DNA of 64,000 bases from Pseudomonas amygdali. GTDB lineage: Bacteria > Pseudomonadota > Gammaproteobacteria > Pseudomonadales > Pseudomonadaceae. The notes beneath the pieces are model-generated. The model was given only the letters and a program-made list of their open reading frames with translations. It made no database searches and was not told the DNA's origin. The stretch covers positions 1-64,000 of the forward strand of contig NZ_LKBW01000321.1 of NCBI RefSeq assembly GCF_002699855.1, written 5' to 3'. This document shows positions 1 to 64,000 of the stretch, one piece after another (positions within the stretch are counted from its first letter, which is position 1; each line of letters begins with the position of its first letter). Both the position numbers and the translations under genes were made by a program.

Positions 1-94
1 GCGTTACGACAAGCTGGCAAGTAGCTTTAAAGCGATGGTCACACTGGCTTGCATCGAAAGATGCTTGCGGGCTGACTTTTCAGACAAACCCTAG
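1..94 (+). mobile_element. Right end of an IS5-family-like insertion sequence (transposase C-terminus)
   Basis: Frame 2-94 translates to the last 30 residues of a transposase (begins RYDKLASSFKAMV, ends ADFSDKP, then TAG). This resembles the C-terminus of IS5-family DDE transposases of the IS427 type. The terminal repeat appears to be the stretch ending at about 91 (on the minus strand GGGTTTGTCTGA), next to a TA/CTAG that would be the target duplication. The element lies inside the 3' part of the phosphatase gene to its right. The rest of the IS lies left of the window, so its full length, left repeat and exact name cannot be given. Confidence 0.75.
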
Positions 95-1476
95 TACACC
101 ATGTTCCAGTGCATTGCTATAAAGCTCGCCGAGCACCATGTGCAATGCAGCACCCTGATTGCGCAGGCCATGAACTTCAAGCAGCAACTGCAAGACGTAC
201 GGCAACGGGTTGAAGCGCCTCAGGGTCGAAGCGCGAAACTCGAAGCTGGCCGACCAGTCCAGTGGGCTGGAGGCACCGCTGTCCGAATAGGTCAGGGCAG
301 GCAGACTCTGCAATGGCTCATCGACGGCGCTGATTTCCAGCAGACTGACATCGTCACGTGCCTTGCCACCAAAATCGTTGAGCGCTACGAGAATTTGCTC
401 GATCAGCAAATGCGGCTCGCGGTTGGTAGAAAGCACCTGGCGCAAACGCTGCGCACCGAACAGTTCGTCATTGTTGTTGCTGGTGTCGAGCACCCCGTCG
501 GACAGCAGGAAGATGCGATCGCCCGGCGCCAACGGATAGACCTCGGTGCGTGCATCGAAAGCATCGACACTCAGCACGCCCAATGGCAGGTGACTGGAAG
601 CCAGCGGCACATGCTCACCCTGCGCGCCACGCAACAGGTAGCCGTCCGGCAAGCCCCCGCTCCAGACCTCGACCTGCCGTTGTGCAAGGTTGATACAAAG
701 CAGCGTTGCACAACAGAACATGTCGACGGGGAGGATGCGTTTGAGCTTGGCGTTCATTTCACGAAGGATTTCAACCAGGCCGTAGCCCTTGGCGGTCATG
801 CCGTAGAACACACCTCGGCAAGCGGCATCGCCCCGACGGCAGCCGGCAAGCCGTGCCCGGTGAAATCCCCAAGCAGGACCTGCATGTGCCCGGCCGGCGT
901 GTAGGCGGCCAGCATCAGGTCGCCGTTGAACAAGGCATAAGGAGACTGCAAATAGCGGATATTGCCGGCCCCAAGGCAACCGGCGTGGGCAATCTGATCG
1001 AACACCGCCTTGGCGACACGCTGCTCGTTGAGCAGGTACTCGTGGTGCTTGCTGATCTGGTCACGTTGTTGACGGACGGTTTCGTGCAACACCCGCAAGC
1101 GGTTCATGGCATTGAGTTTGGCGGCCAGCACCAGCGGGTTGTAAGGCTTGGACATGAAGTCGTCGCCACCGGCATCCAGACAGCGTGCAAGCGCTTCGCC
1201 TTCACTCAGCGAGGTGAGGAAGATGATCGGCACCAGCGACTTACCACTCATCGCCTTGATCCGTCGCGCCGCTTCAAAACCATCCATGACCGGCATCATG
1301 GCGTCCATCAGGATCAAATGCGGGCTTTCGGCCTTGAAGATGGCCACGGCCTCGACACCATTGCCAGCACTGAGAACCCTGTGACCCTGCCGCGCAACGA
1401 TGGTTGAAAGCAGCAACCGGTCACTGGCACTGTCATCGGCGATCAGAATGCACAGTTTTTTCGGGGATGACTGCAC
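80..1476 (-). pseudogene. Fused response regulator / SpoIIE-type phosphatase / anti-sigma kinase, frameshifted and IS-truncated
   Basis: The first part (1476-796) is a CheY-like receiver (ADD, LMDAMMP phospho-acceptor, FLTS, SKPY) and linker, reading to LLGDFTGHGLPAAVGAMPLAEV. It then runs out of frame. The minus-1476 frame and the downstream frame (ending at 80) join if the extra TG near 811 is removed, restoring MPLAEVFYGMTAKG. The second part has the PP2C/SpoIIE motifs LLSDGVLD and ARDDVSLLEI. It then begins an RsbW-like ATPase N-box (GELYSNALEHGV), where it enters the insertion sequence and stops. The family partner in P. aeruginosa (HsbR) acts with HptB and an anti-sigma antagonist to control motility versus biofilm. 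The gene overlaps the antagonist gene by 44 bases. A sequencing error could explain the 2-bp shift, but not the IS. Confidence 0.85.
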
Positions 1477-1783
1477 TGGGTATGCTCAGTTCGAACAACT
1501 TCGAGAAATTGGAAATAGCCAGAATCTTCAGTACATCAGGCGTGCAATTGACAAGGTGCACCACCGCTTTATCGCCACCGGCATGGTCGCGTAACAGCAA
1601 CAGCATCCCCAACGCAGAACTGTCCAGGTAATGCGTGCCCCGCAGGTCGACCACATAGTTCAGCGTCAGCGGGTAATCCTCGTAGGCTGCGCGAAACGCC
1701 TGATGGGATTGAAAATCAAAGCGCCCCTCGATGTAAAGGGTCAGCGTCTGGCCATCGGCAGAGCGTTCGGAAGTGACTGTCAT
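1433..1783 (-). CDS. STAS-domain anti-sigma factor antagonist (HsbA-like)
   Basis: This is a 116-residue single STAS domain protein. VDLRGTHYLDSSALGMLLLL contains the conserved serine pair that is the phosphorylation site in SpoIIAA/RsbV-type antagonists. In P. aeruginosa the analogous HsbA is dephosphorylated by the response regulator/phosphatase HsbR and then binds FlgM or a diguanylate cyclase. Here the cognate phosphatase overlaps its 3' end but is broken. The gene starts 85 bases after fliJ and is probably read from the fliE-fliJ operon. The family is clear; the binding partner is inferred from the neighbourhood. Confidence 0.85.
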   Translation of the reverse strand: MTVTSERSADGQTLTLYIEGRFDFQSHQAFRAAYEDYPLTLNYVVDLRGTHYLDSSALGMLLLLRDHAGGDKAVVHLVNCTPDVLKILAISNFSKLFELSIPSAVIPEKTVHSDRR

Positions 1784-1868
1784 GAGGAACCTCGAGGTGT
1801 TTCATCACCGAGACATTGATAGCGTAGACCAGCCAGAGAAATCACCGCGGGTCTGATTGAGTCAAACG

Positions 1869-2318
1869 TCAGAATTGTTCGTGACGAGGCAGACGCTGCG
1901 ACAACTCGTCGAGCAATTTCTGCTCCCGCTTGTCCTCCAGTCTGCGTGCTTCATCCATATAACGCTGCACCAGCTTGCGCAAGCCTTCAACCCGCACATA
2001 ACAATCCTGCCAGGCGCTACGCGCCCTATCGAGATTGGCCTTGTGCCACTCAAGACTTTTGTATTGCTGGGCAACGGCGACATCGAGCTGACTGAGAAAA
2101 CGCTGATAACCCAGCAACCACTGCCCGGAAACCCCGGCGCTGCCGCGTTGCAACCATTGCTGCTGATAATCCTGACGAAACTGGTCAAGTTCCTGCAGCT
2201 TGTTGTTGGCCAGATTGACCTGCCCCTGAAAATGCCCAAGCCGCTGAGCCGCCGTTCGCTCGGCGGCTTCCGCCATCTCGACCACTGGCGCCAGACGCGC
2301 CGCTCGACTCTGAGCCAT
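1869..2318 (-). CDS. fliJ: Flagellar export chaperone FliJ
   Basis: This 149-residue, highly charged, glutamine- and arginine-rich helical protein (MAQSRAARLAPVVEMAEAAER...) has the coiled-coil composition and length of FliJ. FliJ is the soluble stalk-like part of the flagellar type III export ATPase complex, linking FliI to the FlhA gate. It begins 6 bases after the fliI stop, in the usual fliF-G-H-I-J order. Confidence 0.95.
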   Translation of the reverse strand: MAQSRAARLAPVVEMAEAAERTAAQRLGHFQGQVNLANNKLQELDQFRQDYQQQWLQRGSAGVSGQWLLGYQRFLSQLDVAVAQQYKSLEWHKANLDRARSAWQDCYVRVEGLRKLVQRYMDEARRLEDKREQKLLDELSQRLPRHEQF

Positions 2319-2324
2319 AGGCTA

Positions 2325-3683
2325 TCAGCCGCCAGGTGCCGGTGCGAATATAGACGCCAGCGCCTCGCCACTGCCTTGCATGCTTTCGTTGTCTCGCAGG
2401 CCCTGGCGCTGATAGCGCACCAACACCGGGTGCAACGCAATCGCCATGTCGGTCTCGCGATCGCCACCCGCGACATAGGCGCCCACGCTGATAAGGTCGC
2501 GAGTCTGCTGGTAACGCGACCACAACTGTTTGAAATGCTGCGCACGCGCCATGTGCTCGGGGCTGACCACCGCAGGCATGACCCGACTGATGGAAGCTTC
2601 GATATCGATGGCCGGGTAATGACCTTCTTCAGCCAAACGCCGGGACAGCACGATGTGACCGTCGAGCACACCCCGCGCGGAGTCGGCAATCGGGTCCTGC
2701 TGGTCATCGCCTTCCGACAGCACCGTGTAAAAGGCCGTGATGGAACCACCACCCGCCTCGGCATTGCCAGCGCGCTCCACCAGCTTGGGCAGCCGGGCGA
2801 ACACAGAGGGCGGGTAGCCTTTGGTGGCTGGCGGCTCGCCGATGGCCAGGGCGATTTCCCGCTGAGCCTGAGCAAAACGGGTCAACGAGTCCATCAGCAG
2901 CAGGACATTCTTGCCCTTGTCACGAAAGTATTCGGCGATCCGCGTGCAATACATGGCAGCGCGCAGCCGCATCAGCGGCGCATCATCGGCTGGCGATGCA
3001 ACCACCACCGAGCGCTTCAGACCCTCTTCGCCAAGAATATGCTCAATGAACTCCTTGACCTCACGACCCCGCTCACCGATCAGGCCGACGACGATGATGT
3101 CCGCCTCGGTGAAGCGCGTCATCATGCCCAGCAGCACACTCTTGCCCACACCAGTACCGGCAAACAACCCAAGACGCTGGCCGCGGCCAACCGTCAATAA
3201 ACCGTTGATGCAGCGAATGCCGACATCCAGCGGCTGGCTGATGGGGTCACGCTTGAGCGGGTTGATGGTCGGGCCATCCATCGGCACCCAGTCTTCAGCC
3301 TTAATCGGCGAGCGGCCGTCCAGCGGCCGGCCCGCGCCGTCAAGCACGCGGCCCAGCATGCTCATGCCCATCGGCAGGCGACCGGTATCGGCCAGCGGCA
3401 CCACCCGCGCGCCGGGCGCAATGCCCGCCACGCTGCCGACCGGCATCAGAAACACCTTGCTGCCAGAAAACCCCATCACTTCAGCCTCGACTTCGACCGG
3501 GTGATGACTGTCATCGTTGATGACCACGCAACGGCTACCCATCGCCGCACGCAGGCCCTCGGCCTCAAGCGTCAGGCCAACCATACGCAGCAGGCGACCC
3601 TCTACTACCGGCTGGGCAGGCAGACTGATCGACTCGGCATAGGAACCGAGGCGTTTGCCGAAACTGGTGCGATCAAGGCGCAT
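2325..3683 (-). CDS. fliI: Flagellum-specific export ATPase FliI
   Basis: The 452-residue protein is an F1-beta-like ATPase that powers flagellar protein export. The Walker A motif GTGVGKS lies near residues 176-182 and the Walker B is [18 protein letters not shown]-type and [12 protein letters not shown] signatures are also present. The start chosen is ATG 3683 ([17 protein letters not shown]), which matches Pseudomonas FliI. The start lies inside the end of fliH (11-base overlap, translational coupling). An upstream in-frame start at 3713 would add ten residues and is less likely. Confidence 0.97.
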
Positions 3684-4491
3684 CGAGCGTGTCCGCGTCA
3701 GATTCGGCTGCACTGGAAGCCTTGCCGGGCGCAGCCTCCAGCTCGACGCTGAGGTCCGCCGCAGCCGGATGCGTCACCTGCTCATGCAACTGGTCATGCA
3801 TTTTGGAAATAGCCAGGGCGATTCGCGTTTCGACACTGGCATCAATACGACTGTGCTCAGTTTCGATACGGCAACCACCCGGCAGCAAGTCTTCGTCTTC
3901 GACTATTTTCCACGACTCTTCATGACGCTCGCGCATGGCCTTGACCAGCAGGAAGTCCTGAGGATTGATGAAAATTCGCAGGTTCTGCGCACCCATCGGC
4001 AATAGCTTGAGGGCATCGCGCAACACGCTGGCGATCTGCCCGGAATCAGTGACCAGTTCGCGCTGAATGACCTGCCGCGCGATGTGCTCGACCAGATGAA
4101 TGACGGCCTTTTCGATCTGTGTGTCCTGCTCGGCGATAGGTGCCAACAGGTGGCCCATCAGTTGTTCCAGGCTGGCGACCTTGGCCGCAAGAACGACTTC
4201 CGCTTCCTGGCGCACTTTTAGCTGGGTGCTGTGAAAGCCTTCCTTTTCACCGGTGGCGAAGCCTTCGTTCCACGCCTCCTGGCGGATGCTTTCCAGCTCC
4301 TCCAGGGTCAACGGCTGAACTTCGTCCAGCGGTACTTCTTCCATCTCGGCCGGTTCATCGACCGGTTCCGGTTCGGGCTCAGGCTCGGGTTCCACATGTG
4401 GATCGAAGCTGGGCAACGACCAGATATCGAGTAACCCGGCGTCCTTGGCGCGAATGAGGTCGCTGGCCGATTCTTTATTGGAACTGGACAT
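3673..4491 (-). CDS. fliH: Flagellar assembly protein FliH
   Basis: The 272-residue protein is the cytoplasmic regulator and peripheral stalk of the FliI ATPase. The N-terminus has an acidic Glu-Pro run (about residues 34-45). A glutamate-rich helical middle and a C-terminal FliH domain ([28 protein letters not shown]) follow. Its stop overlaps the fliI start. The C-terminal tail ([20 protein letters not shown]) is low-complexity. Confidence 0.95.
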
Positions 4492-4506
4492 GAGTCGGCT
4501 GAATCC

Positions 4507-5523
4507 TTAGATCATTTCCTCGCCACCCTTGCCACCGAGTACGATCTCGCCGGCCTCGGCCATACGACGCGCAATAGTGAGGATTTCTTTCTGGGCGGTT
4601 TCCACATCGCTGACACGCACCGGACCTTTTGCTTCCAGGTCGTCGCGCAACAGTTCGGCGGCACGCTTGGACATGTTCTTGAAGATTTTTTCCTTGATCG
4701 CCTCGTCCGAGCCCTTGAGCGCCAGTACCAGCACGTCCGAGGATACTTCGCGCAACAGCGCCTGAATACCGCGGTCGTCCACGTCGGAGAGGTTGTTGAA
4801 GACAAACATGAGGTCTTCGATCTGTACCGAAAGGTCTTCGTCGACCTCGCGGATCGAATCCATGAGTGCGCCTTCGATAGAGCTGTCGAGGAAGTTCATG
4901 ATGTCGGCTGCACGCTTGATACCACCCAGGGTAGTACGCGACGTGTTGGCGTTACCGGAGAACTGCTTCTCGAGAATCTGGTTAAGCTCTTTGAGCGCTG
5001 CTGGCTGCACCGTATTGAGCGAAGAAACGCGCAGGATGATATCCAGACGGACCTTGTGGTCGAAATGCCCAAGCACCTCGCCCGCCTGGTCGGCGTCAAG
5101 ATAAGCCACCACGATGGCCTGAATCTGCGGGTGCTCGAAACGGATCACGTCGGCTACGGCACGCGGCTCCATCCACTTAAGGCTGTCCAGACCGCTGGTG
5201 TTGCCACCCAGCAGGATCCGGTCGATCAGGCCGTTGGCCTTGTCTTCACCGAGTGCCTGGGTCAGCATCTTGCGGATATAGCCATCGGAACCGACACCAA
5301 GGCTGGTCTGATCGCCGACGATGTCGACGAACTCGCTCATGACCTCTTCGACCTGCTCGCGATGCACGTTGCGCATCTGAGCCATCGCTACGCCCACTTT
5401 CTGGACTTCCTTGGGACCCATGTGCCGGAGCACCTGAGCCGCGTCGGTTTCGCCAAGGGAAAGCAGCAGCACTGCGGCTTTCTCGACTTTGGAGAGTTTG
5501 GCTACCATGGCTCGATCATTCAT
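4507..5523 (-). CDS. fliG: Flagellar motor switch protein FliG
   Basis: The 338-residue rotor protein couples the MS ring (FliF) to torque generation. The N-terminal region (KAAVLLLSLGETDAAQVLRHM) binds FliF. The middle domain contains EHPQIQAIVVAYL (EHPQ motif). The C-terminal charged helix (DDRGIQALLREVSSDVLVLALKG) carries the stator-contacting residues. The start overlaps the fliF stop by 8 bases. Confidence 0.97.
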   Translation of the reverse strand: MNDRAMVAKLSKVEKAAVLLLSLGETDAAQVLRHMGPKEVQKVGVAMAQMRNVHREQVEEVMSEFVDIVGDQTSLGVGSDGYIRKMLTQALGEDKANGLIDRILLGGNTSGLDSLKWMEPRAVADVIRFEHPQIQAIVVAYLDADQAGEVLGHFDHKVRLDIILRVSSLNTVQPAALKELNQILEKQFSGNANTSRTTLGGIKRAADIMNFLDSSIEGALMDSIREVDEDLSVQIEDLMFVFNNLSDVDDRGIQALLREVSSDVLVLALKGSDEAIKEKIFKNMSKRAAELLRDDLEAKGPVRVSDVETAQKEILTIARRMAEAGEIVLGGKGGEEMI

Positions 5524-7300
5524 CAGTGTTAATCCACTCTTTCACGACCTGGGCCACACGACCCGGGTCTTCGGCCACCAAGCTCTTGATTGCGTTCAGC
5601 TGTGCGTCATAACCCTCGGTCGGGCTAGGCAGCAGAATACTTTGCGGGCCACCCAGGCTGACGCGGTCGTTGGACAACTCGCCATCCAGGCCGCCCATGC
5701 CACCCAGCTCGGCGTCGCCACCGAAACCGGCCAGTTCCTTGCTCTTGCCGGTGGTGATGTTGGTCAACACCGGACGCAACACGCCGAACACCAGGATCAG
5801 GATGAAGATCACACCCACCGCCTGTTTGACGATGTCCCAGAACCACGGCTGCGAGTAGAACGACGCCTCTGGCAACACTTCAGCGCGCTCGCTGGAGAAT
5901 GGCACGTTGATCACGCTGACGCTGTCGCCGCGGCTGGCGTCGAAACCGACGGCATCCTGCACCAGACGGGTAAAGCGAGCCAGGTCCGCCGCGCTCCACG
6001 GAGCACGAGTGACTTCGCCGTTGGCGGCGTTGGTCTTGACCATGTCGTCGACTACCACCGCAACTGACAGACGAGTCAGACGGCCCTGCTGCTGCTTGGT
6101 GTGACTGATCGAACGGTCCAGCTCGAAATTCTTGGTCGACTGCACGCGTTTGTCGGCAGGGTAAGGAGCCAACGCCGGCTGACCGGTCGCCGGGTCCATG
6201 ATCTGTTGACCATTGGCATCCAGCAGCGGTTGGCCTGGAGCGATAGGGCCGGCAGCATCGGCAGCACCGGCAGTTGCATTCTGCGGAGCCGTAGCAGGAC
6301 CTGGCGGCTGGTTGCTCAACGCGCCCGGAACGCCGCCCGTGCTTGAACTGCTGGAGCGCTGTTCGTTGACCGACTGCTCGCTGCGCAAGGCAGGCTGGTC
6401 AGGGTTGAAGCTTTCGGCGGTCGATTCGACGGCGCTGAAATCGACCACTGCCGAGACCTCAGCCTTGTAGCGATCATTGCCCAGAATCGGCTGCAGAATG
6501 TTCTGCACGCGCTGGGTCAGCATGCCTTCCATGCGACGGCTGTAGTCGAACTGCTTGCCGGCCATGGTCAGTTCGGAGTTTTCCGCCTGATCGGACAGCA
6601 AAGCGCCCTTCTGGTCGACAACGGTGATCTGCGACTTGCTCAGCTCGGGAACACTGGTGGCCACCAGGTTGATAATGGCCATAACCTGGCTGGGCTCCAG
6701 CGAGCGGCCAGCATACAGCTCGACCAGTACCGAAGCGCTTGGCTTGCGGTCGTCACGGACAAACACCGAACTCTTCGGAATCGCCAGGTGCACACGGGCA
6801 CCCTTGACGTTGTTCAGGGCGGAGATGGTACGTGCCAGTTCGCCTTCCAGACCACGACGATAACGCGTGGCTTCCATGAACTGACTGGTCCCCAGGCCCT
6901 GATCCTTGTCGAGGATTTCGAAACCGATGTTGGCGTCGTTCTGCACCACGCCTGCCTGCGCCAGCTGGATACGCGCACGCTGCACATCATCGGACTTGAC
7001 CAGCAGCGCGCCGGAATTGGGTTCGACGGTGTAGTTGATATTCGCCGCAGTCAGGGTGTCCATGATCTGCTTGCTGTCCATGCCCGCCAGGCTGCCATAA
7101 AGCGGACGATAGTCAGGCTGCTGGGACCAGAGCACCACGGCAAAGCCGATGGCCACGCTGGCGGCAAGACCGACCATGAGGCCGATCTGACGCAGCATGG
7201 TCATTTCAGAAAGGTTTTCCAGAAAAGACAAACCGAACAACGGTTTCTTATCGGAAGCGCCCGCTCTTGCTGGAACGGGATCGGCAGTTGCTTCGGCCAT
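5516..7300 (-). CDS. fliF: Flagellar MS-ring protein FliF
   Basis: The 594-residue inner-membrane ring protein has a transmembrane segment near residues 40-62 (IGLMVGLAASVAIGFAVVLW). The YscJ/FliF ring-building domain follows (ARVHLAIP, ELSKSQITVVDQKGALLS). A Pro/Ala/Gln-rich loop and a second membrane segment (VGVIFILILVFGVLRPVL) precede the FliG-binding tail (LVAEDPGRVAQVVKEWI). It lies 15 bases behind fliE in the same operon. Confidence 0.97.
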   Translation of the reverse strand: MAEATADPVPARAGASDKKPLFGLSFLENLSEMTMLRQIGLMVGLAASVAIGFAVVLWSQQPDYRPLYGSLAGMDSKQIMDTLTAANINYTVEPNSGALLVKSDDVQRARIQLAQAGVVQNDANIGFEILDKDQGLGTSQFMEATRYRRGLEGELARTISALNNVKGARVHLAIPKSSVFVRDDRKPSASVLVELYAGRSLEPSQVMAIINLVATSVPELSKSQITVVDQKGALLSDQAENSELTMAGKQFDYSRRMEGMLTQRVQNILQPILGNDRYKAEVSAVVDFSAVESTAESFNPDQPALRSEQSVNEQRSSSSSTGGVPGALSNQPPGPATAPQNATAGAADAAGPIAPGQPLLDANGQQIMDPATGQPALAPYPADKRVQSTKNFELDRSISHTKQQQGRLTRLSVAVVVDDMVKTNAANGEVTRAPWSAADLARFTRLVQDAVGFDASRGDSVSVINVPFSSERAEVLPEASFYSQPWFWDIVKQAVGVIFILILVFGVLRPVLTNITTGKSKELAGFGGDAELGGMGGLDGELSNDRVSLGGPQSILLPSPTEGYDAQLNAIKSLVAEDPGRVAQVVKEWINTDE

Positions 7301-7315
7301 GACTCAGTACGTCCC

Positions 7316-7645
7316 TTAAACCGGCATCTGCATGATGTCTTGATAAGCTTGAACCAGCTTGTTACGCACCTGGGTCAACGCCTGAAAAGACACGCTGGCT
7401 TTCTGCGACGAAATCATGACGTCGGTCAGATCCACGCCGCTCTTGCCGATTTCAAATGCATTGGCCAACTGGCTGGAGGCCTGCTGGGTCTGCGCGACCT
7501 TGTTGACGGCCTGGCCAAGCATGTCGGCAAAGCTGCTGGCGCCGGCTTCCTGCGCGCCGGACACGGGCTTGGGTGCAGACATCGCATCCATCTGCATGGC
7601 CCGCATATCCAACATCAAGCGATTAAATTCAACACCTTGGCTCAT
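7316..7645 (-). CDS. fliE: Flagellar hook-basal body protein FliE
   Basis: The 109-residue protein is the adaptor between the MS ring and the rod, and the first gene of the fliEFGHIJ operon. [18 protein letters not shown] and the C-terminal [28 protein letters not shown] are the family signature. The start is placed at ATG 7645 ([11 protein letters not shown]), preceded by a GAGA ribosome-binding stretch. The longer reading frame from 7714 crosses the RpoN promoter and is rejected. Confidence 0.95.
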
Positions 7646-7707
7646 GGACGTTTCTCTCGTAAGGCCCGCAATTTTTTGACACTGATTCAGCGGGTACAGA
7701 AGACATA

Positions 7708-7722
7708 GCAACAACGGTGCCA
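7708..7722 (-). promoter_or_regulatory. RpoN (sigma-54) promoter of the fliE operon
   Basis: The minus strand reads TGGCAC-N5-TTGC (TGGCACCGTTGTTGC), a full match to the -24/-12 consensus. The predicted transcription start is near 7697, leaving about 50 bases of leader before fliE. In Pseudomonas this operon depends on FleQ and RpoN. The rest of the 242-base gap to fleR shows no gene. Confidence 0.9.
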
Positions 7723-7887
7723 GCTAGATGGCGGCTATTTGCCACACCAAATGGGAATGCCATGTTGCACGACATCAAATCACTCCAGACCTCCCGTATT
7801 CATGGGGGTATCCGGATATTTCCGGCTTGCGCCGTTTATACGATATTCACTGACCGGCGATCACAACCACCGATCAGCGCCACTAGC

Positions 7888-9303
7888 TCAGGTAGCGAAC
7901 AGATAGGCTTCCACATCCATCCCGGCATCGCGCATCTGCGCCAGCTTGTAACGCAAGGTACGCGGGCTGATGCCCAGGCGCTCGGCAGCCTCTTTACGAC
8001 GACCGCGCTCCGCACGCAGCGTGTCAATAATCATCTGAAACTCGCGACGCCTGAGGTCATCACCCAGTGCACCGACAGATTCCGCATTGGTACCGGCACC
8101 TGCATTATCAGGCGAGGATGTGACAGGCAAAGACGGCACCGCCTCCACCACCGCAGCGGCTGGAAGACTTGTCACCGGCCCGGACAGACAGAAATCCTGC
8201 GCCTGTATCACCCCGCCCTGCTGCAGAATCAAGGCCCGCTGCACGGCGTTGTCCAGCTCACGCACATTGCCAGGCCAAGGGTAGCTGACCAGACACTGCT
8301 GCGCCTCGGCAGAAAGACGAACCGGCGCGTGCTTCATTTTATTGACGTGCTTGGCCAAAAGCCGCTCGGCCAATGGCAGAATATCGGCAGTCCTTTGACG
8401 CAGCGCCTGCCAGGCCAGTGGAAACACCGACAGGCGATAAAACAGATCTTCACGAAAGCGCCCCGCCGCCACTTCACCCGCAAGATCGCGGTTGGTGGTG
8501 GCCACGACGCGAATATCCAGAATGATCGGCTTGCGCGCACCCACGCGCTCGACTTCCCGCTCCTGCAACACACGCAACAGTTTGGCCTGCAGCCCCAGTG
8601 GCATTTCGGAAATCTCGTCAAGCAGGATTGTCCCGCCGTCAGCCTGCTCGAACTTGCCGGCCTGCGCGGCAATGGCACCGGTAAACGAGCCCTTTTCATG
8701 ACCGAACAGCGTCGCTTCCAGCATATTGTCCGGAATCGCAGCGCAGTTGATCGCAATAAAAGGCTTATCGGCACGCAGAGAATTTTGATGAATGAAACGC
8801 GCCAGCACTTCCTTGCCTGTGCCGGACTCACCGGAGATGAGCACAGTGGAGTCGCTCTTCGCCACACGGCTGGCCAGGTTCAATAACTGGATACTGGCGG
8901 GTTCAACAGCAATCGGCCCGTCGCGCTCGGCAGGCTCCAGACGACCCAGTGCATGTCTTGCAACCAATGCAATCAGGGCCTTGGGCTCGAAAGGCTTGAC
9001 CAGATAATCGGCCGCGCCCTGACGCATGGCATCGACCGCGCGATCAACGGCACCGTGAGCAGTCATCAGCAATACCGGCAGTTGCGGATGCCGACTGCGC
9101 AACAGGCTCAGCAACTGATGACCGTCCATGCCCGGCATGTTGACGTCGCTGATCACCAGACTGAACGGTTGCGCCTCGGCTGCGACCAACGCCTCTTCAG
9201 CAGAGCCGACCGCCTGGTATCCATAGCCAGCCAATTCCAGGGTTTCCCCAAGTGCCTCGCGCAGCGAACGGTCGTCCTCGACCAACAGCACGTTGATCGA
9301 CAT
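7888..9303 (-). CDS. fleR: Two-component sigma-54 activator FleR
   Basis: The 471-residue response regulator has an N-terminal receiver (VEDDRSLREALGE, phospho-acceptor in LVISDVNMPGMDG, KPFEP). The central AAA+ domain has Walker A GESGTGKE and the sigma-54 contact loop GSFTGA (the commoner form is GAFTGA). The Fis-type helix-turn-helix is at the C-terminus (AAERLGISPRTLRYKL). It activates RpoN-dependent basal body and hook genes. The start codon overlaps the fleS stop by one base (TGATG), so the pair is translationally coupled. Confidence 0.96.
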   Translation of the reverse strand: MSINVLLVEDDRSLREALGETLELAGYGYQAVGSAEEALVAAEAQPFSLVISDVNMPGMDGHQLLSLLRSRHPQLPVLLMTAHGAVDRAVDAMRQGAADYLVKPFEPKALIALVARHALGRLEPAERDGPIAVEPASIQLLNLASRVAKSDSTVLISGESGTGKEVLARFIHQNSLRADKPFIAINCAAIPDNMLEATLFGHEKGSFTGAIAAQAGKFEQADGGTILLDEISEMPLGLQAKLLRVLQEREVERVGARKPIILDIRVVATTNRDLAGEVAAGRFREDLFYRLSVFPLAWQALRQRTADILPLAERLLAKHVNKMKHAPVRLSAEAQQCLVSYPWPGNVRELDNAVQRALILQQGGVIQAQDFCLSGPVTSLPAAAVVEAVPSLPVTSSPDNAGAGTNAESVGALGDDLRRREFQMIIDTLRAERGRRKEAAERLGISPRTLRYKLAQMRDAGMDVEAYLFAT

Positions 9304-10517
9304 CAGTTGTTACCCATCGAGCCGGAAGCCGGAATCAATGGCAGGCTGACAATTGCACAGGTGCCACGACCGACCCGCGACAGATAATGCACGCCGCCCT
9401 GATGCGCACGCGACACCGCCGTCACCACAGCCAGACCAAGCCCGGTGCCGGTGGTCTTGGTGGTGAAAAACGGTTCGCCGATACGCGCCAGCGCAGCCTT
9501 GTCCATGCCGCTGCCGTTATCGCTGAAACATACGCGCAGCACATTGCCGCGGCTGTACACATGAACTTTCAGCAGTGTCCGGCCAGCGCTGGCCTGGACG
9601 GCGTTTTCAATCAGGTTGAGCAACGAACCGACCAATGTGTCGCGATTGCACAGCAACTCGCCTTCAATACTGTCGCACTGCCAACGCACCGGTACGCCCT
9701 GCACATGGGTGGCCGCAGCGTTTTGCAAAGCCTGAAACAAGGCAACGGGCGTCAGGCGATCCGTCAGCGGCAACTCGCCACGGGCAAACACCAGCATGTC
9801 GCGAACCTGATGCTCGAGCTCATGCAGACGATCCTTGAGCCGTGCGGCAAAGCGCTGCTGGGTTTCCACCGGCAATTCCTGCTCGGTCAGATGACTGGCA
9901 TAGATCATGGCGGCCGACAACGGCGTACGAATCTGATGCGCCAGAGAAGCGACCATCCGACCCAGCGATGACAGCCGCTCGTGACGCGCCAGCTGTTCCT
10001 GGAGACGGCGGGTTTCGGTCAGATCATTAAGCAGCACCAACTGCCCGGGTTCAGCGTCCAGCGAGCGGGTTGCAATGGAAAGCCTGCGGCCGTCCTTGAG
10101 CGAGACTTCGTGGCCATCGTCTTCACGCGGGGCAAAACACCGACTGATGACGTGACGCCAGAGCATGCCCAGCAAGGGCTGGCCCAGCAGATCGATTGCC
10201 GCAGGATTGGCTTCGCGCACCACGCCCATGCCATCAATAACGATTACGCCACCGGGAAGCAGATCAAGCAGGTTTTGCAGGCGGTTGGCCAGCCGCTCCT
10301 TTTCCGCCAGCTCTTGTAGACGCTGAGCACCGGCGTGGGCCAGTTCGCCCTTGAGTTCAGTGACACGCGCTTCGAGCAGACCATAGGAGTCGGTCAATTG
10401 CGCCGACATTTGATTGAACAGCGAGAACGCCTGCTCAAGCCCCTGACGACTTTCCAGCTCCGGGGAGTATCGAGCCTGAGCAGATAGGGCGGAAGTCAGT
10501 TGGGCGGCCTGGGACAT
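9303..10517 (-). CDS. fleS: Sensor histidine kinase FleS
   Basis: The 404-residue soluble kinase has an N-terminal coiled-coil stretch and a PAS-type domain (LLDLLPGGVIVIDGMGVV). The HisKA domain carries the H-box LAHQIRTPLSAAM and is followed by a HATPase domain (N-box NLIENAVQAS, DNGSGM, GTGLGLAVV). No membrane segment is visible, as expected for FleS. It phosphorylates FleR encoded directly downstream. Confidence 0.96.
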   Translation of the reverse strand: MSQAAQLTSALSAQARYSPELESRQGLEQAFSLFNQMSAQLTDSYGLLEARVTELKGELAHAGAQRLQELAEKERLANRLQNLLDLLPGGVIVIDGMGVVREANPAAIDLLGQPLLGMLWRHVISRCFAPREDDGHEVSLKDGRRLSIATRSLDAEPGQLVLLNDLTETRRLQEQLARHERLSSLGRMVASLAHQIRTPLSAAMIYASHLTEQELPVETQQRFAARLKDRLHELEHQVRDMLVFARGELPLTDRLTPVALFQALQNAAATHVQGVPVRWQCDSIEGELLCNRDTLVGSLLNLIENAVQASAGRTLLKVHVYSRGNVLRVCFSDNGSGMDKAALARIGEPFFTTKTTGTGLGLAVVTAVSRAHQGGVHYLSRVGRGTCAIVSLPLIPASGSMGNN

Positions 10518-10571
10518 AGTTCATCTCTCTCGTGGCGAACCGTCAGTAAACGGTGTGTTGAGAGGGACTTT

Positions 10572-10586
10572 GCAATCCTCGTGCCG
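10572..10586 (-). promoter_or_regulatory. RpoN (sigma-54) promoter of fleSR
   Basis: The minus strand reads CGGCAC-N5-TTGC (CGGCACGAGGATTGC). The GG and GC pairs are at the exact consensus spacing. The predicted start near 10560 leaves about 43 bases before fleS. The -24 element directly abuts the T-run of the fleQ terminator. Confidence 0.88.
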
Positions 10587-10612
10587 AAAAAAAACCCCTG
10601 AAAATTCAGGGG
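10587..10612 (-). terminator. Rho-independent terminator of fleQ
   Basis: The stem CCCCTGAA/TTCAGGGG (10595-10612) is followed on the minus strand by eight T residues (10594-10587). It lies 27 bases after the fleQ stop and separates fleQ from fleSR. Confidence 0.9.
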
Positions 10613-10639
10613 CTTGATTTTTGGCGCCACAGACAGGCG

Positions 10640-12115
10640 TCAATCATCTGCCTGTTCATCACCTTCGCGACGGCTCATACCGTACTTGCGCATCTTCTCG
10701 ACCAGCGTGGTGCGACGAATCCGTAAACGCTCTGCAGCACGGGCAACAATACCGTTGGCGTCGTCGAGCGCCTGCTGAATCAGACCCTGCTCCAGACCAC
10801 CCAGATAGTCTTTCAGGTCCAGACCTTCAGGCGGCAGCATTGCGCCCGACGCGAAATTCGGCGTGTTGCTGTTGATGGCGACGCGCTCTTCGATATCGCT
10901 GCGCATGCTGTCGACCATATGCTCGTCTTCGTCGTCGACATAGCGGAATTTCTTCGGCAGCTCGGCCACGCCGATCACGCCGTACGGGTGCATGATCGCC
11001 ATGCGCTCGACCAGGTTGGCCAGCTCGCGAACGTTGCCCGGCCAGGCATGACGACACAGCGACATGATGGCGGCGGAGTTGAAACGAATCGAGCCGCGCT
11101 TTTCGTGCTCCATGCGCGAAATCAGTTCGTTCATCAACAGCGGAATGTCTTCGACACGCTCGCGCAACGGTGCCATCTCGATGGGGAACACATTGAGACG
11201 GTAATAAAGGTCTTCGCGGAAGCTGCCAAGCTCGATCATGTTTTCGAGATTCTTGTGCGTCGCGGCAATGATGCGCACGTCGATGCTCTGCGTCTTGTTG
11301 CTGCCCACGCGCTCGAAAGTGCGCTCCTGCAACACGCGCAGCAACTTGACCTGCATGGGCAGCGGCATGTCACCAATTTCATCGAGGAACAGCGTACCGC
11401 CGTTGGCAAGCTCGAAACGGCCGGCACGACTGGTGATTGCCCCGGTAAACGCGCCCTTCTCATGCCCGAACAACTCGCTTTCGAGCAGCTCGGCCGGAAT
11501 GGCACCGCAGTTGACCGGCACAAACGGCGCATCGCGGCGCTTGGAGTGATAGTGCAGGTTGCGCGCTACCACTTCCTTGCCAGTCCCCGACTCACCGAGA
11601 ATCAAAACGCTGGCGTCAGTGTCAGCGACCTGCTGCATCATCTGCCGCACATGCTGAATCGCGCGACAGGTCCCCACCAGGCTGCGGAACAGGTTCGGCT
11701 CACGATGACGCCCACGCTCACGAGCCTGGTCGTACATCTCGCGATAGACCTGGGCACGGTGCAAGGAATCGAGCAGCTTGCTGTAGCTGGGCGGCATTTC
11801 AAGCGCGGAAAGAACCCGCCTGCGCAGATCCTCCGGCAGCTCGACAGAAGAATTTTCGCTCATAAGCAGCACAGGGAGGAACTCATCCCATGCTGCGATG
11901 GTCTTAAGAAGCCCTTTAAGGCTGCCCGGAGCACTTACGCTACCGACCAGCACACAAAGGACTTCTCGCGGAGATGCCAGAGAGCCGACCACCTGCTGCC
12001 AGTCCTGGCTTGAACAGGAGAGGTTTTCTTCGCCAAGAAAATTCAGGATAACCGCCAGATCCCGGCGGCGCTGGCTATCGTCATCGATTAGCAGAATCTT
12101 GATTTCACGCCACAT
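10640..12115 (-). CDS. fleQ: Master flagellar regulator FleQ
   Basis: The 491-residue sigma-54 activator begins with a degenerate receiver-like domain ([19 protein letters not shown]). The AAA+ domain follows (Walker [15 protein letters not shown] loop, FLDEIGDMP). A C-terminal Fis-type helix-turn-helix ([21 protein letters not shown]) ends the protein. FleQ is class I of the Pseudomonas flagellar cascade and also a c-di-GMP-responsive regulator of matrix genes. It is transcribed alone, with a promoter in the 177-base upstream gap and a terminator behind it. Confidence 0.97.
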
Positions 12116-12199
12116 GCAATAGCAACTTCCCTAGTCAACTCAATGCCCATGATTGGGGGGCAGCTTGGCATCTCAGCCGTATAAACCTTGAGACGCCAG

Positions 12200-12228
12200 A
12201 AAATAGTAAACATCACTAGTTAAGTCAA
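12200..12228 (-). promoter_or_regulatory. Candidate sigma-70 promoter of fleQ
   Basis: The minus strand has TTGACT (12228-12223), a 17-base spacer and TATTTT (12205-12200). No RpoN motif is visible, consistent with fleQ being sigma-70 driven in P. aeruginosa. The leader would be roughly 75-80 bases. Confidence 0.5.
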
Positions 12229-12292
12229 AAAAACGAACACAGTCAAATTTATGGCGAAATTCTTGTCGAACAATAAAAATGACAATTAAACA

Positions 12293-12589
12293 TTAACCGA
12301 ACAGATGGTATACCTTCGTCGCGTTCTTCGCATTCTGGATTTGAGTCATTTCATCGACGACTGCTTGACGCTCCCCGGTTGCAACATCAATCAGTTGCCT
12401 GTAGACCCCCAACAACTCCTCGAGATTGCTGCGCAGAGCCGGCTCGTCAGCAGGTGCTTCGCTGACCACCGCATCGACACATTCGCGACACGCCAGGTCA
12501 AGTTTGACGATAGCCTCCCAGTCGCGTTCGGCAAGCGCCCCCACCAGGGCTTCCCGGGTTTCCTCGATACGCTTGAGCGCAGCACTCAT
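12293..12589 (-). CDS. fliT: FliT-type flagellar chaperone
   Basis: The 98-residue protein is mostly helical and acidic (MSAALKRIEETREALVGAL ... MTQIQNAKNATKVYHLFG). It sits between fliS and fleQ, where Pseudomonas encodes a FliT-like protein. FliT proteins chaperone the cap protein FliD. The call rests on size, helical character and position rather than a strong motif. Confidence 0.7.
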   Translation of the reverse strand: MSAALKRIEETREALVGALAERDWEAIVKLDLACRECVDAVVSEAPADEPALRSNLEELLGVYRQLIDVATGERQAVVDEMTQIQNAKNATKVYHLFG

Positions 12590-12615
12590 CTTGTTGTTCT
12601 CCTCAGGGCAGCAAC

Positions 12616-13014
12616 TTATTGTTGTGCTTGTGCGGTACCGATAGCGTCCCAGCCTTCCTTGACTGTAATCAGCAGCCCGGCAACCTCGTCGAGCATCTTC
12701 TGATCGTTGCGTGCGTTGGCTTCGGCCAGACGCGTCATCATGTAGTGATAAAGGCTGTCCTGCCTGACCAGCGCTTCGCTGGGGGCGTTGTCCAGGTCAA
12801 GCCCTTCACGCAGACCACCTACAATACCGATAGCCTTGCTGATGAACACGCCTTTGCTGGCGACGTCCTTGCGTGCCATGGCACCCTTGGCTTGAGCGAT
12901 ACGGTCGAGGCCACCCTCCATCAACATTTGAACCAGACGGTGAGGACTGGCTTCCGAGGTCTGAGCCTGGGAGCCGATCTTCTGATACTGCCGCAACGCT
13001 AACATCGGATTCAT
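12616..13014 (-). CDS. fliS: Flagellin export chaperone FliS
   Basis: The 132-residue protein matches FliS throughout: MLALRQYQKIGSQAQTSEASPHRLVQMLMEGGLDRIAQAKGAM, then LYHYMMTRLAEANARND. FliS binds the C-terminus of flagellin and prevents polymerisation before export. fliT follows 26 bases downstream; fliD precedes it beyond a terminator. Confidence 0.95.
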   Translation of the reverse strand: MNPMLALRQYQKIGSQAQTSEASPHRLVQMLMEGGLDRIAQAKGAMARKDVASKGVFISKAIGIVGGLREGLDLDNAPSEALVRQDSLYHYMMTRLAEANARNDQKMLDEVAGLLITVKEGWDAIGTAQAQQ

Positions 13015-13095
13015 AAAGGGGACCTCGTCGCAAATCCATAATACTGATACTCAAGCTATCGACGCATGGCGCAGAAACTTTAGCCCAAAAGCAGA

Positions 13096-13116
13096 AACCC
13101 GACACGGAGTCGGGTT
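13096..13116 (-). terminator. Hairpin after fliD, likely partial terminator
   Basis: An 8-bp stem AACCCGAC/GTCGGGTT with a 5-base loop lies 24 bases past the fliD stop on the minus strand. It is followed by an imperfect T-rich tail. It may lower read-through into fliS. Confidence 0.6.
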
Positions 13117-13139
13117 CTTGATACGTCTGTAAAACGAAT

Positions 13140-14618
13140 TTACGAAGCGTTTTTCTGCGCGTTCATCGCTTCGAAGATCGAAGTAATACTGGTAGCGGTC
13201 GCCTTGAGCTGCCCGACCACCAGGTCCATGGCGTTGTATTTACTGGTCAGACTGGTCGTCAAGCTGGCAATACGACGATCAAGTGCGTCCTGATCGCTGG
13301 CAATACGGGTCTGTATTTTATTGAGACTGCTCGTTTTACTGGCCAGAACACCGTCAGACTTTGTGTAGGGCAGAAGCGCTTTGGTCATACGCGAGACGAG
13401 GCCACCATCAACCGTACCGTCGGCATTTGTTGCCCCCGTACCGGTGAACATCGTCTGAATCTGACTGCCCAGTTTTTTATCGTTCAGCGCTGCTGTGAAT
13501 GTAGCAGTGTCCAGTGACAGCGTACCGTTGGACTGCTCGGTCTTGATGCCCAACTGCGAAAGAGCACTGAGGCCGGCACTTGAAGAGGCACTCGCCAGCT
13601 GATCACGGATAGTCGCCAACAGCGCGCGCGGCGTAGCATCACCAGTAAGGGCAGCCGCCGTGTAAACACCCTTGTCGCTGATCGAGCCCTTGGTCAGGGA
13701 AGTCACCAGGGTGGCCAGCGTGTTGTAGGAGTCCACAAAGGACTGCAGCGACGCCTTCAACCCATCGGTATTGGTCGCCACCGTGACGGTAGTGGTTGCT
13801 CCAGCAGCACTTGGCGCGACCAGATCGAACGTCAGCCCGGAAATCGCGGTACTGATTGTATTCGTCTTACTGGTCAGGCTCAGGCCGTCAACAGTGAAAG
13901 CAGCGTCCTTGGCGGTCGCAGTAATCGCGCCAGCACCGGGAATCGCCTTGCCGTTGGCATCGGTCCCCGTACTGGTATCGCTCATCAGCTTGGTGCCATC
14001 GATATTCAGCGCTTCCTGACCGGAAGCACCCACGACCGAAATGTCACTGCCCTTGCCGGTGGTGGTAGAACTGAAAACGAGACGGGCACCATTGTCATCG
14101 TTGATGATGTTGGCAGTAATGCCTTTACCCTGCAGCGACGAGTTGATCTTGTCGCGCACTTCCTGCAACGTCGAAGTACTGTCAATCTTGACATCGTAGT
14201 CAGTGCCATTCTGAGTGATTTTCAGGGTACCACTCGGAATAGCACTCGCCTGCGTGGAATTCAGCGCGGCTGTGGCCACCTTTGAAGGCGTTGCCAGCTG
14301 GGTGACACCGATCGCGTAAGTACCGTTGACGGCCGTATTGCCAGCAGTTGCCTTTACCACTGCTTCGTTGGCAGATGTCGCAGCAAAGCCCTGAAACGCA
14401 GGCGTCGTGGAACTGCCCAGAGTATCAAGAGTTTTCTGGAACGCAGCCAGTGCCGACGTCAGCTGACTCACACCCGACAGCGATGCGGTTGTCGCGGCGG
14501 TCTGCTTGTCGATCTGGTTTTGCTTGGGCGCTTTCTCTGCGCCCACCAGACCTTCGACAATGGACGTGATTGCCAGACCCGAACCCAGGCCTGTTGTAGA
14601 TGTAATTGGACTAGCCAT
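13140..14618 (-). CDS. fliD: Flagellar filament cap protein FliD
   Basis: The 492-residue protein has the FliD N-terminal signature (ITSTTGLGSGLAITSIVEGLVGAEKAPKQNQI). A variable serine/threonine-rich central part follows. The C-terminal FliD domain (LNKIQTRIASDQDALDRRIASLTTSLTSKYNAMDLVVGQL) ends the protein. It caps the growing filament and helps flagellin fold at the tip. The C-terminus ends SIFEAMNAQKNAS. Confidence 0.96.
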   Translation of the reverse strand: MASPITSTTGLGSGLAITSIVEGLVGAEKAPKQNQIDKQTAATTASLSGVSQLTSALAAFQKTLDTLGSSTTPAFQGFAATSANEAVVKATAGNTAVNGTYAIGVTQLATPSKVATAALNSTQASAIPSGTLKITQNGTDYDVKIDSTSTLQEVRDKINSSLQGKGITANIINDDNGARLVFSSTTTGKGSDISVVGASGQEALNIDGTKLMSDTSTGTDANGKAIPGAGAITATAKDAAFTVDGLSLTSKTNTISTAISGLTFDLVAPSAAGATTTVTVATNTDGLKASLQSFVDSYNTLATLVTSLTKGSISDKGVYTAAALTGDATPRALLATIRDQLASASSSAGLSALSQLGIKTEQSNGTLSLDTATFTAALNDKKLGSQIQTMFTGTGATNADGTVDGGLVSRMTKALLPYTKSDGVLASKTSSLNKIQTRIASDQDALDRRIASLTTSLTSKYNAMDLVVGQLKATATSITSIFEAMNAQKNAS

Positions 14619-14701
14619 TTTGCTTCTCCCTTCAAGAATGTCACCGGTTTTACCGCCTTTTCACAGGTCTCGCAAAACGGCAACAAATACCGTACTGACA
14701 A

Positions 14702-15094
14702 TCAGGCCTTGGCGCGGAACAACAAACTGTTCGCATCACTCAGGCTATCGGCCAGCTTCAGGATTTCTGCATTGGGAATTTGTCTTACCACTTCACCCGA
14801 GTCACTGGCAATGACCTTGACGATCACTTTGCCAGAAGCTTCATCGATCGAAAACTCGAGATTGCGCTTCACCGAATGAAAAAATTTCTGGATGTCTTCT
14901 GCCGCGGCTTTGACTTTCGCCTCGTCGTGGGAGTCATCCTTGTGCAGATCTGAGCCTTTACTTTCCGCTGTGGCGGCAACACGCTCGACTGACGGCGTAT
15001 CGGCAGGCTTGTCAAAAGACTTGTCCGGCACTGGAGCCTGACTCGCCGGTTGGGCGGCCGGATAAGAAACGTTCAGCTTTACACTCATATCCAT
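14702..15094 (-). CDS. flaG: Flagellar protein FlaG
   Basis: The 130-residue protein has the FlaG domain in its second half (FSIDEASGKVIVKVIASDSGEVVRQIPNAEILKLADSL). The first half is low-complexity. FlaG influences filament length. The ATG at 15094 is chosen because the strong ribosome binding site GGAGGTG (15107-15101) is 6 bases away. The alternative codons at 15103 (GTG) and 15100 overlap or touch that site. Confidence 0.92.
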   Translation of the reverse strand: MDMSVKLNVSYPAAQPASQAPVPDKSFDKPADTPSVERVAATAESKGSDLHKDDSHDEAKVKAAAEDIQKFFHSVKRNLEFSIDEASGKVIVKVIASDSGEVVRQIPNAEILKLADSLSDANSLLFRAKA

Positions 15095-15118
15095 AACCAT
15101 CACCTCCGAAAGTAAAAA

Positions 15119-15150
15119 AGCGAGAGAGCGCTATTACGCACTCCCCCGCT
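15119..15150 (-). terminator. Imperfect terminator/attenuator after fliC
   Basis: On the minus strand an imperfect stem (AGCGGGGGAGTGCG paired with CGCTCTCTCGCT) is followed by six T residues. It lies between fliC and flaG and would allow strong fliC expression with partial read-through to flaG and fliD. Confidence 0.6.
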
Positions 15151-15166
15151 AAAACTCATGTCGCTA

Positions 15167-16015
15167 TTACTGAAGCAGTTTCAGTACAGCGGATGGCAGC
15201 TGGTTAGCCTGAGCCAGAACAGAGGTGGAAGCCTGTTGCAGGGTCTGTTGCTTGGTCAGCTGTGCAGTTTCAGCAGCGAAGTCGGTATCTTGTACGCGAC
15301 CCAGTGCAGCACTGGCGTTTTCGTTGATGTTCTGCAGGTTGGAGATGGTGCTGGTCAGACGGTTTTGTGCAGCACCGAGGTCAGCACGGGTGGAGTTGAT
15401 GGTCTGCAGAGCCGAGTCGATGGCGGCGATAGCGGCAGAGAAGTTGGTCTCTGCAGTGGTGCTATCGGAACCAGCGATGGTCACAGCTGAACCGACACCC
15501 AGGGTGTTGGCGTCGAAGCTTGCGCTCAGAGTCAGAGTGATCTGGTTCGAAGCGCCAGAGTTGGAACCGACCTGGAAAGTCATGGTGCTGGCGGAACCGT
15601 CGAGCAGGTTCTTGCCGTTCAGGTTGGTACTTTGAGCGATACGGGTCAGCTCGGAACTCATCGCGGTGAATTCTTTGTTCAGCGCGTCACGGTCAGTGGA
15701 GCTGTTGCTGTCGTTTCGCGACTGAACAGCCAGTTCACGCATACGCTGCAGAATGTTGGTCGACTCTTGCAGAGCGCCTTCAGCGGTCTGCGCCAGGGAC
15801 ATACCGTCGTTGGCGTTTTTGATCGCCATAGTCTGGCCGCGGATCTGCGAAGTGATCTTGGTAGCGATTTGCAGGCCGGCAGCGTCATCTTTGGCGCTGT
15901 TGATTTTCAGACCGGAAGACAGACGAGTCATCGAGGTCGAAAGTGCGTCGGAAGCGCGACCCAGGTTCTTCTGGACGTTCAACGATGCTACGTTGGTGTT
16001 TACTGTTAAAGCCAT
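15167..16015 (-). CDS. fliC: Flagellin FliC (glycosylated type, P. syringae)
   Basis: The 282-residue filament subunit has conserved D0/D1 ends ([18 protein letters not shown] ... [23 protein letters not shown]) around a short variable centre. Residues 30-51 are the P. syringae flg22 segment sensed by plant FLS2. Residues 84-111 are the flgII-28 region. Serines at 143, 164, 176, 183, 193 and 201 coincide with the six O-glycosylation sites reported for P. syringae pv. tabaci and glycinea flagellin. It is transcribed alone from a FliA promoter and lies next to its glycosyltransferase genes. Confidence 0.98.
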
Positions 16016-16096
16016 GATGAATTCCTCGTTGGTTTGGTACTACGTGGCTTCCGGCCCCTGCAAGCGCCGGGTGTGCCTAGAGAACCTTCGTAATAG

Positions 16097-16123
16097 TTAT
16101 CGTCGCGATGGCAGGTTGCTTGA
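16097..16123 (-). promoter_or_regulatory. FliA (sigma-28) promoter of fliC
   Basis: The minus strand has TCAAG (16123-16119), 14 bases, then GACGATAA (16104-16097), close to the Pseudomonas FliA consensus TCAAG/GCCGATA. The leader to the fliC ATG is about 75 bases. Confidence 0.8.
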
Positions 16124-16295
16124 GTGTTTTTTTTGAATATTTTGCCATCATGCCTGTACCCCTTATAAAACAAGGGTTTGAGACGAAACCAAACCAACAT
16201 GACGCGAGAAAACCCGTTGTCTGAACTTCACGTTCCAGAAGGAGCAGGCCACTGTAGAAGTTCAAAAATGTGACCAGAATCGATTATTCAAAAAA

Positions 16296-16323
16296 AGCGC
16301 CCGGTGAACTAGTCACGGGCGCT
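16296..16323 (-). terminator. Rho-independent terminator of the glycosylation island
   Basis: An 8-bp GC-rich stem AGCGCCCG/CGGGCGCT with inner pairing lies 20 bases after the ketoacyl synthase stop. A run of T residues follows on the minus strand (complement of 16290-16296). It isolates fliC from the upstream island genes. The rest of 16016-16342 holds only the fliC promoter and leader. Confidence 0.85.
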
Positions 16324-16342
16324 GTTTTTAGCCTGCGGCGAT

Positions 16343-17269
16343 TCAGGCTTTATAGATAATCGCAGAACCCCAGGAAAGCCCCACGCCAAAACCGCTCAGT
16401 GCTACTCGATGCCACGAAGAGTTGAGTACGTGCTTTTCAATCAGCAATGGAATGCTCGACGACACGGTGTTACCCGTTTCAACCATGTCCTTGAGAAATT
16501 TCTCGGGTTTGTCTTCAAAGCGGCGTGCCACGGCATCGACAATAGCAGCGCTGCCCTGATGAATGCAGAATGCATCGATATCGTCAGGCGTCAGGTCTGA
16601 CTCTCCCAACAGTTCGTGCAGGTGCGCCGGTACTTTCAGCAGCGCAAAATTGAACACCTGACGACCGTTCATGAAAAACACGCCGTTGCTGACCTTCAAG
16701 TGCGGCGCACCCGAACCATCGGTGCCGAATTTTGCCTTGCCCAGTTGCCAGGCAGCGTCCTCGCCCATCCAGGTTGCTGTGGCTGCATCGCCAAACAACA
16801 TGGTGGTGTTGCGGTCCTGCGGGTCGACGATTTTCGAATACGGGTCAGCGGTTATAAGCAGGCCGTTTTTGAGCCCTGCTGCCTCCATGAACCCCTTGAT
16901 CGCGTAGATGCCATAGACATAGCCGGAACAGCCCAGTGAAATGTCGAACGCAGCGACATTGGTCGACAGACCCAGCTTGTCCTGAACGATGGCTGCGGTA
17001 TGCGGCAGCCCCTCTTCGTCACCGTTCTGGGTGACGACGATCAAAACGTCAATACTTTCGCGCTTGAGCTGCGGGTTGTTGGCAAACAGGGTATTGGCCG
17101 CTTCAACGCACAGGTCCGAGGTTTCCTGGCCAGCGTCTTTACGCGGCAGGAACGTGGAACCGATTTTCCCGAGGATGAAATCTTCATCCTTGCCGAAACT
17201 GGCACCTTGAGCGTAGTTATCCACGCCAGCAGTGGGCACGTAACTCGCTATGCTTTTAATGCCAATCAT
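16343..17269 (-). CDS. 3-oxoacyl-ACP synthase III-like protein of the flagellin glycosylation island (orf3)
   Basis: The 308-residue FabH-fold condensing enzyme keeps the Cys-His-Asn triad: Cys in DISLGCSGYVYG (about residue 114), His in FCIHQGSA and Asn in ETGNTVSSS. It corresponds to the third gene of the P. syringae flagellin glycosylation island, downstream of fgt1 and fgt2. The start ATG 17269 is five bases from GGGAGG; the adjacent ATG 17272 is too close. A second member of the same family lies in the viosamine island (53471-54487). A role in acyl-group supply for the glycan is plausible but not shown by the sequence. Confidence 0.88.
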   Translation of the reverse strand: MIGIKSIASYVPTAGVDNYAQGASFGKDEDFILGKIGSTFLPRKDAGQETSDLCVEAANTLFANNPQLKRESIDVLIVVTQNGDEEGLPHTAAIVQDKLGLSTNVAAFDISLGCSGYVYGIYAIKGFMEAAGLKNGLLITADPYSKIVDPQDRNTTMLFGDAATATWMGEDAAWQLGKAKFGTDGSGAPHLKVSNGVFFMNGRQVFNFALLKVPAHLHELLGESDLTPDDIDAFCIHQGSAAIVDAVARRFEDKPEKFLKDMVETGNTVSSSIPLLIEKHVLNSSWHRVALSGFGVGLSWGSAIIYKA

Positions 17270-17286
17270 CATGGCCTCCCGATGAG

Positions 17287-17313
17287 TAAACAGGTCATTT
17301 TTCGTCCCGATAA
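17287..17313 (+). promoter_or_regulatory. FliA-like promoter on the opposite strand, inside the glycosylation island gap
   Basis: The plus strand has TAAAC, 14 bases, CCCGATAA. This is one mismatch in each half from TAAAG-N14-GCCGATAA, at exact spacing. It points away from the ketoacyl synthase and towards the 3' end of fgt2, so it would give an antisense or small RNA. The 285-base gap (17270-17554) contains no convincing gene. It also holds a 9-bp hairpin at 17513-17539 (CGATCCGGC/GCCGGATCG) without a T-run. Confidence 0.4.
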
Positions 17314-17512
17314 GAATCAGGGCGCTACCGAATAAGGGTGATTGCAGACATTTTCAGGGCGCAAGGCGTGTGAAAGCAAGCCAGGCGCGTGTCGCTCCCT
17401 GTAACACAATACAGTGAAGATGCACGTTATGACCCGCAGGTCACGCCGGTTTGCACGCTTTGCGATTATTGGCGGAGGGAAAAAACAAAATGCTGCCGCA
17501 GCAGGAGGGCGA

Positions 17513-17539
17513 CGATCCGGCCGTAAAACAGCCGGATCG
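17513..17539. other. Hairpin just beyond the fgt2 stop
   Basis: There is a perfect 9-bp stem CGATCCGGC/GCCGGATCG with a 9-base loop, 16 bases past the fgt2 stop. No T-run follows on either strand. It may be a rho-dependent 3' stabiliser or a processing site rather than a terminator. Confidence 0.5.
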
Positions 17540-17554
17540 CGTGATGCATGCAGC

Positions 17555-20461
17555 TTAAACCACCAGTGTGAACCCCTTGCCGTCGAGATCGAGATTGGCG
17601 TTATAGGCTTCGTCCTGGGCAAAATGCGCCGCCCACTTTCCGGCCAGCGCGCCAAGCGCTGGTTCGGGAGCATTTACCACGCCTGAATGCACCACCTGAA
17701 CATGCGGGGTCCAGACCGTCAGATAGCCCGCCTGCGCCGCCTTCAGGCACAGGTCGACATCGCCCAGAGACTCGGCAAAAGCCTCTTCGTCCAGCCCGCC
17801 CAGTGAGTCGTACAACGCTTTGGCAATCATCAGGCAGGCCGATGACACCGCGGAGTAGTTCTGCTCGACCACCAGCCGCTGCATATAACCGCGCGACGTC
17901 TTTGGCTCGCCAACGAAACCGGAACCGACACCGCCATTAAGTCCCAGAACAAGACCTGCCTGAGTAATGGTTCCTTCACGATCAACCAGACGGACCCCGA
18001 CCACGCCCACTTCCGGACGTTGTGCCTGGTTGAGCAGCGACTCGATCCAGCCGACATTGACGATCTGGCTTTCGGCATCCAGCAGAATCAGGTACTCGCC
18101 CCTGGCTTCCTGGCTGACCAGATTGCGCAAGGCGGCCGTGCTGACACGCTGCTCGGCGCGGAATACGCGTACCCGGCTGGACAGCTGTTGCTGCTGATCA
18201 AGCCACGTCGATAATTCGGCAGAGGTGCTGGCGTTATCACCGATCAACACTTCATAGCGCTGATAGCGGGTGCGTTGCAGGATACTGTGCAGGCAACGTT
18301 GCAGTTCCGGCAGATTGTCCTGACTGTGGAGCAGAATCGAGACCACCGGCCGATGGGCATGGCGATAATCGATCTTGTAGGTGCCGGGCAACGCCGAGCT
18401 AACCTCAGCCTGATAACCCCGCTGCCCCAGATGACGCGTCAGCGCCTTTTGTTCGTCCTGATTCTCTTCAAGCTCGGGGGCATCGCAGATCAGTACCGGC
18501 TCGCTCAAATGCGCCAGACCGCTCATGCCGCCTTGCTCGATCAGGCGCAGCAGCAGGTCGAATTCCAGCGCCTTGGGAAACTCTCGCGAATAGCCGCCCG
18601 CCTCGACCAGCAGTTCGCGGCGAATCAGCCAGTGCCGAGCGGCCAGCGTCGGCACACTTTGCAGCAGATCGAGGTTGAAGCCGGGACGGAACAACGGCGC
18701 CAGGGTGCCGTTGGCTTGACGGTGAATTTCATCCACAGCAACGGCTCGGCACTGCCCGGCGTCAATCAGCTCGGCGCTGGCCAGCAGCAGACCGCTGCGG
18801 GTGAACTCTTCACCCGCCTGCGCCAGCATCAGCCAGTCGCTGGAAGCCTGTTTGACGACCTGATTGATCTTGTCGACATAGTTGCTTTCGGTGACTTTGA
18901 CGAAGTGCAGTGTGTCGTTCAGGCTGGTGGTTGCCGGCAGATCACCGGTGGTGAATACCACGACCTTGAACGCTCGATAATGGCTGTTGATAAGGCTGTC
19001 GAAGGTTGCCTGCAGCTTGAACACGTCGGCGTCCAGATCAAGCAGCAAAATACCGATTTGCGAACCTGCTGGCCGACGCGTCAGCTGCGTGGTGAGCTTT
19101 TTCAGTTGTGCCGGTGCCGGATCACGCGCATCGAGCCAGTCGAGCAACTTGCCGGAAGGCATGCCACGCAACAGCTGGCTGTTATCGAAAGCGGAATCAG
19201 CCTGCAGACGCTGGCCCCAAGCAACGATGCGCTCGGCGCGCTCGATGTCGTCCTCGTCCTCTGACTTGCCCAACTCATCGGCCAGACGTTGCACGACGCT
19301 GTGACTGAAGGAGTAGTGTGCATAGGCTTGCCACAGACGGCTCAAAAGCGACTCGGCGTCCGGATTGCTCTGTACACGCAACAGCTCGGCCTGCTTCACC
19401 AGCACGGACTCCAGCCCTTCCATCTGCACCTGCCCTGACGGCAAGAGATGGATCAGAAACTCGATTTGCGCCAGTTCGTCGAACAACGGCTGGTTGTAGA
19501 ACGGCAGTTCAACGAACTGGCGAGGCTCGAACTGCGCATCTGCCTGCGTCAGGGCAACGTTCCACGCTGAACTGATGATTTTTTCGCCGCCCTGATACGG
19601 CTGGGTTTCGAGGCATTCAGCCATGGCTGCCAGGCCGGCCAGTACAGCATGCTCGCCCTGCTCACCTTGCAGATCGCGGCTATTGCCGAGCGACGAAACA
19701 ATCAGGCGCGCAAGCGTTTCGCGCTCGGCTTTGGCCTTGGGGTCGATATGCTTGACTGCGCCTGCAATGGCAGCGCCATAGCGATGCTCTGCCTCCTTGC
19801 CGGCGTTGACGTGCAACGCATAGGGAATGGGCAGGATGCGCAAGGCAGCAGCCGCAACCAGAAAGGCCATATGGCCGATTTCCTGCCAGTGCAGCTCGGT
19901 GCCCTCAGGCACTGACGTGAACCACTGACGCGCCAGCCCGGTCCGGGTCACGGCGTTGAGCAGTGACACGCTCTGACCCATGAAGCTCAGAAGCCGCTCG
20001 TCGGCCTGATCAGACGCGTAGTCCTCATGAACCTTGCGGTCGCGGCGGAAATAATCCACGTGATCGACGTAAGCCTGATAACCCAGGCTATAGCCCTGGC
20101 AAGCACCGTAACGCTCGTTGCTTTCAAGGAAACTCACGGCCTCGGTCAGTGCGTCAGGCAGCAGGAAACTGTCGACCTGCGCGTACACCACAAAGGGCGT
20201 GGACACCTGCTTGAGGCCTTCTGCAATTCTGGCGCTGAGCCCGGTTTCACTGAGGGCGGCGCTGTGGATGTACTGCAGCCCGGCACGCTCCGCAAACTGC
20301 GCGTCGGGCGCAGGCGAGGCATCGACCACAATCACATTGCACGGATAACTGCCGTAGTACTTCAGCGCACGACGCAGGAAATCCGGCTGATTCTCGGCGA
20401 GCAACAGCAGGGTCAAACGCTGGCTCAACGGGGTGGTTTCATTTCCAGAATGGCTTTGCAT
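17555..20461 (-). CDS. fgt2: Flagellin glycosyltransferase Fgt2
   Basis: The 968-residue, multi-domain glycosyltransferase starts with a TIGR00180-like segment (LTLLLLAENQPDFLRRALKYYGSYPCNVIVVDAS). A linker follows, then a degenerate GT-A-like middle domain. The C-terminal GT2 domain (PVVSILLHSQDNLPELQRCL, EVLIGDNAS, EYLILLDAESQIV) comes last. It lacks the C-terminal GT-B domain found in Fgt1 and VioT. The start is ATG 20461 after AAGGAAAG; the frame continues upstream to 20560 without a ribosome site. In P. syringae fgt2 is needed for full length of the flagellin glycan. Position and order identify it. Confidence 0.88.
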   Translation of the reverse strand: MQSHSGNETTPLSQRLTLLLLAENQPDFLRRALKYYGSYPCNVIVVDASPAPDAQFAERAGLQYIHSAALSETGLSARIAEGLKQVSTPFVVYAQVDSFLLPDALTEAVSFLESNERYGACQGYSLGYQAYVDHVDYFRRDRKVHEDYASDQADERLLSFMGQSVSLLNAVTRTGLARQWFTSVPEGTELHWQEIGHMAFLVAAAALRILPIPYALHVNAGKEAEHRYGAAIAGAVKHIDPKAKAERETLARLIVSSLGNSRDLQGEQGEHAVLAGLAAMAECLETQPYQGGEKIISSAWNVALTQADAQFEPRQFVELPFYNQPLFDELAQIEFLIHLLPSGQVQMEGLESVLVKQAELLRVQSNPDAESLLSRLWQAYAHYSFSHSVVQRLADELGKSEDEDDIERAERIVAWGQRLQADSAFDNSQLLRGMPSGKLLDWLDARDPAPAQLKKLTTQLTRRPAGSQIGILLLDLDADVFKLQATFDSLINSHYRAFKVVVFTTGDLPATTSLNDTLHFVKVTESNYVDKINQVVKQASSDWLMLAQAGEEFTRSGLLLASAELIDAGQCRAVAVDEIHRQANGTLAPLFRPGFNLDLLQSVPTLAARHWLIRRELLVEAGGYSREFPKALEFDLLLRLIEQGGMSGLAHLSEPVLICDAPELEENQDEQKALTRHLGQRGYQAEVSSALPGTYKIDYRHAHRPVVSILLHSQDNLPELQRCLHSILQRTRYQRYEVLIGDNASTSAELSTWLDQQQQLSSRVRVFRAEQRVSTAALRNLVSQEARGEYLILLDAESQIVNVGWIESLLNQAQRPEVGVVGVRLVDREGTITQAGLVLGLNGGVGSGFVGEPKTSRGYMQRLVVEQNYSAVSSACLMIAKALYDSLGGLDEEAFAESLGDVDLCLKAAQAGYLTVWTPHVQVVHSGVVNAPEPALGALAGKWAAHFAQDEAYNANLDLDGKGFTLVV

Positions 20462-20602
20462 GAGCTTTCCTTGATAGCGTGCCGATCGCGTCTCTAATCC
20501 TGGTGACCAGAAGAAACCCTGATAACCAAAAGACCCGGTCAACGCAAGAGCAAACAACACAGCTCCAGCAATCAGTGACTGGAGCGCATTAAACAGGTCG
20601 GG

Positions 20603-23600
20603 TCAGTCGGGCAACCAGCCGTTAGCCCAATATTGCAGGTTTTCTCCACGCAACATGAAATCGCGCAAGACGGTTTCGCGCAATTCGTCGCCCATACGAT
20701 AGCTCGCATTGGGGTCTGACAGGTGCATGCGAATCGCCTGCAACCATTCTTCGGAGCTGTTGGTGTAGACCCGCGTAGCCGGCAAATGGCCCCGGTACGC
20801 CTCGGTGTCCGAACAGATGACCGGGTAGCCGCACGCACCGTACTCCAGCAGCCGCAGATTGCTCTTGCAGTCATTGAAGATATGAAATTCCAGCGGTGCC
20901 AGGGCCAGATCGAGGTTCAGGCTGGCCAGTTTGGCCGGGTAGGTTTGCAGGCTTACAGCTGTGTGATACTCATGAATGTAAGGCTTGAGCAAATCCGGGC
21001 ACATGCCGAAGAACACCCACTCGACCTCATCGGCCAGTTCACGCACGACATCGACAATCAATTCCAGGTCGCCCCGATGACTGGTCCCGCCGCCCCAGCC
21101 GATGCGCGGCTTGCCGGAAGTGCGACGCTGGCTTTTGAGGCTGCTCCACAAGTGCGTCGCCAACATGTTCGGTACGACACGAATATCGCTGTGCATGCTC
21201 GACAGCACCTGAGCCAGTGGCTGGGTAGACACCACCACTCGGTCGCACAGGCCTATGCCCTTGCGCAGCATCTCGGCAATGTTGTCGGGCATGCTGCGCC
21301 GGTGCTCGTTGCGCTCGGGCACATCGATGATGTAGTCATCCAGTTCAAAAATGCGCATGGCACTGGAGTAGTTTTTGGCCAGAACGATGTCTTTGATCTT
21401 GGGTTCGGAATAACGCCCTTGAAAAACGATGACGTCCGGACGCTGGCGCTCGATCTCGACGGGCGTAATCGACTCATAGGACATTCGGCCTACCACTCGC
21501 CCGGCTGTCATCAACTCAAGCAAGGGTTGGCTGACACGGTAGTGGCCTACCGCCGACGAGTTGACCAGCATGCCCAGAATCGAAGGCAGATGGCGGGTGC
21601 AGAACGGTTCCCAGCCCATTTGCAGACCTGGGTCAAGATCGAACGCCTGCACTTCACTGAGCTGAAGATTGGGGTTATAGGCCGGGTCCCGGGCCATTTT
21701 CGGCAGCCATTTTTCAAAGAACGATTGCTGCTCTTTATCCAGCGCCTGACGAGACGTTTCAGAGCGCTCGGCGGCGGCAGGCTCGGCCAATACCAGTGAC
21801 GAATCGGGTGTGCCGACAATCAGGTAGCCGTCACGCCCGACCCGCATGCACAGGTCCAGATCCTGCAGCCCCTGAGTGAAGGTTGCTGCTTGCATGCCGC
21901 CTGCGTGGTCGAACACTTCCTTGCGGACCATCAGGCAATTGCCACTGACCGCGCTCCAGTTCTGTGTCAACTGCAAGCGCTGCATGTAGCTGCTTGAGCC
22001 TGTCGGATAATTGATGAAGGGCCGACCCGCCAGCCCGTCCATGCCCATCACCATCCCTGCATAGAGAATATTGCCCTGAGGGGTAAGGATTCGTGGACCG
22101 ACGATACCGACTTCGGGGCGCTGAGCATGATTGAGCAGGCCTTGCAGCCAGTCAGCCTGATGCAGCACGGCATGTGGGCTGAGCATGAGCAGATAATCGC
22201 CGTTGGCGTGCCGGGCGGCGAGGTTCTGGGCGCTGGCTTCGCTGCCGGGCTCGGTCAGCGCATAAATGCGCAGCTTGTCGCTGCCCAGCTCACTCATCGC
22301 GGCAAACCAGGCGCGGGTATCGGCGCTCTCGCTGGCGTTGTCGACGATCAGCACTTCAAAATAAGGGTAAGTCGTGTTGCTGAGCAGGCTTTCTACACAG
22401 CGCTCCAGGGCTGCCAGTTGATCCCGGGTGGTAATGATCACCGATACCAGCGGGCTTGTAGCATGCCGGTACTCGATCCGGTTCAGCAGTGGCAACTGAT
22501 CATGGTGGATGACGTGCTCTCGGCCAATGCGCGAAAGATGGGCCGATACGACCGACTCGTTATGCTCGATCACCTGAGGCAGCGAAAGCCATTCAGCGTA
22601 GGTCAGGGTCGATTCAACCTGAACCTCGGCGATGTGTTCGACAGACTGAGGCCCGACGCCTTCCACCAGACGCCAGATGAAATCGTGCGGTGCCAGTTCG
22701 CCGTGCACAGGGTCGAAGCCGCCTGTGTCCAGCAGATTGCGGCGCTGGAACGCCAGCGTGCGGCCAACGTAAGGATAGGCCCGCATCAGGTCCAGGTTGA
22801 AATCAGGCTTGAAGATCGGCTCGCTGGATTTCCCATCGACCAGCGCGCCTTCGTCGCTGTAAATGCACAATAGGCCCTCGCTTTGCGCGACTCGCTCTGC
22901 CAGCACCAGCAGTGACGGCCGAGTCAGCCGGTCACCGGCACGCAGCAGATAAACCCAATCGGCGTTCTCCAGCAGCGGCAGCACTTCGTTCAGTTGGCGC
23001 GCCCAATCCGGCTGCAACGAGAAACGCAGCACCTGCGGATCGTCAACATCGGCATTGGTCAACACAACCACTGAATCAGCGGCGTAATCCTGCTCGGCAA
23101 TGCTGCGCAGGGTGATATCCAGCCCTTCGGCATCGCCAAACGGGTCAACGACCACCGGAACGATGCGCGGCTGCCACGTCCAGTGTCCGATGCGTTTCTC
23201 GATCAGTTTTCTCTGCGGGGCGGTAAATTGCCGACACGACAGCCATTCAGTGTAGAGCTCGGCGTAGGTTTCGCTCTTGCTGCCCACCCTGCTGTGCATG
23301 ACACCCTGACGACTGGCCATTATCCCGTAAATGCCGACCTCGTCCCACTCGCGGGGCTGCTCCAGCGCCTTGCGCAAGGGCAAAAAGCGCACCCAGCCCT
23401 GGGCAGGGGCCTGCTCACCGCTACGTGCCTTGAGCATTTCGCTCAGCCAGCCCCATTCAGTGGCGGCCTTTTGAATCACGTCGGGCTGGCCGCTGAAACG
23501 ATCCGGGTGCCGGCGCTCGACGTTTTGAATAGTATGCAGCGCCACCAGGTTGCCACGGCGCAACAGGCATATGAACAGGGCAAAATCCAGCAGTGCGATA

Positions 23601-24178
23601 AACCCCTGTCCCGACTGGGCAATCGAAGGCAGGTACTCCATAACATCGGCCCGGCGCATCAGAGCAGCACTGAACCCACCCAGATAATTGCGTGGCGTAC
23701 GCTCGAAAATCGCCAGCATGTCCTCGCCTTTGAACACGGCGTCGTAGGGCACAAGCCCGACGTTTTCCAGACGGGGTGGCAATACATAGTCATCGATGTC
23801 GACCAGATATCGTCGGCCAACCACCAGACTCACGTCTTCATAGGCATCCAGAACGCCTGCCTGATTAGCGATGAAGTACGGAAAGAGGCGGTCGTCGTCA
23901 CACAGAAACTTGATGTATTCGCCGCGCGATTCTTCAAGGCACTTCAGCAGATTGGCCTGGAACCCCAGCCGCTGCGGATTGCGCACGTAACGCGCAAGGT
24001 TGCTGGATGCAGGCACCAGTTCGTCGAAAACGGCCTTGATTTCATCGGTGCGGCAATCGTCGCAGACAATGATTTCCAGGTTGTCGTAAACCTGATTCAA
24101 GGCACTTTGTAGCGCGGCACGGAAGAACCGGGGATTGAGGGCGGGAATGACGATACTGACGAGGGGGACTGAATTCAC
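20603..24178 (-). CDS. fgt1: Flagellin glycosyltransferase Fgt1
   Basis: The 1191-residue protein has four modules. A GT2 domain lies at about residues 5-240 (VSIVIPALN, DDD at 94-96). A degenerate GT-A-like domain lies at about 338-565. A second GT2 domain lies at about 577-830 (SVIITTRDQ, VLIVDNAS). A GT-B-like domain lies at about 865-1185 (GRYSEPKI, RIGWGGGTSHRGDLE, CGYPVICSDTEAYRG). In P. syringae fgt1 loss removes all flagellin glycan, so it likely adds the first rhamnose to serine. In the second GT2 domain the usual Asp of the DxD-like motif is Ser667 (LMLSPHA). It is collinear with VioT encoded at 49887-53408. Confidence 0.9.
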   Translation of the reverse strand: MNSVPLVSIVIPALNPRFFRAALQSALNQVYDNLEIIVCDDCRTDEIKAVFDELVPASSNLARYVRNPQRLGFQANLLKCLEESRGEYIKFLCDDDRLFPYFIANQAGVLDAYEDVSLVVGRRYLVDIDDYVLPPRLENVGLVPYDAVFKGEDMLAIFERTPRNYLGGFSAALMRRADVMEYLPSIAQSGQGFIALLDFALFICLLRRGNLVALHTIQNVERRHPDRFSGQPDVIQKAATEWGWLSEMLKARSGEQAPAQGWVRFLPLRKALEQPREWDEVGIYGIMASRQGVMHSRVGSKSETYAELYTEWLSCRQFTAPQRKLIEKRIGHWTWQPRIVPVVVDPFGDAEGLDITLRSIAEQDYAADSVVVLTNADVDDPQVLRFSLQPDWARQLNEVLPLLENADWVYLLRAGDRLTRPSLLVLAERVAQSEGLLCIYSDEGALVDGKSSEPIFKPDFNLDLMRAYPYVGRTLAFQRRNLLDTGGFDPVHGELAPHDFIWRLVEGVGPQSVEHIAEVQVESTLTYAEWLSLPQVIEHNESVVSAHLSRIGREHVIHHDQLPLLNRIEYRHATSPLVSVIITTRDQLAALERCVESLLSNTTYPYFEVLIVDNASESADTRAWFAAMSELGSDKLRIYALTEPGSEASAQNLAARHANGDYLLMLSPHAVLHQADWLQGLLNHAQRPEVGIVGPRILTPQGNILYAGMVMGMDGLAGRPFINYPTGSSSYMQRLQLTQNWSAVSGNCLMVRKEVFDHAGGMQAATFTQGLQDLDLCMRVGRDGYLIVGTPDSSLVLAEPAAAERSETSRQALDKEQQSFFEKWLPKMARDPAYNPNLQLSEVQAFDLDPGLQMGWEPFCTRHLPSILGMLVNSSAVGHYRVSQPLLELMTAGRVVGRMSYESITPVEIERQRPDVIVFQGRYSEPKIKDIVLAKNYSSAMRIFELDDYIIDVPERNEHRRSMPDNIAEMLRKGIGLCDRVVVSTQPLAQVLSSMHSDIRVVPNMLATHLWSSLKSQRRTSGKPRIGWGGGTSHRGDLELIVDVVRELADEVEWVFFGMCPDLLKPYIHEYHTAVSLQTYPAKLASLNLDLALAPLEFHIFNDCKSNLRLLEYGACGYPVICSDTEAYRGHLPATRVYTNSSEEWLQAIRMHLSDPNASYRMGDELRETVLRDFMLRGENLQYWANGWLPD

Positions 24179-24266
24179 TATTGCAGACTCGCGAGCGGCG
24201 GGAAGTTACCGGTCAAGTAACCTCCCTCACCGCTGAAATAAAGACGGCGGATGCTCAATGCCAAGG

Positions 24267-25859
24267 TTACAGCTGGCTGAACAGGTTCAGCTTGGACAAC
24301 TGGACAAATACCTGCTGAGAGGCATCCAGCATAGTCTTCTGCAACGTCAATCGGGTGGTGGCCTCAACGATATCGGCGTTGACGTAGGTGCCTTGCTCAA
24401 CTGTGTTGTTACCCTTGAGCAAATCGTTGGTCGTGCCCTGCGCCGTCGCCGCCAATTGCCGTGCGCCGCCGGCGGAGCGCGCTGTGGACGCCTGGTCGAT
24501 GCTGCTGGCAATGTTGCCAAGCGCCGAGCCCAATGCGGCATCAAGCTTTTGCGAGGCAACCAGATTGCCGTCAGTCGGTGTCGACAACGCCTTGATCGCT
24601 GCGGTCAGCGTATTGAGGATGTTCTCGGTCTGGTGCGTGCCGGACTCCACGACAAACTGGTCACCGGCTGCTGGCGTACCGCTGACCGTAAAATTGACGC
24701 CCGACGCATTGGCCGTCGAACCGGTCAACGTGCCACTCGACACGGGTTTGCTGCTGCTGGTCACGGGCGACGCATACAGGTCGTAGGCAGTGGCACTGGT
24801 GAACTTGAGAATCGCACCATTGGGCGGAAAGGTGTTGTTGAACGCCGTGCGGTCAGCCGTTGTGTTGCCCACTGCCGAACTGCTGATAGTAGCGGCCGAC
24901 GTGTTGCCCGGGCTGCGCGACGCCGAAACCGTGTCCGGCGTCGAGGCCAGTTCATAGCTGCGATTGGTCAGTGCAGTAGCGGCCGTTGCAGGCGTGGCAG
25001 ATTCGGCAGCTGACAGGTTGATGTTCATGGTCAGCTCGACACCGCGGAAGGTGAAGGTCTGATCAGCGAACGAGCCATAGCTGAATTTACCGGCAGTTGA
25101 CGCATCGGTCGTGACGTCGGTGCCGCTGGCATCGGTAATCTTGAACTGCGTACCGCTGAGGAACGTCATGGTGTACGGTTCGCCAGCCTGATAGCCCGAG
25201 TTGTAGGCGCTGGTGGACGTCACCTGACCGCCAGTCAGACCAACCTTGCCGTCGTCGGTCGCAGGCGAAAGCAGGGTCGAGGACGTACGGGTAGTGTTGA
25301 CGGCTTGCTCGAACGCTTCATAGCCTGTGGTGTTGCTCGGTAAAGCCAGGCCATCACCAATCGCCAGATTGACGCTGGTCTGGTCCCCGCTATAGCTGTA
25401 AGTACCATCGGCATTCTGCGCGTACGGCGGAGCCGAAGACTTGGACCCGGCAAAAATATACTGGCCGTTGGAGTCCTGGCTGTTCATCAAGCCGAGAAGC
25501 TGGCTCTGATACTGCTTGAGTTCAGCAGCCTTGGCCAGACGGTCGGAATCGGTGTAGGCACCGTTGCCTGCCGACACGATCACTTCACGGGCTGTCTGCA
25601 TCGTATCAACGATGCTGGTCAGGGCGGTCTCGGAATTGACGATGTTGGTATTGATCGTGCCGATGTTCGACGCGTACTGGGTCAGCATGGAGTTCTGCTG
25701 AGCCAGTTGCAGGACACGTGCAGCGCCTACCGGATCATCGCTGGCGGTATTGAGTTTGATGCCGCTGGAGACCTCTTCACTGGTCTTGAGCACATTCGAA
25801 TAAGTACGCTGATAGTTGGTGTTGGTGGATTCGTAGAACTGGGTAGTTGAGATCCGCAT
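24267..25859 (-). CDS. flgL: Flagellar hook-filament junction protein FlgL
   Basis: The 530-residue protein has flagellin-like ends: MRISTTQFYESTNTNYQRTYSNVLKTSEEVSSGIKLNTASDDPVGAARVLQL and the C-terminal ATTRLTLQKTMLDASQQVFVQLSKLNLFSQL. The centre is a long Ser/Thr-rich variable region. It is the last gene of the flgF-L run, 13 bases after flgK. The 88 bases between flgL and fgt1 show no RpoN or FliA motif. Confidence 0.96.
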   Translation of the reverse strand: MRISTTQFYESTNTNYQRTYSNVLKTSEEVSSGIKLNTASDDPVGAARVLQLAQQNSMLTQYASNIGTINTNIVNSETALTSIVDTMQTAREVIVSAGNGAYTDSDRLAKAAELKQYQSQLLGLMNSQDSNGQYIFAGSKSSAPPYAQNADGTYSYSGDQTSVNLAIGDGLALPSNTTGYEAFEQAVNTTRTSSTLLSPATDDGKVGLTGGQVTSTSAYNSGYQAGEPYTMTFLSGTQFKITDASGTDVTTDASTAGKFSYGSFADQTFTFRGVELTMNINLSAAESATPATAATALTNRSYELASTPDTVSASRSPGNTSAATISSSAVGNTTADRTAFNNTFPPNGAILKFTSATAYDLYASPVTSSSKPVSSGTLTGSTANASGVNFTVSGTPAAGDQFVVESGTHQTENILNTLTAAIKALSTPTDGNLVASQKLDAALGSALGNIASSIDQASTARSAGGARQLAATAQGTTNDLLKGNNTVEQGTYVNADIVEATTRLTLQKTMLDASQQVFVQLSKLNLFSQL

Positions 25860-25872
25860 GGTTCACGACTCC

Positions 25873-27933
25873 TTAAAGGCTGTTGATCAGCGTGCTAAAA
25901 ATGGTTTGGGCCGCCTTGATGATCTGCGAAGAGGCGGTGTAGTACTGCTGATACTTGATCAGGTTGGCCGCTTCTTCATCGAGCGACACGCCGGAGACCG
26001 AATCACGCGCCGATTTGGCCTGTGCAACGACGGCAGCGCTGGCGGTGACATCGCTCTTGCCCTGCCCTGCCAGCGTACCGACCACCGAGACCAGATCGGC
26101 GTATGCGCCGGACAGGCTGGTGCCCACGCCGCCGTTGGTGACGCCGACAGTCTTGGCCGTCTGCAACCCTACTACTGCCAGCGCGTTGCGGTTGTCCGAA
26201 GAGCCGGCACCCGTCAGGCCGATGCTGAACGTGTCATTGACCAACGGCGAACCGGAGAGGGTCATCTGCACCTCGAATGCCGTCTTGCCGGCTGGCGTGG
26301 TGGTGTTGTCGGTGTAACCGATGCTCAGCTTTACAGCGTTGCTCTGACCCTGAATGATCGTGCCACTTACCGCGCTGCCATTCTGGTCGAGCACGGGCGC
26401 ACCACTGGCATTGATCAGCGTGTAGCTCTGCACACCGGTACTGCTGACCGCACCCATCACCAGCTTCATCGGCGCGGAGTCTTTGATCGCGTTACGCAGG
26501 TCAGAGGTCTGAACGCTGTTATAGATGTCCGATTTGGTATTGAGCACTGGCTGCGTGAAGCCACCTGTACCCGAGTTGCTGGCCCCGGCAGTAGCGGTCA
26601 ATGGCGCGGCGGCTGCAATGTCCTTGGGATCGGTCAACACCACCGAGATACCCGAGGCGCCGTTGCGTGTCGGAGTGACCTTGAAAACGTCGCCAGCAGC
26701 CAGCGCATTGCCATTGAGGCTGACACTGAAGCCATCGAACTGTTTGGGCGGGTTGTCAGTCAGCGCACCGGTGCCGACGCTTTCGCCGTTGGGTAGGCGA
26801 CGAACCGTGAAGTTGGAGGCGTCGCTGAAGGTGACTTCATAATCGTCGGCGGTCAGTTTGCTGGTATCGCCAATGGTCACGTCCAGGTTGCCGGAACCGG
26901 CACTGTTGGTGGTCTTGCCGGTACTGCGCTGCGAAATGGCGTCGGCACTGTTGATGTTGGAATACAGGCTGGAACCGAAGTTGCCTTTGCTGTCGATGCC
27001 CTGGCTCATCTGGCTGTTGACCTGATCGGCCAGCACCATCGCGGCACGGCCAAGCTCATTGGTCGCAGGCACCAGCACATCGGAGCGATAGCGCAGCAGA
27101 CCGCCAATCGAGCCACCGCTGATCACCGAGGTGACGTCAGTCTTGGTCTGGCCGTAAGCGATTTGTACGTTGTACTGCAGAGGATCGGCAGGGCTCGGGG
27201 TCGCCGACATGGTGTACGACGTGCCACCGCTGACCAGCGATTGGCCGGTGCCGGTGTAGATATCGTAGTTGCCGTTGTTCTCGATTACCTTGACACCCAC
27301 CAGCCCGTTGAGCTGGCGCACAGTCTCATTGCGCGAATCGAGCAGCGAATTGGGCGTAGTGTTACCAGCCCCTGCCTGAGTGATCTGCTTGTTCAGGCTT
27401 GCCACGGTCGTGGTCAGCTCGTTGACCTGTTTGGTGAAGGTGGTGAGCTGGGCATTGACGTTGTCATTCTGCGACGACAACTGTGAAGCGACCGAATTGA
27501 AGCGTGAGCTCAACGCAGAAGCCTGAGTCAGAAATGCCGAACGGTCCGACGACTGGGTAGCGTTGGTGGCAATGCCCTGCATCTTGGTGAAAAAGTCGGC
27601 CAACTGCGTGGACACGCCAGTGGCGCTATCGGACAGCAGCGTATCGGTCTTGCTGGCCTGGCCGGAGTACGCAACCGCGTCGGCGCTCAGGGCAGTACTG
27701 GTTTGCAATTGGGCATCAAGGTAGCTGTTGTAGATACGACGCACGTCGGACAGAGTCGTACCGGTGCCTATGTAACCGACACCCAGGCCGATATTGATCT
27801 GTGCCGAAGCCGTGGTCATTACCTGCTGACGCGAGTAACCGGCGGTATCCACGTTGGCCGTGTTGTTACCGATGGTGTTGATCGCGGCACTGCTGGCATT
27901 GATACCTGAGAGCCCAATTGAAATCAGCGACAT
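25873..27933 (-). CDS. flgK: Flagellar hook-associated protein FlgK
   Basis: The 686-residue protein has the rod/hook N-terminus MSLISIGLSGINASSAAINTIGNNTANVDTAGYSRQQV and the C-terminus VSLDEEAANLIKYQQYYTASSQIIKAAQTIFSTLINSL. It forms the hook side of the junction with FlgL. It starts 11 bases after flgJ. Confidence 0.97.
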   Translation of the reverse strand: MSLISIGLSGINASSAAINTIGNNTANVDTAGYSRQQVMTTASAQINIGLGVGYIGTGTTLSDVRRIYNSYLDAQLQTSTALSADAVAYSGQASKTDTLLSDSATGVSTQLADFFTKMQGIATNATQSSDRSAFLTQASALSSRFNSVASQLSSQNDNVNAQLTTFTKQVNELTTTVASLNKQITQAGAGNTTPNSLLDSRNETVRQLNGLVGVKVIENNGNYDIYTGTGQSLVSGGTSYTMSATPSPADPLQYNVQIAYGQTKTDVTSVISGGSIGGLLRYRSDVLVPATNELGRAAMVLADQVNSQMSQGIDSKGNFGSSLYSNINSADAISQRSTGKTTNSAGSGNLDVTIGDTSKLTADDYEVTFSDASNFTVRRLPNGESVGTGALTDNPPKQFDGFSVSLNGNALAAGDVFKVTPTRNGASGISVVLTDPKDIAAAAPLTATAGASNSGTGGFTQPVLNTKSDIYNSVQTSDLRNAIKDSAPMKLVMGAVSSTGVQSYTLINASGAPVLDQNGSAVSGTIIQGQSNAVKLSIGYTDNTTTPAGKTAFEVQMTLSGSPLVNDTFSIGLTGAGSSDNRNALAVVGLQTAKTVGVTNGGVGTSLSGAYADLVSVVGTLAGQGKSDVTASAAVVAQAKSARDSVSGVSLDEEAANLIKYQQYYTASSQIIKAAQTIFSTLINSL

Positions 27934-27944
27934 GATTCAAAACC

Positions 27945-29189
27945 TTATAAAGTCGTGGAAGAGCCCGATGCAGCAGCGTAAGTCTGGTAACTCTTCATCT
28001 GCTTCGCGATCTGCGAAATCTTGCTGGCATAGTCCGGGTCAGTGGCGTAACCGGCCTTCTGCAATTCTTTTACAAACTGTTCCGGTTTATCGGCCGAATT
28101 GACCACTTCTTTATACCGATTGTTGTTCTGCAGCAGGCTGACCAAGTCATGGAAGCTGTCGGCGTAGGAGTCGTAGGAACGGAAATCCGCGGTTTCCTTG
28201 ACCATCTTGCCGTCACGGAACTCGCTGGTAATGGCGCGCGCTTCAGCGCCTTTCCAGCTACCCGCTGCCTTGATACCGAACAGGTTGTGACTGCTGCTGC
28301 CATCCTGCTGACGCATGATCGACTTGCCCCAGCCGGTTTCCAGCGCAGCCTGCGCCACCAGCATCACTGGATCGACGCCGATGCGTGCGGCTGCTTCCTT
28401 GGCCAGCGGCAGCATGGTCTCGACAAACTGATCGGCGTTGCTGAATGCGCGCTTGGCCGGTGCCAGCGGTGGCTGGGCCATGGAACGCACGTACTCAGGC
28501 GCGGGCGCCAGGTTGGGGTCGAGCGTCCAGTCACCGTTGTTGCCGTTGCTGCTGGCGGTTGCGCGAGCAGGCACCGGGCTATTGCTGACGGCGGCTGTAG
28601 CGGAAGGCACGATGCCGGCCAGCAATCGGTCGGTGAGTTTGGTTGGCAACGACAGACGACGCGAGTTGAGCGCCGCCATGTCATTGCGTCCATCACCGGA
28701 TGCCGAAACTGCCGCAGCCGCCTGATCTGCCGCCGCCGAGCGCGTGGCCCACAGCGGACGCTGATAGACACTGGTCGCCAGCCCGGTTTTGGCCGGGGTT
28801 GCATCGGTGGTCGTTACAGGCGTAGCCGTCGTATCGGTCGGTGCTGCGTGCTGAATACCCTTGTCCTTGGACAGTTGACGCATCAACACGTCCTGCAAAC
28901 CGATGCCGTTGCCACGGGTGGACAGGGTGACCGCCAATTGCTGGTCATACATGTCCTGATACTGGCGCGTCGCCGGGGTGTTCATCGGGTTGTCCTTGGC
29001 CAGCACTTCGTTGGCCGAGCGCATGGCCTTGAGCATCTGGCTGACGAACAGCGACTCGAACTCGCGGGCCACCTTCTTCTGGTTTTCCACACTGTCCTTG
29101 TCGCCATGCTTCAGCGACGCCAGACGGTTGACGTCGGTGTAGGCACCGGAGTCGACCGCTGACGAAATTCCGCTCTTGGGCATATCCAT
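27945..29189 (-). CDS. flgJ: Peptidoglycan hydrolase / rod cap protein FlgJ
   Basis: The 414-residue protein has two domains. The N-terminal rod-capping domain is at residues 1-105 (VAREFESLFVSQMLKAMRSANEVLAKDNPM). The C-terminal glucosaminidase domain is at about 260-400 (AARIGVDPVMLVAQAALETGWGKS, containing the catalytic-type Glu; HNLFGIKA). A long Ala/Thr/Ser linker joins them. It opens the cell wall for the rod in the periplasm. Confidence 0.96.
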   Translation of the reverse strand: MDMPKSGISSAVDSGAYTDVNRLASLKHGDKDSVENQKKVAREFESLFVSQMLKAMRSANEVLAKDNPMNTPATRQYQDMYDQQLAVTLSTRGNGIGLQDVLMRQLSKDKGIQHAAPTDTTATPVTTTDATPAKTGLATSVYQRPLWATRSAAADQAAAAVSASGDGRNDMAALNSRRLSLPTKLTDRLLAGIVPSATAAVSNSPVPARATASSNGNNGDWTLDPNLAPAPEYVRSMAQPPLAPAKRAFSNADQFVETMLPLAKEAAARIGVDPVMLVAQAALETGWGKSIMRQQDGSSSHNLFGIKAAGSWKGAEARAITSEFRDGKMVKETADFRSYDSYADSFHDLVSLLQNNNRYKEVVNSADKPEQFVKELQKAGYATDPDYASKISQIAKQMKSYQTYAAASGSSTTL

Positions 29190-29199
29190 GCTCGAGTCC

Positions 29200-30309
29200 T
29201 CAGATAACTATCAGATCGGCTTGCAACGCGCCGACCTGCTTAAGGGCTTCGAGGATGGCCATCAGGTCGCCGGGCGCAGCGCCCACCTGATTGACCGCAC
29301 GAACAATCTCATCCAGCGTGGTGCCTGGACCGAACTTGAACATCGGGTGTAGCTCCTGCTGGGCATTGACCCGCGAACGCGGCACGACCGCCGTCTGACC
29401 ACCGGACAATGCGCCCGGCTGGCTGACAATCGGGTCTTCGGTAATGGTCACGGTCAGGCTGCCGTGCGTTACCGCAGCGGGCGAAACCTTGACGTTCTGA
29501 CCGATCACGATAGTGCCGGTCCGCGAATTGATGATGACCTTGGCAGCCGTCTGGCCCGGATCGACTTCCAGGTTTTCCAGAATCGACAGGTAGTCGACAC
29601 GCTGGCCCGGATCAAGCGGCGCGGTCACACGTACCGAGCCACCGTCCAGCGCCTGAGCAACACCAGGACCAAGCAGCTCATTGAGCTTGTCCACAATCCG
29701 CTTGGCAGTGGTGAAGTCGGACCGGTTCAGGTTAAGGGTCAGGGTATTACCCTGATTGAAGCCGCTCGGCACCGAGCGCTCGACCGACGCACCACCGGGA
29801 ATACGGCCCGACGACGGAACGTTGACAGTGATTTTCGAACCGTCACGGCCTTCCGCGTCAAAACCGCCGACCACCAGGTTGCCCTGTGCGATGGCGTAGA
29901 CATTGCCATCGACACCCTTCATCGGCGTCATCAACAGCGCACCACCGCGCAGGCTCTTGGAGTTACCGATCGAGGAAACGGTGATATCGACCGTCTGACC
30001 CGGCTTGGCGAACGCTGGCAGATCCGCGTACACAGCAACTGCTGCAACGTTTTTCAACTGCACAGTGCCGGAACCGGACGGCACCTTGATGCCGAACTGC
30101 GACAGCATGTTATTGAACGTCTGCAGGGTGAACGGGGTCTGGGTGGTCTGGTCGCCCGTACCATTGAGACCCACGACCAGACCGTAACCGATCAACTGGT
30201 TGGCCCGCACGCCGGAGATGCTTGCGATGTCCTTCAGACGCTCGGCGTGAACGCCGAACGCTGTGGACAACAACAAGGTCGCCGCTATCAGTTGCTTGAG
30301 CTTGATCAT
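29200..30309 (-). CDS. flgI: Flagellar P-ring protein FlgI
   Basis: The 369-residue periplasmic ring protein has a signal peptide at residues 1-22 ([21 protein letters not shown]). The FlgI core follows ([29 protein letters not shown] ... [12 protein letters not shown]-type end, [24 protein letters not shown]). The start is ATG 30309, which gives the signal peptide directly. The reading frame extends to 30504 only as antisense overlap with flgH. Confidence 0.96.
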
Positions 30310-30322
30310 GTTTATCCCGCTA

Positions 30323-31120
<798 letters not shown>

Positions 31121-31909
31121 TTACAGGTTCTGAGTCAGGTTCTGCAGCATCTGGTCGGCGGTCGAGATCACTTTGGAGTTCATCTCGTAAGCACGCTGGG
31201 TGGTGATCATGTTGACCAGTTCCTCAACGGTGCTGACGTTGGAGTTTTCCAGGGTGTTCTGCAGGGTCGGACCCAGGCCGTTGAGGCCAGGCGTGCCGAT
31301 CTGCGGCGCGCCGCTTGAACCGGTTTCCAGATAAAGGTTGCCGCCGATGGCCTGCAGGCCGGCCGGGTTGATGAAGTCAGCGGTCTGGATGTTGCCGATG
31401 ATCTGCGGTGTGGCGGTTGCACCGGCCAGCGTGACGGAAACAGTACCGTCCTGACCGACTGTGAAGGTCTGGGCGTTCTGTGGAACGACAATCGCAGGCT
31501 CAAGAGCGTAGCCGTTGGCAGTCACGATCTGGCCGTTGGCGTCCAGGTGAAAAGTACCGTCGCGGCTGTAGGCAACAGTGCCGTCCGGCTGGGTCACCTG
31601 AAAGAAACCACGACCGTTGACCGCCAGGTCCAGCGGGTTGTTGGTGGTCTGCAGGCTACCGGCTGTGAAGTTCTTCTGCGTACCGACAATGCGCACACCG
31701 GTACCCAATTGCAGACCGGATGGCAGCTCGCTGTCCTGAGTGGACTGGGCACCCGGCTGGCGTTTGATCTGGTACAGCAGGTCCTGAAACTCGGCACGGT
31801 CACTCTTGAAACCTGTGGTCGAAACGTTCGCCAGGTTGTTGGAGATAGTGGTCAGGTTGGTGTCCTGAGCGGCAAGGCCGGTTTTAGCGACGTATAGTGC
31901 AGGAAGCAT
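31121..31909 (-). CDS. flgG: Flagellar distal rod protein FlgG
   Basis: The 262-residue protein begins LPALYVAKTGLAAQDTNLTTISNNLANVSTTGFK and ends ITTQRAYEMNSKVISTADQMLQNLTQNL, the distal-rod signature. The ATG at 31909 follows a GAGGAGAA ribosome site. The 84-base gap to flgH and the 46-base gap to flgF contain no promoter that I can see. Confidence 0.97.
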   Translation of the reverse strand: MLPALYVAKTGLAAQDTNLTTISNNLANVSTTGFKSDRAEFQDLLYQIKRQPGAQSTQDSELPSGLQLGTGVRIVGTQKNFTAGSLQTTNNPLDLAVNGRGFFQVTQPDGTVAYSRDGTFHLDANGQIVTANGYALEPAIVVPQNAQTFTVGQDGTVSVTLAGATATPQIIGNIQTADFINPAGLQAIGGNLYLETGSSGAPQIGTPGLNGLGPTLQNTLENSNVSTVEELVNMITTQRAYEMNSKVISTADQMLQNLTQNL

Positions 31910-31955
31910 GTGTGTTCTCCTCAAGCGCCGGTTTGTCGGCGCAAGCTGTCATTGA

Positions 31956-32696
31956 TTAGCCAAGTTGCAAGACGCGAGCCATAGACTGATCGTCTTCTTC
32001 GGCGGTCTTCATCATCTTGACGTGCAATTCGAATTGACGGGACAAGGCCAGTACCGAGGTCATTTCCTCGACCGCATTGACGTTGCTCGCCTGCAGAAAG
32101 CCGGACTCGACCTGAACGGTGGCATCTGCGTCGGCAGGCCGACCGGTCTTGGTGTGGATCAGGCCATCGGGGCCTTTTTCCATGGTCTTGAGGTCAGGCT
32201 TGACCAGCTTGATACGGTCGACCTGCGCCATCACCTGTGGGCTTTCGCCGAGTGAGCGAATGCTGATTGTGCCGTCGGCACCGATCTCGATCTGCTGCTG
32301 AGGCGGCACGGCAATCGGACCGCCATTGCCCATTACCGGCAAACCGCTGCCGTCGCGCAACACACCCAGGGCATCGATGTTCATGCCGGAGCTGCGGGTG
32401 TAGGCTTCGCCACCATCGGGGGTCTGCACTGCAATCCAGCCATCACCTTTGACGGCGATGTCCAGTTCACGGCCGGTCTCAACCATGGCACCGGCGGAAA
32501 AGTCGGTCCCCGGACGTTCGCTCATCGCATAGGCACGCGACGGCATGACCTCGCCAAACACCGGCATCGAGCGGGCCTGTTCAAGGTCACGCATGAAACC
32601 GTTTGTTGATACGTTTGCCAGGTTGTTGGCGTGAGCCTTCTGCGCGATCGCGTTTTCGGATGCACCGCTCATTGCGACGTAAAGCAACTTGTCCAC
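31956..32696 (-). CDS. flgF: Flagellar proximal rod protein FlgF
   Basis: The 246-residue protein begins MDKLLYVAMSGASENAIAQKAHANNLANVSTNGF and ends LALSRQFELHVKMMKTAEEDDQSMARVLQLG. The start codon is GTG at 32696, with GGAGGAGG upstream. It is the first gene of flgFGHIJKL. Confidence 0.96.
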   Translation of the reverse strand: MDKLLYVAMSGASENAIAQKAHANNLANVSTNGFMRDLEQARSMPVFGEVMPSRAYAMSERPGTDFSAGAMVETGRELDIAVKGDGWIAVQTPDGGEAYTRSSGMNIDALGVLRDGSGLPVMGNGGPIAVPPQQQIEIGADGTISIRSLGESPQVMAQVDRIKLVKPDLKTMEKGPDGLIHTKTGRPADADATVQVESGFLQASNVNAVEEMTSVLALSRQFELHVKMMKTAEEDDQSMARVLQLG

Positions 32697-32751
32697 AGTC
32701 TTCCTCCTCCGACAGACGCTTGCCGCCTGTAGCTGTTCTGAAAGGGTTAAA

Positions 32752-32766
32752 GCAATTTTTGAACCA
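32752..32766 (-). promoter_or_regulatory. Probable RpoN promoter of flgFGHIJKL
   Basis: The minus strand reads TGGTTC-N5-TTGC (TGGTTCAAAAATTGC). The critical GG and GC are at exact spacing; two of the -24 bases differ from TGGCAC. The leader would be about 45 bases. In P. aeruginosa flgFGHIJKL is a FleR/RpoN-dependent operon. Confidence 0.65.
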
Positions 32767-32979
32767 ACTTGTCAGGCTCGATACAAATGCCTGATTAACC
32801 AGCAAAAACCGGCATTCGATGATGCCCTTCGGGCAAAGCGCCACCCAATAGCGGCGGAGGACTGCCGCCTGCCGATCATCAAGCAGCGAGCACCGCCAAA
32901 AAAACTTCATTGGTATGGGCTGACAAGCGGATCGACAGTGATAATCTTGCCGACACCGCAGCCCTGAACGGGAACCCTC

Positions 32980-33171
32980 ATGCTTTTTCGTGCATGCATT
33001 GCCGGCATCGCCAGCGCGAGCCTGATGACCCTCGCCCTCCTCGCCCAGGCCGCCCCCGCTCACTATTACAAATGGCAGGGCGACAGCCGGATTGTCTGCG
33101 CCCAGACCAGCCCCGGGCCTGGCTGGACAAGGCTGAAAGGTCACTTCATCAAATCCGACTGCTCAATCTGA
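32980..33171 (+). CDS. Small secreted protein of unknown function
   Basis: The 63-residue protein has a clear signal peptide (MLFRACIAGIASASLMTLALLAQAAPA, cleavage near residue 24-27). The mature part is about 37 residues with two cysteines (YYKWQGDSRIVCAQ ... FIKSDCSI) that could form a disulphide. It is the only plus-strand gene within flgB-flgL, and it ends immediately against the end of the flgE-like gene. The mature region loosely recalls DUF4124-like periplasmic segments (YKW ... ) but no family is assigned. The codon pattern and signal peptide support a real gene. Confidence 0.65.
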   Translation: MLFRACIAGIASASLMTLALLAQAAPAHYYKWQGDSRIVCAQTSPGPGWTRLKGHFIKSDCSI

Positions 33172-34932
33172 TCAGGTCGACTGAATCAGCGTCTGCATCA
33201 CGGTCGCCTCTGTCGATATGGCTTTGGAGTTGGCCTGATAAGCCGTCTGCGCCTGGATGAGAGCAATCAGCTCATCAGCCAGGACGACATTGGACCCCTC
33301 CAGCCCGTCGCCAATGAGGCTGCCCAGCGTGCCGACGCCCGGCACATCGTAATCGGCAACGCCAGAGTCGGCGGATTCGGTCCAGCGCGTATCACTGCGC
33401 GCCTGCAACCCCTGCGGATTGGAGAAGCTGGCGAGTATCACCTGACCGATATTCTTGTTCATGCCATTGGTAAACCCGGCACACAGGATGCCATCGCGCC
33501 CCACGCTCAAGCTGCTCAACTGCCCCGCCGCATGGCCATCAACATGCGTGGAAGAACGCGAACTGGCGGCGTTGTGCTGCAGCAGGTTGGTGAAGTCGAT
33601 CGTAATGCCCTTCGCACTGCCAGCCGCACCGTTGGGTACCCATTTTTCTGGCCCTGTGACCCGCTCGGCAGGCATGGCCGGTGTCCAGCCGGTCAGTTGC
33701 AGACCGTTGCTATGGGTACTCGCAAAACCAGGGCCGCCGGTCAATGACTGTACCCAGCCGCCAGAATCAAACACGATGTTTGCAGTCAGCGGGTCGGTGG
33801 AATCAGGCATCTGCGGGTTGCGGCCATCAATCAGCGCATGAATGCGCCAGCTGTTGGTGCCGTCCTTCACGAAATACTGCTTCAGCTCGTGCTGATTGCC
33901 CTGGCTGTCGAAAATCGCATTGGCAAACATATCGCTGTACGTCTTCAGGTCCGATGGATCGAACGCCGGAACCGGGCGATCCATCAACGCATCACCAGGA
34001 TCAAGCATGCTGATCGATCCATTATTCAACGGCAGCGACACTGTGCCGCCATTGGCAGCGCCGTCACTGACCCAGGCACCATTGACCTCTTCAGCCGGCC
34101 GCCAGCCTTGCAGGGCAAATTCGGTATCCGAGATTTTACGAAGGTGCTGGCTATTGCCGCTGTATGACAGCGATCCGTTCGGTCTTTGCTCAAGGGTTAC
34201 TTGCAACGGTGCCACGCTGTTCGGGTCCACCGGATTACGCCCATCGATCAGCACATACATGGACCACTGACTGTCGCCGGTCTTGACGAAATACTGCTTC
34301 AGCTCATGATCCGCCGCAGGCACCGCAGTGGCTCCTGCTCCAGACCCCGCATCCTGAATGGTACGGCCAACGACCCGCGTGTAGGTCGCAGGATCGGCCG
34401 GGTCGAAGACCGGCAAGCGCGCGAGCGAAGGCAGCGAGGCGTCCAGGTTGATGTTCTCGGCAACCCGCGTGGTGGCTCTGGCCGATACATTCGATGTATC
34501 AATCTGCAAGTCGGTACGCAACCCGCGCTTGATCTCGCCCTGCTCGTTTGCCGCATAGCCTTGCAATCGTCCACCCTCGCTGTCCACAACGAAGTTCGCC
34601 GCGTCCTTGAGGAACGCTCCGGCACGGGTATAGGCAAGAGACCCACCGTCACTCACCACAAAAAAGCCGTTGCCCTGAATACGCATGTCGAGCGGATTAC
34701 CCGACGTGGTCATGCTTTCGCCCTGATTGAAGTTTTGCTGCATTGAAGCAAGACGTACGCCATCACCTACAGCATTGCGACCACTGCCCAACTGGCTGGC
34801 TGAATACAGCGCCGAGAACTGCGCACGCGACGACTTGAACCCGATAGTGCCGGAGTTGGCAATATTGTTACCGGCCACCTCCAGCCTTTTGTTCGCGGCA
34901 TGAATGCCGCTGATCGCGGTATTGAACGACAT
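33172..34932 (-). CDS. FlgE-like hook protein paralogue with duplicated central domain
   Basis: The 586-residue protein has the FlgE N-terminus (MSFNTAISGIHAANKRLEVAGNNIANSGTIGFKSSRAQF) and C-terminus (VVLADELIALIQAQTAYQANSKAISTEATVMQTLIQST). It has two copies of the hook D2-type module: HELKQYFVK at residues 209 and 348, LIDGRNP at 228 and 367, and GWxPA near 277 and 415. The flgE encoded just upstream has one copy and 441 residues. The gene is cut off from flgBCDE by a strong terminator and has its own structured leader. It could be a second hook or polyhook subunit, or a surface-exposed variant; the sequence does not decide. Confidence 0.9.
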   Translation of the reverse strand: MSFNTAISGIHAANKRLEVAGNNIANSGTIGFKSSRAQFSALYSASQLGSGRNAVGDGVRLASMQQNFNQGESMTTSGNPLDMRIQGNGFFVVSDGGSLAYTRAGAFLKDAANFVVDSEGGRLQGYAANEQGEIKRGLRTDLQIDTSNVSARATTRVAENINLDASLPSLARLPVFDPADPATYTRVVGRTIQDAGSGAGATAVPAADHELKQYFVKTGDSQWSMYVLIDGRNPVDPNSVAPLQVTLEQRPNGSLSYSGNSQHLRKISDTEFALQGWRPAEEVNGAWVSDGAANGGTVSLPLNNGSISMLDPGDALMDRPVPAFDPSDLKTYSDMFANAIFDSQGNQHELKQYFVKDGTNSWRIHALIDGRNPQMPDSTDPLTANIVFDSGGWVQSLTGGPGFASTHSNGLQLTGWTPAMPAERVTGPEKWVPNGAAGSAKGITIDFTNLLQHNAASSRSSTHVDGHAAGQLSSLSVGRDGILCAGFTNGMNKNIGQVILASFSNPQGLQARSDTRWTESADSGVADYDVPGVGTLGSLIGDGLEGSNVVLADELIALIQAQTAYQANSKAISTEATVMQTLIQST

Positions 34933-34933
34933 G

Positions 34934-34974
34934 AAAACTCCTTTACCCCAAAGGGCAACTCATAGAGGAGTTTT
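34934..34974 (-). promoter_or_regulatory. Hairpin covering the ribosome binding site of the flgE-like gene
   Basis: Minus-strand AAAACTCCT (34974-34966) is fully complementary to AGGAGTTTT (34942-34934), which contains the Shine-Dalgarno of the flgE-like gene. The ATG follows one base later. A 9-bp stem with a 23-base loop would hide the ribosome site. Confidence 0.6.
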
Positions 34975-35029
34975 GATTCTCACATCATCGCGCGTAGGAG
35001 ATTTCCAAGTACATTGACTGAACTTTCTG

Positions 35030-35047
35030 CAAGTTTAATTAAACTTG
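35030..35047. promoter_or_regulatory. Perfect 18-bp palindrome upstream of the flgE-like gene
   Basis: CAAGTTTAATTAAACTTG is a perfect palindrome 98 bases before the flgE-like start and 34 bases before the flgE terminator. No RpoN or FliA motif was found in this 190-base gap, so it may be an operator or lie within a sigma-70 promoter. Confidence 0.5.
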
Positions 35048-35080
35048 AGCGTGCATCACTTTGTAAAAAACAACCAAAAA

Positions 35081-35104
35081 AAAGCCCCTTCGAAAAGGGG
35101 CTTT
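35081..35104 (-). terminator. Strong terminator of flgBCDE
   Basis: A perfect 10-bp stem AAAGCCCCTT/AAGGGGCTTT with loop CGAA is followed by T residues on the minus strand. It is 19 bases past the flgE stop. Confidence 0.93.
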
Positions 35105-35122
35105 ATTTAACGCTCTACACTA

Positions 35123-36448
35123 TCAAGTCATCTGAATAGTGGTTTGCATGATGGTGCTTTGAGTGGAGATAGTTTTGGCGTTCGCCTGGTAGTTGCTCTG
35201 CGCCTTGATCAGGTTGACCAGCTCCATGGTCAGATCGACGTTGGACTCTTCCAGCGCCTGACCAGTGATGTAGCCGAGGGTGCCCGATTGCGGCGTGCCG
35301 CTGACCGGTACGCCCGAAGCGAAGGTTTCACGCCAGTTGGTGCCACCTGCCTGCGCCAGGCCTTGCACGTTGGCAAAGTTGGTCAGCGAGGTCTGCCCGA
35401 TCACTTGGGATTTGCCGTTGGTGTAGGTCGCGAACAGGTTGCCGGTTGCATCAACGCTCATCGCACTGAGCTGGCCAGTGGCGTAACCGTCCTGGTCCTG
35501 AGTGATCAGGCCCGACACCGACGCGGTCTGGGTAATACCGGCCATGTTCAGTTTGATGGAGGCACCCGTAGCACCGTTCGCGCCCCAGCTGGCGGTCGTG
35601 CCGGTGCCGGATTGCACACCTGGTACCCAGTTGGCGACAGTAAAGGTGCCATCAGTGTTGAACTTGATGTTCGCACTGTCGGTCGGTACGGTGCCCGGCG
35701 CTGCGACGACCAGATTACCCGAGGAGTCGAATGTCAGGTCGTTCTTGTCGGCCGTAGTAGTGGTCGGGTCGGAAATGCTGCGACCGTCCATCAGCGAGTA
35801 CATGGACCAGGTGTTGGTGCCGGTCTTGACGAAATACTGATCCAGCGTATGCGCGTTACCCTGAGTGTCATAGGTCGGCGTGCTGTACTTCATGTTGTAC
35901 GACTTGGTGTCAGTCGCGTCGAACGTAGTGAGCGACGGCAAGGCAGTGGTCGAATTCAGGTTGGCAACGTTGGTAATGGCGGTGGTTGCCTTGGGCTGAA
36001 GGTTGGACGAATCCACCCGCAGGTCGCTCAATGCACCGGTTACCACACTGCCGTTGGCATCAACGTTGTAACCCTGCAACTTCATACCGCCGCTGTTGAC
36101 GACGTAGCCTTCCTTGTCGGTGTGGAATGCACCGGCACGGGTGTACAGCTTCTCGCCGTTATTGCTGAGCATGAAGAAACCGTTGCCGTTGATGGCAAGG
36201 TCGAGGCTGTTGGCAGTACCGGTAGTCAGGTTGCCCTGCGAGAACTGCTGGGAAACCGCTGCGGTTGTTACGCCACTGCCCACATTGGTCTGGCCGGAAG
36301 TGCCGCGAATCGATTGAGCGTATTGATCGGCAAACTCCGCGCGCGACGATTTGAAGCCAGTGGTCGCAACGTTGGCAATGTTGTTGCCGGTAACGTCGAG
36401 ACTTTTGTTTGCAGCATAGAGCCCACTAAGGCCGATATTGAAAGACAT
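35123..36448 (-). CDS. flgE: Flagellar hook protein FlgE
   Basis: The 441-residue hook subunit begins MSFNIGLSGLYAANKSLDVTGNNIANVATTGFKSSRAEF. The D2 module (HTLDQYFVKTGTNTWSMYSLMDGR) is near residues 205-230. The C-terminus is VDLTMELVNLIKAQSNYQANAKTISTQSTIMQTTIQMT. It is the last gene of flgBCDE. Confidence 0.97.
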   Translation of the reverse strand: MSFNIGLSGLYAANKSLDVTGNNIANVATTGFKSSRAEFADQYAQSIRGTSGQTNVGSGVTTAAVSQQFSQGNLTTGTANSLDLAINGNGFFMLSNNGEKLYTRAGAFHTDKEGYVVNSGGMKLQGYNVDANGSVVTGALSDLRVDSSNLQPKATTAITNVANLNSTTALPSLTTFDATDTKSYNMKYSTPTYDTQGNAHTLDQYFVKTGTNTWSMYSLMDGRSISDPTTTTADKNDLTFDSSGNLVVAAPGTVPTDSANIKFNTDGTFTVANWVPGVQSGTGTTASWGANGATGASIKLNMAGITQTASVSGLITQDQDGYATGQLSAMSVDATGNLFATYTNGKSQVIGQTSLTNFANVQGLAQAGGTNWRETFASGVPVSGTPQSGTLGYITGQALEESNVDLTMELVNLIKAQSNYQANAKTISTQSTIMQTTIQMT

Positions 36449-36473
36449 GTTTCACTCCTGCGCCTGGTAGGCT

Positions 36474-37160
36474 CTACAATCCGATGGTTTGAACTTTGGA
36501 CAGGGCAACACTGCCGCTGGCCAGATTGAGCATTGTTTCTGCACCATTCACACCCAACGTGACGCTGTTGACCGTGGCAGGCAGGTAAGTCGAAAGCTGT
36601 GTGTTCTTGCCGTCAACCGAGCCTTCAGCCTTGAAGGTGTAGTTGCCCGACGCAAGCGCTGTACCGTCGCTGTCCGTACCGTCCCAGGAAAAGCTGGTGG
36701 TGCCGACTTTCTGCGCGCCCAGCTCGACGGTGTCGACCAGATTCGATTGCGAATCGTAAACCTTGATACTTGTCGCCGTAGTGGCGCTCGGAATAACGAT
36801 CGAACCGGTCATACCCTTGGTGGTATCCACGGTGGTGGAGCTCCAATCGATGATCACCGAGCGACCTACCAGCGACGATGCCTGCAACGCCTGGGACGAC
36901 TTGTAACTGGTTGCAATCGTGTCAACCGTCGACGTCAGGTTCTGCATGCTTTCAAGGCTGCTGAACTGTGCCAGCTGGGCCACGAACTGCGTGTTGTCCT
37001 GTGGGTCCAGCGGGTTCTGGTTCTTCATCTGCGTCACGAGCAGCTGCAGGAACGCGTCCTTGCCCAGCGTACCGGTGGAATTCGTCGCGGTCGGCGTCGG
37101 ATTCTGCAGTGTGTTCAAGAACGTCGATGAGACGCTGCTTGCTGTGGTGTTATCGGCCAT
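36474..37160 (-). CDS. flgD: Hook assembly scaffold FlgD
   Basis: The 228-residue hook cap protein has the export and capping segment LGKDAFLQLLVTQMKNQNPLDPQDNTQFVAQLAQFSSLESMQNL. A FlgD Ig/tudor-like C-terminal region follows (TSFSWDGTDSDGTALASGNYTFKAEG). It sits between flgC and flgE. Confidence 0.96.
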   Translation of the reverse strand: MADNTTASSVSSTFLNTLQNPTPTATNSTGTLGKDAFLQLLVTQMKNQNPLDPQDNTQFVAQLAQFSSLESMQNLTSTVDTIATSYKSSQALQASSLVGRSVIIDWSSTTVDTTKGMTGSIVIPSATTATSIKVYDSQSNLVDTVELGAQKVGTTSFSWDGTDSDGTALASGNYTFKAEGSVDGKNTQLSTYLPATVNSVTLGVNGAETMLNLASGSVALSKVQTIGL

Positions 37161-37175
37161 AACGTTCGCCTTCTA

Positions 37176-37616
37176 TCACTGACCGAGGGTCAGAACCTTC
37201 TGCATCATGGATTTAGCGGTGTTCATGATTTCGGCGTTGGTCTGGAAAGACCGGCTGGCAGAAATCATGTCGGCCATTTCTTCCACGACATTGACGTTGG
37301 GGTAGTAGACATACCCGTCCTTGTCAGCGGAAGGATGATTGGGCTCGTAACGTGCTTCCAGGTTCGAGCTGTCTTCGATGATGCCGTTGACCTGAACGCC
37401 CTGCCCGGCTTCGCCCTGATCCTGGAACAGCGAACCGCCTGTGGACTGCTGACCCTGCATCACGGTGGCAAACACCGGGTGACGGGCGCGGTAGGTCTGG
37501 TCCATGCTCGAAGACACGGTCTCGGCGTTGGCGATGTTACTGGCCGTAGTGTTCAGACGCGTGGTCTGGGCACTCATGGCGCTACCGGCAATGTTGAACA
37601 CATTGGCTAGTGACAT
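37176..37616 (-). CDS. flgC: Flagellar proximal rod protein FlgC
   Basis: The 146-residue protein begins SLANVFNIAGSAMSAQTTRLNTTASNIANAETVS and ends EEMADMISASRSFQTNAEIMNTAKSMMQKVLTLGQ, the FlgC signature. It starts 3 bases after flgB. Confidence 0.97.
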   Translation of the reverse strand: MSLANVFNIAGSAMSAQTTRLNTTASNIANAETVSSSMDQTYRARHPVFATVMQGQQSTGGSLFQDQGEAGQGVQVNGIIEDSSNLEARYEPNHPSADKDGYVYYPNVNVVEEMADMISASRSFQTNAEIMNTAKSMMQKVLTLGQ

Positions 37617-37619
37617 GAA

Positions 37620-38027
37620 TTATTCTCCGCGAAGGGCTGCAACCAGCCCCTTGAACTTGCTGTTGAGCAATGTGAAGCTGGCCTGAAAGCCCATGGCGTT
37701 CTCGGTGTAGCTGGCCTGCTCGACCTGGGAATCGACGGTGTTCTGGTCCAGCGAAGGCTGCGACGGGGTGCGATACAGCAGCGTCCCGTCATCATTGCCC
37801 ATGCCTTCGGCTTCGATATGGCGGCTGTTGGTCTTGTTCAGCGCGAAATGACCGTTCTGCACCTTGTCGTTTTCGGCAGCCAGCACCGACGAGAAGTCCA
37901 GATCGCGAGCCTTGAAGTTCGGGGTATCGGCGTTGGAGATGTTGTTGGCCAACACCTCTGCACGCTGAGCCCGGAAGTTCAGAGCCTTTTCATGTATGCC
38001 TAGCGCTTTATCGAAGCTGATGCTCAT
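37620..38027 (-). CDS. flgB: Flagellar proximal rod protein FlgB
   Basis: The 135-residue protein (MSISFDKALGIHEKALNFRAQRAEVLANNISNADTPNFKARDLDF ... ENAMGFQASFTLLNSKFKGLVAALRGE) is the first rod subunit. It begins flgBCDE and is preceded by an exact RpoN motif. Confidence 0.97.
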   Translation of the reverse strand: MSISFDKALGIHEKALNFRAQRAEVLANNISNADTPNFKARDLDFSSVLAAENDKVQNGHFALNKTNSRHIEAEGMGNDDGTLLYRTPSQPSLDQNTVDSQVEQASYTENAMGFQASFTLLNSKFKGLVAALRGE

Positions 38028-38074
38028 TTCGGGAAACCTTTGCCGGTTGACCTGATTCTGTTGTTACTGACAAA

Positions 38075-38089
38075 GCAATCGGCGTGCCA
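38075..38089 (-). promoter_or_regulatory. RpoN (sigma-54) promoter of flgBCDE
   Basis: The minus strand reads TGGCAC-N5-TTGC (TGGCACGCCGATTGC), a full consensus match. The predicted start near 38063 leaves a 36-base leader. The rest of 38028-38306 holds only a terminator at 38275-38296. Confidence 0.92.
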
Positions 38090-38274
38090 TGTTGCAAAAG
38101 CCAATGATTGCGGGGGCCGCAGGCGGCGGCGAGGCGGCAATACCAGAAAAGCGGCAAGGCATTTCCGCTGTGGGAGGAGAAAGCGGCAAGCGGGGTGCCG
38201 TTTTTTTGCCAGTGTCGACTTGCCGCCTGACAATGGCGGCACTTCATCATTGCCTCATTCGGACGCCCAATAAA

Positions 38275-38296
38275 AAAGAGACCCGAAGGTCTCTTT
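38275..38296 (-). terminator. Terminator after the DUF1348 gene
   Basis: The stem AAAGAGACC/GGTCTCTTT with loop CGAA lies 10 bases past the DUF1348 stop. T residues follow on the minus strand. It has the same stem core and loop as the terminator at 40285-40312. Confidence 0.9.
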
Positions 38297-38306
38297 GACG
38301 ACTGAA

Positions 38307-38780
38307 TCAGAGGCCAAGCTCACTTAACCCAGGGTGGTCATCAGGTCGCCGCCCCAATGGCCAATGGTATTTGCGCTCGGACTCGGCGATCGGCAAATCG
38401 TTGATGCAGGCAAAGCGCCGCTGCATGAGGCCGTTTGCAGCGAACTCCCAGTTTTCGTTGCCATACGAACGGAACCAGTTGCCAGAGTCGTCATGCCATT
38501 CATAGGCATAGCGCACGGCTATGCGGTTATCGGTAAATGCCCAGAGCTCCTTGATCAGCCGGTAGTCCAGTTCCTTGCGCCACTTGCGTTCCAGAAAGGC
38601 CTGAGCCTCTGCGCGGCCATTGATGAACTCACTGCGGTTACGCCAGTAGGTGTCTTCGGTGTAGGCCAGCGCAACTTTCGCCGCATCGCGAGAGTTCCAG
38701 CCATCCTCGGCGCCACGGACTTTCTGGACAGCCGTCTCCAGGGTAAAGGGTGGAAATGGCGGTCTTCCTTTATCACTCAT
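38307..38780 (-). CDS. DUF1348 (SnoaL/NTF2-like) family protein
   Basis: The 157-residue protein has the family pattern [56 protein letters not shown] and [24 protein letters not shown]. The NTF2-like fold forms a small cone that binds small molecules; no reaction is established for this group. ATG 38780 is chosen because it follows GAGGACGCTGAG and lies just past the cynS stop. A frame start at 38825 would overlap cynS. It is probably co-transcribed with cynS; a link to cyanate use is only contextual. Confidence 0.85.
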
Positions 38781-38790
38781 CTCAGCGTCC

Positions 38791-39258
38791 TCAGAACGGT
38801 TTATAGGGCAGAAATTTTCCATCAAGGGTGATCACGGCTCGCTCGCCCCCTTCCGGATCTTCGACTTTCTTGATGTCGAGCTTGAAGTTGATTGCGCTGA
38901 TGATGCCGTCGCCGAACTGCTCATGCACCAATGCCTTCAGCGTTGTGCCGTAGACCTGAACCATTTCGTGGAAGCGATAGATCGTCGGGTCACTGGAGAC
39001 GTCTTCGACATTGCCGCGCAACGGGATGGTTTGCAGTTCGGCGACCGCGTCCCTGTCCAGCCCGAGACGCTCGGCGACTACCTCGGCCACCGCTTCCGGC
39101 AATGGGTGCTGACCGAGCAATGCAGCCGTGACATACACCACGCTCAACCCCGTACCTTCTGCAAGCCCTGCCCACGTCAGGTTCTTTGCGGTCTTGGCCT
39201 GCAGCACACGTTCAGTCAGATTCTGGCGCGGTGCTCTGGAAATGTTGCTGTGCGGCAT
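38791..39258 (-). CDS. cynS: Cyanate hydratase (cyanase) CynS
   Basis: The 155-residue enzyme makes carbamate (then ammonia and CO2) from cyanate and bicarbonate. The N-terminal helix-turn-helix-like part is followed by the catalytic region. The conserved Arg and Glu lie in [14 protein letters not shown] and the Ser in [11 protein letters not shown]. It is divergent from the cynR-type regulator. Confidence 0.96.
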
Positions 39259-39305
39259 AGGTAACCCTCCGGAATGAAATCACGTCAATCACAGCATCGG
39301 TAACT

Positions 39306-39364
39306 ATCACCATAAGATCCAAGACTGATTTATGATCATCGCCATAATCCTGCCTTATGGTGAT
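39306..39364. promoter_or_regulatory. Inverted repeat in the cynS-cynR intergenic region (regulator binding site)
   Basis: ATCACCATAAG (39306-39316) and CTTATGGTGAT (39354-39364) form a perfect 11-bp inverted repeat, 37 bases apart. Between them lies TTATG...CCATAA (39330-39347), a further imperfect palindrome. The second arm ends 3 bases before the GTG chosen for cynR. LysR-type regulators bind dyads of this kind, so this is probably the CynR operator for cynS and for autoregulation. Confidence 0.6.
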
Positions 39365-39367
39365 GCC

Positions 39368-40243
39368 GTGCTGTTACGCCATATACGTTATTTGCTGGCG
39401 GTCGCCGACCATGGCAATTTCACCCGGGCGGCCGAGGCCCTGCATGTCTCGCAACCGGCGTTGTCGCAACAGATCAGGCAGCTGGAAAGCAGCCTGGGTG
39501 TGCAACTGTTCGACCGCACCCGCCGCAGCGTCGTGCCGACCGATGGCGGCCGCGTGTATCTGGACCACGCGCGTCGTTGCCTGCTTGAGCTGGAGGCCGG
39601 GAAGCGTGCGCTCAACGATGTCAGCGACCTGTCACGCGGACAATTGCGCCTCGGCGTCACGCCAACCTTCAGTGAATACCTGATAGCGCCGTTGATCGAC
39701 CGCTTCAGCGCGCTGTATCCCGGCGTAACAATCATCCTCACGGAGCTGCCTCTGGAGCAGATCACCGAGGCATTGATCAATGACGCGCTCGATCTGGCCA
39801 TTGGTTTTGCCGGCAGTCATGCTGTCGAGATAGACAGCCAGCCTCTGTTCGATGAACAACTGTGCCTGGTCATGGCAAAACCTGCCCCCGATAAGCAGAC
39901 CGCGCTGACACTTGAGGACCTGCAAACGCTTCGCTTTGCCTTGCTCGCCCCCGGATTCGCCACTCGCCAGCTGCTGGATGCCTGGTGCCAGACGCAGAAT
40001 TTCAAGCCTACGGTCGGCCTGGAGGCGAACTCGATCGCCATTTTGCTCAAGGTTGTTGCCCAGGGGCGTATGGCAACCATTCTTCCCGATGCCATCGTTC
40101 GCGAGCAGCCCGGGTTGCGCGAAGTTCAGACGACCCCTGCCCTGCCTGGGCGGACGGTTGCGCTGCTGCGGCGTAAAAACGGCTACCAGAGCGCCGCCGC
40201 CAACGCTTTTGCCGAACTGGTGAGTAACAGTACGCAAACATGA
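39368..40243 (+). CDS. cynR: LysR-family transcriptional regulator, CynR-like
   Basis: The 291-residue protein has an N-terminal winged helix (LLRHIRYLLAVADHGNFTRAAEALHVSQPALSQQIRQLESSLGVQLFDRT). A C-terminal effector-binding domain follows. It resembles E. coli CynR along its length. The GTG at 39368 aligns with the CynR start; the ATG at 39332 would add 12 residues and lies within the operator. It is divergent from cynS and likely activates it in response to cyanate. Confidence 0.85.
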   Translation: MLLRHIRYLLAVADHGNFTRAAEALHVSQPALSQQIRQLESSLGVQLFDRTRRSVVPTDGGRVYLDHARRCLLELEAGKRALNDVSDLSRGQLRLGVTPTFSEYLIAPLIDRFSALYPGVTIILTELPLEQITEALINDALDLAIGFAGSHAVEIDSQPLFDEQLCLVMAKPAPDKQTALTLEDLQTLRFALLAPGFATRQLLDAWCQTQNFKPTVGLEANSIAILLKVVAQGRMATILPDAIVREQPGLREVQTTPALPGRTVALLRRKNGYQSAAANAFAELVSNSTQT

Positions 40244-40284
40244 ACCGATGGGCAGACGATCGAAGCTGTTTTCAGCCGCGCACA

Positions 40285-40312
40285 AAAAAAGAGACCCGAA
40301 GGTCTCTTTTTT
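40285..40312. terminator. Bidirectional terminator between cynR and cheR
   Basis: A perfect 12-bp stem AAAAAAGAGACC/GGTCTCTTTTTT with loop CGAA lies between the convergent ends of cynR (plus) and cheR (minus). T-runs are present in both directions. Confidence 0.93.
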
Positions 40313-40335
40313 CATTGCAGGCAACTGGCAGACCG

Positions 40336-41163
40336 TCACTTGGCCTTATAGATGATCCCGGGGCTGCACTGAACCATCTGATAGTGATCCGGCAAACCAT
40401 TGAGCGCTTCAGAAGCCCCCAGAAACAGGTAACCGCCTGGCTTGAGCGTACCGTGGATGCGCAGCAGGATGTCCTTCTTCACTTCAGCGGAGAAGTAGAT
40501 CAATACGTTGCGGCAGAACACGATGTCGAACTTGCCCAGCGAGGCGTAGCTGTCGAGCAGGTTGAACGAGCGGAACTCCACACGGCTCTTGATCGGCGTC
40601 TTGACGACCCAGCGACCTGGACTTTTTACATCAAAGAAACGCTGCAGACGATCCGGCGACAAGCCGCGGCCGATAGCCAGACTGTCGTACTCGCCGGTCT
40701 TGCAGTTGTTGAGCATTGCGCCAGACAAATCGGTGGCAACAATCTGCACGCCCGATTTGAGCTGGCCCTGATTGGCGCGCTCGAACTCATCAATCGACAT
40801 CGACAGCGAGTAAGGTTCCTGGCCCGATGAACAGGCCGCCGACCAGATGCGCAGTCGCTGACCAGGGCTGGCCTTGATCTGCTCGGGCAGCACTTTGTTC
40901 TTCAGCACTTCGAACGGATAGGTGTCGCGAAACCACAGGGTTTCGTTGGTGGTCATCGCATCGACAACCTGTTCGCGCAACCCGCTGCGCGGCTGGGTCT
41001 GGATGCGCTGAACCAACTCGCCAAGCGACTTGATGCTTTGCTGCTCCATCAGTTTGTTGAGGCGGCTGGACACCAGATACTGCTTGTTTTCCCCAAGCAA
41101 GATGCCACAGGCTTTTTCCAGAAATACCCGGAACTGATCAAAATCCAAATTACCCGTAGACAA
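40336..41163 (-). CDS. cheR: Chemotaxis protein methyltransferase CheR
   Basis: The 275-residue protein transfers methyl groups from SAM to chemoreceptor glutamates. The N-terminal helical domain contains TTNETLWFRD. The SAM-binding domain has IWSAACSSGQEPYSLSM, IVATDLSG and IVFCRNVLIYF. TTG 41163 (LSTGNLDFDQF) is chosen as the start, seven bases after GAGG. A TTG at 41178 is the alternative; there is no ATG. It lies 51 bases behind cheV. Confidence 0.94.
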   Translation of the reverse strand: MSTGNLDFDQFRVFLEKACGILLGENKQYLVSSRLNKLMEQQSIKSLGELVQRIQTQPRSGLREQVVDAMTTNETLWFRDTYPFEVLKNKVLPEQIKASPGQRLRIWSAACSSGQEPYSLSMSIDEFERANQGQLKSGVQIVATDLSGAMLNNCKTGEYDSLAIGRGLSPDRLQRFFDVKSPGRWVVKTPIKSRVEFRSFNLLDSYASLGKFDIVFCRNVLIYFSAEVKKDILLRIHGTLKPGGYLFLGASEALNGLPDHYQMVQCSPGIIYKAK

Positions 41164-41214
41164 GGTGCCGCCTCTCAAATCATGTGAATCACCGGGGACG
41201 GCGCCCCCGGCTGG

Positions 41215-42141
41215 TTATTCTGCTGCCTTGATCCGCGCAACAACCCTGGCCGCAAGATCATCAGGCCGGAATTTCGCGAGAAAATCATCAGCGCCGACTT
41301 TCTTGACCATCGCCTGGTTGAATACCCCGGACAGAGAGGTATGCAAGGTGATGTGCATCTTCTGCATACGCGGGTCATTACGTATCGCAGCTGTAAGGGT
41401 ATAGCCATCCATCTCCGGCATTTCAATGTCGGAGATCATCATCAGGAACTCTTCTTCCGGTTTTTTACCCTCTTCGACCATTTTGCGCAGGTAATCCAGC
41501 GCTTGACGGCCATCGTTAAGGGCAACCACCTCCACACCGACGGTTTCCAGGCAGCGGCTGACCTGCTTGCGGGCCACCGACGAGTCATCGACCGTCAGCA
41601 CACGCAGCGAAATCGCCTTGTGCTGAACCTCGGCATCGATCACACCGACCGACACTTCTTCGGAAATAGGTGCGACTTCGGCAAGAATCTTCTCGACGTC
41701 GATAATTTCCACCAACTGATTATCAACCCGGGTAACTGCGGTCAGGTAATGATCGCGCCCGGTACCTTTGGGTGGTGGATGAATCTCTTCCCAGTTCATG
41801 TTGACGATGCGTTCTACAGAATGCACCAGAAAACCCTGAACCTTGGTGTTGTACTCGGTAATGATGACGAAGGAGTTGACCAGCGAAATCATGCCCGTGG
41901 AACCCGTCGCCATCGCCAGATCCATGATCGGGATCGTGCCGCCACGAATATTGGCCACACCCCGGACGATCTTGCTCGACTTGGGCATGATGGTGAGTTT
42001 CGGGCATTGCAGTACTTCTTTTACCTTAAAGACGTTGATCCCGTAGAGCTGCTTGCCGTCGAGACGGAACAAGAGCAGCTCCAGGCGATTCTGACCCACC
42101 AGCTGAGTTCGCTGGTTTACCGAATCCATTACACCTGCCAT
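41215..42141 (-). CDS. cheV: Chemotaxis coupling protein CheV
   Basis: The 308-residue protein has a CheW-like domain (LELLLFRLDGKQLYGINVFKVKEVL, GVANIRGGTIPIMDL) followed by a receiver (LTVDDSSVARKQVSRCLETVGVEVV, phospho-acceptor in MISDIEMPEMDG). The start is ATG 42141 (MAGVMDSVNQRTQ) after AAGGGGG. It is divergent from flgA across 78 bases. Confidence 0.95.
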   Translation of the reverse strand: MAGVMDSVNQRTQLVGQNRLELLLFRLDGKQLYGINVFKVKEVLQCPKLTIMPKSSKIVRGVANIRGGTIPIMDLAMATGSTGMISLVNSFVIITEYNTKVQGFLVHSVERIVNMNWEEIHPPPKGTGRDHYLTAVTRVDNQLVEIIDVEKILAEVAPISEEVSVGVIDAEVQHKAISLRVLTVDDSSVARKQVSRCLETVGVEVVALNDGRQALDYLRKMVEEGKKPEEEFLMMISDIEMPEMDGYTLTAAIRNDPRMQKMHITLHTSLSGVFNQAMVKKVGADDFLAKFRPDDLAARVVARIKAAE

Positions 42142-42191
42142 GCCGAACCCCCTTACCAAAATGACCGCCGCCCAGACACCAGATCAAAAAG

Positions 42192-42206
42192 CGGCACGGG
42201 CTTTGC
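42192..42206 (+). promoter_or_regulatory. RpoN (sigma-54) promoter of flgA
   Basis: CGGCACG-N4-TTGC (CGGCACGGGCTTTGC) matches the -24/-12 consensus. With the C at -12 being 42206, transcription should begin at about 42218, only 2 bases before the flgA ATG. Confidence 0.88.
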
Positions 42207-42219
42207 TATTTATTACCTC

Positions 42220-42978
42220 ATGAACGCAAAGACGACAATTTCTCGACACCTCGCATTAGAAACCCGCAGGCTTCTGTGCGCAATCGCTCTGCTGTGCCTT
42301 TGTGGCACGGTGAGCCTCGCTCGCGCAGAGAATTTCACACTGCCTGAACAGCTTATCGGCGTCACCCAAGGGTTTCTTGAGTTCACAGTAGAAGACTATT
42401 TGGCAACCAACCAGATTGACGGGCGTCATGACATACAGGTCAAGCAGCTCGACCCGCGTTTAAGGATGGGTGCCTGTGACAAGGATTTGACAGCCACACT
42501 GGAAAGCCCGCGCCCGGTCGGCCGGGTTACTGTGCGGGTACGCTGCGAAGGCTCTTCGCCCTGGACAGTATTTGTGCCGGCCCAGGTGCTGCTGTATCGC
42601 AACGTCGTGACCGTGATGCGCCCGCTGAAACGCGACGCCATCGTTACTGAAGAAGACGTTGCGCTGCGTGAGCGCGACGTGAGCAGCCTGGGCCAGGGAT
42701 TTCTGGCCTTTCTTGATCAGGCCGTCGGTCAAAAGGTTGTCCGACAAATGGTCATCGACCAGGTCGTTACCCCGGTGGCGCTGGAACAGCCACAAATGAT
42801 TCACAAGGGCGACCAGGTGGTCATCATCGCCCGCAGCGGTTCGCTGGCGGTGCGCATGCCCGGCGAAGCGATGTCCGACGGCGGTTTCAACGAACAGATA
42901 CGGGTGAAAAACCTTAATTCCCAGCGGGTGATCAAAGCGAATGTCACCGGCCCAGGGCAGGTGGAAGTGGCCATGTAA
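42220..42978 (+). CDS. flgA: P-ring assembly chaperone FlgA
   Basis: The 252-residue periplasmic protein has a signal peptide (residues 1-36, LLCAIALLCLCGTVSLARA). The SAF/ChapFlgA domain follows (VFVPAQVLLYRNVVTVMRPLKRDAIVTEEDVALRERDVSSLGQGFLAFLDQAVGQKVVRQ ... GDQVVIIARSGSLAVRM). The long open frame upstream to 41341 is antisense to cheV. ATG 42220 gives a proper signal peptide but has no ribosome binding site and almost no leader from the RpoN promoter. Confidence 0.94.
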   Translation: MNAKTTISRHLALETRRLLCAIALLCLCGTVSLARAENFTLPEQLIGVTQGFLEFTVEDYLATNQIDGRHDIQVKQLDPRLRMGACDKDLTATLESPRPVGRVTVRVRCEGSSPWTVFVPAQVLLYRNVVTVMRPLKRDAIVTEEDVALRERDVSSLGQGFLAFLDQAVGQKVVRQMVIDQVVTPVALEQPQMIHKGDQVVIIARSGSLAVRMPGEAMSDGGFNEQIRVKNLNSQRVIKANVTGPGQVEVAM

Positions 42979-43074
42979 TGCATTGATGCTGGCGCACAGG
43001 GTGTGTTTTTTTTAGACTGCGGGGAATATCCGACGGTGAAAAGCGTCTATTGGGAAGCTTTCTCACAATCGGCC

Positions 43075-43101
43075 TAAAGTTTGATAGGGGTTGGCCGAAA
43101 A
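43075..43101 (+). promoter_or_regulatory. FliA (sigma-28) promoter of flgMN
   Basis: TAAAG, 14 bases, GCCGAAAA is close to the FliA consensus, at exact spacing. The start would be near 43109, about 30 bases before flgM. Confidence 0.82.
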
Positions 43102-43139
43102 CAAGGCAAGCGTCCAAACACCCAGAGGTTTTTTCAATC

Positions 43140-43454
43140 ATGGTCATAGATTTCAGTCGCCTTAACAATTCACAGTCTGTTGCCGGTACAACACGTACCA
43201 GTGCCAGTAAAGACACCGTCAAAACCGATGCACCAGCCCCTGCAGCCACCGCAGGTGTCAAAAGCACCGGGGAAACTTTTTCTTTGAGCAGTGAGGCTCA
43301 ACAGTTGCAGAAAATCACGGACAAGCTGACCGATCTGCCAACCGTCAATAGTGCTCGCGTTGCCGAGCTCAAACAGGCCATCGCCGACGGTAGTTACACA
43401 GTGGACAGCAACCGTGTCGCCAGCAAGCTGTTGAATTTCGAAACCCAACGCTAA
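43140..43454 (+). CDS. flgM: Anti-sigma-28 factor FlgM
   Basis: The 104-residue protein begins [14 protein letters not shown]. The C-terminal FliA-binding region is [56 protein letters not shown]. It holds FliA inactive until exported through the finished hook. The start is ATG 43140; the frame is open to 43050 across the promoter. Confidence 0.96.
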
Positions 43455-43503
43455 GCCAAGGCTGGCGCTGGATATTCTGGACGCTTAAAAACCAGAGCAT
43501 GCG

Positions 43504-43971
43504 ATGCAAGACACTACTTTGTTGCAGATGATCACTGACGACATGGTTTCGGCCCGACAGCTTCTAGAGCTGCTGCAGGCCGAATCCCTGATTCTTCACG
43601 GCCGCGACATGGGCGAGATGGAGCAGGTACTGGCGCAGAAACAGGCGCTGGTCATTCTTCTCGATCAACATGGGCGCAAACGTAGCCAGGTGCTTGCGGG
43701 CATGGGGCTGCCAGCCAATCGCAGTGGTCTCCAGCAACTGGCCAGCCAGTCGGATGTCGGCGAGCAATTGCTGATGGCCGGTGACGAACTGAATGCGTTG
43801 ATCAATGAATGCCAGACGCTGAACGAGCAGAATGGTAGTCTGATCCAGCTGCAACAGATCAGCACGGCTCATCAGCTTCGCATACTGAACGGCGGTGAGA
43901 CGCCCACGCTCTATGACAGTCGCGGGTCAACTGCGCTTAGAGCAAAACCACGCCCTCTGAGTCAGGCGTAA
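43504..43971 (+). CDS. flgN: Hook-filament junction chaperone FlgN
   Basis: The 155-residue, helical protein (LLQMITDDMVSARQLLELLQAESLILHGRDMGEMEQVLAQKQALVILLDQHGRKRSQVL) is FlgN, which chaperones FlgK and FlgL. It lies 49 bases behind flgM. Confidence 0.93.
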   Translation: MQDTTLLQMITDDMVSARQLLELLQAESLILHGRDMGEMEQVLAQKQALVILLDQHGRKRSQVLAGMGLPANRSGLQQLASQSDVGEQLLMAGDELNALINECQTLNEQNGSLIQLQQISTAHQLRILNGGETPTLYDSRGSTALRAKPRPLSQA

Positions 43972-44053
43972 CTTCCTGTATCAAGGTTTCGTGCGTAGTG
44001 GCAGAATGCCTGTTGTTGCGTTGCCGTAGTATTTTGCCTGGAGATTCAAGAAC

Positions 44054-44800
44054 GTGAATGGCTCAAGCGCGGACGATGCTCCGCAGCCCCCGAAGGTCCT
44101 CAACACACCTTTGGAAATTGCCGCTAACCTGCGGTTGCTACTCGAGAGTCATGATCCTCTGATCATTACCTTCCATGAGCGTGCCCAACGCTTTCAGAGC
44201 TACCTGCTTGAAGTCGACCGTGACAGCAACGTCATGGCGCTCGACGAAATGATCCCCCGCGATGGCGAACGCTTCTTAAGTAATGGCGAGTCTTTCCGCG
44301 TCGAAGGTTTTCACGACGGCGTGCGTATCGCCTGGGAAAGCTCATCGCAGATGGAGATTGTCGATACCAACGGGCAGCGCCTGTGCCGCGGGCCGATGCC
44401 TGAAGAGGTGATTTACCACCAGCGGCGCAACGCATTTCGTGCAGCGCTGAAGCTGGCGCAGCTGGTCGACATCGAGATCGGTGGAGACCGTTTGAAATCC
44501 CCTCTGACCGGCAAACTGCTGGACATCTCTGCAACCGGTTGCAAACTGCGCTTTGAAGGCGATGTGTCCGAGCGCATGCAGTTGGGCCAGGTATACGAAC
44601 GCTTTATTGCGAAGTTGCCATTCGGAGCAATGACAGCCCCCGTAGAGCTGCGTTATCTGCACTTCGAAGAAAGATTTCACACCACCTTTGCCGGCGTGCG
44701 CTTCCACAACATGAGTGGGCTTGTGCAGCGTCAGGTTGAGCGTTTCGTCTACCAGTTGCAGCGTGAAGCTCGCCGCTTCGACAAAGACGACGACTTCTGA
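44054..44800 (+). CDS. flgZ: c-di-GMP-binding flagellar brake protein (YcgR/FlgZ)
   Basis: The 248-residue protein has an N-terminal YcgR domain and a C-terminal PilZ domain. The c-di-GMP motifs are QRRNAFRA (RxxxR) and DISATGC (DxSxxG). It slows the motor when c-di-GMP is high. The start codon is GTG 44054 and the ribosome site is weak. No clear FliA motif was seen in the 82-base gap to flgN. Confidence 0.92.
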
Positions 44801-44819
44801 CCCCCGCTTCTGCTTGCTG

Positions 44820-44846
44820 GTGATTGCGGCAACCTGCCGCAATCAC
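44820..44846. other. Perfect hairpin between convergent flgZ and MFS genes
   Basis: A 12-bp perfect stem GTGATTGCGGCA/TGCCGCAATCAC with a 3-base loop lies between converging stops. No T-run is present. It probably helps to end or protect transcripts from both sides. Confidence 0.6.
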
Positions 44847-44878
44847 ACCGTAATCCCCTGCTCTGCCCCCCGCTACAC

Positions 44879-46288
44879 TCAAGCCTTCCAGGTCTCGCTT
44901 TCACGCTCGCGTTCGTGCTCTTCAGCTTCGGCTGTTTCCGTGCCCGCGACCGGCTCGACCTGTGCCTCGGTTTCTGCGTCGGCGTCGACCACCACTTCAG
45001 ACTCGGGTTCCGGCTCCGGCTCGACGGTGGTCTGCATCTGTTCCTGAACCACCTGCTCATTGACACGCGGGTCCAGTGCAACCACCAGAGGCGAACTGGA
45101 CATGCTGTCCGGCATGGCGACGTGATGCAGCGGTGCGTTTTCGACCTGGTGCAAATGGGTAACGGCCTTGGGTCTGATCAGCAGCACCAGAATCACCCCG
45201 GCGCCACAGACGAATGCATACAGCATGTGGCCGCCAAACAGCTTCATTACCACACCAGCAGCCAACGGGCCGATACTCGCACCGATGCCATAGGTCATCA
45301 GCAACATGGCCGTCAGCGACACCCGGCGTTCGGCCTCGACGTGGTCATTGGCAAATGCCACCGCCAGTGGATAGAGGCAGAACTGCATCAGCGAGGCGAG
45401 AAAGCCGACGCCGAACAGGACTTCGACCGGCACACTCGGAAACACCGCCAGCGGCAATGACGCCACCACCAGTGCAGCGGCAAAGATGCGCATCAGTACG
45501 GATCGGTCATAGCGGTCGGAAAGCAGACCCAATGGCCACTGCACCAGGAACCCGGCCAGAATGCAGCAGCCCATGAACAGACCGACCTGCTCGGTGGACA
45601 GCCCCTGTTTGGCGGCGTAAACCGGTGCCAGACCGTAGAACGAACCGATGATTAGCCCGGCACCCAACACCGCCGTCAGCGACTGCGGCACACGCCTCAT
45701 GAAGAAGAGCGGCTCCAGCGGTGCCGGGTGCAACGGTGCGGGGTGAATCGCCCGGGTCATGGCGACCGGCACAAGACACAGCGCGAAGCACAACGCCACC
45801 AGCATCAGCAGCTCAGGGCCCAGTTGCGGGTGGACCACCAGTACCAGTTGCCCCAGCACCAGGCCCAGATAGGACGCAATCATGTAACCGCTGAACACCA
45901 TGCCGCGCTGTTTGGCGGCGGCCTGCTCGTTCAGCCAGCTCTCGATGACCATGTATTGGCACATCATGCCCAGACCGACAATCACCCGCAGTACCAGCCA
46001 GGCGGGCAGCCAGCTGATCAGACCATGCCCGAGCACCGCCGCACCGACGATACCGGCGCAAGTGGCATAGGCCCGAATATGACCGACACGGCCGATCAGG
46101 CGGTGACCGATCTTGCCCCCCAGGACCAGACCGAAATAGTTGGCGGCCATCAGTGCACCGACCCACAGGCTGTCGACCTGATCGGCCGCCAGGCGCAGGG
46201 CCAGATAAGTGCTCAGCAGACCTGAGCCGATCAACATCATCAACGAGGCAAAATAAAGCGCTCGAAAGGACTTCCAGATTTGGCGCAT
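44879..46288 (-). CDS. MFS transporter with long acidic C-terminal tail
   Basis: The 469-residue protein has about 12 hydrophobic segments (for example IGSGLLSTYLALRLA, LVLRVIVGLGMMCQYMVIESWLNE, GLLSDRYDR cytoplasmic loop). This is the YcaD/UMF-type major facilitator pattern. The last 70 or so residues form an acidic, Glu/Pro/Val-rich tail (EPEPEPESEVVVDADAETEAQVEP), unusual for this fold. The substrate is not evident. The start is ATG 46288 after GGAAAG. It is 55 bases behind a glutamine-synthetase-like gene and may be its transport partner. Confidence 0.85.
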   Translation of the reverse strand: MRQIWKSFRALYFASLMMLIGSGLLSTYLALRLAADQVDSLWVGALMAANYFGLVLGGKIGHRLIGRVGHIRAYATCAGIVGAAVLGHGLISWLPAWLVLRVIVGLGMMCQYMVIESWLNEQAAAKQRGMVFSGYMIASYLGLVLGQLVLVVHPQLGPELLMLVALCFALCLVPVAMTRAIHPAPLHPAPLEPLFFMRRVPQSLTAVLGAGLIIGSFYGLAPVYAAKQGLSTEQVGLFMGCCILAGFLVQWPLGLLSDRYDRSVLMRIFAAALVVASLPLAVFPSVPVEVLFGVGFLASLMQFCLYPLAVAFANDHVEAERRVSLTAMLLMTYGIGASIGPLAAGVVMKLFGGHMLYAFVCGAGVILVLLIRPKAVTHLHQVENAPLHHVAMPDSMSSSPLVVALDPRVNEQVVQEQMQTTVEPEPEPESEVVVDADAETEAQVEPVAGTETAEAEEHERERESETWKA

Positions 46289-46342
46289 CAACTTTCCAAA
46301 AATAGGGAGTCGCCCGACCGGGCGAGCCCAACACTGCGATTC

Positions 46343-47686
46343 TTAAACCTGAGCAGCCAGAACGCGCCGTTCCCAGGGGGTTATCTCGTCAAAAAAACTG
46401 GTCAGTTCCAGGGTCTTCGACGCGATGTAGCCTTCGATGAATTCATGACCAAACAGTTCCTTGGCCAACTGACTGCTTTTCAGACGCTCCAGAGCGGCGT
46501 GCAGGGTACACGGCAATGACAATTCTTCCGGCACCTCAATCGCGCCTTGCATGGGCGGGGTGGGTTCCAGCTTTTGCTCGATGCCATGCAGCCCGGCTGC
46601 CAGGCTTGCGGCAATGGCCAGATAAGGATTGGCATCGGCGCCTGGCAAACGGTTCTCCACCCTTCGAGCCGCTGCTGCACTCGACGGGATGCGCAGGCCG
46701 GCTGCGCGATTGTCGTAGGACCAGCAGGCGTTATTGGGCGAAGCATAGGGTTGGCACAGGCGCTGATAGGAATTCACATTGGGCGCGAACAGCGCTGTGA
46801 AATCAGCCATGCAGGCTTGCTGACCCGCAATAAAGTGACGAAACGTGTCAGTCGGTTGGCCATCTGCACCACTGAAGACGTTTACCCCGGAGTCTGTTGC
46901 TACAACGCTCTGATGAAGATGCATCGAACTGCCCGCCGTGTGAGCGAGCGGCTTGGCCATGCAGACCACAATAAGCCCGTGCTTGAGCGCGACCTCCTTG
47001 AGCAGGTGCTTGAACAGAAAGGTCTGGTCGGCGAGCAGCAGCGGGTCGCCATGCAGCAGGTTGATCTCGAACTGGCTGACGCCCATCTCGTGCATCACCG
47101 TGTCCCGCGGCAGTCCCAACGCCGCCATGCAGGCGTATACCTCGGCGAAAAAAGGCCGTAAGCCATTGTTGGAGCTGATACTGAACGCTGAATGCCCCTG
47201 CTCGCGTCGTCCGTCCAGCCCTCTCGGCGGCACGAACGGATACAGCGGCTCGGGGTTGGGCGCAAAGACAAAGAACTCCAGTTCGGTGGCCACAACCGGT
47301 GCCAACCCCCGTGCGGCGTAGCGGGCGATGACGGCCTTTAGCTGGCTGCGCGTCGAGAGCATGCAAAGCTCGCCGCTCAACTCCTCGGCATCGCAAATCG
47401 CCAGGGCGCGCGGTTGCTCGCTCCAGGGCAGACGATGGACCTGCTGCGGATCGCTGAGCAGCGCGAGGTCGCCATCATCGCTACCGTAAAACCGTGACGG
47501 CGGGTACCCGCCCATGATGCATTGCAGCAACACACCCCGCGCAAGCTGCAATCGCCTGCCCTGAAGAAAACCGGCAGCGGTCATCACCTTGCCGCGAGGC
47601 ACGCCGTTCAGGTCCGGGGTCACACACTCCACTTCATCAATGCCCATCAGCAGCTGTGCCAGCGGATGGGGGTCATTGCGTGTCAT
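46343..47686 (-). CDS. Glutamine synthetase family protein (gamma-glutamylpolyamine synthetase-like)
   Basis: The 447-residue GS-fold ligase has VVATELEFFVFAP, SQFEINLLHGDPLLLADQTF, AGSSMHLHQS, and RLCQPYASPNNACWSYDNRAAGLRIP with VENRLPGADANPYLAIAA at the active site. The N-terminal VTPDLNGVPRGKVM segment is typical of PuuA-like enzymes, which glutamylate putrescine or other amines, rather than of nitrogen-assimilating GlnA. The exact amine is unknown. It is transcribed with the MFS gene. Confidence 0.85.
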   Translation of the reverse strand: MTRNDPHPLAQLLMGIDEVECVTPDLNGVPRGKVMTAAGFLQGRRLQLARGVLLQCIMGGYPPSRFYGSDDGDLALLSDPQQVHRLPWSEQPRALAICDAEELSGELCMLSTRSQLKAVIARYAARGLAPVVATELEFFVFAPNPEPLYPFVPPRGLDGRREQGHSAFSISSNNGLRPFFAEVYACMAALGLPRDTVMHEMGVSQFEINLLHGDPLLLADQTFLFKHLLKEVALKHGLIVVCMAKPLAHTAGSSMHLHQSVVATDSGVNVFSGADGQPTDTFRHFIAGQQACMADFTALFAPNVNSYQRLCQPYASPNNACWSYDNRAAGLRIPSSAAAARRVENRLPGADANPYLAIAASLAAGLHGIEQKLEPTPPMQGAIEVPEELSLPCTLHAALERLKSSQLAKELFGHEFIEGYIASKTLELTSFFDEITPWERRVLAAQV

Positions 47687-47887
47687 GGTTCAATCCTTTG
47701 TCATGGGCCAGGCCGCTTGGCGGCAACCCGTACAAAATACGCAGCGGGCGTTCGGGATATCAAGCACTGAAACGACTTAGTGAGAAGGATTACAACCCGG
47801 CCTCGACCTGATCCGACGAAAGCGGTCTTGGCCGGGTTCTTGCTGTGTACCCCGGTCACAACAGTTCGACTGTCATTTTTATGTCAA

Positions 47888-47902
47888 TGGCAACGCCTTT
47901 GC
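47888..47902 (+). promoter_or_regulatory. Candidate RpoN promoter of the viosamine operon
   Basis: TGGCAA-N5-TTGC (TGGCAACGCCTTTGC) has exact spacing and one base off TGGCAC. It points towards the aminotransferase gene, with a leader near 55 bases. The 282-base gap (47687-47968) shows no gene. Confidence 0.6.
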
Positions 47903-47968
47903 CGGAAGCCCTTGAAGCAGATGCCCTTTCGAACAGCAATCGGATAAAACACGAGCAGAGAACCCTCC

Positions 47969-49087
47969 ATGAGCGCACCGATTCCAGTAACTCGTCCTCT
48001 GTTACCGCCTCTGGAGGAGTTCATTCCCTACCTCGAACACATATGGGAAAGCCGCCAGCTCACCAATGGCGGTCCGTTTCACCAGCAGCTTGAAAAGGAG
48101 CTGGCCGAGTACCTGGGCGTGCAGCATCTCTCGCTGTTTTCCAATGGCACGCTGGCGCTGATGACCGCCATTCAGGCGCTGCGCATCAAGGGCGAAGTCA
48201 TCACCACGCCCTACTCGTTCGTGGCAACCGCCCATTCGCTGCTCTGGAACAGCCTGACGCCGGTGTTTGTCGACATCGACCCGGGTACTTATAACCTGGA
48301 CCCGGAGCGCATCGAAGAAGCCATCACTCCGGCTACCACGGCGATCATGCCCGTACACTGCTACGGCATCCCGTGTGACGTCGACCGCATTCAGCAGATC
48401 GCCGATCGCTATGGCCTGAAGGTCATCTACGATGCCGCCCATGCGTTCGGTGTCCAGCATCGCGGGCAAAGCCTGTTGAATCACGGGGATCTGTCGGTGC
48501 TGAGCTTTCACGCCACCAAGGTGTTCAACACCTTCGAAGGCGGGGCCATCATCAGTCCGGATGCCAAGACCAAGCAACGTATCGATTACCTGAAGAACTT
48601 CGGCTTTGCTGACGAAGTGACCGTGGTCGCGCCGGGAATCAACGGCAAGATGAGTGAAATCAACGCTGCGTTCGGTCTGCTTCAGTTGAAGTACATCGAT
48701 GAAGCGCTCTTGAAACGGCAACGTATCGATGAACGCTATCGCGATGCGCTGGCAACGGTACCGGGGCTGAAAATTCTCTGGAAAAGCACCGAAAAACACA
48801 ATTACTCGTACTTCCCGGTGCTGGTCACCGAAGACTTCGCGATTTCTCGCGATGACCTTTATCAGCGGTTCCGCGACCACAACATCCTGGCGCGCCGTTA
48901 CTTTTACCCGCTCATTTCCACATTCCCGATGTACCGGGGCCTTGACTCGGCAAAACCTGATCGCCTGCGTGTCGCGACCGGTCTGTCCAGTCAGATCCTG
49001 TGCCTGCCGATCTACGACAGCCTGACGGATGAAGCCTTCGACAGCATCATTGATGTGATCGTCACAGCCAGTAAAGAGAACTGCTAA
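47969..49087 (+). CDS. vioA: dTDP-viosamine (4-amino-4,6-dideoxyglucose) aminotransferase VioA
   Basis: The 372-residue DegT/DnrJ/EryC1 family PLP enzyme has LFSNGTLALMTAIQAL, DIDPGTYNLDPERIEEAI, VIYDAAHAFGV and SFHATKVFNTFEGGAI, whose Lys is the Schiff-base residue. It would convert dTDP-4-keto-6-deoxyglucose to dTDP-viosamine with glutamate. In P. syringae vioA is required for the modified viosamine at the end of the flagellin glycan. It overlaps the next gene by one base (TAATG). Confidence 0.9.
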   Translation: MSAPIPVTRPLLPPLEEFIPYLEHIWESRQLTNGGPFHQQLEKELAEYLGVQHLSLFSNGTLALMTAIQALRIKGEVITTPYSFVATAHSLLWNSLTPVFVDIDPGTYNLDPERIEEAITPATTAIMPVHCYGIPCDVDRIQQIADRYGLKVIYDAAHAFGVQHRGQSLLNHGDLSVLSFHATKVFNTFEGGAIISPDAKTKQRIDYLKNFGFADEVTVVAPGINGKMSEINAAFGLLQLKYIDEALLKRQRIDERYRDALATVPGLKILWKSTEKHNYSYFPVLVTEDFAISRDDLYQRFRDHNILARRYFYPLISTFPMYRGLDSAKPDRLRVATGLSSQILCLPIYDSLTDEAFDSIIDVIVTASKENC

Positions 49088-49812
49088 TGCGAACGTGCCC
49101 GGTCTGCTCCTGTCGTTTTCTGAACTTCTATCCGCTGGGTAGAAGCCATCTGGAAATCCTCCACCGCCTGAACGTCCACTACTGCATCGAAGACTTCGAG
49201 ACCCTTAACGTCGGGCAATACAGCTGCCCCGAATGCATGGCGTCGGACCGTGACCGGCTTTACGCGTTGTTTGCCATGAACATGCTCGACAACCCGCCGG
49301 GCAAACCGCTGCGCATTCTCGATATCGCACCGGCAGTGGTGCTCTCGAAGTTTCTGCGCAGCCTGCCCAACGCCCGATATCGCTCGGCCGACCTGTTCTC
49401 GCCGCTGGCTGATGACGTGGTCGACATCATGGACATGCACATGTATGCCGACGAGTCCTTCGATTTCATCGTGTGCTCGCACGTACTTGAGCACGTACCT
49501 GATGACCGCAAGGCCATGTCCGAGCTGTTTCGGGTACTGGCCAAAGGCGGCTCTGCCATCCTGATGGTGCCGATTCTGCTGACCGCCACCGAAACCGAAG
49601 AAGACCCGGACGAGGCCAGCGTCGATGAGCGCTGGGCGCGCTTCGGCCAGGACGATCATGTGCGGATGTACGCCAGACAAGACTTCCAGTCCCGTTTGAC
49701 GCAGGCCGGTTTCGACGTGAAGGCCCTCGGCTCGCAGGCATTTGGTGAAGGCGTCTTCAAGCAGCACGGCATTACGGAGCAGTCGGTTTTGTATATAGGC
49801 CAAAAAAGCTGA
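49087..49812 (+). CDS. SAM-dependent methyltransferase with zinc-ribbon N-terminus (viosamine island)
   Basis: The 241-residue protein has two CxxC-type pairs at the start (CPVCSC at residues 4-9, CPEC near 53-56), suggesting zinc binding. A class I methyltransferase core follows (LRILDIAPAVVLSKFL, YRSADLFSP, FDFIVCSHVLEHVPDDRKAMSELFRVLAKGG). The reported P. syringae glycan carries 2-O-methyl viosamine, so this is the best candidate for that methylation. It is translationally coupled to vioA. The published symbol is not certain to me. Confidence 0.8.
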   Translation: MRTCPVCSCRFLNFYPLGRSHLEILHRLNVHYCIEDFETLNVGQYSCPECMASDRDRLYALFAMNMLDNPPGKPLRILDIAPAVVLSKFLRSLPNARYRSADLFSPLADDVVDIMDMHMYADESFDFIVCSHVLEHVPDDRKAMSELFRVLAKGGSAILMVPILLTATETEEDPDEASVDERWARFGQDDHVRMYARQDFQSRLTQAGFDVKALGSQAFGEGVFKQHGITEQSVLYIGQKS

Positions 49813-49886
49813 CGACAACTGCAGATCATGGACGCCGACTGCGTTGCCCGGTTGGTTTTTAAAACTTTTTCAAAAGTGGTATTGCG

Positions 49887-52800
49887 ATGAGTTCTTCACG
49901 CCTGGTCAGTATTGTCATCCCCGCTTACAAACCGGCTTTCTTCGAAGCAGCGCTTGCCAGCGCGCTGCGCCAGAACCACGACGACATCGAGATCATCATC
50001 ACCGACGACTGCCGTGACGATGGCATCAAGGCTATTGTCGAAAAGCTCAGCCCGAACAGCCGCTGGCCCATTCACTATTTCAAAAATGCAACGCCGCTGG
50101 GCGAACCTCACAACATCGCACACGCCATAGCGCGTGCGCAGGGTGAGTACATCAAGTTTCTCTACGACGATGACATCCTTCTCCCGGACTGCGTGCGCCT
50201 GATGTTCGATGTCATGCACGACAGCCCGGACATCAAAGTCGTGTCAGCGACCAGAAAGAGGATCGACGCCAACGGCGCTCTGCTGGCAGACAACCTCTAC
50301 ACGGCCTACCCATTCGGCAAAAACGTCGTTCTGAACGGTCCCGAGCTGGTGTCCTTTCTGGCCAGTCACCCGATCAACTTCGTCGGCGAGCCCAGTGCAG
50401 TCATGTGTCGTCGCGAAGACCTGCTGGTATTCGGGCAGGACATCATGTCTCTGCAACAGGTGCTGATCTGGGGGCTGGGTGATTTGGCCATGTACGTAAA
50501 GCTCTTGCGTCATGGCAACCTGGCGATGCTCGCCCGTCCCCTTTCCTATTTCCGGGTGTCGGATCAGCAGAGCAGCGAGGCATTCAGAAAAGACCCGACC
50601 CTGCCTCGCGAAGGTCACGCCAACTTCAGGCGCATTCCCACAGAGCTGGGCTGGGTAAGGCCTGACGAGTTCAATGGCAAGGTCAAGGTTGCTCCGCTGT
50701 CACAACGCGACAATATTCAGGAAATGGACCTGCTGGCCTACTTCGACAGAAGGCCCGAAGCCACTGTTCGGAATACCCGTGTCGCCGGCTGGCTGGCTCA
50801 GCGTCGACCTACGCCAGCCCAGCATGTGTTGCTTGAAGAGTACCTGCAACAACACAACGGCGGCCCTGCGGTTGCGATTGTCGTGTCGGACTTCAATCAG
50901 CAGCCCGAGAGCGTGCTGAGCACGCTGCAAAGCCTGGCGTCCGATGCGCCTCTGCTCGACAAGCTCAAGGTGTTTGTCCTTGCCGACTACGACCGGGAAC
51001 AGCAGACGCCGCTGCAAGCGCAACTGCCCTGGCGGGATGCCAGCATGGAAAACCGCGCAACAGTCATCAACGCGTTGATGCAGGAAAACGACCAAGCGTG
51101 GTGGATCCTGGTTGACGCCGGCACGACGTTCACCTTGAGCGGCCTGCTGTGCGCCGTCATGAAAATGATCGAAACACCCGAAGCCTGTGCAGTGTTCGGC
51201 GACGAAGTGACCCTGCATGCGCAGGCAGGTGCTCATCTGGCCTTTCGCCCGGACTTCAGCCTGGATTACCTGCTGACCTGCCCGGCGGCAACCAGCCGCA
51301 ATTGGCTGTTCAATCGTGAAAAAGCTCTGGAAGTGGGCGGCTTCGACCCAGTCCACGCGCAGGCCATTGAACTCGACCTGATCCTGCGCATGATTGAGGG
51401 TTCGGGCTATACCGAATTTGCGCACTCTTGCGAGCCGATGATCATCTCGCCCTTATGGCAGGCGCAGGAGAACTACGATCAGGCGCGCACCGTGCAACGG
51501 CATCTGCACGTGCGTGGCTACCCAGGCAGTAAGGTGCATGCGCTGGAATCGGGACTTTACCGGATCAATTACGGCCATGCCGAACATCCTCTGGTCTCCA
51601 TTCTCGTCACCTCGCAGGATCAGCTCGAAACGCTGCTGCCCTGCGTAGAGAGCATTCTGGAAAACACGACATATCCGCACTATGAAATTCTGATCTGCGA
51701 CAACAACAGCCAGTCGGCACAGACCACGCAATGGCTGGCGACCATCGATTCGATGCAGTCGGAGCGGATTCGCATCGTTCGCCACGAACAGGCACTGAGC
51801 CCGTCGGCGCTGCTCAACTCCGCAGCCGAACACGCGCTGGGCGACTATCTTGTGATGCTCGACAGCCACGCCCTGATCATTCAGCAGGACTGGCTCAACC
51901 ACCTGCTCAACCACGCACTGCGCCCTGAAGTAGGTGTTGTCGGCGCGAAACTCATTTCGACGGATGGCAATGTCGTGCAGGCCGGCATCATCATGGGCCT
52001 CAATGGCACCGCGGCCACCGTCACTGCCAGCGACATCGCAGGATCTGCGAGCGATGCGCAACGTCTGGAAACAGATCAGAACTACAGCGCTGTCAGCGGC
52101 TCCTGCCTGATGATTCGCAAGTCCGTGCATGAAGAGGTGCAAGGCCTGGACGAGCACTTGTTCCCCCTGCACTTCAATGACGTGGACCTGTGCTTAAAGA
52201 CACGCAGCACCGGGCATCTGGTCGTCTGGACACCGCACGCCATCGTCGCGCTGCGCCCGGACGACGCACAGAGCGACGCTGAAGCACTGGACTTCGCGAC
52301 GCGCGCGCTCTACCACCGCTGGCTGCACTACATGGCCTGGGACCCTGCATACAACAAGAATCTGACGCTGACTGACAGTTTCGTTGCCCAGAGCAACCCG
52401 CAACTGAGCTGGCGGCCATTGACCCACCGTCCACTGCCGGTGGTCCTTGCTCTGCCCTGCAATCATGCGGCTGCCGGCAATCGCATCAGCACCGCGCTGC
52501 AAAGCCTGAGCGCCGAGCGCGAGACAGACGGCATCATCAGCCATGCGCCGCTTCCATTCGTGGAAATTTCCAGACTCAGCCCGGATACGGTGGTTATCCA
52601 GGGGCCAGTAAACGAAAGCCTGATTGCCAGCATCAACGCGATCAAGGACCACACCAATGCCTGGGTGGCCTACGACCTGCCGCACTACCCGGCGTACGCT
52701 GAAATCGACAAGAGCGCTGTGCCACTCGCAACAGTGCAGGCCTCCCTGCGCCACGGGCTGGCGCGGGCAGATCTGATCACAGTCCCCACAACAGCGCTGG

Positions 52801-53408
52801 TGGAGCTGCTGGAGGGCTCACACCCCAACGTTCAGGTGATTGAAACCCGACTTGCGCCTGAGCCATGGCGCAATCTGCAAAGCCAGCGCCAGACTCGCCC
52901 CAGACCTCGTGTAGGTTGGGTAGGCACGGCGGCAGAAACGGGCGACCTGCTGATTCTGTCAGAAGTCATCAAGGCGCTGGCAGACCGTGTGGAGTGGGTC
53001 ATCATGGGACCCTGCACGCGCTGGCTACGCCCTTATATTCATGAACTGCGTTCGCCCGTGGAGGGCACTTTGTTCCCCGGGACGCTGGCCAGTCTGAACC
53101 TGGATCTGGTGTTGGCGCCTGCAGAATCCAACCTGATCAATACGAGCAAAAGCCCGGTGGCCCTGCTGGAGTTCGGTGCCTGCGGTTTTCCAGTCATTTG
53201 CAGTGATGTGCTCAGCGTGCCTGAAGACCTGCCCGTCACTCGGGTGGAAAACGAGACGAATGCCTGGGTCAGTACCATCGAGCAACACATTGAGCAGTTG
53301 GATGAGTGCGCACGCAAGGGCGATGCCTTGAGACAGGCTGTCGTTGATAACTGGATGCTTGAGGCCGATCACTTGCAAGCCTGGCGCGATGCATGGCTGA
53401 AGGGCTGA
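49887..53408 (+). CDS. vioT: Giant glycosyltransferase VioT (modified viosamine transferase)
   Basis: The 1173-residue protein is collinear with Fgt1. GT2 spans about 1-240 (VSIVIPAYKP, DDD at 94-96). A degenerate GT-A-like module lies at about 328-560. A second GT2 is at about 568-820 (DNNSQSA, LMLDSHAL with Asp659 present). A GT-B-like C-terminal domain lies at about 870-1170 (RVGWVGTAAETGDLLIL, ACGFPVICSDVLSVPEDLPVTRV). It is the proposed transferase of modified viosamine to the rhamnose chain. A 74-base gap separates it from the methyltransferase. Confidence 0.87.
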   Translation: MSSSRLVSIVIPAYKPAFFEAALASALRQNHDDIEIIITDDCRDDGIKAIVEKLSPNSRWPIHYFKNATPLGEPHNIAHAIARAQGEYIKFLYDDDILLPDCVRLMFDVMHDSPDIKVVSATRKRIDANGALLADNLYTAYPFGKNVVLNGPELVSFLASHPINFVGEPSAVMCRREDLLVFGQDIMSLQQVLIWGLGDLAMYVKLLRHGNLAMLARPLSYFRVSDQQSSEAFRKDPTLPREGHANFRRIPTELGWVRPDEFNGKVKVAPLSQRDNIQEMDLLAYFDRRPEATVRNTRVAGWLAQRRPTPAQHVLLEEYLQQHNGGPAVAIVVSDFNQQPESVLSTLQSLASDAPLLDKLKVFVLADYDREQQTPLQAQLPWRDASMENRATVINALMQENDQAWWILVDAGTTFTLSGLLCAVMKMIETPEACAVFGDEVTLHAQAGAHLAFRPDFSLDYLLTCPAATSRNWLFNREKALEVGGFDPVHAQAIELDLILRMIEGSGYTEFAHSCEPMIISPLWQAQENYDQARTVQRHLHVRGYPGSKVHALESGLYRINYGHAEHPLVSILVTSQDQLETLLPCVESILENTTYPHYEILICDNNSQSAQTTQWLATIDSMQSERIRIVRHEQALSPSALLNSAAEHALGDYLVMLDSHALIIQQDWLNHLLNHALRPEVGVVGAKLISTDGNVVQAGIIMGLNGTAATVTASDIAGSASDAQRLETDQNYSAVSGSCLMIRKSVHEEVQGLDEHLFPLHFNDVDLCLKTRSTGHLVVWTPHAIVALRPDDAQSDAEALDFATRALYHRWLHYMAWDPAYNKNLTLTDSFVAQSNPQLSWRPLTHRPLPVVLALPCNHAAAGNRISTALQSLSAERETDGIISHAPLPFVEISRLSPDTVVIQGPVNESLIASINAIKDHTNAWVAYDLPHYPAYAEIDKSAVPLATVQASLRHGLARADLITVPTTALVELLEGSHPNVQVIETRLAPEPWRNLQSQRQTRPRPRVGWVGTAAETGDLLILSEVIKALADRVEWVIMGPCTRWLRPYIHELRSPVEGTLFPGTLASLNLDLVLAPAESNLINTSKSPVALLEFGACGFPVICSDVLSVPEDLPVTRVENETNAWVSTIEQHIEQLDECARKGDALRQAVVDNWMLEADHLQAWRDAWLKG

Positions 53409-53434
53409 TCAGAAAGGATTAAAACCAACAACAA

Positions 53435-53462
53435 GCTCTGCGTCCGGGCGGTGACGCAGAGC
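53435..53462. repeat. REP-like hairpin between convergent vioT and ketoacyl synthase genes
   Basis: The stem GCTCTGCGTC/GACGCAGAGC is 10 bp with an 8-base loop. The same GCTCTGCGTCCGG core occurs at 63808-63820 and the related GGACGCAGAGCGTCC at 63750-63764. It is therefore one member of a dispersed REP-type family that doubles as an end-of-transcript hairpin. Confidence 0.7.
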
Positions 53463-53470
53463 GATGATGT

Positions 53471-54487
53471 TTACCAGTGTATGACGCACGCCCCCCACGA
53501 ATACCCCACCCCGAACCCGACCGCAGCAACCCGGTCGCCCGGTTTCAGCGTACCGCGGTTCAAGGATTCCTTCAGCGCAATGGGAATGGTGCACGACACC
53601 GTATTGCCACAGTGCTGGAAGGCAGAAACGAACTTCTCGACCGGCAACTTCAGACGCCGACGCAGGGCATCCAGCATGAAGTGGTTGGCCTGATGAAACA
53701 CGAACAGATCGACATCGGCCACACCCAGTTCGTCATCGAACAACGACGCGAACAACTGCGGTACGCGGGTCATGGAAAACTCGAAAATCGCCGGGCCATT
53801 CATGTACAGGTGTGCATCGGTACGCACGCTGCCACCGTCATCCTGATACTCGGCAGGCTGAAGGTTTTCCGCCGAGGGCCTTCGCGCACCACCAATCGGG
53901 ACCATCAGGTTTTCCGCCCCGGAGCCGTCACTGCCATAACGAAAACGTTCCAGGAAAGGCCCGCCCTCAGTCGCGCTGAGCAGGGTCACGGCCGCGGCAT
54001 CACCGAACAGGGTACGAACACTTTTGTCCTGCGGATGAATGTAGCGGCTGTAGGTTTCCGCCGTCACCAGTAACACATTCCGGCATTGCCCTGACTCGAT
54101 CAACCCTTTGGCGATGCCAAGTCCGTAAATGTAGCCTGAACAGCCCTGATTGAAATCGAAGGCGGCGCAGTGGGTGGGGAGCTGCAAGCGGTGCTGCAGA
54201 ATGCAGGCGGTGGCGGGCAATACATAATCCGGGCTTTGCGTGCAGTAAATCAACGCGTCTACTTCGCTGCGCTGAATATCTCCGTTGAGAAACAACTTCT
54301 CGCAGGCGCGGTACGCAAGGTCGGACGCAGTTTCATCCTTGTCGATGATGCGCCGCTCGCCAATACCGGTCTTCGAGAAGATTTTCTCGACATCCCATTC
54401 GGGAAATTCGCGCGCCAGTGTTTCATTGTCCAGCGAATGAGCAGGCAGTTCATATTCTATGTTCACGATCCTGGCATGAGCGCCCAT
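53471..54487 (-). CDS. 3-oxoacyl-ACP synthase III-like enzyme of the viosamine island
   Basis: The 338-residue FabH-fold enzyme has Cys in DFNQGCSGYIYG, His in FVFHQANHF and Asn in QHCGNTVSCT, all three catalytic residues intact. With the dedicated ACP and reductase it can make acetoacetyl- and then 3-hydroxybutanoyl-ACP, the acyl group reported on the viosamine. It begins 5 bases after the acyltransferase stop, forming an operon. It is a distant paralogue of the enzyme at 16343-17269. Confidence 0.88.
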   Translation of the reverse strand: MGAHARIVNIEYELPAHSLDNETLAREFPEWDVEKIFSKTGIGERRIIDKDETASDLAYRACEKLFLNGDIQRSEVDALIYCTQSPDYVLPATACILQHRLQLPTHCAAFDFNQGCSGYIYGLGIAKGLIESGQCRNVLLVTAETYSRYIHPQDKSVRTLFGDAAAVTLLSATEGGPFLERFRYGSDGSGAENLMVPIGGARRPSAENLQPAEYQDDGGSVRTDAHLYMNGPAIFEFSMTRVPQLFASLFDDELGVADVDLFVFHQANHFMLDALRRRLKLPVEKFVSAFQHCGNTVSCTIPIALKESLNRGTLKPGDRVAAVGFGVGYSWGACVIHW

Positions 54488-54492
54488 GAGCG

Positions 54493-55134
54493 TTACCCCG
54501 ATATGCGTGTGGCAGGTACACCGAATACTGTAGTGCCAGCGGCGACATTGCGTATTGCAACGCTACCCGCTCCGACCACAGCCTGTTTGCCGATCCTTAC
54601 CTTTGGCAGGACGCTGGCATACGTCCCCATGAAAACACCCTCCTCCAGCACGACACCGCCAGTGATATCGCAATGCCCGCTCAAGGTGGAGAAGTCGCCG
54701 ATGTCTGCGTCATGCCCCACCAGACAGCCAATATTGAGGGTTACAAATGCGCCGATGCGAAGATCGACCGTGAGCACCGTTGAAGGACAGATCACCGCAC
54801 CCTGGCCAATGGAAACATTTTCGCCAATGATGACCGAGGGGTGAATGAGGGTGAAAAATTGCGCGCCCCTGGCAAGGAGTTTTTCCACGACCAGGCGCTT
54901 GCCGCTCGGGTCGCCGATCGCACAGACCAGATACTCTTCGGGCTTTGGCTGGTAGCCGTCCACCGTCGAAACGACAGGCGGATAATGGTCGAAGCGCTCG
55001 GTTGAGCCCGGGCCGTCATTGATGAATCCGGCGATGAGCCATCCCGGATTGTTCTCCACCCAATCCGTCAGCCAAGCATGCACTTCACGGCCGAAAGCGC
55101 CGGCACCTACGATGAGCAATCTATTGGCATTCAT
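54493..55134 (-). CDS. vioB: Sugar N-acyltransferase VioB (NeuD/PglD-like, left-handed beta-helix)
   Basis: The 213-residue protein has an N-terminal Rossmann-like half (RLLIVGAGAFGREVHAWL). A hexapeptide-repeat C-terminal half follows (VIIGENVSIGQGAVICPSTVLTVDLRIGAFVTLNIGCLVGHDADIGDFSTLSGHCDITGGVVLEEGVFMG). The GHD segment contains the catalytic-type His. It is expected to put the 3-hydroxybutanoyl group on the 4-amino group of dTDP-viosamine. The start overlaps the reductase stop by four bases (ATGA). Confidence 0.87.
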   Translation of the reverse strand: MNANRLLIVGAGAFGREVHAWLTDWVENNPGWLIAGFINDGPGSTERFDHYPPVVSTVDGYQPKPEEYLVCAIGDPSGKRLVVEKLLARGAQFFTLIHPSVIIGENVSIGQGAVICPSTVLTVDLRIGAFVTLNIGCLVGHDADIGDFSTLSGHCDITGGVVLEEGVFMGTYASVLPKVRIGKQAVVGAGSVAIRNVAAGTTVFGVPATRISG

Positions 55135-55892
55135 TGCGCCAGGTATCCTCCATCCACAACCATCGCTGTTCCGGTCACCCAGCGAGCCGCCGGAGACAAC
55201 AGGTAATTGACCGCATAGGCTATGTCCAGCGGCTCACCAAACCCCAGCGGGTGTTTCTGCTCAACCACGGCCATGGAATCGATACCGACCAGATCTTCAA
55301 GCTTGCGGGTCATTTCGGTTCGCACTATGCCCGGCGCAATGGCATTGACCCTTATTCCGTCTCTGGCCAGTTCAAGTGCCGCAGCGCGGACCATCGATTC
55401 CACTGCGCCTTTACTGGCGCAGTAGGCCATCAGGGAAGGCTGGGCGGCCTGAGCCATCACCGATGAAAGCAGAACAATACTGGTCCCTTGAACGAAGACG
55501 CCTTTCTGCCTGAATGACTTTATCAGCGAAAAGCCAGAGGTCACGTTGGTGGCAAACACCATTTCCCATTGCTCGATTGCCAGGGCTCGAATCGGTAGCG
55601 GCATCTGTACACCGGCAGCATGCACCAGCCCGTCGAAAGGCCCGTAGGTGCTGGCCAGGGTTTTCATCCAGGCCGGGACTGCGTGCCCGTCAAGCAAGTC
55701 AAAAGGCTCGACCCCGTGACTCTCACCGTGAAGCTGGCGCCTTGTTGCTTCAAGCCGTTCGGTGTTCCTGGCAACCAGTACCACCCGGGCGCCCTGCTGG
55801 CTCAGCCATATCGCAACCTGGCTGCCGATGCCGGAAGAGGCACCTGTGACCATGATCAATTTGCCGCTTAATGAAAACGGATTACTCACCAC
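55131..55892 (-). CDS. SDR-family 3-oxoacyl-ACP reductase (viosamine island)
   Basis: The 253-residue short-chain dehydrogenase has TGASSGIG (NADPH binding), HAAGV, NVTS, and the Ser-Tyr-Lys set in LLSSVMAQ...AYCASKGAVE. The end VTGTAMVVDGGYLAQ is typical of FabG. GTG 55892 or GTG 55889 is the likely start; the frame upstream overlaps the ACP gene. It would reduce acetoacetyl-ACP to 3-hydroxybutanoyl-ACP. Confidence 0.87.
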   Translation of the reverse strand: MVSNPFSLSGKLIMVTGASSGIGSQVAIWLSQQGARVVLVARNTERLEATRRQLHGESHGVEPFDLLDGHAVPAWMKTLASTYGPFDGLVHAAGVQMPLPIRALAIEQWEMVFATNVTSGFSLIKSFRQKGVFVQGTSIVLLSSVMAQAAQPSLMAYCASKGAVESMVRAAALELARDGIRVNAIAPGIVRTEMTRKLEDLVGIDSMAVVEQKHPLGFGEPLDIAYAVNYLLSPAARWVTGTAMVVDGGYLAQ

Positions 55893-55944
55893 CCAACGTT
55901 CCTCTTCAGGGCTGACCGGCACCGCCTGGAAAACCCCTGATCGC

Positions 55945-56154
55945 TTATGACTCTGTAACGAGACCGATGACGTCATCCACACTCTTACAAGCGTTGAGAC
56001 GGTTGGCCGACAGGTTCTTATCCAGCCGTTCATTCGCAAGCGACATGAAGGTCAGGACCGCAATGGAGTCCCAATCCAGACTTTGTCCTTTGCTCAAGGT
56101 GCCTTCGCCTGCTTCCATCGCTTCTTCGATCAGCTTAAGTACTTTGTCTTCCAT
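55945..56154 (-). CDS. Dedicated acyl carrier protein (viosamine island)
   Basis: The 69-residue acidic protein has LDWDSIAVL, with Ser30 as the phosphopantetheine site, and FMSLANERLDKNLSANRLNACKSVDDVIGLV. It is too short and divergent to be the housekeeping AcpP. It leads the minus-strand operon with the reductase, acyltransferase and ketoacyl synthase, and would carry the acyl intermediates. GGGAG lies upstream of the ATG. Confidence 0.85.
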   Translation of the reverse strand: MEDKVLKLIEEAMEAGEGTLSKGQSLDWDSIAVLTFMSLANERLDKNLSANRLNACKSVDDVIGLVTES

Positions 56155-56227
56155 CTCGATGCTCCCGGACAGCCTACTATTGGATTAAAACGCGCGCCGA
56201 CCAAAGCCTGCGCCTGACAGGACGTTA

Positions 56228-56242
56228 GCAATAATCGAACCA
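56228..56242 (-). promoter_or_regulatory. Candidate RpoN promoter of the ACP-led viosamine operon
   Basis: The minus strand reads TGGTTC-N5-TTGC (TGGTTCGATTATTGC), with exact spacing and the same -24 variant as the flgF promoter. The leader to the ACP start is about 60 bases. The gap 56155-56429 has no gene. It also has a hairpin at 56264-56290 (GCCCCTGT/ACAGGGGC), probably ending the kinase/regulator transcript. Confidence 0.5.
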
Positions 56243-56263
56243 AGCCATTGAGCACACGGGGAA

Positions 56264-56290
56264 GCCCCTGTTATCGGGCTGGACAGGGGC
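56264..56290. other. Hairpin downstream of the histidine kinase gene
   Basis: The 8-bp stem GCCCCTGT/ACAGGGGC has an 11-base loop and no T-run on the minus strand. It lies 140 bases past the kinase stop and 22 bases upstream of the ACP promoter candidate, so it may separate the two units. Confidence 0.4.
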
Positions 56291-56429
56291 AAAAGGCAGG
56301 CATTGAGGACACGAAAGTCAAAAACATGACAGGCTTATCGACAACGGGATAACGCAAGTGCGCGGCACCGCGTCAATATAATGCTGGTGCGCGGCTGTCT
56401 CATATTTCGCAGCAATTGCAGTTCGGGTT

Positions 56430-57125
56430 TCAGGGCAGATAAATGCTGAACATTCCCCCGCCCAGCACGCCGCCGTTGGCGATTTCGATTCGCCCGCGCA
56501 TGCCGTTGCGCACATGCAGCCGGGCAATGTGCGCAGCAAAGTACAAGCCCAGGCCGGTACTGCCACTGCCCTGATTGATGCCCTGCACGTAATCGGTCTG
56601 CTGATCGATCAGATAGGCCGGATAGCCTGGGCCGTCATCGTTGATGGTGATTTTCAGTTGACCGCCTTCTTCACCGATGCTGATCACGATCTGCTCGCGG
56701 GCAAAGCCGATGGCATTGACGATGATATTGCCGACCACCGAGCCCACTAGTTCACGGTCAAAAAAGCCCAAGGGGCTCATGTCATCGATTTCATAGCGCG
56801 CGGCGATACCGCGGCTGGCCAGCACGTCCTGATGGTGCGCCAGCTGCGCTTCGATGAAATCGTCCAATTCGTGGTAATCCGGACGCAACGGCAGTTGGTT
56901 GACGCCGAGTTTGTATAGGCCCAGCAGCTGCACGAGCATGCCGTTGAGGTTGGCGAACTCATAGTCGATGACGCCCTGTTCCGGCATGTCACGCTGATGG
57001 CCGGAAAGCTTCGCCAGCCACTCGCTGTGCGCCTGTGTCAGGGTCGCCAGCGAGTTTTTCATGTCGTGCACGGTGGAGGCGATCACCATGGAAAAGTCGA
57101 GGCCCTGCTCTGTCTCTTCACTCAT
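56430..57125 (-). CDS. Soluble histidine kinase-like protein
   Basis: The 231-residue protein has an H-box-like segment near residue 20 (STVHDMKNSLATLTQAHSEWL) and a HATPase domain (NIIVNAIGFAREQ, NDDGPGYP, GSGSTGLGLYFAAHI). It has no sensor or membrane region. It overlaps the response regulator gene by ATGA, so the two are coupled. The kinase would act on the receiver of the TPR protein; the signal is unknown. Confidence 0.85.
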   Translation of the reverse strand: MSEETEQGLDFSMVIASTVHDMKNSLATLTQAHSEWLAKLSGHQRDMPEQGVIDYEFANLNGMLVQLLGLYKLGVNQLPLRPDYHELDDFIEAQLAHHQDVLASRGIAARYEIDDMSPLGFFDRELVGSVVGNIIVNAIGFAREQIVISIGEEGGQLKITINDDGPGYPAYLIDQQTDYVQGINQGSGSTGLGLYFAAHIARLHVRNGMRGRIEIANGGVLGGGMFSIYLP

Positions 57126-58723
57126 GCGCCAAACGCCCTCTCCCTGAGTTTCTGGTAACGCTCATAACGCGGATCACTTTCCGGAATCTTGCCCAGCACG
57201 GTCAGGCTGGCACGGCACTCGTCAATGCCGGCCTGCCCGAGGCTCTGCCCCGGATGAAGCAGCGACTGCACCATGTTCAGCACAATACTGATGTTCTTCG
57301 GCTGCAAGCCCAGGGCGCTGCGGAAAAACGCCTGTGCCTCGGTGAGGTTTCCGGCCTTGTAACTGCGCACGCCTTGCAGGTTGAAATCGACGGCAGCCTT
57401 GCTGGCTCCCAGAATCGCGGGATCGTCGGTCATGCTGGCGACGCTTTTCATCACCGCCGGATCATCGCCATAGGCTTCAGCACAGCTCTTCAGAACACTG
57501 GCGCCCGCTTCTTCCTGCCCCAGCTTCTTGAGCTGCGCAGCCACCATCAGGGCGGCATCGGCACTGAGCACCTGCTCCATGCCATCGAGCCTGGCCATCG
57601 CCTGTTCGGTGAGCTTGGCTGCGGTTTCCGGGTCCGAGTGCTGCAGGCTGGCAGCCTTCATCAGGCGGGTGCGCACTTGCAGACCTTCGTCGTCGGTGTG
57701 TTCCTTGGCAACGTCGACAAGGGCGTTGTTGATCTCGACACGCGTGCGCGCATCCAACCCCTGCTCGCCGCCCTTGCTGATCAGAGCATGTGCCAGACCC
57801 AGGTTGGTTTCCGGGTCCTTGAAGCGCGAATGCTGGCCTTGGGAAACCGCCTGGCGATAGGCTTTGGAGGCACTTTCAAAATCCTCGTTGCCCAGCGCCA
57901 GCTTGCCCAGCAGCTTCTGTCGACGGACTGCCAGAGGCGACAGGCGCACAGCGCTTTCCAGCACCGTCTGCGCCCGCTTGGCATCGCCAAGCGCCACCAG
58001 CACATCAGCCAGGCCATCGAACAGCGCCGGCATGGCCGGAAACGCCTTGATTGCCTGTTCATAGACGGCCTGCGCTTCGGCAGTCTTGCCGCGTTTCAGC
58101 AGCAGACTGCCCAACGCGCCGTAGGCCCACGGCGTGGCACGATCAGCCAGAATGGTCTTGAGAAAAGCTTCCAGTGGCTCGTTCTGCTTCAGGTCCCGCA
58201 AGGCATCCGCCTTGTAGCGCAAGCACAACGGCGCATAACGCGGGTCCTGCTCGATCAGCTTGTTGCACGCGGCCAGCACCTCGGCCGGTTTGCGCCGGTC
58301 GAGGGCCTGCAGAATCGGCTTGAGCAAGGTCTTGCGCTGCACCAGCTTTTCCAGGCGCTGGGCCAGCCCGGCACGGTTGAACGGCTTGGTCAGGTAACCG
58401 TCCGGCTCCCACTCAAGCGCACTCATGACCATCGCCTGACTGTTTTCGGCGGTGACCATAATGAACACGCTTTCGTAGCTCAACAGCCGCTCGATCATCA
58501 AATCTTCCAGCACCTGCTTGCCATTCTTGCGGCCATCACCCAGATTGAAGTCATGCAATACGAAGTCATAACGCTTTTGCGAGCACATGCGCAGCGCCTG
58601 CTCGCCGGTGTCGGCGGTATCCACTTCCTTGACGCCCAGTTCACGCAGCATCGACCGCACTGAACTGCGAAAGTCAGAGAAGTCATCAACGATAAGAAAG
58701 CTTTTTTGGTTGTACGCCAGCAT
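57122..58723 (-). CDS. Response regulator with TPR-repeat output domain
   Basis: The 533-residue protein has an N-terminal receiver (residues 1-125: FLIVDDFSDFRSSVRSML, Asp58 in FVLHDFNLGDG, MVTAEN, LTKPF). The rest is helical with TPR-like units (for example WAYGALGSLLLKRGKTAEAQAVYEQAIKAFP and GNLTEAQAFFRSALGLQPKNISIVLNMVQSLL). There is no DNA-binding or enzymatic output, so it probably signals by protein contact. MLAYNQKSF at 58723 is the start. Its target is unknown. Confidence 0.85.
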   Translation of the reverse strand: MLAYNQKSFLIVDDFSDFRSSVRSMLRELGVKEVDTADTGEQALRMCSQKRYDFVLHDFNLGDGRKNGKQVLEDLMIERLLSYESVFIMVTAENSQAMVMSALEWEPDGYLTKPFNRAGLAQRLEKLVQRKTLLKPILQALDRRKPAEVLAACNKLIEQDPRYAPLCLRYKADALRDLKQNEPLEAFLKTILADRATPWAYGALGSLLLKRGKTAEAQAVYEQAIKAFPAMPALFDGLADVLVALGDAKRAQTVLESAVRLSPLAVRRQKLLGKLALGNEDFESASKAYRQAVSQGQHSRFKDPETNLGLAHALISKGGEQGLDARTRVEINNALVDVAKEHTDDEGLQVRTRLMKAASLQHSDPETAAKLTEQAMARLDGMEQVLSADAALMVAAQLKKLGQEEAGASVLKSCAEAYGDDPAVMKSVASMTDDPAILGASKAAVDFNLQGVRSYKAGNLTEAQAFFRSALGLQPKNISIVLNMVQSLLHPGQSLGQAGIDECRASLTVLGKIPESDPRYERYQKLRERAFGA

Positions 58724-59089
58724 CCGGATTCCTGCACAGGAGAGGGTGAAAATATGAGACCCACGGCCTGAAAACCACTCAGACCAGACTCGGCAGCCCA
58801 TTTTTCAGGACGCACATAATAAATGATGGCAACATGCCATAATACAGTTCGCCGTTGCCGCCCTCCCCGCAACAAGCCACGCGGTTCAGGGCAACACTCA
58901 GTTTTTCGACCATACGGGCAGAAACTGTAGAACGAACATCAACTTCGCGCATTGTCCGGGCGGCAGGCATGCAGACATTTTGCGAGCTGGATCGTAATTG
59001 CAGGAGCAGGAAGGGAGTTTTAGCGAGGCTCATCACCTTTCGTTCATGCCAGCGCGCGGCGCCGGCATGAGCAGCTGTTTCGGGCAGGT
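58724..59089. other. Intergenic region between the SH3-domain gene and the TPR response regulator
   Basis: In these 366 bases I see no convincing gene. A 12-bp, one-mismatch hairpin lies at 59044-59070 (TCATGCCAGCGC/GCGCCGGCATGA), just past the SH3-domain gene. The promoter of the regulator pair presumably lies here, but no clear -35/-10 or RpoN motif is visible. Confidence 0.5.
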
Positions 59090-59764
59090 TTACACCCAGC
59101 CATCGTTCTTCTTGCGACCCTTGGTCAACGCCGGAAGGATCAGACCCACCAGCAGGCCTGCACCGGCAATGCTGCCGCCATAAACCATGTAGCGCATCAT
59201 TACCTGCTTGTTCTCGTCGCCGAGCCGCGCCTGAGTGGCACGCAACTCGGCCTGAGAATCAGCCAGTTGATCGTTAAGGGTCTTGGTGCGGGCTTCCAGT
59301 TCGTCGACCAGTTTCTTGCGCGCATCAAGAGTCTCTTGCATGCCTTGCACACGGGTCTTCCAGGTATTGTCGATGCCTGCCAGTTGATCGGTCAGTTCGC
59401 TGACCTGCTGGGTCAGTTGCGGCACACGCTCGGCCTGACCAGGCACCTCCTGCAGGTCAGTGCTGGGGATCCACACCGTGGAACCGCCTTCGCCGCGCAC
59501 CTGGCTGAACTTGCCCGAAGAGCTGAGCAGCTCGACCTTCTGCCCGGATTTCAGCGTCCCCACAATCCGATGATCATCGGTTGGTCCGCTGCGTACGTAG
59601 GTGGTGAGGCTGTCGCTGACCCAGCGATCGCTGCCTGCGGCCTGCGCGTTGCCAGGAACGACAACGGTCAATGCAGCGCCAAACAGGCCTGCGCCGAGCA
59701 AGCGACGCGAAACAGCGAACAGGCCAGGGGCTCGGGAAAGAAGTGCGGAGAAATGACGAGACAT
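59090..59764 (-). CDS. TIGR04211 family SH3 domain-containing membrane protein
   Basis: The 224-residue protein has a signal sequence to about residue 43 (LFGAALTVVVPGNAQA). A bacterial SH3 domain (RWVSDSLTTYVRSGPTDDHRIVGTLKSGQKVELL) and a coiled coil (about residues 112-185) follow. A C-terminal membrane anchor (YGGSIAGAGLLVGLILPAL) precedes a basic tail. The architecture matches YgiM-like proteins. Its role is not established. Confidence 0.85.
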   Translation of the reverse strand: MSRHFSALLSRAPGLFAVSRRLLGAGLFGAALTVVVPGNAQAAGSDRWVSDSLTTYVRSGPTDDHRIVGTLKSGQKVELLSSSGKFSQVRGEGGSTVWIPSTDLQEVPGQAERVPQLTQQVSELTDQLAGIDNTWKTRVQGMQETLDARKKLVDELEARTKTLNDQLADSQAELRATQARLGDENKQVMMRYMVYGGSIAGAGLLVGLILPALTKGRKKNDGWV

Positions 59765-60216
59765 GGCGATAATTATCTTTATCTGAAATGAAAATAAAGC
59801 CTCGTTTAACGGGCCGGCTAAGGATGGGAGCGGCAGGCGATCAAAGGTTTTGCAACTCCTGCCCGGACGGAATGTCTGCCTATCAGGCGCGCTTAAAAAG
59901 CACCTGATTATCCCTTTCGTGCAGGCCGTCCAGAAAGTCCATCAGCTAACAGACTCCGTTAACGGGGTCAGGTTCACTATTGCCCGTTGTCCGCGTCAAA
60001 ATTCAGCCGCGCGGTCATGCCGGGCAAGTGCCTGCTTTCAAAAGAATTCGCTTGCCGATTCAATCCTGCGATGGCGCACAAAGGCTCAAACAGGGGACGT
60101 CTGCGGTCCGGCGTTTGCTTTCCCGGCCAAGTGCTGTAGAAAAGGCTCCACAGGGGTGAATGTTCTCAATGTTCACCATCCTGATGCTCGACTGCATCGC
60201 TCTAATGGAAAATAGA
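59765..60216. other. Divergent intergenic region before ppnN
   Basis: In these 452 bases between two divergent genes I see no supported gene. A plus open frame at 59850-60215 lacks recognisable features. A small imperfect dyad (59952-59969, GACTCCGTTAACGGGGTC) is the only structure noted. Confidence 0.4.
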
Positions 60217-61590
60217 ATGATCCCAAGACAAGTGATTAACGCCACCGTAAGTCCGAAAGGCAGCCTTGAAACCCTGTCCCAGCGTGAAGTGCAACAACTC
60301 AGCGCGGCCGGTTCAGGCAGCACCTACACCCTGTTTCGCCAGTGCGCCCTGGCCATTCTCAATACTGGCGCCCACGTCGATAACGCCAAGACCATTCTTG
60401 AGGCGTACGAAAGCTTTGAAGTACGAATTCATCAGCAGGATCGCGGTGTGCGCCTGGAGCTGCTCAACGCTCCGGCCGATGCGTTTGTCGATGGTGAAAT
60501 GATCGCCAGCACCCGCGAGATGCTGTTCAGCGCCCTGCGTGACATCGTTTACACCGAAAGCGAACTGGACAGCCAGCGCATCGACCTGAGCAATTCTCAG
60601 GGCATCACCGATTACGTGTTCCACCTGCTGCGCAATGCCCGTACGCTGCGCGCTGGCGTAGAGCCGAAGATGGTGGTGTGCTGGGGTGGTCACTCGATCA
60701 ACACTGAAGAATACAAATACACCAAGAAAGTCGGCCATGAACTGGGCCTGCGCAGCCTGGATATCTGCACCGGCTGCGGCCCTGGCGTAATGAAAGGCCC
60801 GATGAAGGGCGCGACTATTGCCCACGCCAAGCAACGCATTGTCGGCGGGCGCTATCTGGGCCTGACCGAGCCGAGCATCATTGCGGCCGAAGCACCCAAC
60901 CCGATCGTCAACGAGCTGGTGATCCTGCCGGACATCGAAAAACGTCTCGAAGCCTTCGTGCGCGTTGGCCACGGCATCATCATCTTCCCCGGTGGCGCAG
61001 GCACGGCTGAAGAATTCCTCTATCTGCTTGGCATTCTGATGCACCCGGACAACAAGGACGTACCGTTCCCGGTAATCCTGACCGGTCCGAAAAATACCGA
61101 GCCGTACCTGCAACAGTTGCACGCGTTCGTCGGTGCCACGCTGGGTGAAGAAGCGCAGCGTCATTACCAGATCATCATCGACAACCCGGCAGACGTCGCC
61201 CGGCAGATGACTCAAGGCCTGAAAGAAGTGAAGCAGTTCCGCCGCGAGCGGAATGACGCGTTTCACTTCAACTGGCTGCTGAAGATCGAGGAAAGCTTCC
61301 AGCACCCTTTCGATCCCACTCACGAGAATATGTCGAAACTGCAACTGAACCACGACGTGCCCACTCACGAGCTGGCCGCCAACCTGCGCCGGGCGTTTTC
61401 CGGGATTGTCGCGGGCAACGTCAAGGACAAGGGCATTCGCCTGATCGAGGAGCACGGTCCTTATCAGATTCAAGGCGATCCTTCGATCATGGGGCCGCTG
61501 GACAAGCTGCTGCAGGCGTTTGTCGATCAGCACCGGATGAAGTTGCCCGGTGGCGCGGCCTACGTGCCGTGTTATCAGGTCGTGGCCTGA
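60217..61590 (+). CDS. ppnN: Pyrimidine/purine nucleotide 5'-monophosphate nucleosidase PpnN
   Basis: The 457-residue protein of the PpnN (YgdH) group of the LOG family hydrolyses nucleoside monophosphates to base and ribose 5-phosphate. The conserved core is CWGGHSINTEEYKYTKKVG, CTGCGPGVMKGPMKGA and IIFPGGAGTAEEFLYLLGI (the PGGxGTxxE motif). ATG 60217 (MIPRQVINATVSPKGSLE) is preferred; ATG 60205 is four codons upstream and has a poorer ribosome site. Confidence 0.93.
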   Translation: MIPRQVINATVSPKGSLETLSQREVQQLSAAGSGSTYTLFRQCALAILNTGAHVDNAKTILEAYESFEVRIHQQDRGVRLELLNAPADAFVDGEMIASTREMLFSALRDIVYTESELDSQRIDLSNSQGITDYVFHLLRNARTLRAGVEPKMVVCWGGHSINTEEYKYTKKVGHELGLRSLDICTGCGPGVMKGPMKGATIAHAKQRIVGGRYLGLTEPSIIAAEAPNPIVNELVILPDIEKRLEAFVRVGHGIIIFPGGAGTAEEFLYLLGILMHPDNKDVPFPVILTGPKNTEPYLQQLHAFVGATLGEEAQRHYQIIIDNPADVARQMTQGLKEVKQFRRERNDAFHFNWLLKIEESFQHPFDPTHENMSKLQLNHDVPTHELAANLRRAFSGIVAGNVKDKGIRLIEEHGPYQIQGDPSIMGPLDKLLQAFVDQHRMKLPGGAAYVPCYQVVA

Positions 61591-61613
61591 TCCCACGGCA
61601 ATAACCGGCAGGC

Positions 61614-61641
61614 AAACGGGGCGCCCTTGAGCGCCCCGTTT
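61614..61641. terminator. Bidirectional terminator between ppnN and pobR
   Basis: An 11-bp perfect stem AAACGGGGCGC/GCGCCCCGTTT lies between convergent ends. A T-rich tail follows on the plus strand. Confidence 0.85.
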
Positions 61642-62389
61642 CTATTTCTGCTGACGAAACGCTTTGGGCGACTGCCCGGTGGCGCGTTTGAAGAAGCGCG
61701 AAAAATAAGCGGGTTCGGAAAACCCGAGGCTGTCGGACACCTGATTGATGGTCATGGTGGTGTAGATCAGGTTGCGCCTGGCCTCCAGCAACAGCCGCTG
61801 GCTGATGATCTGCAAGGCCGACTGGTTGCACAGGCGCCGACACAGCGAATTCAAATGCGCGGCGCTGATGCCCATGGCCTGCGCATGCTGGTGAATGGAC
61901 CAGCACGTTGATCAATGAATGCAGCATCAGATCGCGACCAGCCCTGGGCTGCCGGTACTCACGGGCGATGGCGCTGAACAGCGTATCAACGTAATGGCTG
62001 TCCGCCCCTAGCTCGTAACACCGTGTCGTGCGCATTGCCGAGCTGTCGAGTGCCGTCTCAAGCTGCTCCACCAAGGGTTTGGCCAGACTGAGAATGTGCC
62101 CCTGAATATCTTCGGCAAACCTGAAGGTGTGCACGCTTAACGCCGGAACCACCTGCAGCGAAGGTGTCTCGACCTCGGTGACCACATCCTCGACCTTGAG
62201 CATCGCCCTGCCGGACTGCACATACAGCAACTGCACCAGATCTCCATGGCGATGCGGCTTGATCTCCCATTCGTGCATCTTGCTGCGCTCGGGGATCGAC
62301 TCGCAATGGATCAGGTCCGGGGTCGGCCAGGCCGCGGTTTCCCCGTAAAGCTTGAACACCGGTATCGTTGCAGTGGCAGGTCTGGCCAT
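61642..62389 (-). pseudogene. pobR: AraC-family regulator of pobA (PobR), with internal deletion and frameshift
   Basis: The N-terminal cupin-like effector domain is intact (MARPATATIPVFKLYGETAAWPTPDLIHCESIPERS to LMLHSLINVLV). The C-terminal AraC helix-turn-helix is intact in a different frame (HQHAQAMGISAAHLNSLCRRLCNQSALQII ... GFSEPAYFSRFFKRATGQSPKAFRQQK). The frame changes near 61896-61905. Read through, the total is about 250 codons versus about 290 in PobR proteins. The linker normally between the domains is missing, as if about 40 codons were deleted. It is divergent from pobA. Translation of the DNA-binding domain would need re-initiation. Confidence 0.82.
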
Positions 62390-62508
62390 GTGTTCTTCTC
62401 CCGTCCGGACCCTCGAAAAGTCCAGATAATGCGTCGAATATTGCCTTCTTATCTCGATGGCATCCATTAAAAATGCAGGAGACAAAAACAATCATATCCC
62501 GCTGATGA

Positions 62509-63726
<1,218 letters not shown>

Positions 63727-63748
63727 CGTATTTCACCTATTGCGTATG

Positions 63749-63791
63749 AGGACGCAGAGCGTCCTGAAAAGCATGCCGACGCCGAGCGTCG
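63749..63791. repeat. REP-type palindrome pair
   Basis: AGGACGCAGAGCGTCCT (63749-63765) and CGACGCCGAGCGTCG (63777-63791) are two adjacent REP-like palindromes after pobA. A further half-copy GCTCTGCGTCCGG is at 63808-63820. They fit the dispersed repeats of P. syringae genomes. Confidence 0.75.
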
Positions 63792-63854
63792 CACGATAGC
63801 GGTAGTGAGCTCTGCGTCCGGTCTTGAGCAGCGTCGCCAAGAGGATGCGCAGCC

Positions 63855-63879
63855 ATGCAATGCAATGCAATGCAATGCA
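63855..63879. repeat. Pentanucleotide repeat (ATGCA)x5
   Basis: There are five exact tandem copies of ATGCA. The repeat is intergenic, so slippage would not change a visible protein. Confidence 0.95.
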
Positions 63880-63895
63880 CGCCAGCGCAGAGCCC

Positions 63896-63919
63896 TGCGT
63901 TGTGCAATCACACAACGCA
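63896..63919. other. Perfect hairpin near the right edge
   Basis: A 9-bp stem TGCGTTGTG/CACAACGCA with a 6-base loop. No T-run. The last 270 bases otherwise hold only the repeats listed above. Confidence 0.6.
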
Positions 63920-64000
63920 CGCCCTCCACAGCCGTGCAAAACCCCAAAGCGTTTTCATGGGCACCACCCTATGATCGGCAGTGCACCTGACAGCTCCATA

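Follow-up and report, generated by a model that had tools for sequence, protein, structure and literature searches.

The flagellar hook is commonly regarded as being built from copies of a single protein. Two hook genes are already known from Campylobacter and Rhizobium leguminosarum, and extra outer domains of the hook protein from Caulobacter and Campylobacter. The FlgE of Caulobacter crescentus (591 aa) carries its outer domain D3 (residues 184–328) within D2 (residues 167–183 and 329–469), and the modelled hook width is 245 Å vs. 180 Å in Salmonella (PMC5069557). In Campylobacter jejuni, where one of two hook-type genes encodes additional outer domains, the hook is formed by the large FlgE2, while the other protein was not found in it according to the available text of that report (PMC5069557). 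The report does not call the additional domains copies of D2, and by their locus tags (Cj0043 and Cj1729c) the two genes lie far apart. R. leguminosarum also possesses a pair of FlgE genes, of which one was required on each of the five plants tested and the other, FlgE2, is host-specific, as given in the available part of PMC11103875; judging by its tag, pRL120064, this FlgE2 is plasmid-coded.

In this study, a second hook-type gene, flgE2, was analyzed in a 64,000-nt stretch of Pseudomonas amygdali DNA (contig NZ_LKBW01000321.1), the whole of which is referred to as the window. FlgE2 shares the D0/Dc/D1/D2 order, the equivalog model, and the D1 and D2 fold with the canonical FlgEs of Salmonella and P. 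aeruginosa, but it carries a second D2, its gene is split from flgBCDE by a terminator-like site, and a full flgE is also present. Like the Caulobacter FlgE, it appears to hold an outer domain within D2 after the first segment, with a similar length and layout; however, the Caulobacter D3 is described as having a fold of its own and FlgE there is one gene, while the extra domain of FlgE2 is a D2 copy in a second gene. No study of flgE2 as a hook protein was found in the open-licence literature, nor was a description found there of this combination, that is, an extra domain that is a D2 copy, a second gene beside flgE in the same cluster, a conserved upstream block of its own, and another FlgE ancestry.

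A Second Hook-Type Gene in the flg Cluster

The cluster has the gene order flgB-C-D-E-[flgE2]-F-G-H-I-J-K-L, in which flgE2 (33172–34932, minus strand, stop codon included) lies directly downstream of flgE1 (35123–36448, minus strand), the latter encoding the canonical hook protein of 441 aa with one D2. From its ATG start, flgE2 encodes a second hook-type protein of 586 aa, so that the 586-residue hook-type ORF originally predicted to follow flgE was found exactly where it had been placed. FlgE2 scored 461.1 bits against the FlgE equivalog NF004238 (cut-off 400), while it fell below the cut-offs of the other FlgE equivalogs listed, and Pfam Flg_bb_rod, LlgE_F_G_D1, FlgE_D2, and Flg_bbr_C all matched above their gathering scores. 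Its identity with FlgE1 was 39–40%, in two blocks, and a search of its own genome with FlgE2 returned FlgE2, FlgE1, and FlgG as the only matches. By every sequence test made, FlgE2 is a hook-type and not a rod-type subunit.

The N-terminal D0/Dc/D1 core comprises residues 1–155 (34468–34932, minus strand) and the C-terminal D1/D0 core residues 470–586 (33175–33525, minus strand). The F39...Y43 position lies inside the former; residues 39–43 are the gate-recognition motif in FlgE (PMC8983047, in the part available), and F39 with Y/F43 was kept in 47 of 47 E2-type frames longer than 400 aa, some of them being the same gene fetched twice.

Other assignments were tried and rejected. As FlgG or FlgF, FlgE2 scored below the cut-offs of both equivalogs (150 bits vs. 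252.75 for FlgG, TIGR02488), and as a distal rod protein it is without the 18-residue FlgG-specific insert in the Dc region, a rod insert described in the available text of PMC5399456 and seen by eye in the flgG of the window. As the lateral hook protein of a second system it was rejected too, flgE2 being located inside the flg cluster and not in a separate flagellar gene set.

Doubling of the D2 Domain

Three motifs occur twice in FlgE2, namely HELKQYFVK (from residues 209 and 348), LIDGRNP (228 and 367), and GWxPA (276 and 415). The two modules, D2a and D2b, share 45 identities over 126 positions (36%; BLASTP E 5e-21), and their local alignment score was 179, whereas 1000 shuffles averaged 31.0 and never exceeded 68. 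Pfam FlgE_D2 matched two stretches in FlgE2 and one in FlgE1, and a locally built D2 profile likewise found two copies in FlgE2, at residues 170–303 and 320–466. The internal D2 duplication of the original prediction is thus borne out by the motifs, the alignment, and both profiles.

An AlphaFold2 model of FlgE2 was built from a 33-row alignment. Its mean pLDDT was 73.5, with mostly 74–96 over residues 91–530, apart from two ten-residue blocks at 67, and low confidence (<50) in the D0 part, i.e., residues 1–80 and 534–586. The model aligned with the Salmonella hook 3a69 at Z 24.1 (279 residues, spanning 80 to 538) and with the D-II of P. aeruginosa FlgE, 9wx3_D, at Z 24.0 and an rmsd of 1.7 (169 residues over 150–469), so in the structure alignment of the predicted model, D1 and D2 fold as in solved hooks. 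The 9wx3_D alignment skips about 150 FlgE2 residues, which equals the length of D2a. As a strand at residues 156–164 (34441–34467, minus strand), read from the secondary structure as the first strand of the canonical D2, precedes D2a, the latter appears to be nested after this strand: an extra D2 module, D2a (about residues 165–315; 33988–34440, minus strand), would be followed by the canonical D2 body, D2b (about residues 316–467; 33532–33987, minus strand). The model suggests that D2a is inserted into D2 where the Caulobacter FlgE carries its outer D3. The enlarged surface-exposed part that had been expected from the duplication therefore holds as a prediction, based on the D2 matches, the model, and the structure alignment. 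The D2 modules are also the most variable parts of FlgE2, with mean identities of 0.67 (D2a) and 0.65 (D2b) vs. 0.78 and 0.80 in the N and C cores.

Distribution in Pseudomonas and Beyond

An FlgE2-type match was found in 27 of 398 Pseudomonas genomes, two of the matches being partial owing to a broken frame, and the frame was unbroken in 24 of the 27 carriers. The named carriers, with 25 loci, belong to the P. syringae group, to P. graminis, and to further Pseudomonas. The mention of P. syringae in the original prediction fits: the closest named record returned was that of P. caricapapayae, with 94% protein identity, although records very near the window's genome may be missing. Wherever both genes were in view, flgE1 preceded flgE2.

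Three further genomes of the 398 (loci L032–L034) encode a tandem-D2 FlgE of 584–585 aa, whose D2 modules are placed much as in FlgE2. These genes differ from flgE2 in that they follow flgD, where flgE normally lies, without an adjoining flgE1, and in being the only FlgE detected, as whole-genome searches of the three genomes returned no second FlgE. That a tandem-D2 FlgE stands alone in 3 of 398 genomes suggests that the architecture is compatible with being a hook.

When FlgE_D2 was searched in 59 Pseudomonadaceae genomes, two matches in one frame were obtained in three, namely the window's genome, G438, and G445; those of G438 are consecutive parts of one D2, and in G445 the second match is weak and the local D2 profile reads one D2 with a large insertion. 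Second FlgEs elsewhere in Pseudomonadaceae were located on other contigs or far away, with one D2 match each.

Outside this family but in the same order, four genomes of one genus had an FlgE frame of 569 aa that contained two D2-like segments, as checked in two of the four (L164/G514 and L165/G545). Further, another genome of the order, G508 (L166/L167), had three frames that lack an FlgE core (990, 995, and 1017 aa) but contain two FlgE_D2-like domains each, and a 664-aa frame with one such domain; the N-termini of these frames look like lipoprotein signals by eye. This raises the question of whether D2 modules may occur outside the flagellum in G508.

Ancestry of flgE2 and of Its Second D2

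The D0–D1 core tree contained 59 rows, thinned from 90 (L094 and L101 excluded beforehand, and frames cut by locus ends or without the start motif dropped). FlgE2 grouped with the sole tandem-D2 proteins and with one set of the FlgEs that occur singly in Pseudomonas (100/99), while FlgE1 grouped with another FlgE set (97/93). An origin of flgE2 as an in-place duplicate of flgE1 was rejected, a clade of FlgE1 and FlgE2 having a p-AU of 4.2e-5 and a log-likelihood lower by 45. The original description of FlgE2 as an FlgE paralogue was right as to its FlgE type, but a simple paralogue arisen from the neighbouring flgE is not supported, because its core falls into the other lineage and the AU test speaks against it.

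In the flgBCD tree, the group was placed with three of the six lineage-A (flgE1-side) taxa at a FastTree support of 0.999, the other three being elsewhere, and the lineage-B taxa were likewise split; the flgFG support was 0.076. Given this split and the weak flgFG support, flgE1 as the resident gene is only a lean, and flgE2 could have originated either by transfer or by old paralogy with loss.

The D2 trees were thinned to 56, 48, and 50 rows (L104 and L105 excluded, and L061 as well in the constrained-tree set). With all rows, the D2a of FlgE2, on a very long branch, grouped with the D2a of the sole-hook proteins (99.8), and without the FlgE2 D2a, the sole-hook D2a grouped with its own D2b and relatives (99). 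Trees constrained to unite the D2a and D2b of FlgE2, or those of the sole-hook proteins with their relatives, had p-AU values of 0.546 and 0.552, respectively, both slightly better than the free search. D2 may accordingly have been doubled once for FlgE2 and the sole-hook clade together, or separately in each.

The Upstream Region and Its Possible Control

Between flgE1 and flgE2, an intrinsic-terminator-like site with 10 pairs and a T-run was found at 35081–35104 (minus strand), and a simple terminator-like pattern was present in 22 of 25 flgE2 upstream regions. It is followed by a conserved block, GGAAANNTCCTAC-N9-TGNGAGAAT (34976–35006, minus strand), which ends 43 bp before the ATG and is a candidate promoter or activator site. 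The form GRAANNTNCTAC-N9-TGYGAG preceded 24 of 25 flgE2 genes (that of the window and those of 24 named loci), the single miss being L035, where the block has a substitution, and it preceded none of 64 frames of flgE1 or of a single flgE, a set that includes some frames twice. The block had an expectation of 0 in shuffles of the window, and the 30-base pattern with at most three mismatches matched once in the genome, as did the reversed control pattern. A partial palindrome, GGAAA-N2-TCC, lies within the block. Based on the terminator-like site and the separate conserved block, transcription of flgE2 together with flgE1 seems unlikely, although some read-through may occur.

Upstream of flgB, a sigma54-type site, TGGCACGCCGATTGCT (38074–38089, minus strand), without mismatches would serve flgBCDE; it is one of two perfect matches in the window. 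A sigma54-like site with two mismatches, TGGTTCAAAAATTGCT (32751–32766, minus strand), lies upstream of flgF, and no sigma54 site of at most two mismatches was found in the flgE1–flgE2 gap. Since the window holds 49 sites of at most two mismatches vs. 50.6 expected, such sites are at chance level and only the perfect flgB site is strong. Similarly, the RhpR-site pattern GTATC-N6-GATAC with at most two mismatches was found 17 times in the window vs. 10.75 expected, so matches near flgE2 prove nothing.

A small ORF of 63 aa (32980–33171, plus strand), with a signal-peptide-like start and two Cys in the mature part, is convergent with flgE2. Other Pseudomonas loci have homologues of it between flgE and flgF. 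Among the 25 named two-hook loci, 24 show it in the direction opposite to flgE2, the remaining locus ending before it, while in single-flgE loci with a match it has the same direction as flgE.

Published data on the regulation of these genes are given here as far as the available parts of the reports go. In a P. savastanoi 1448A delta-rhpS mutant, PSPPH_3403 and PSPPH_3404 rise while flgF does not (PMC9600179). By the 1448A numbering, from flgE (PSPPH_3405) to flgJ (3398), 3404 and 3403 fall between flgE and flgF, so 3404 might be flgE2 and 3403 the small convergent gene; however, this assignment, deduced from gene order, is unsafe, because flgF-3403-3404 is described as one operon in PMC9600179 (the legend and the text differ in wording), which would not fit a convergent small gene. 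Such an operon also sits poorly with flgE2 as a unit of its own. Delta-rhpS cells had fewer and shorter flagella and about 44% lower swimming (PMC6426608), whereas flagellar genes were induced by RhpR in an earlier paper (PMC4191427), so that the RhpR effects on flagella point both ways. In B728a, Psyr_3477 lies by number between flgF (3476) and flgE (3478), and it is not among the named flagellar genes falling in the acsS mutant in PMC3329529, a weak point as only part of the 19 genes are named there.

Selection, Expression Signature, and Loss

The dN/dS values were obtained from 10–11 loci of the group only, with the broken L045 excluded for flgE2 and the other named loci unused. Mean pairwise dN/dS of FlgE2 was 0.13, with 0.09 in the N core, 0.12 in the C core, 0.14 in D2a, and 0.17 in D2b, as compared with 0.10 for FlgE1 and 0.16 for flgD, which is above the FlgE2 value. 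Its dN, 0.196, was the highest among the six genes compared, and its dS was 1.51 vs. 0.91 for FlgE1, values near 1.5 being close to saturation and the estimates simple. These ratios indicate that flgE2 is under purifying selection. Among the 12 flg genes, flgE2 showed the weakest codon bias (Nc 47.0 vs. 38.0–45.0), which together with a dS above that of FlgE1 suggests that flgE2 is expressed at a lower level than flgE1.

The flgE1 frame was stop-free in all of the 32 genomes whose FlgE1 had at least 66% identity, a cut-off chosen after the fact just below the weakest carrier, while flgE2 was absent in three of them, a fragment in two, and broken by a frameshift or stop in three, i.e., 8 of 32. 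Five genomes with FlgE1 at 64–65% (G386, G286, G085, G086, and G051) had no E2-type match and were left uncounted. Intact flgE2 copies were present in relatives. In all five genomes in which flgE2 was absent or a fragment, the small ORF was reversed as it is in the carriers, which speaks for a loss of flgE2 rather than for its primitive absence. Taken together, the purifying selection and the losses imply that flgE2 is constrained where kept, but is not needed for the persistence of flgE1.

In two loci, L158 and L162, flgE2 fragments lie between flgE1 and the small reversed gene (residues 185–226, 52%, and 476–575, 75%). Another, L160 (G312), has no flgE2 and an flgE1 only 75% identical to that of the window, with flgF at 99% and flgB at 95%; there, the hook gene region looks as if replaced by recombination.

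Discussion

We propose that FlgE2 is an accessory subunit of the hook, under separate control and probably scarce, that is mixed into or locally replaces the FlgE1 hook, a reading to which we give an even chance. The mixed, alternative, or extended hook suggested with the original prediction may exist. Based on the kept F39...Y43, the flagellar type III system would likely export FlgE2 during the hook phase, and FlgE2 would likely be made in smaller amounts or under other conditions than FlgE1. Via its D0/D1 core it might then polymerise into the hook, forming a segment or being dispersed among FlgE1 subunits, which is the step with the least evidence, and would add a D2-like domain at the outer D3 position, thereby widening and chemically changing the hook surface. 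No proteomic or microscopic record of FlgE2 in a hook was found, and weak codon bias and repeated loss count against an accessory subunit in that they would fit a fading gene equally. An added outer domain is not harmless by default, as a Salmonella FlgE with the D3 alone of C. jejuni gave no flagella while that with D3 and D4 did (PMC5069557, available text). Transposon insertions in flgE1 (PSPPH_3405) were picked for reduced swarming, according to the part of PMC4556710 available, so FlgE2 should not be a full replacement for FlgE1. For Psa, the available part of PMC9823363 lists insertions in IYO_RS09875, an FlgE that could be either flgE1 or flgE2, and in IYO_RS09885 (FlgF).

The same swarming mutants bear on the possibility that FlgE2 alone builds a whole, wider hook in place of FlgE1 under some condition. 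The tandem-D2 FlgE as the only one detected in 3 of 398 genomes, the own upstream block of flgE2, and the response of PSPPH_3403/3404 to RhpR unlike that of flgF (PMC9600179, available part) are in line with such an alternative hook; however, it is difficult to reconcile with the reduced swarming of flgE1 mutants (PMC4556710, available part) and the weak codon bias of flgE2, and the sole-hook proteins form a separate sub-clade whose D2 duplication may be independent. We regard it as unlikely, though as deserving serious attention. That flgE2 is a relic, i.e., a long-standing second hook gene that has lost most of its function and persists in some lineages by chance or in slow decay, is distinctly unlikely: absence or fragmentation in five and breakage in three of 32 E1-type genomes, the highest dN of the six genes compared (0.196), and the weakest codon bias among flg genes are what such a relic would show, but dN/dS is about 0.13, under the 0.16 of flgD, and no part of the gene, the extra module included, comes anywhere near 1, the frame is unbroken in 24 of 27 carriers, and the upstream block is kept in 24 of 25.

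The variability of the D2 modules (0.67/0.65 vs. 0.78/0.80 in the N/C cores), the importance of the Rhizobium FlgE2 for colonising one host only (PMC11103875, available part), and the FlgE_D2-like domains in lipoprotein-like frames of G508 would also suit a hook-type export substrate that is released or displayed as a surface factor, such as an adhesin or decoy, without being part of the hook. Since the D0 and D1 polymerisation core is conserved and more constrained than the D2 modules, we consider this very improbable. An adaptor at one end of the hook, at the rod–hook or the hook–cap/junction side, would need few copies, in agreement with the low-expression signature in dS and codon bias, and from F39...Y43 its export phase would be expected to match hook assembly; but FlgE2 has no FlgG-type rod insert, and the presence of the gene in only 27 of 398 Pseudomonas genomes argues that an adaptor of this kind is not generally required, which makes this role hardly probable at all.

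A further reading, which we offer as decidedly improbable, is that the P. syringae/graminis group has a standing two-hook system. In it, plant-linked control of the RhpRS type would bring an old second subunit with a fast-changing extra outer domain into use at times of reduced swimming, and this subunit would alter the width and surface of the hook, e.g., for attachment or for evading recognition by hosts or phages.

In conclusion, a conserved gene for a putative second hook subunit in a plant-pathogen group raises the questions of whether hooks can be mixed and what role the outer hook domains play. Together with the genomes in which a tandem-D2 FlgE is the only one detected and the further genus with two D2-like segments, it indicates that a doubled D2 occurs in several settings.
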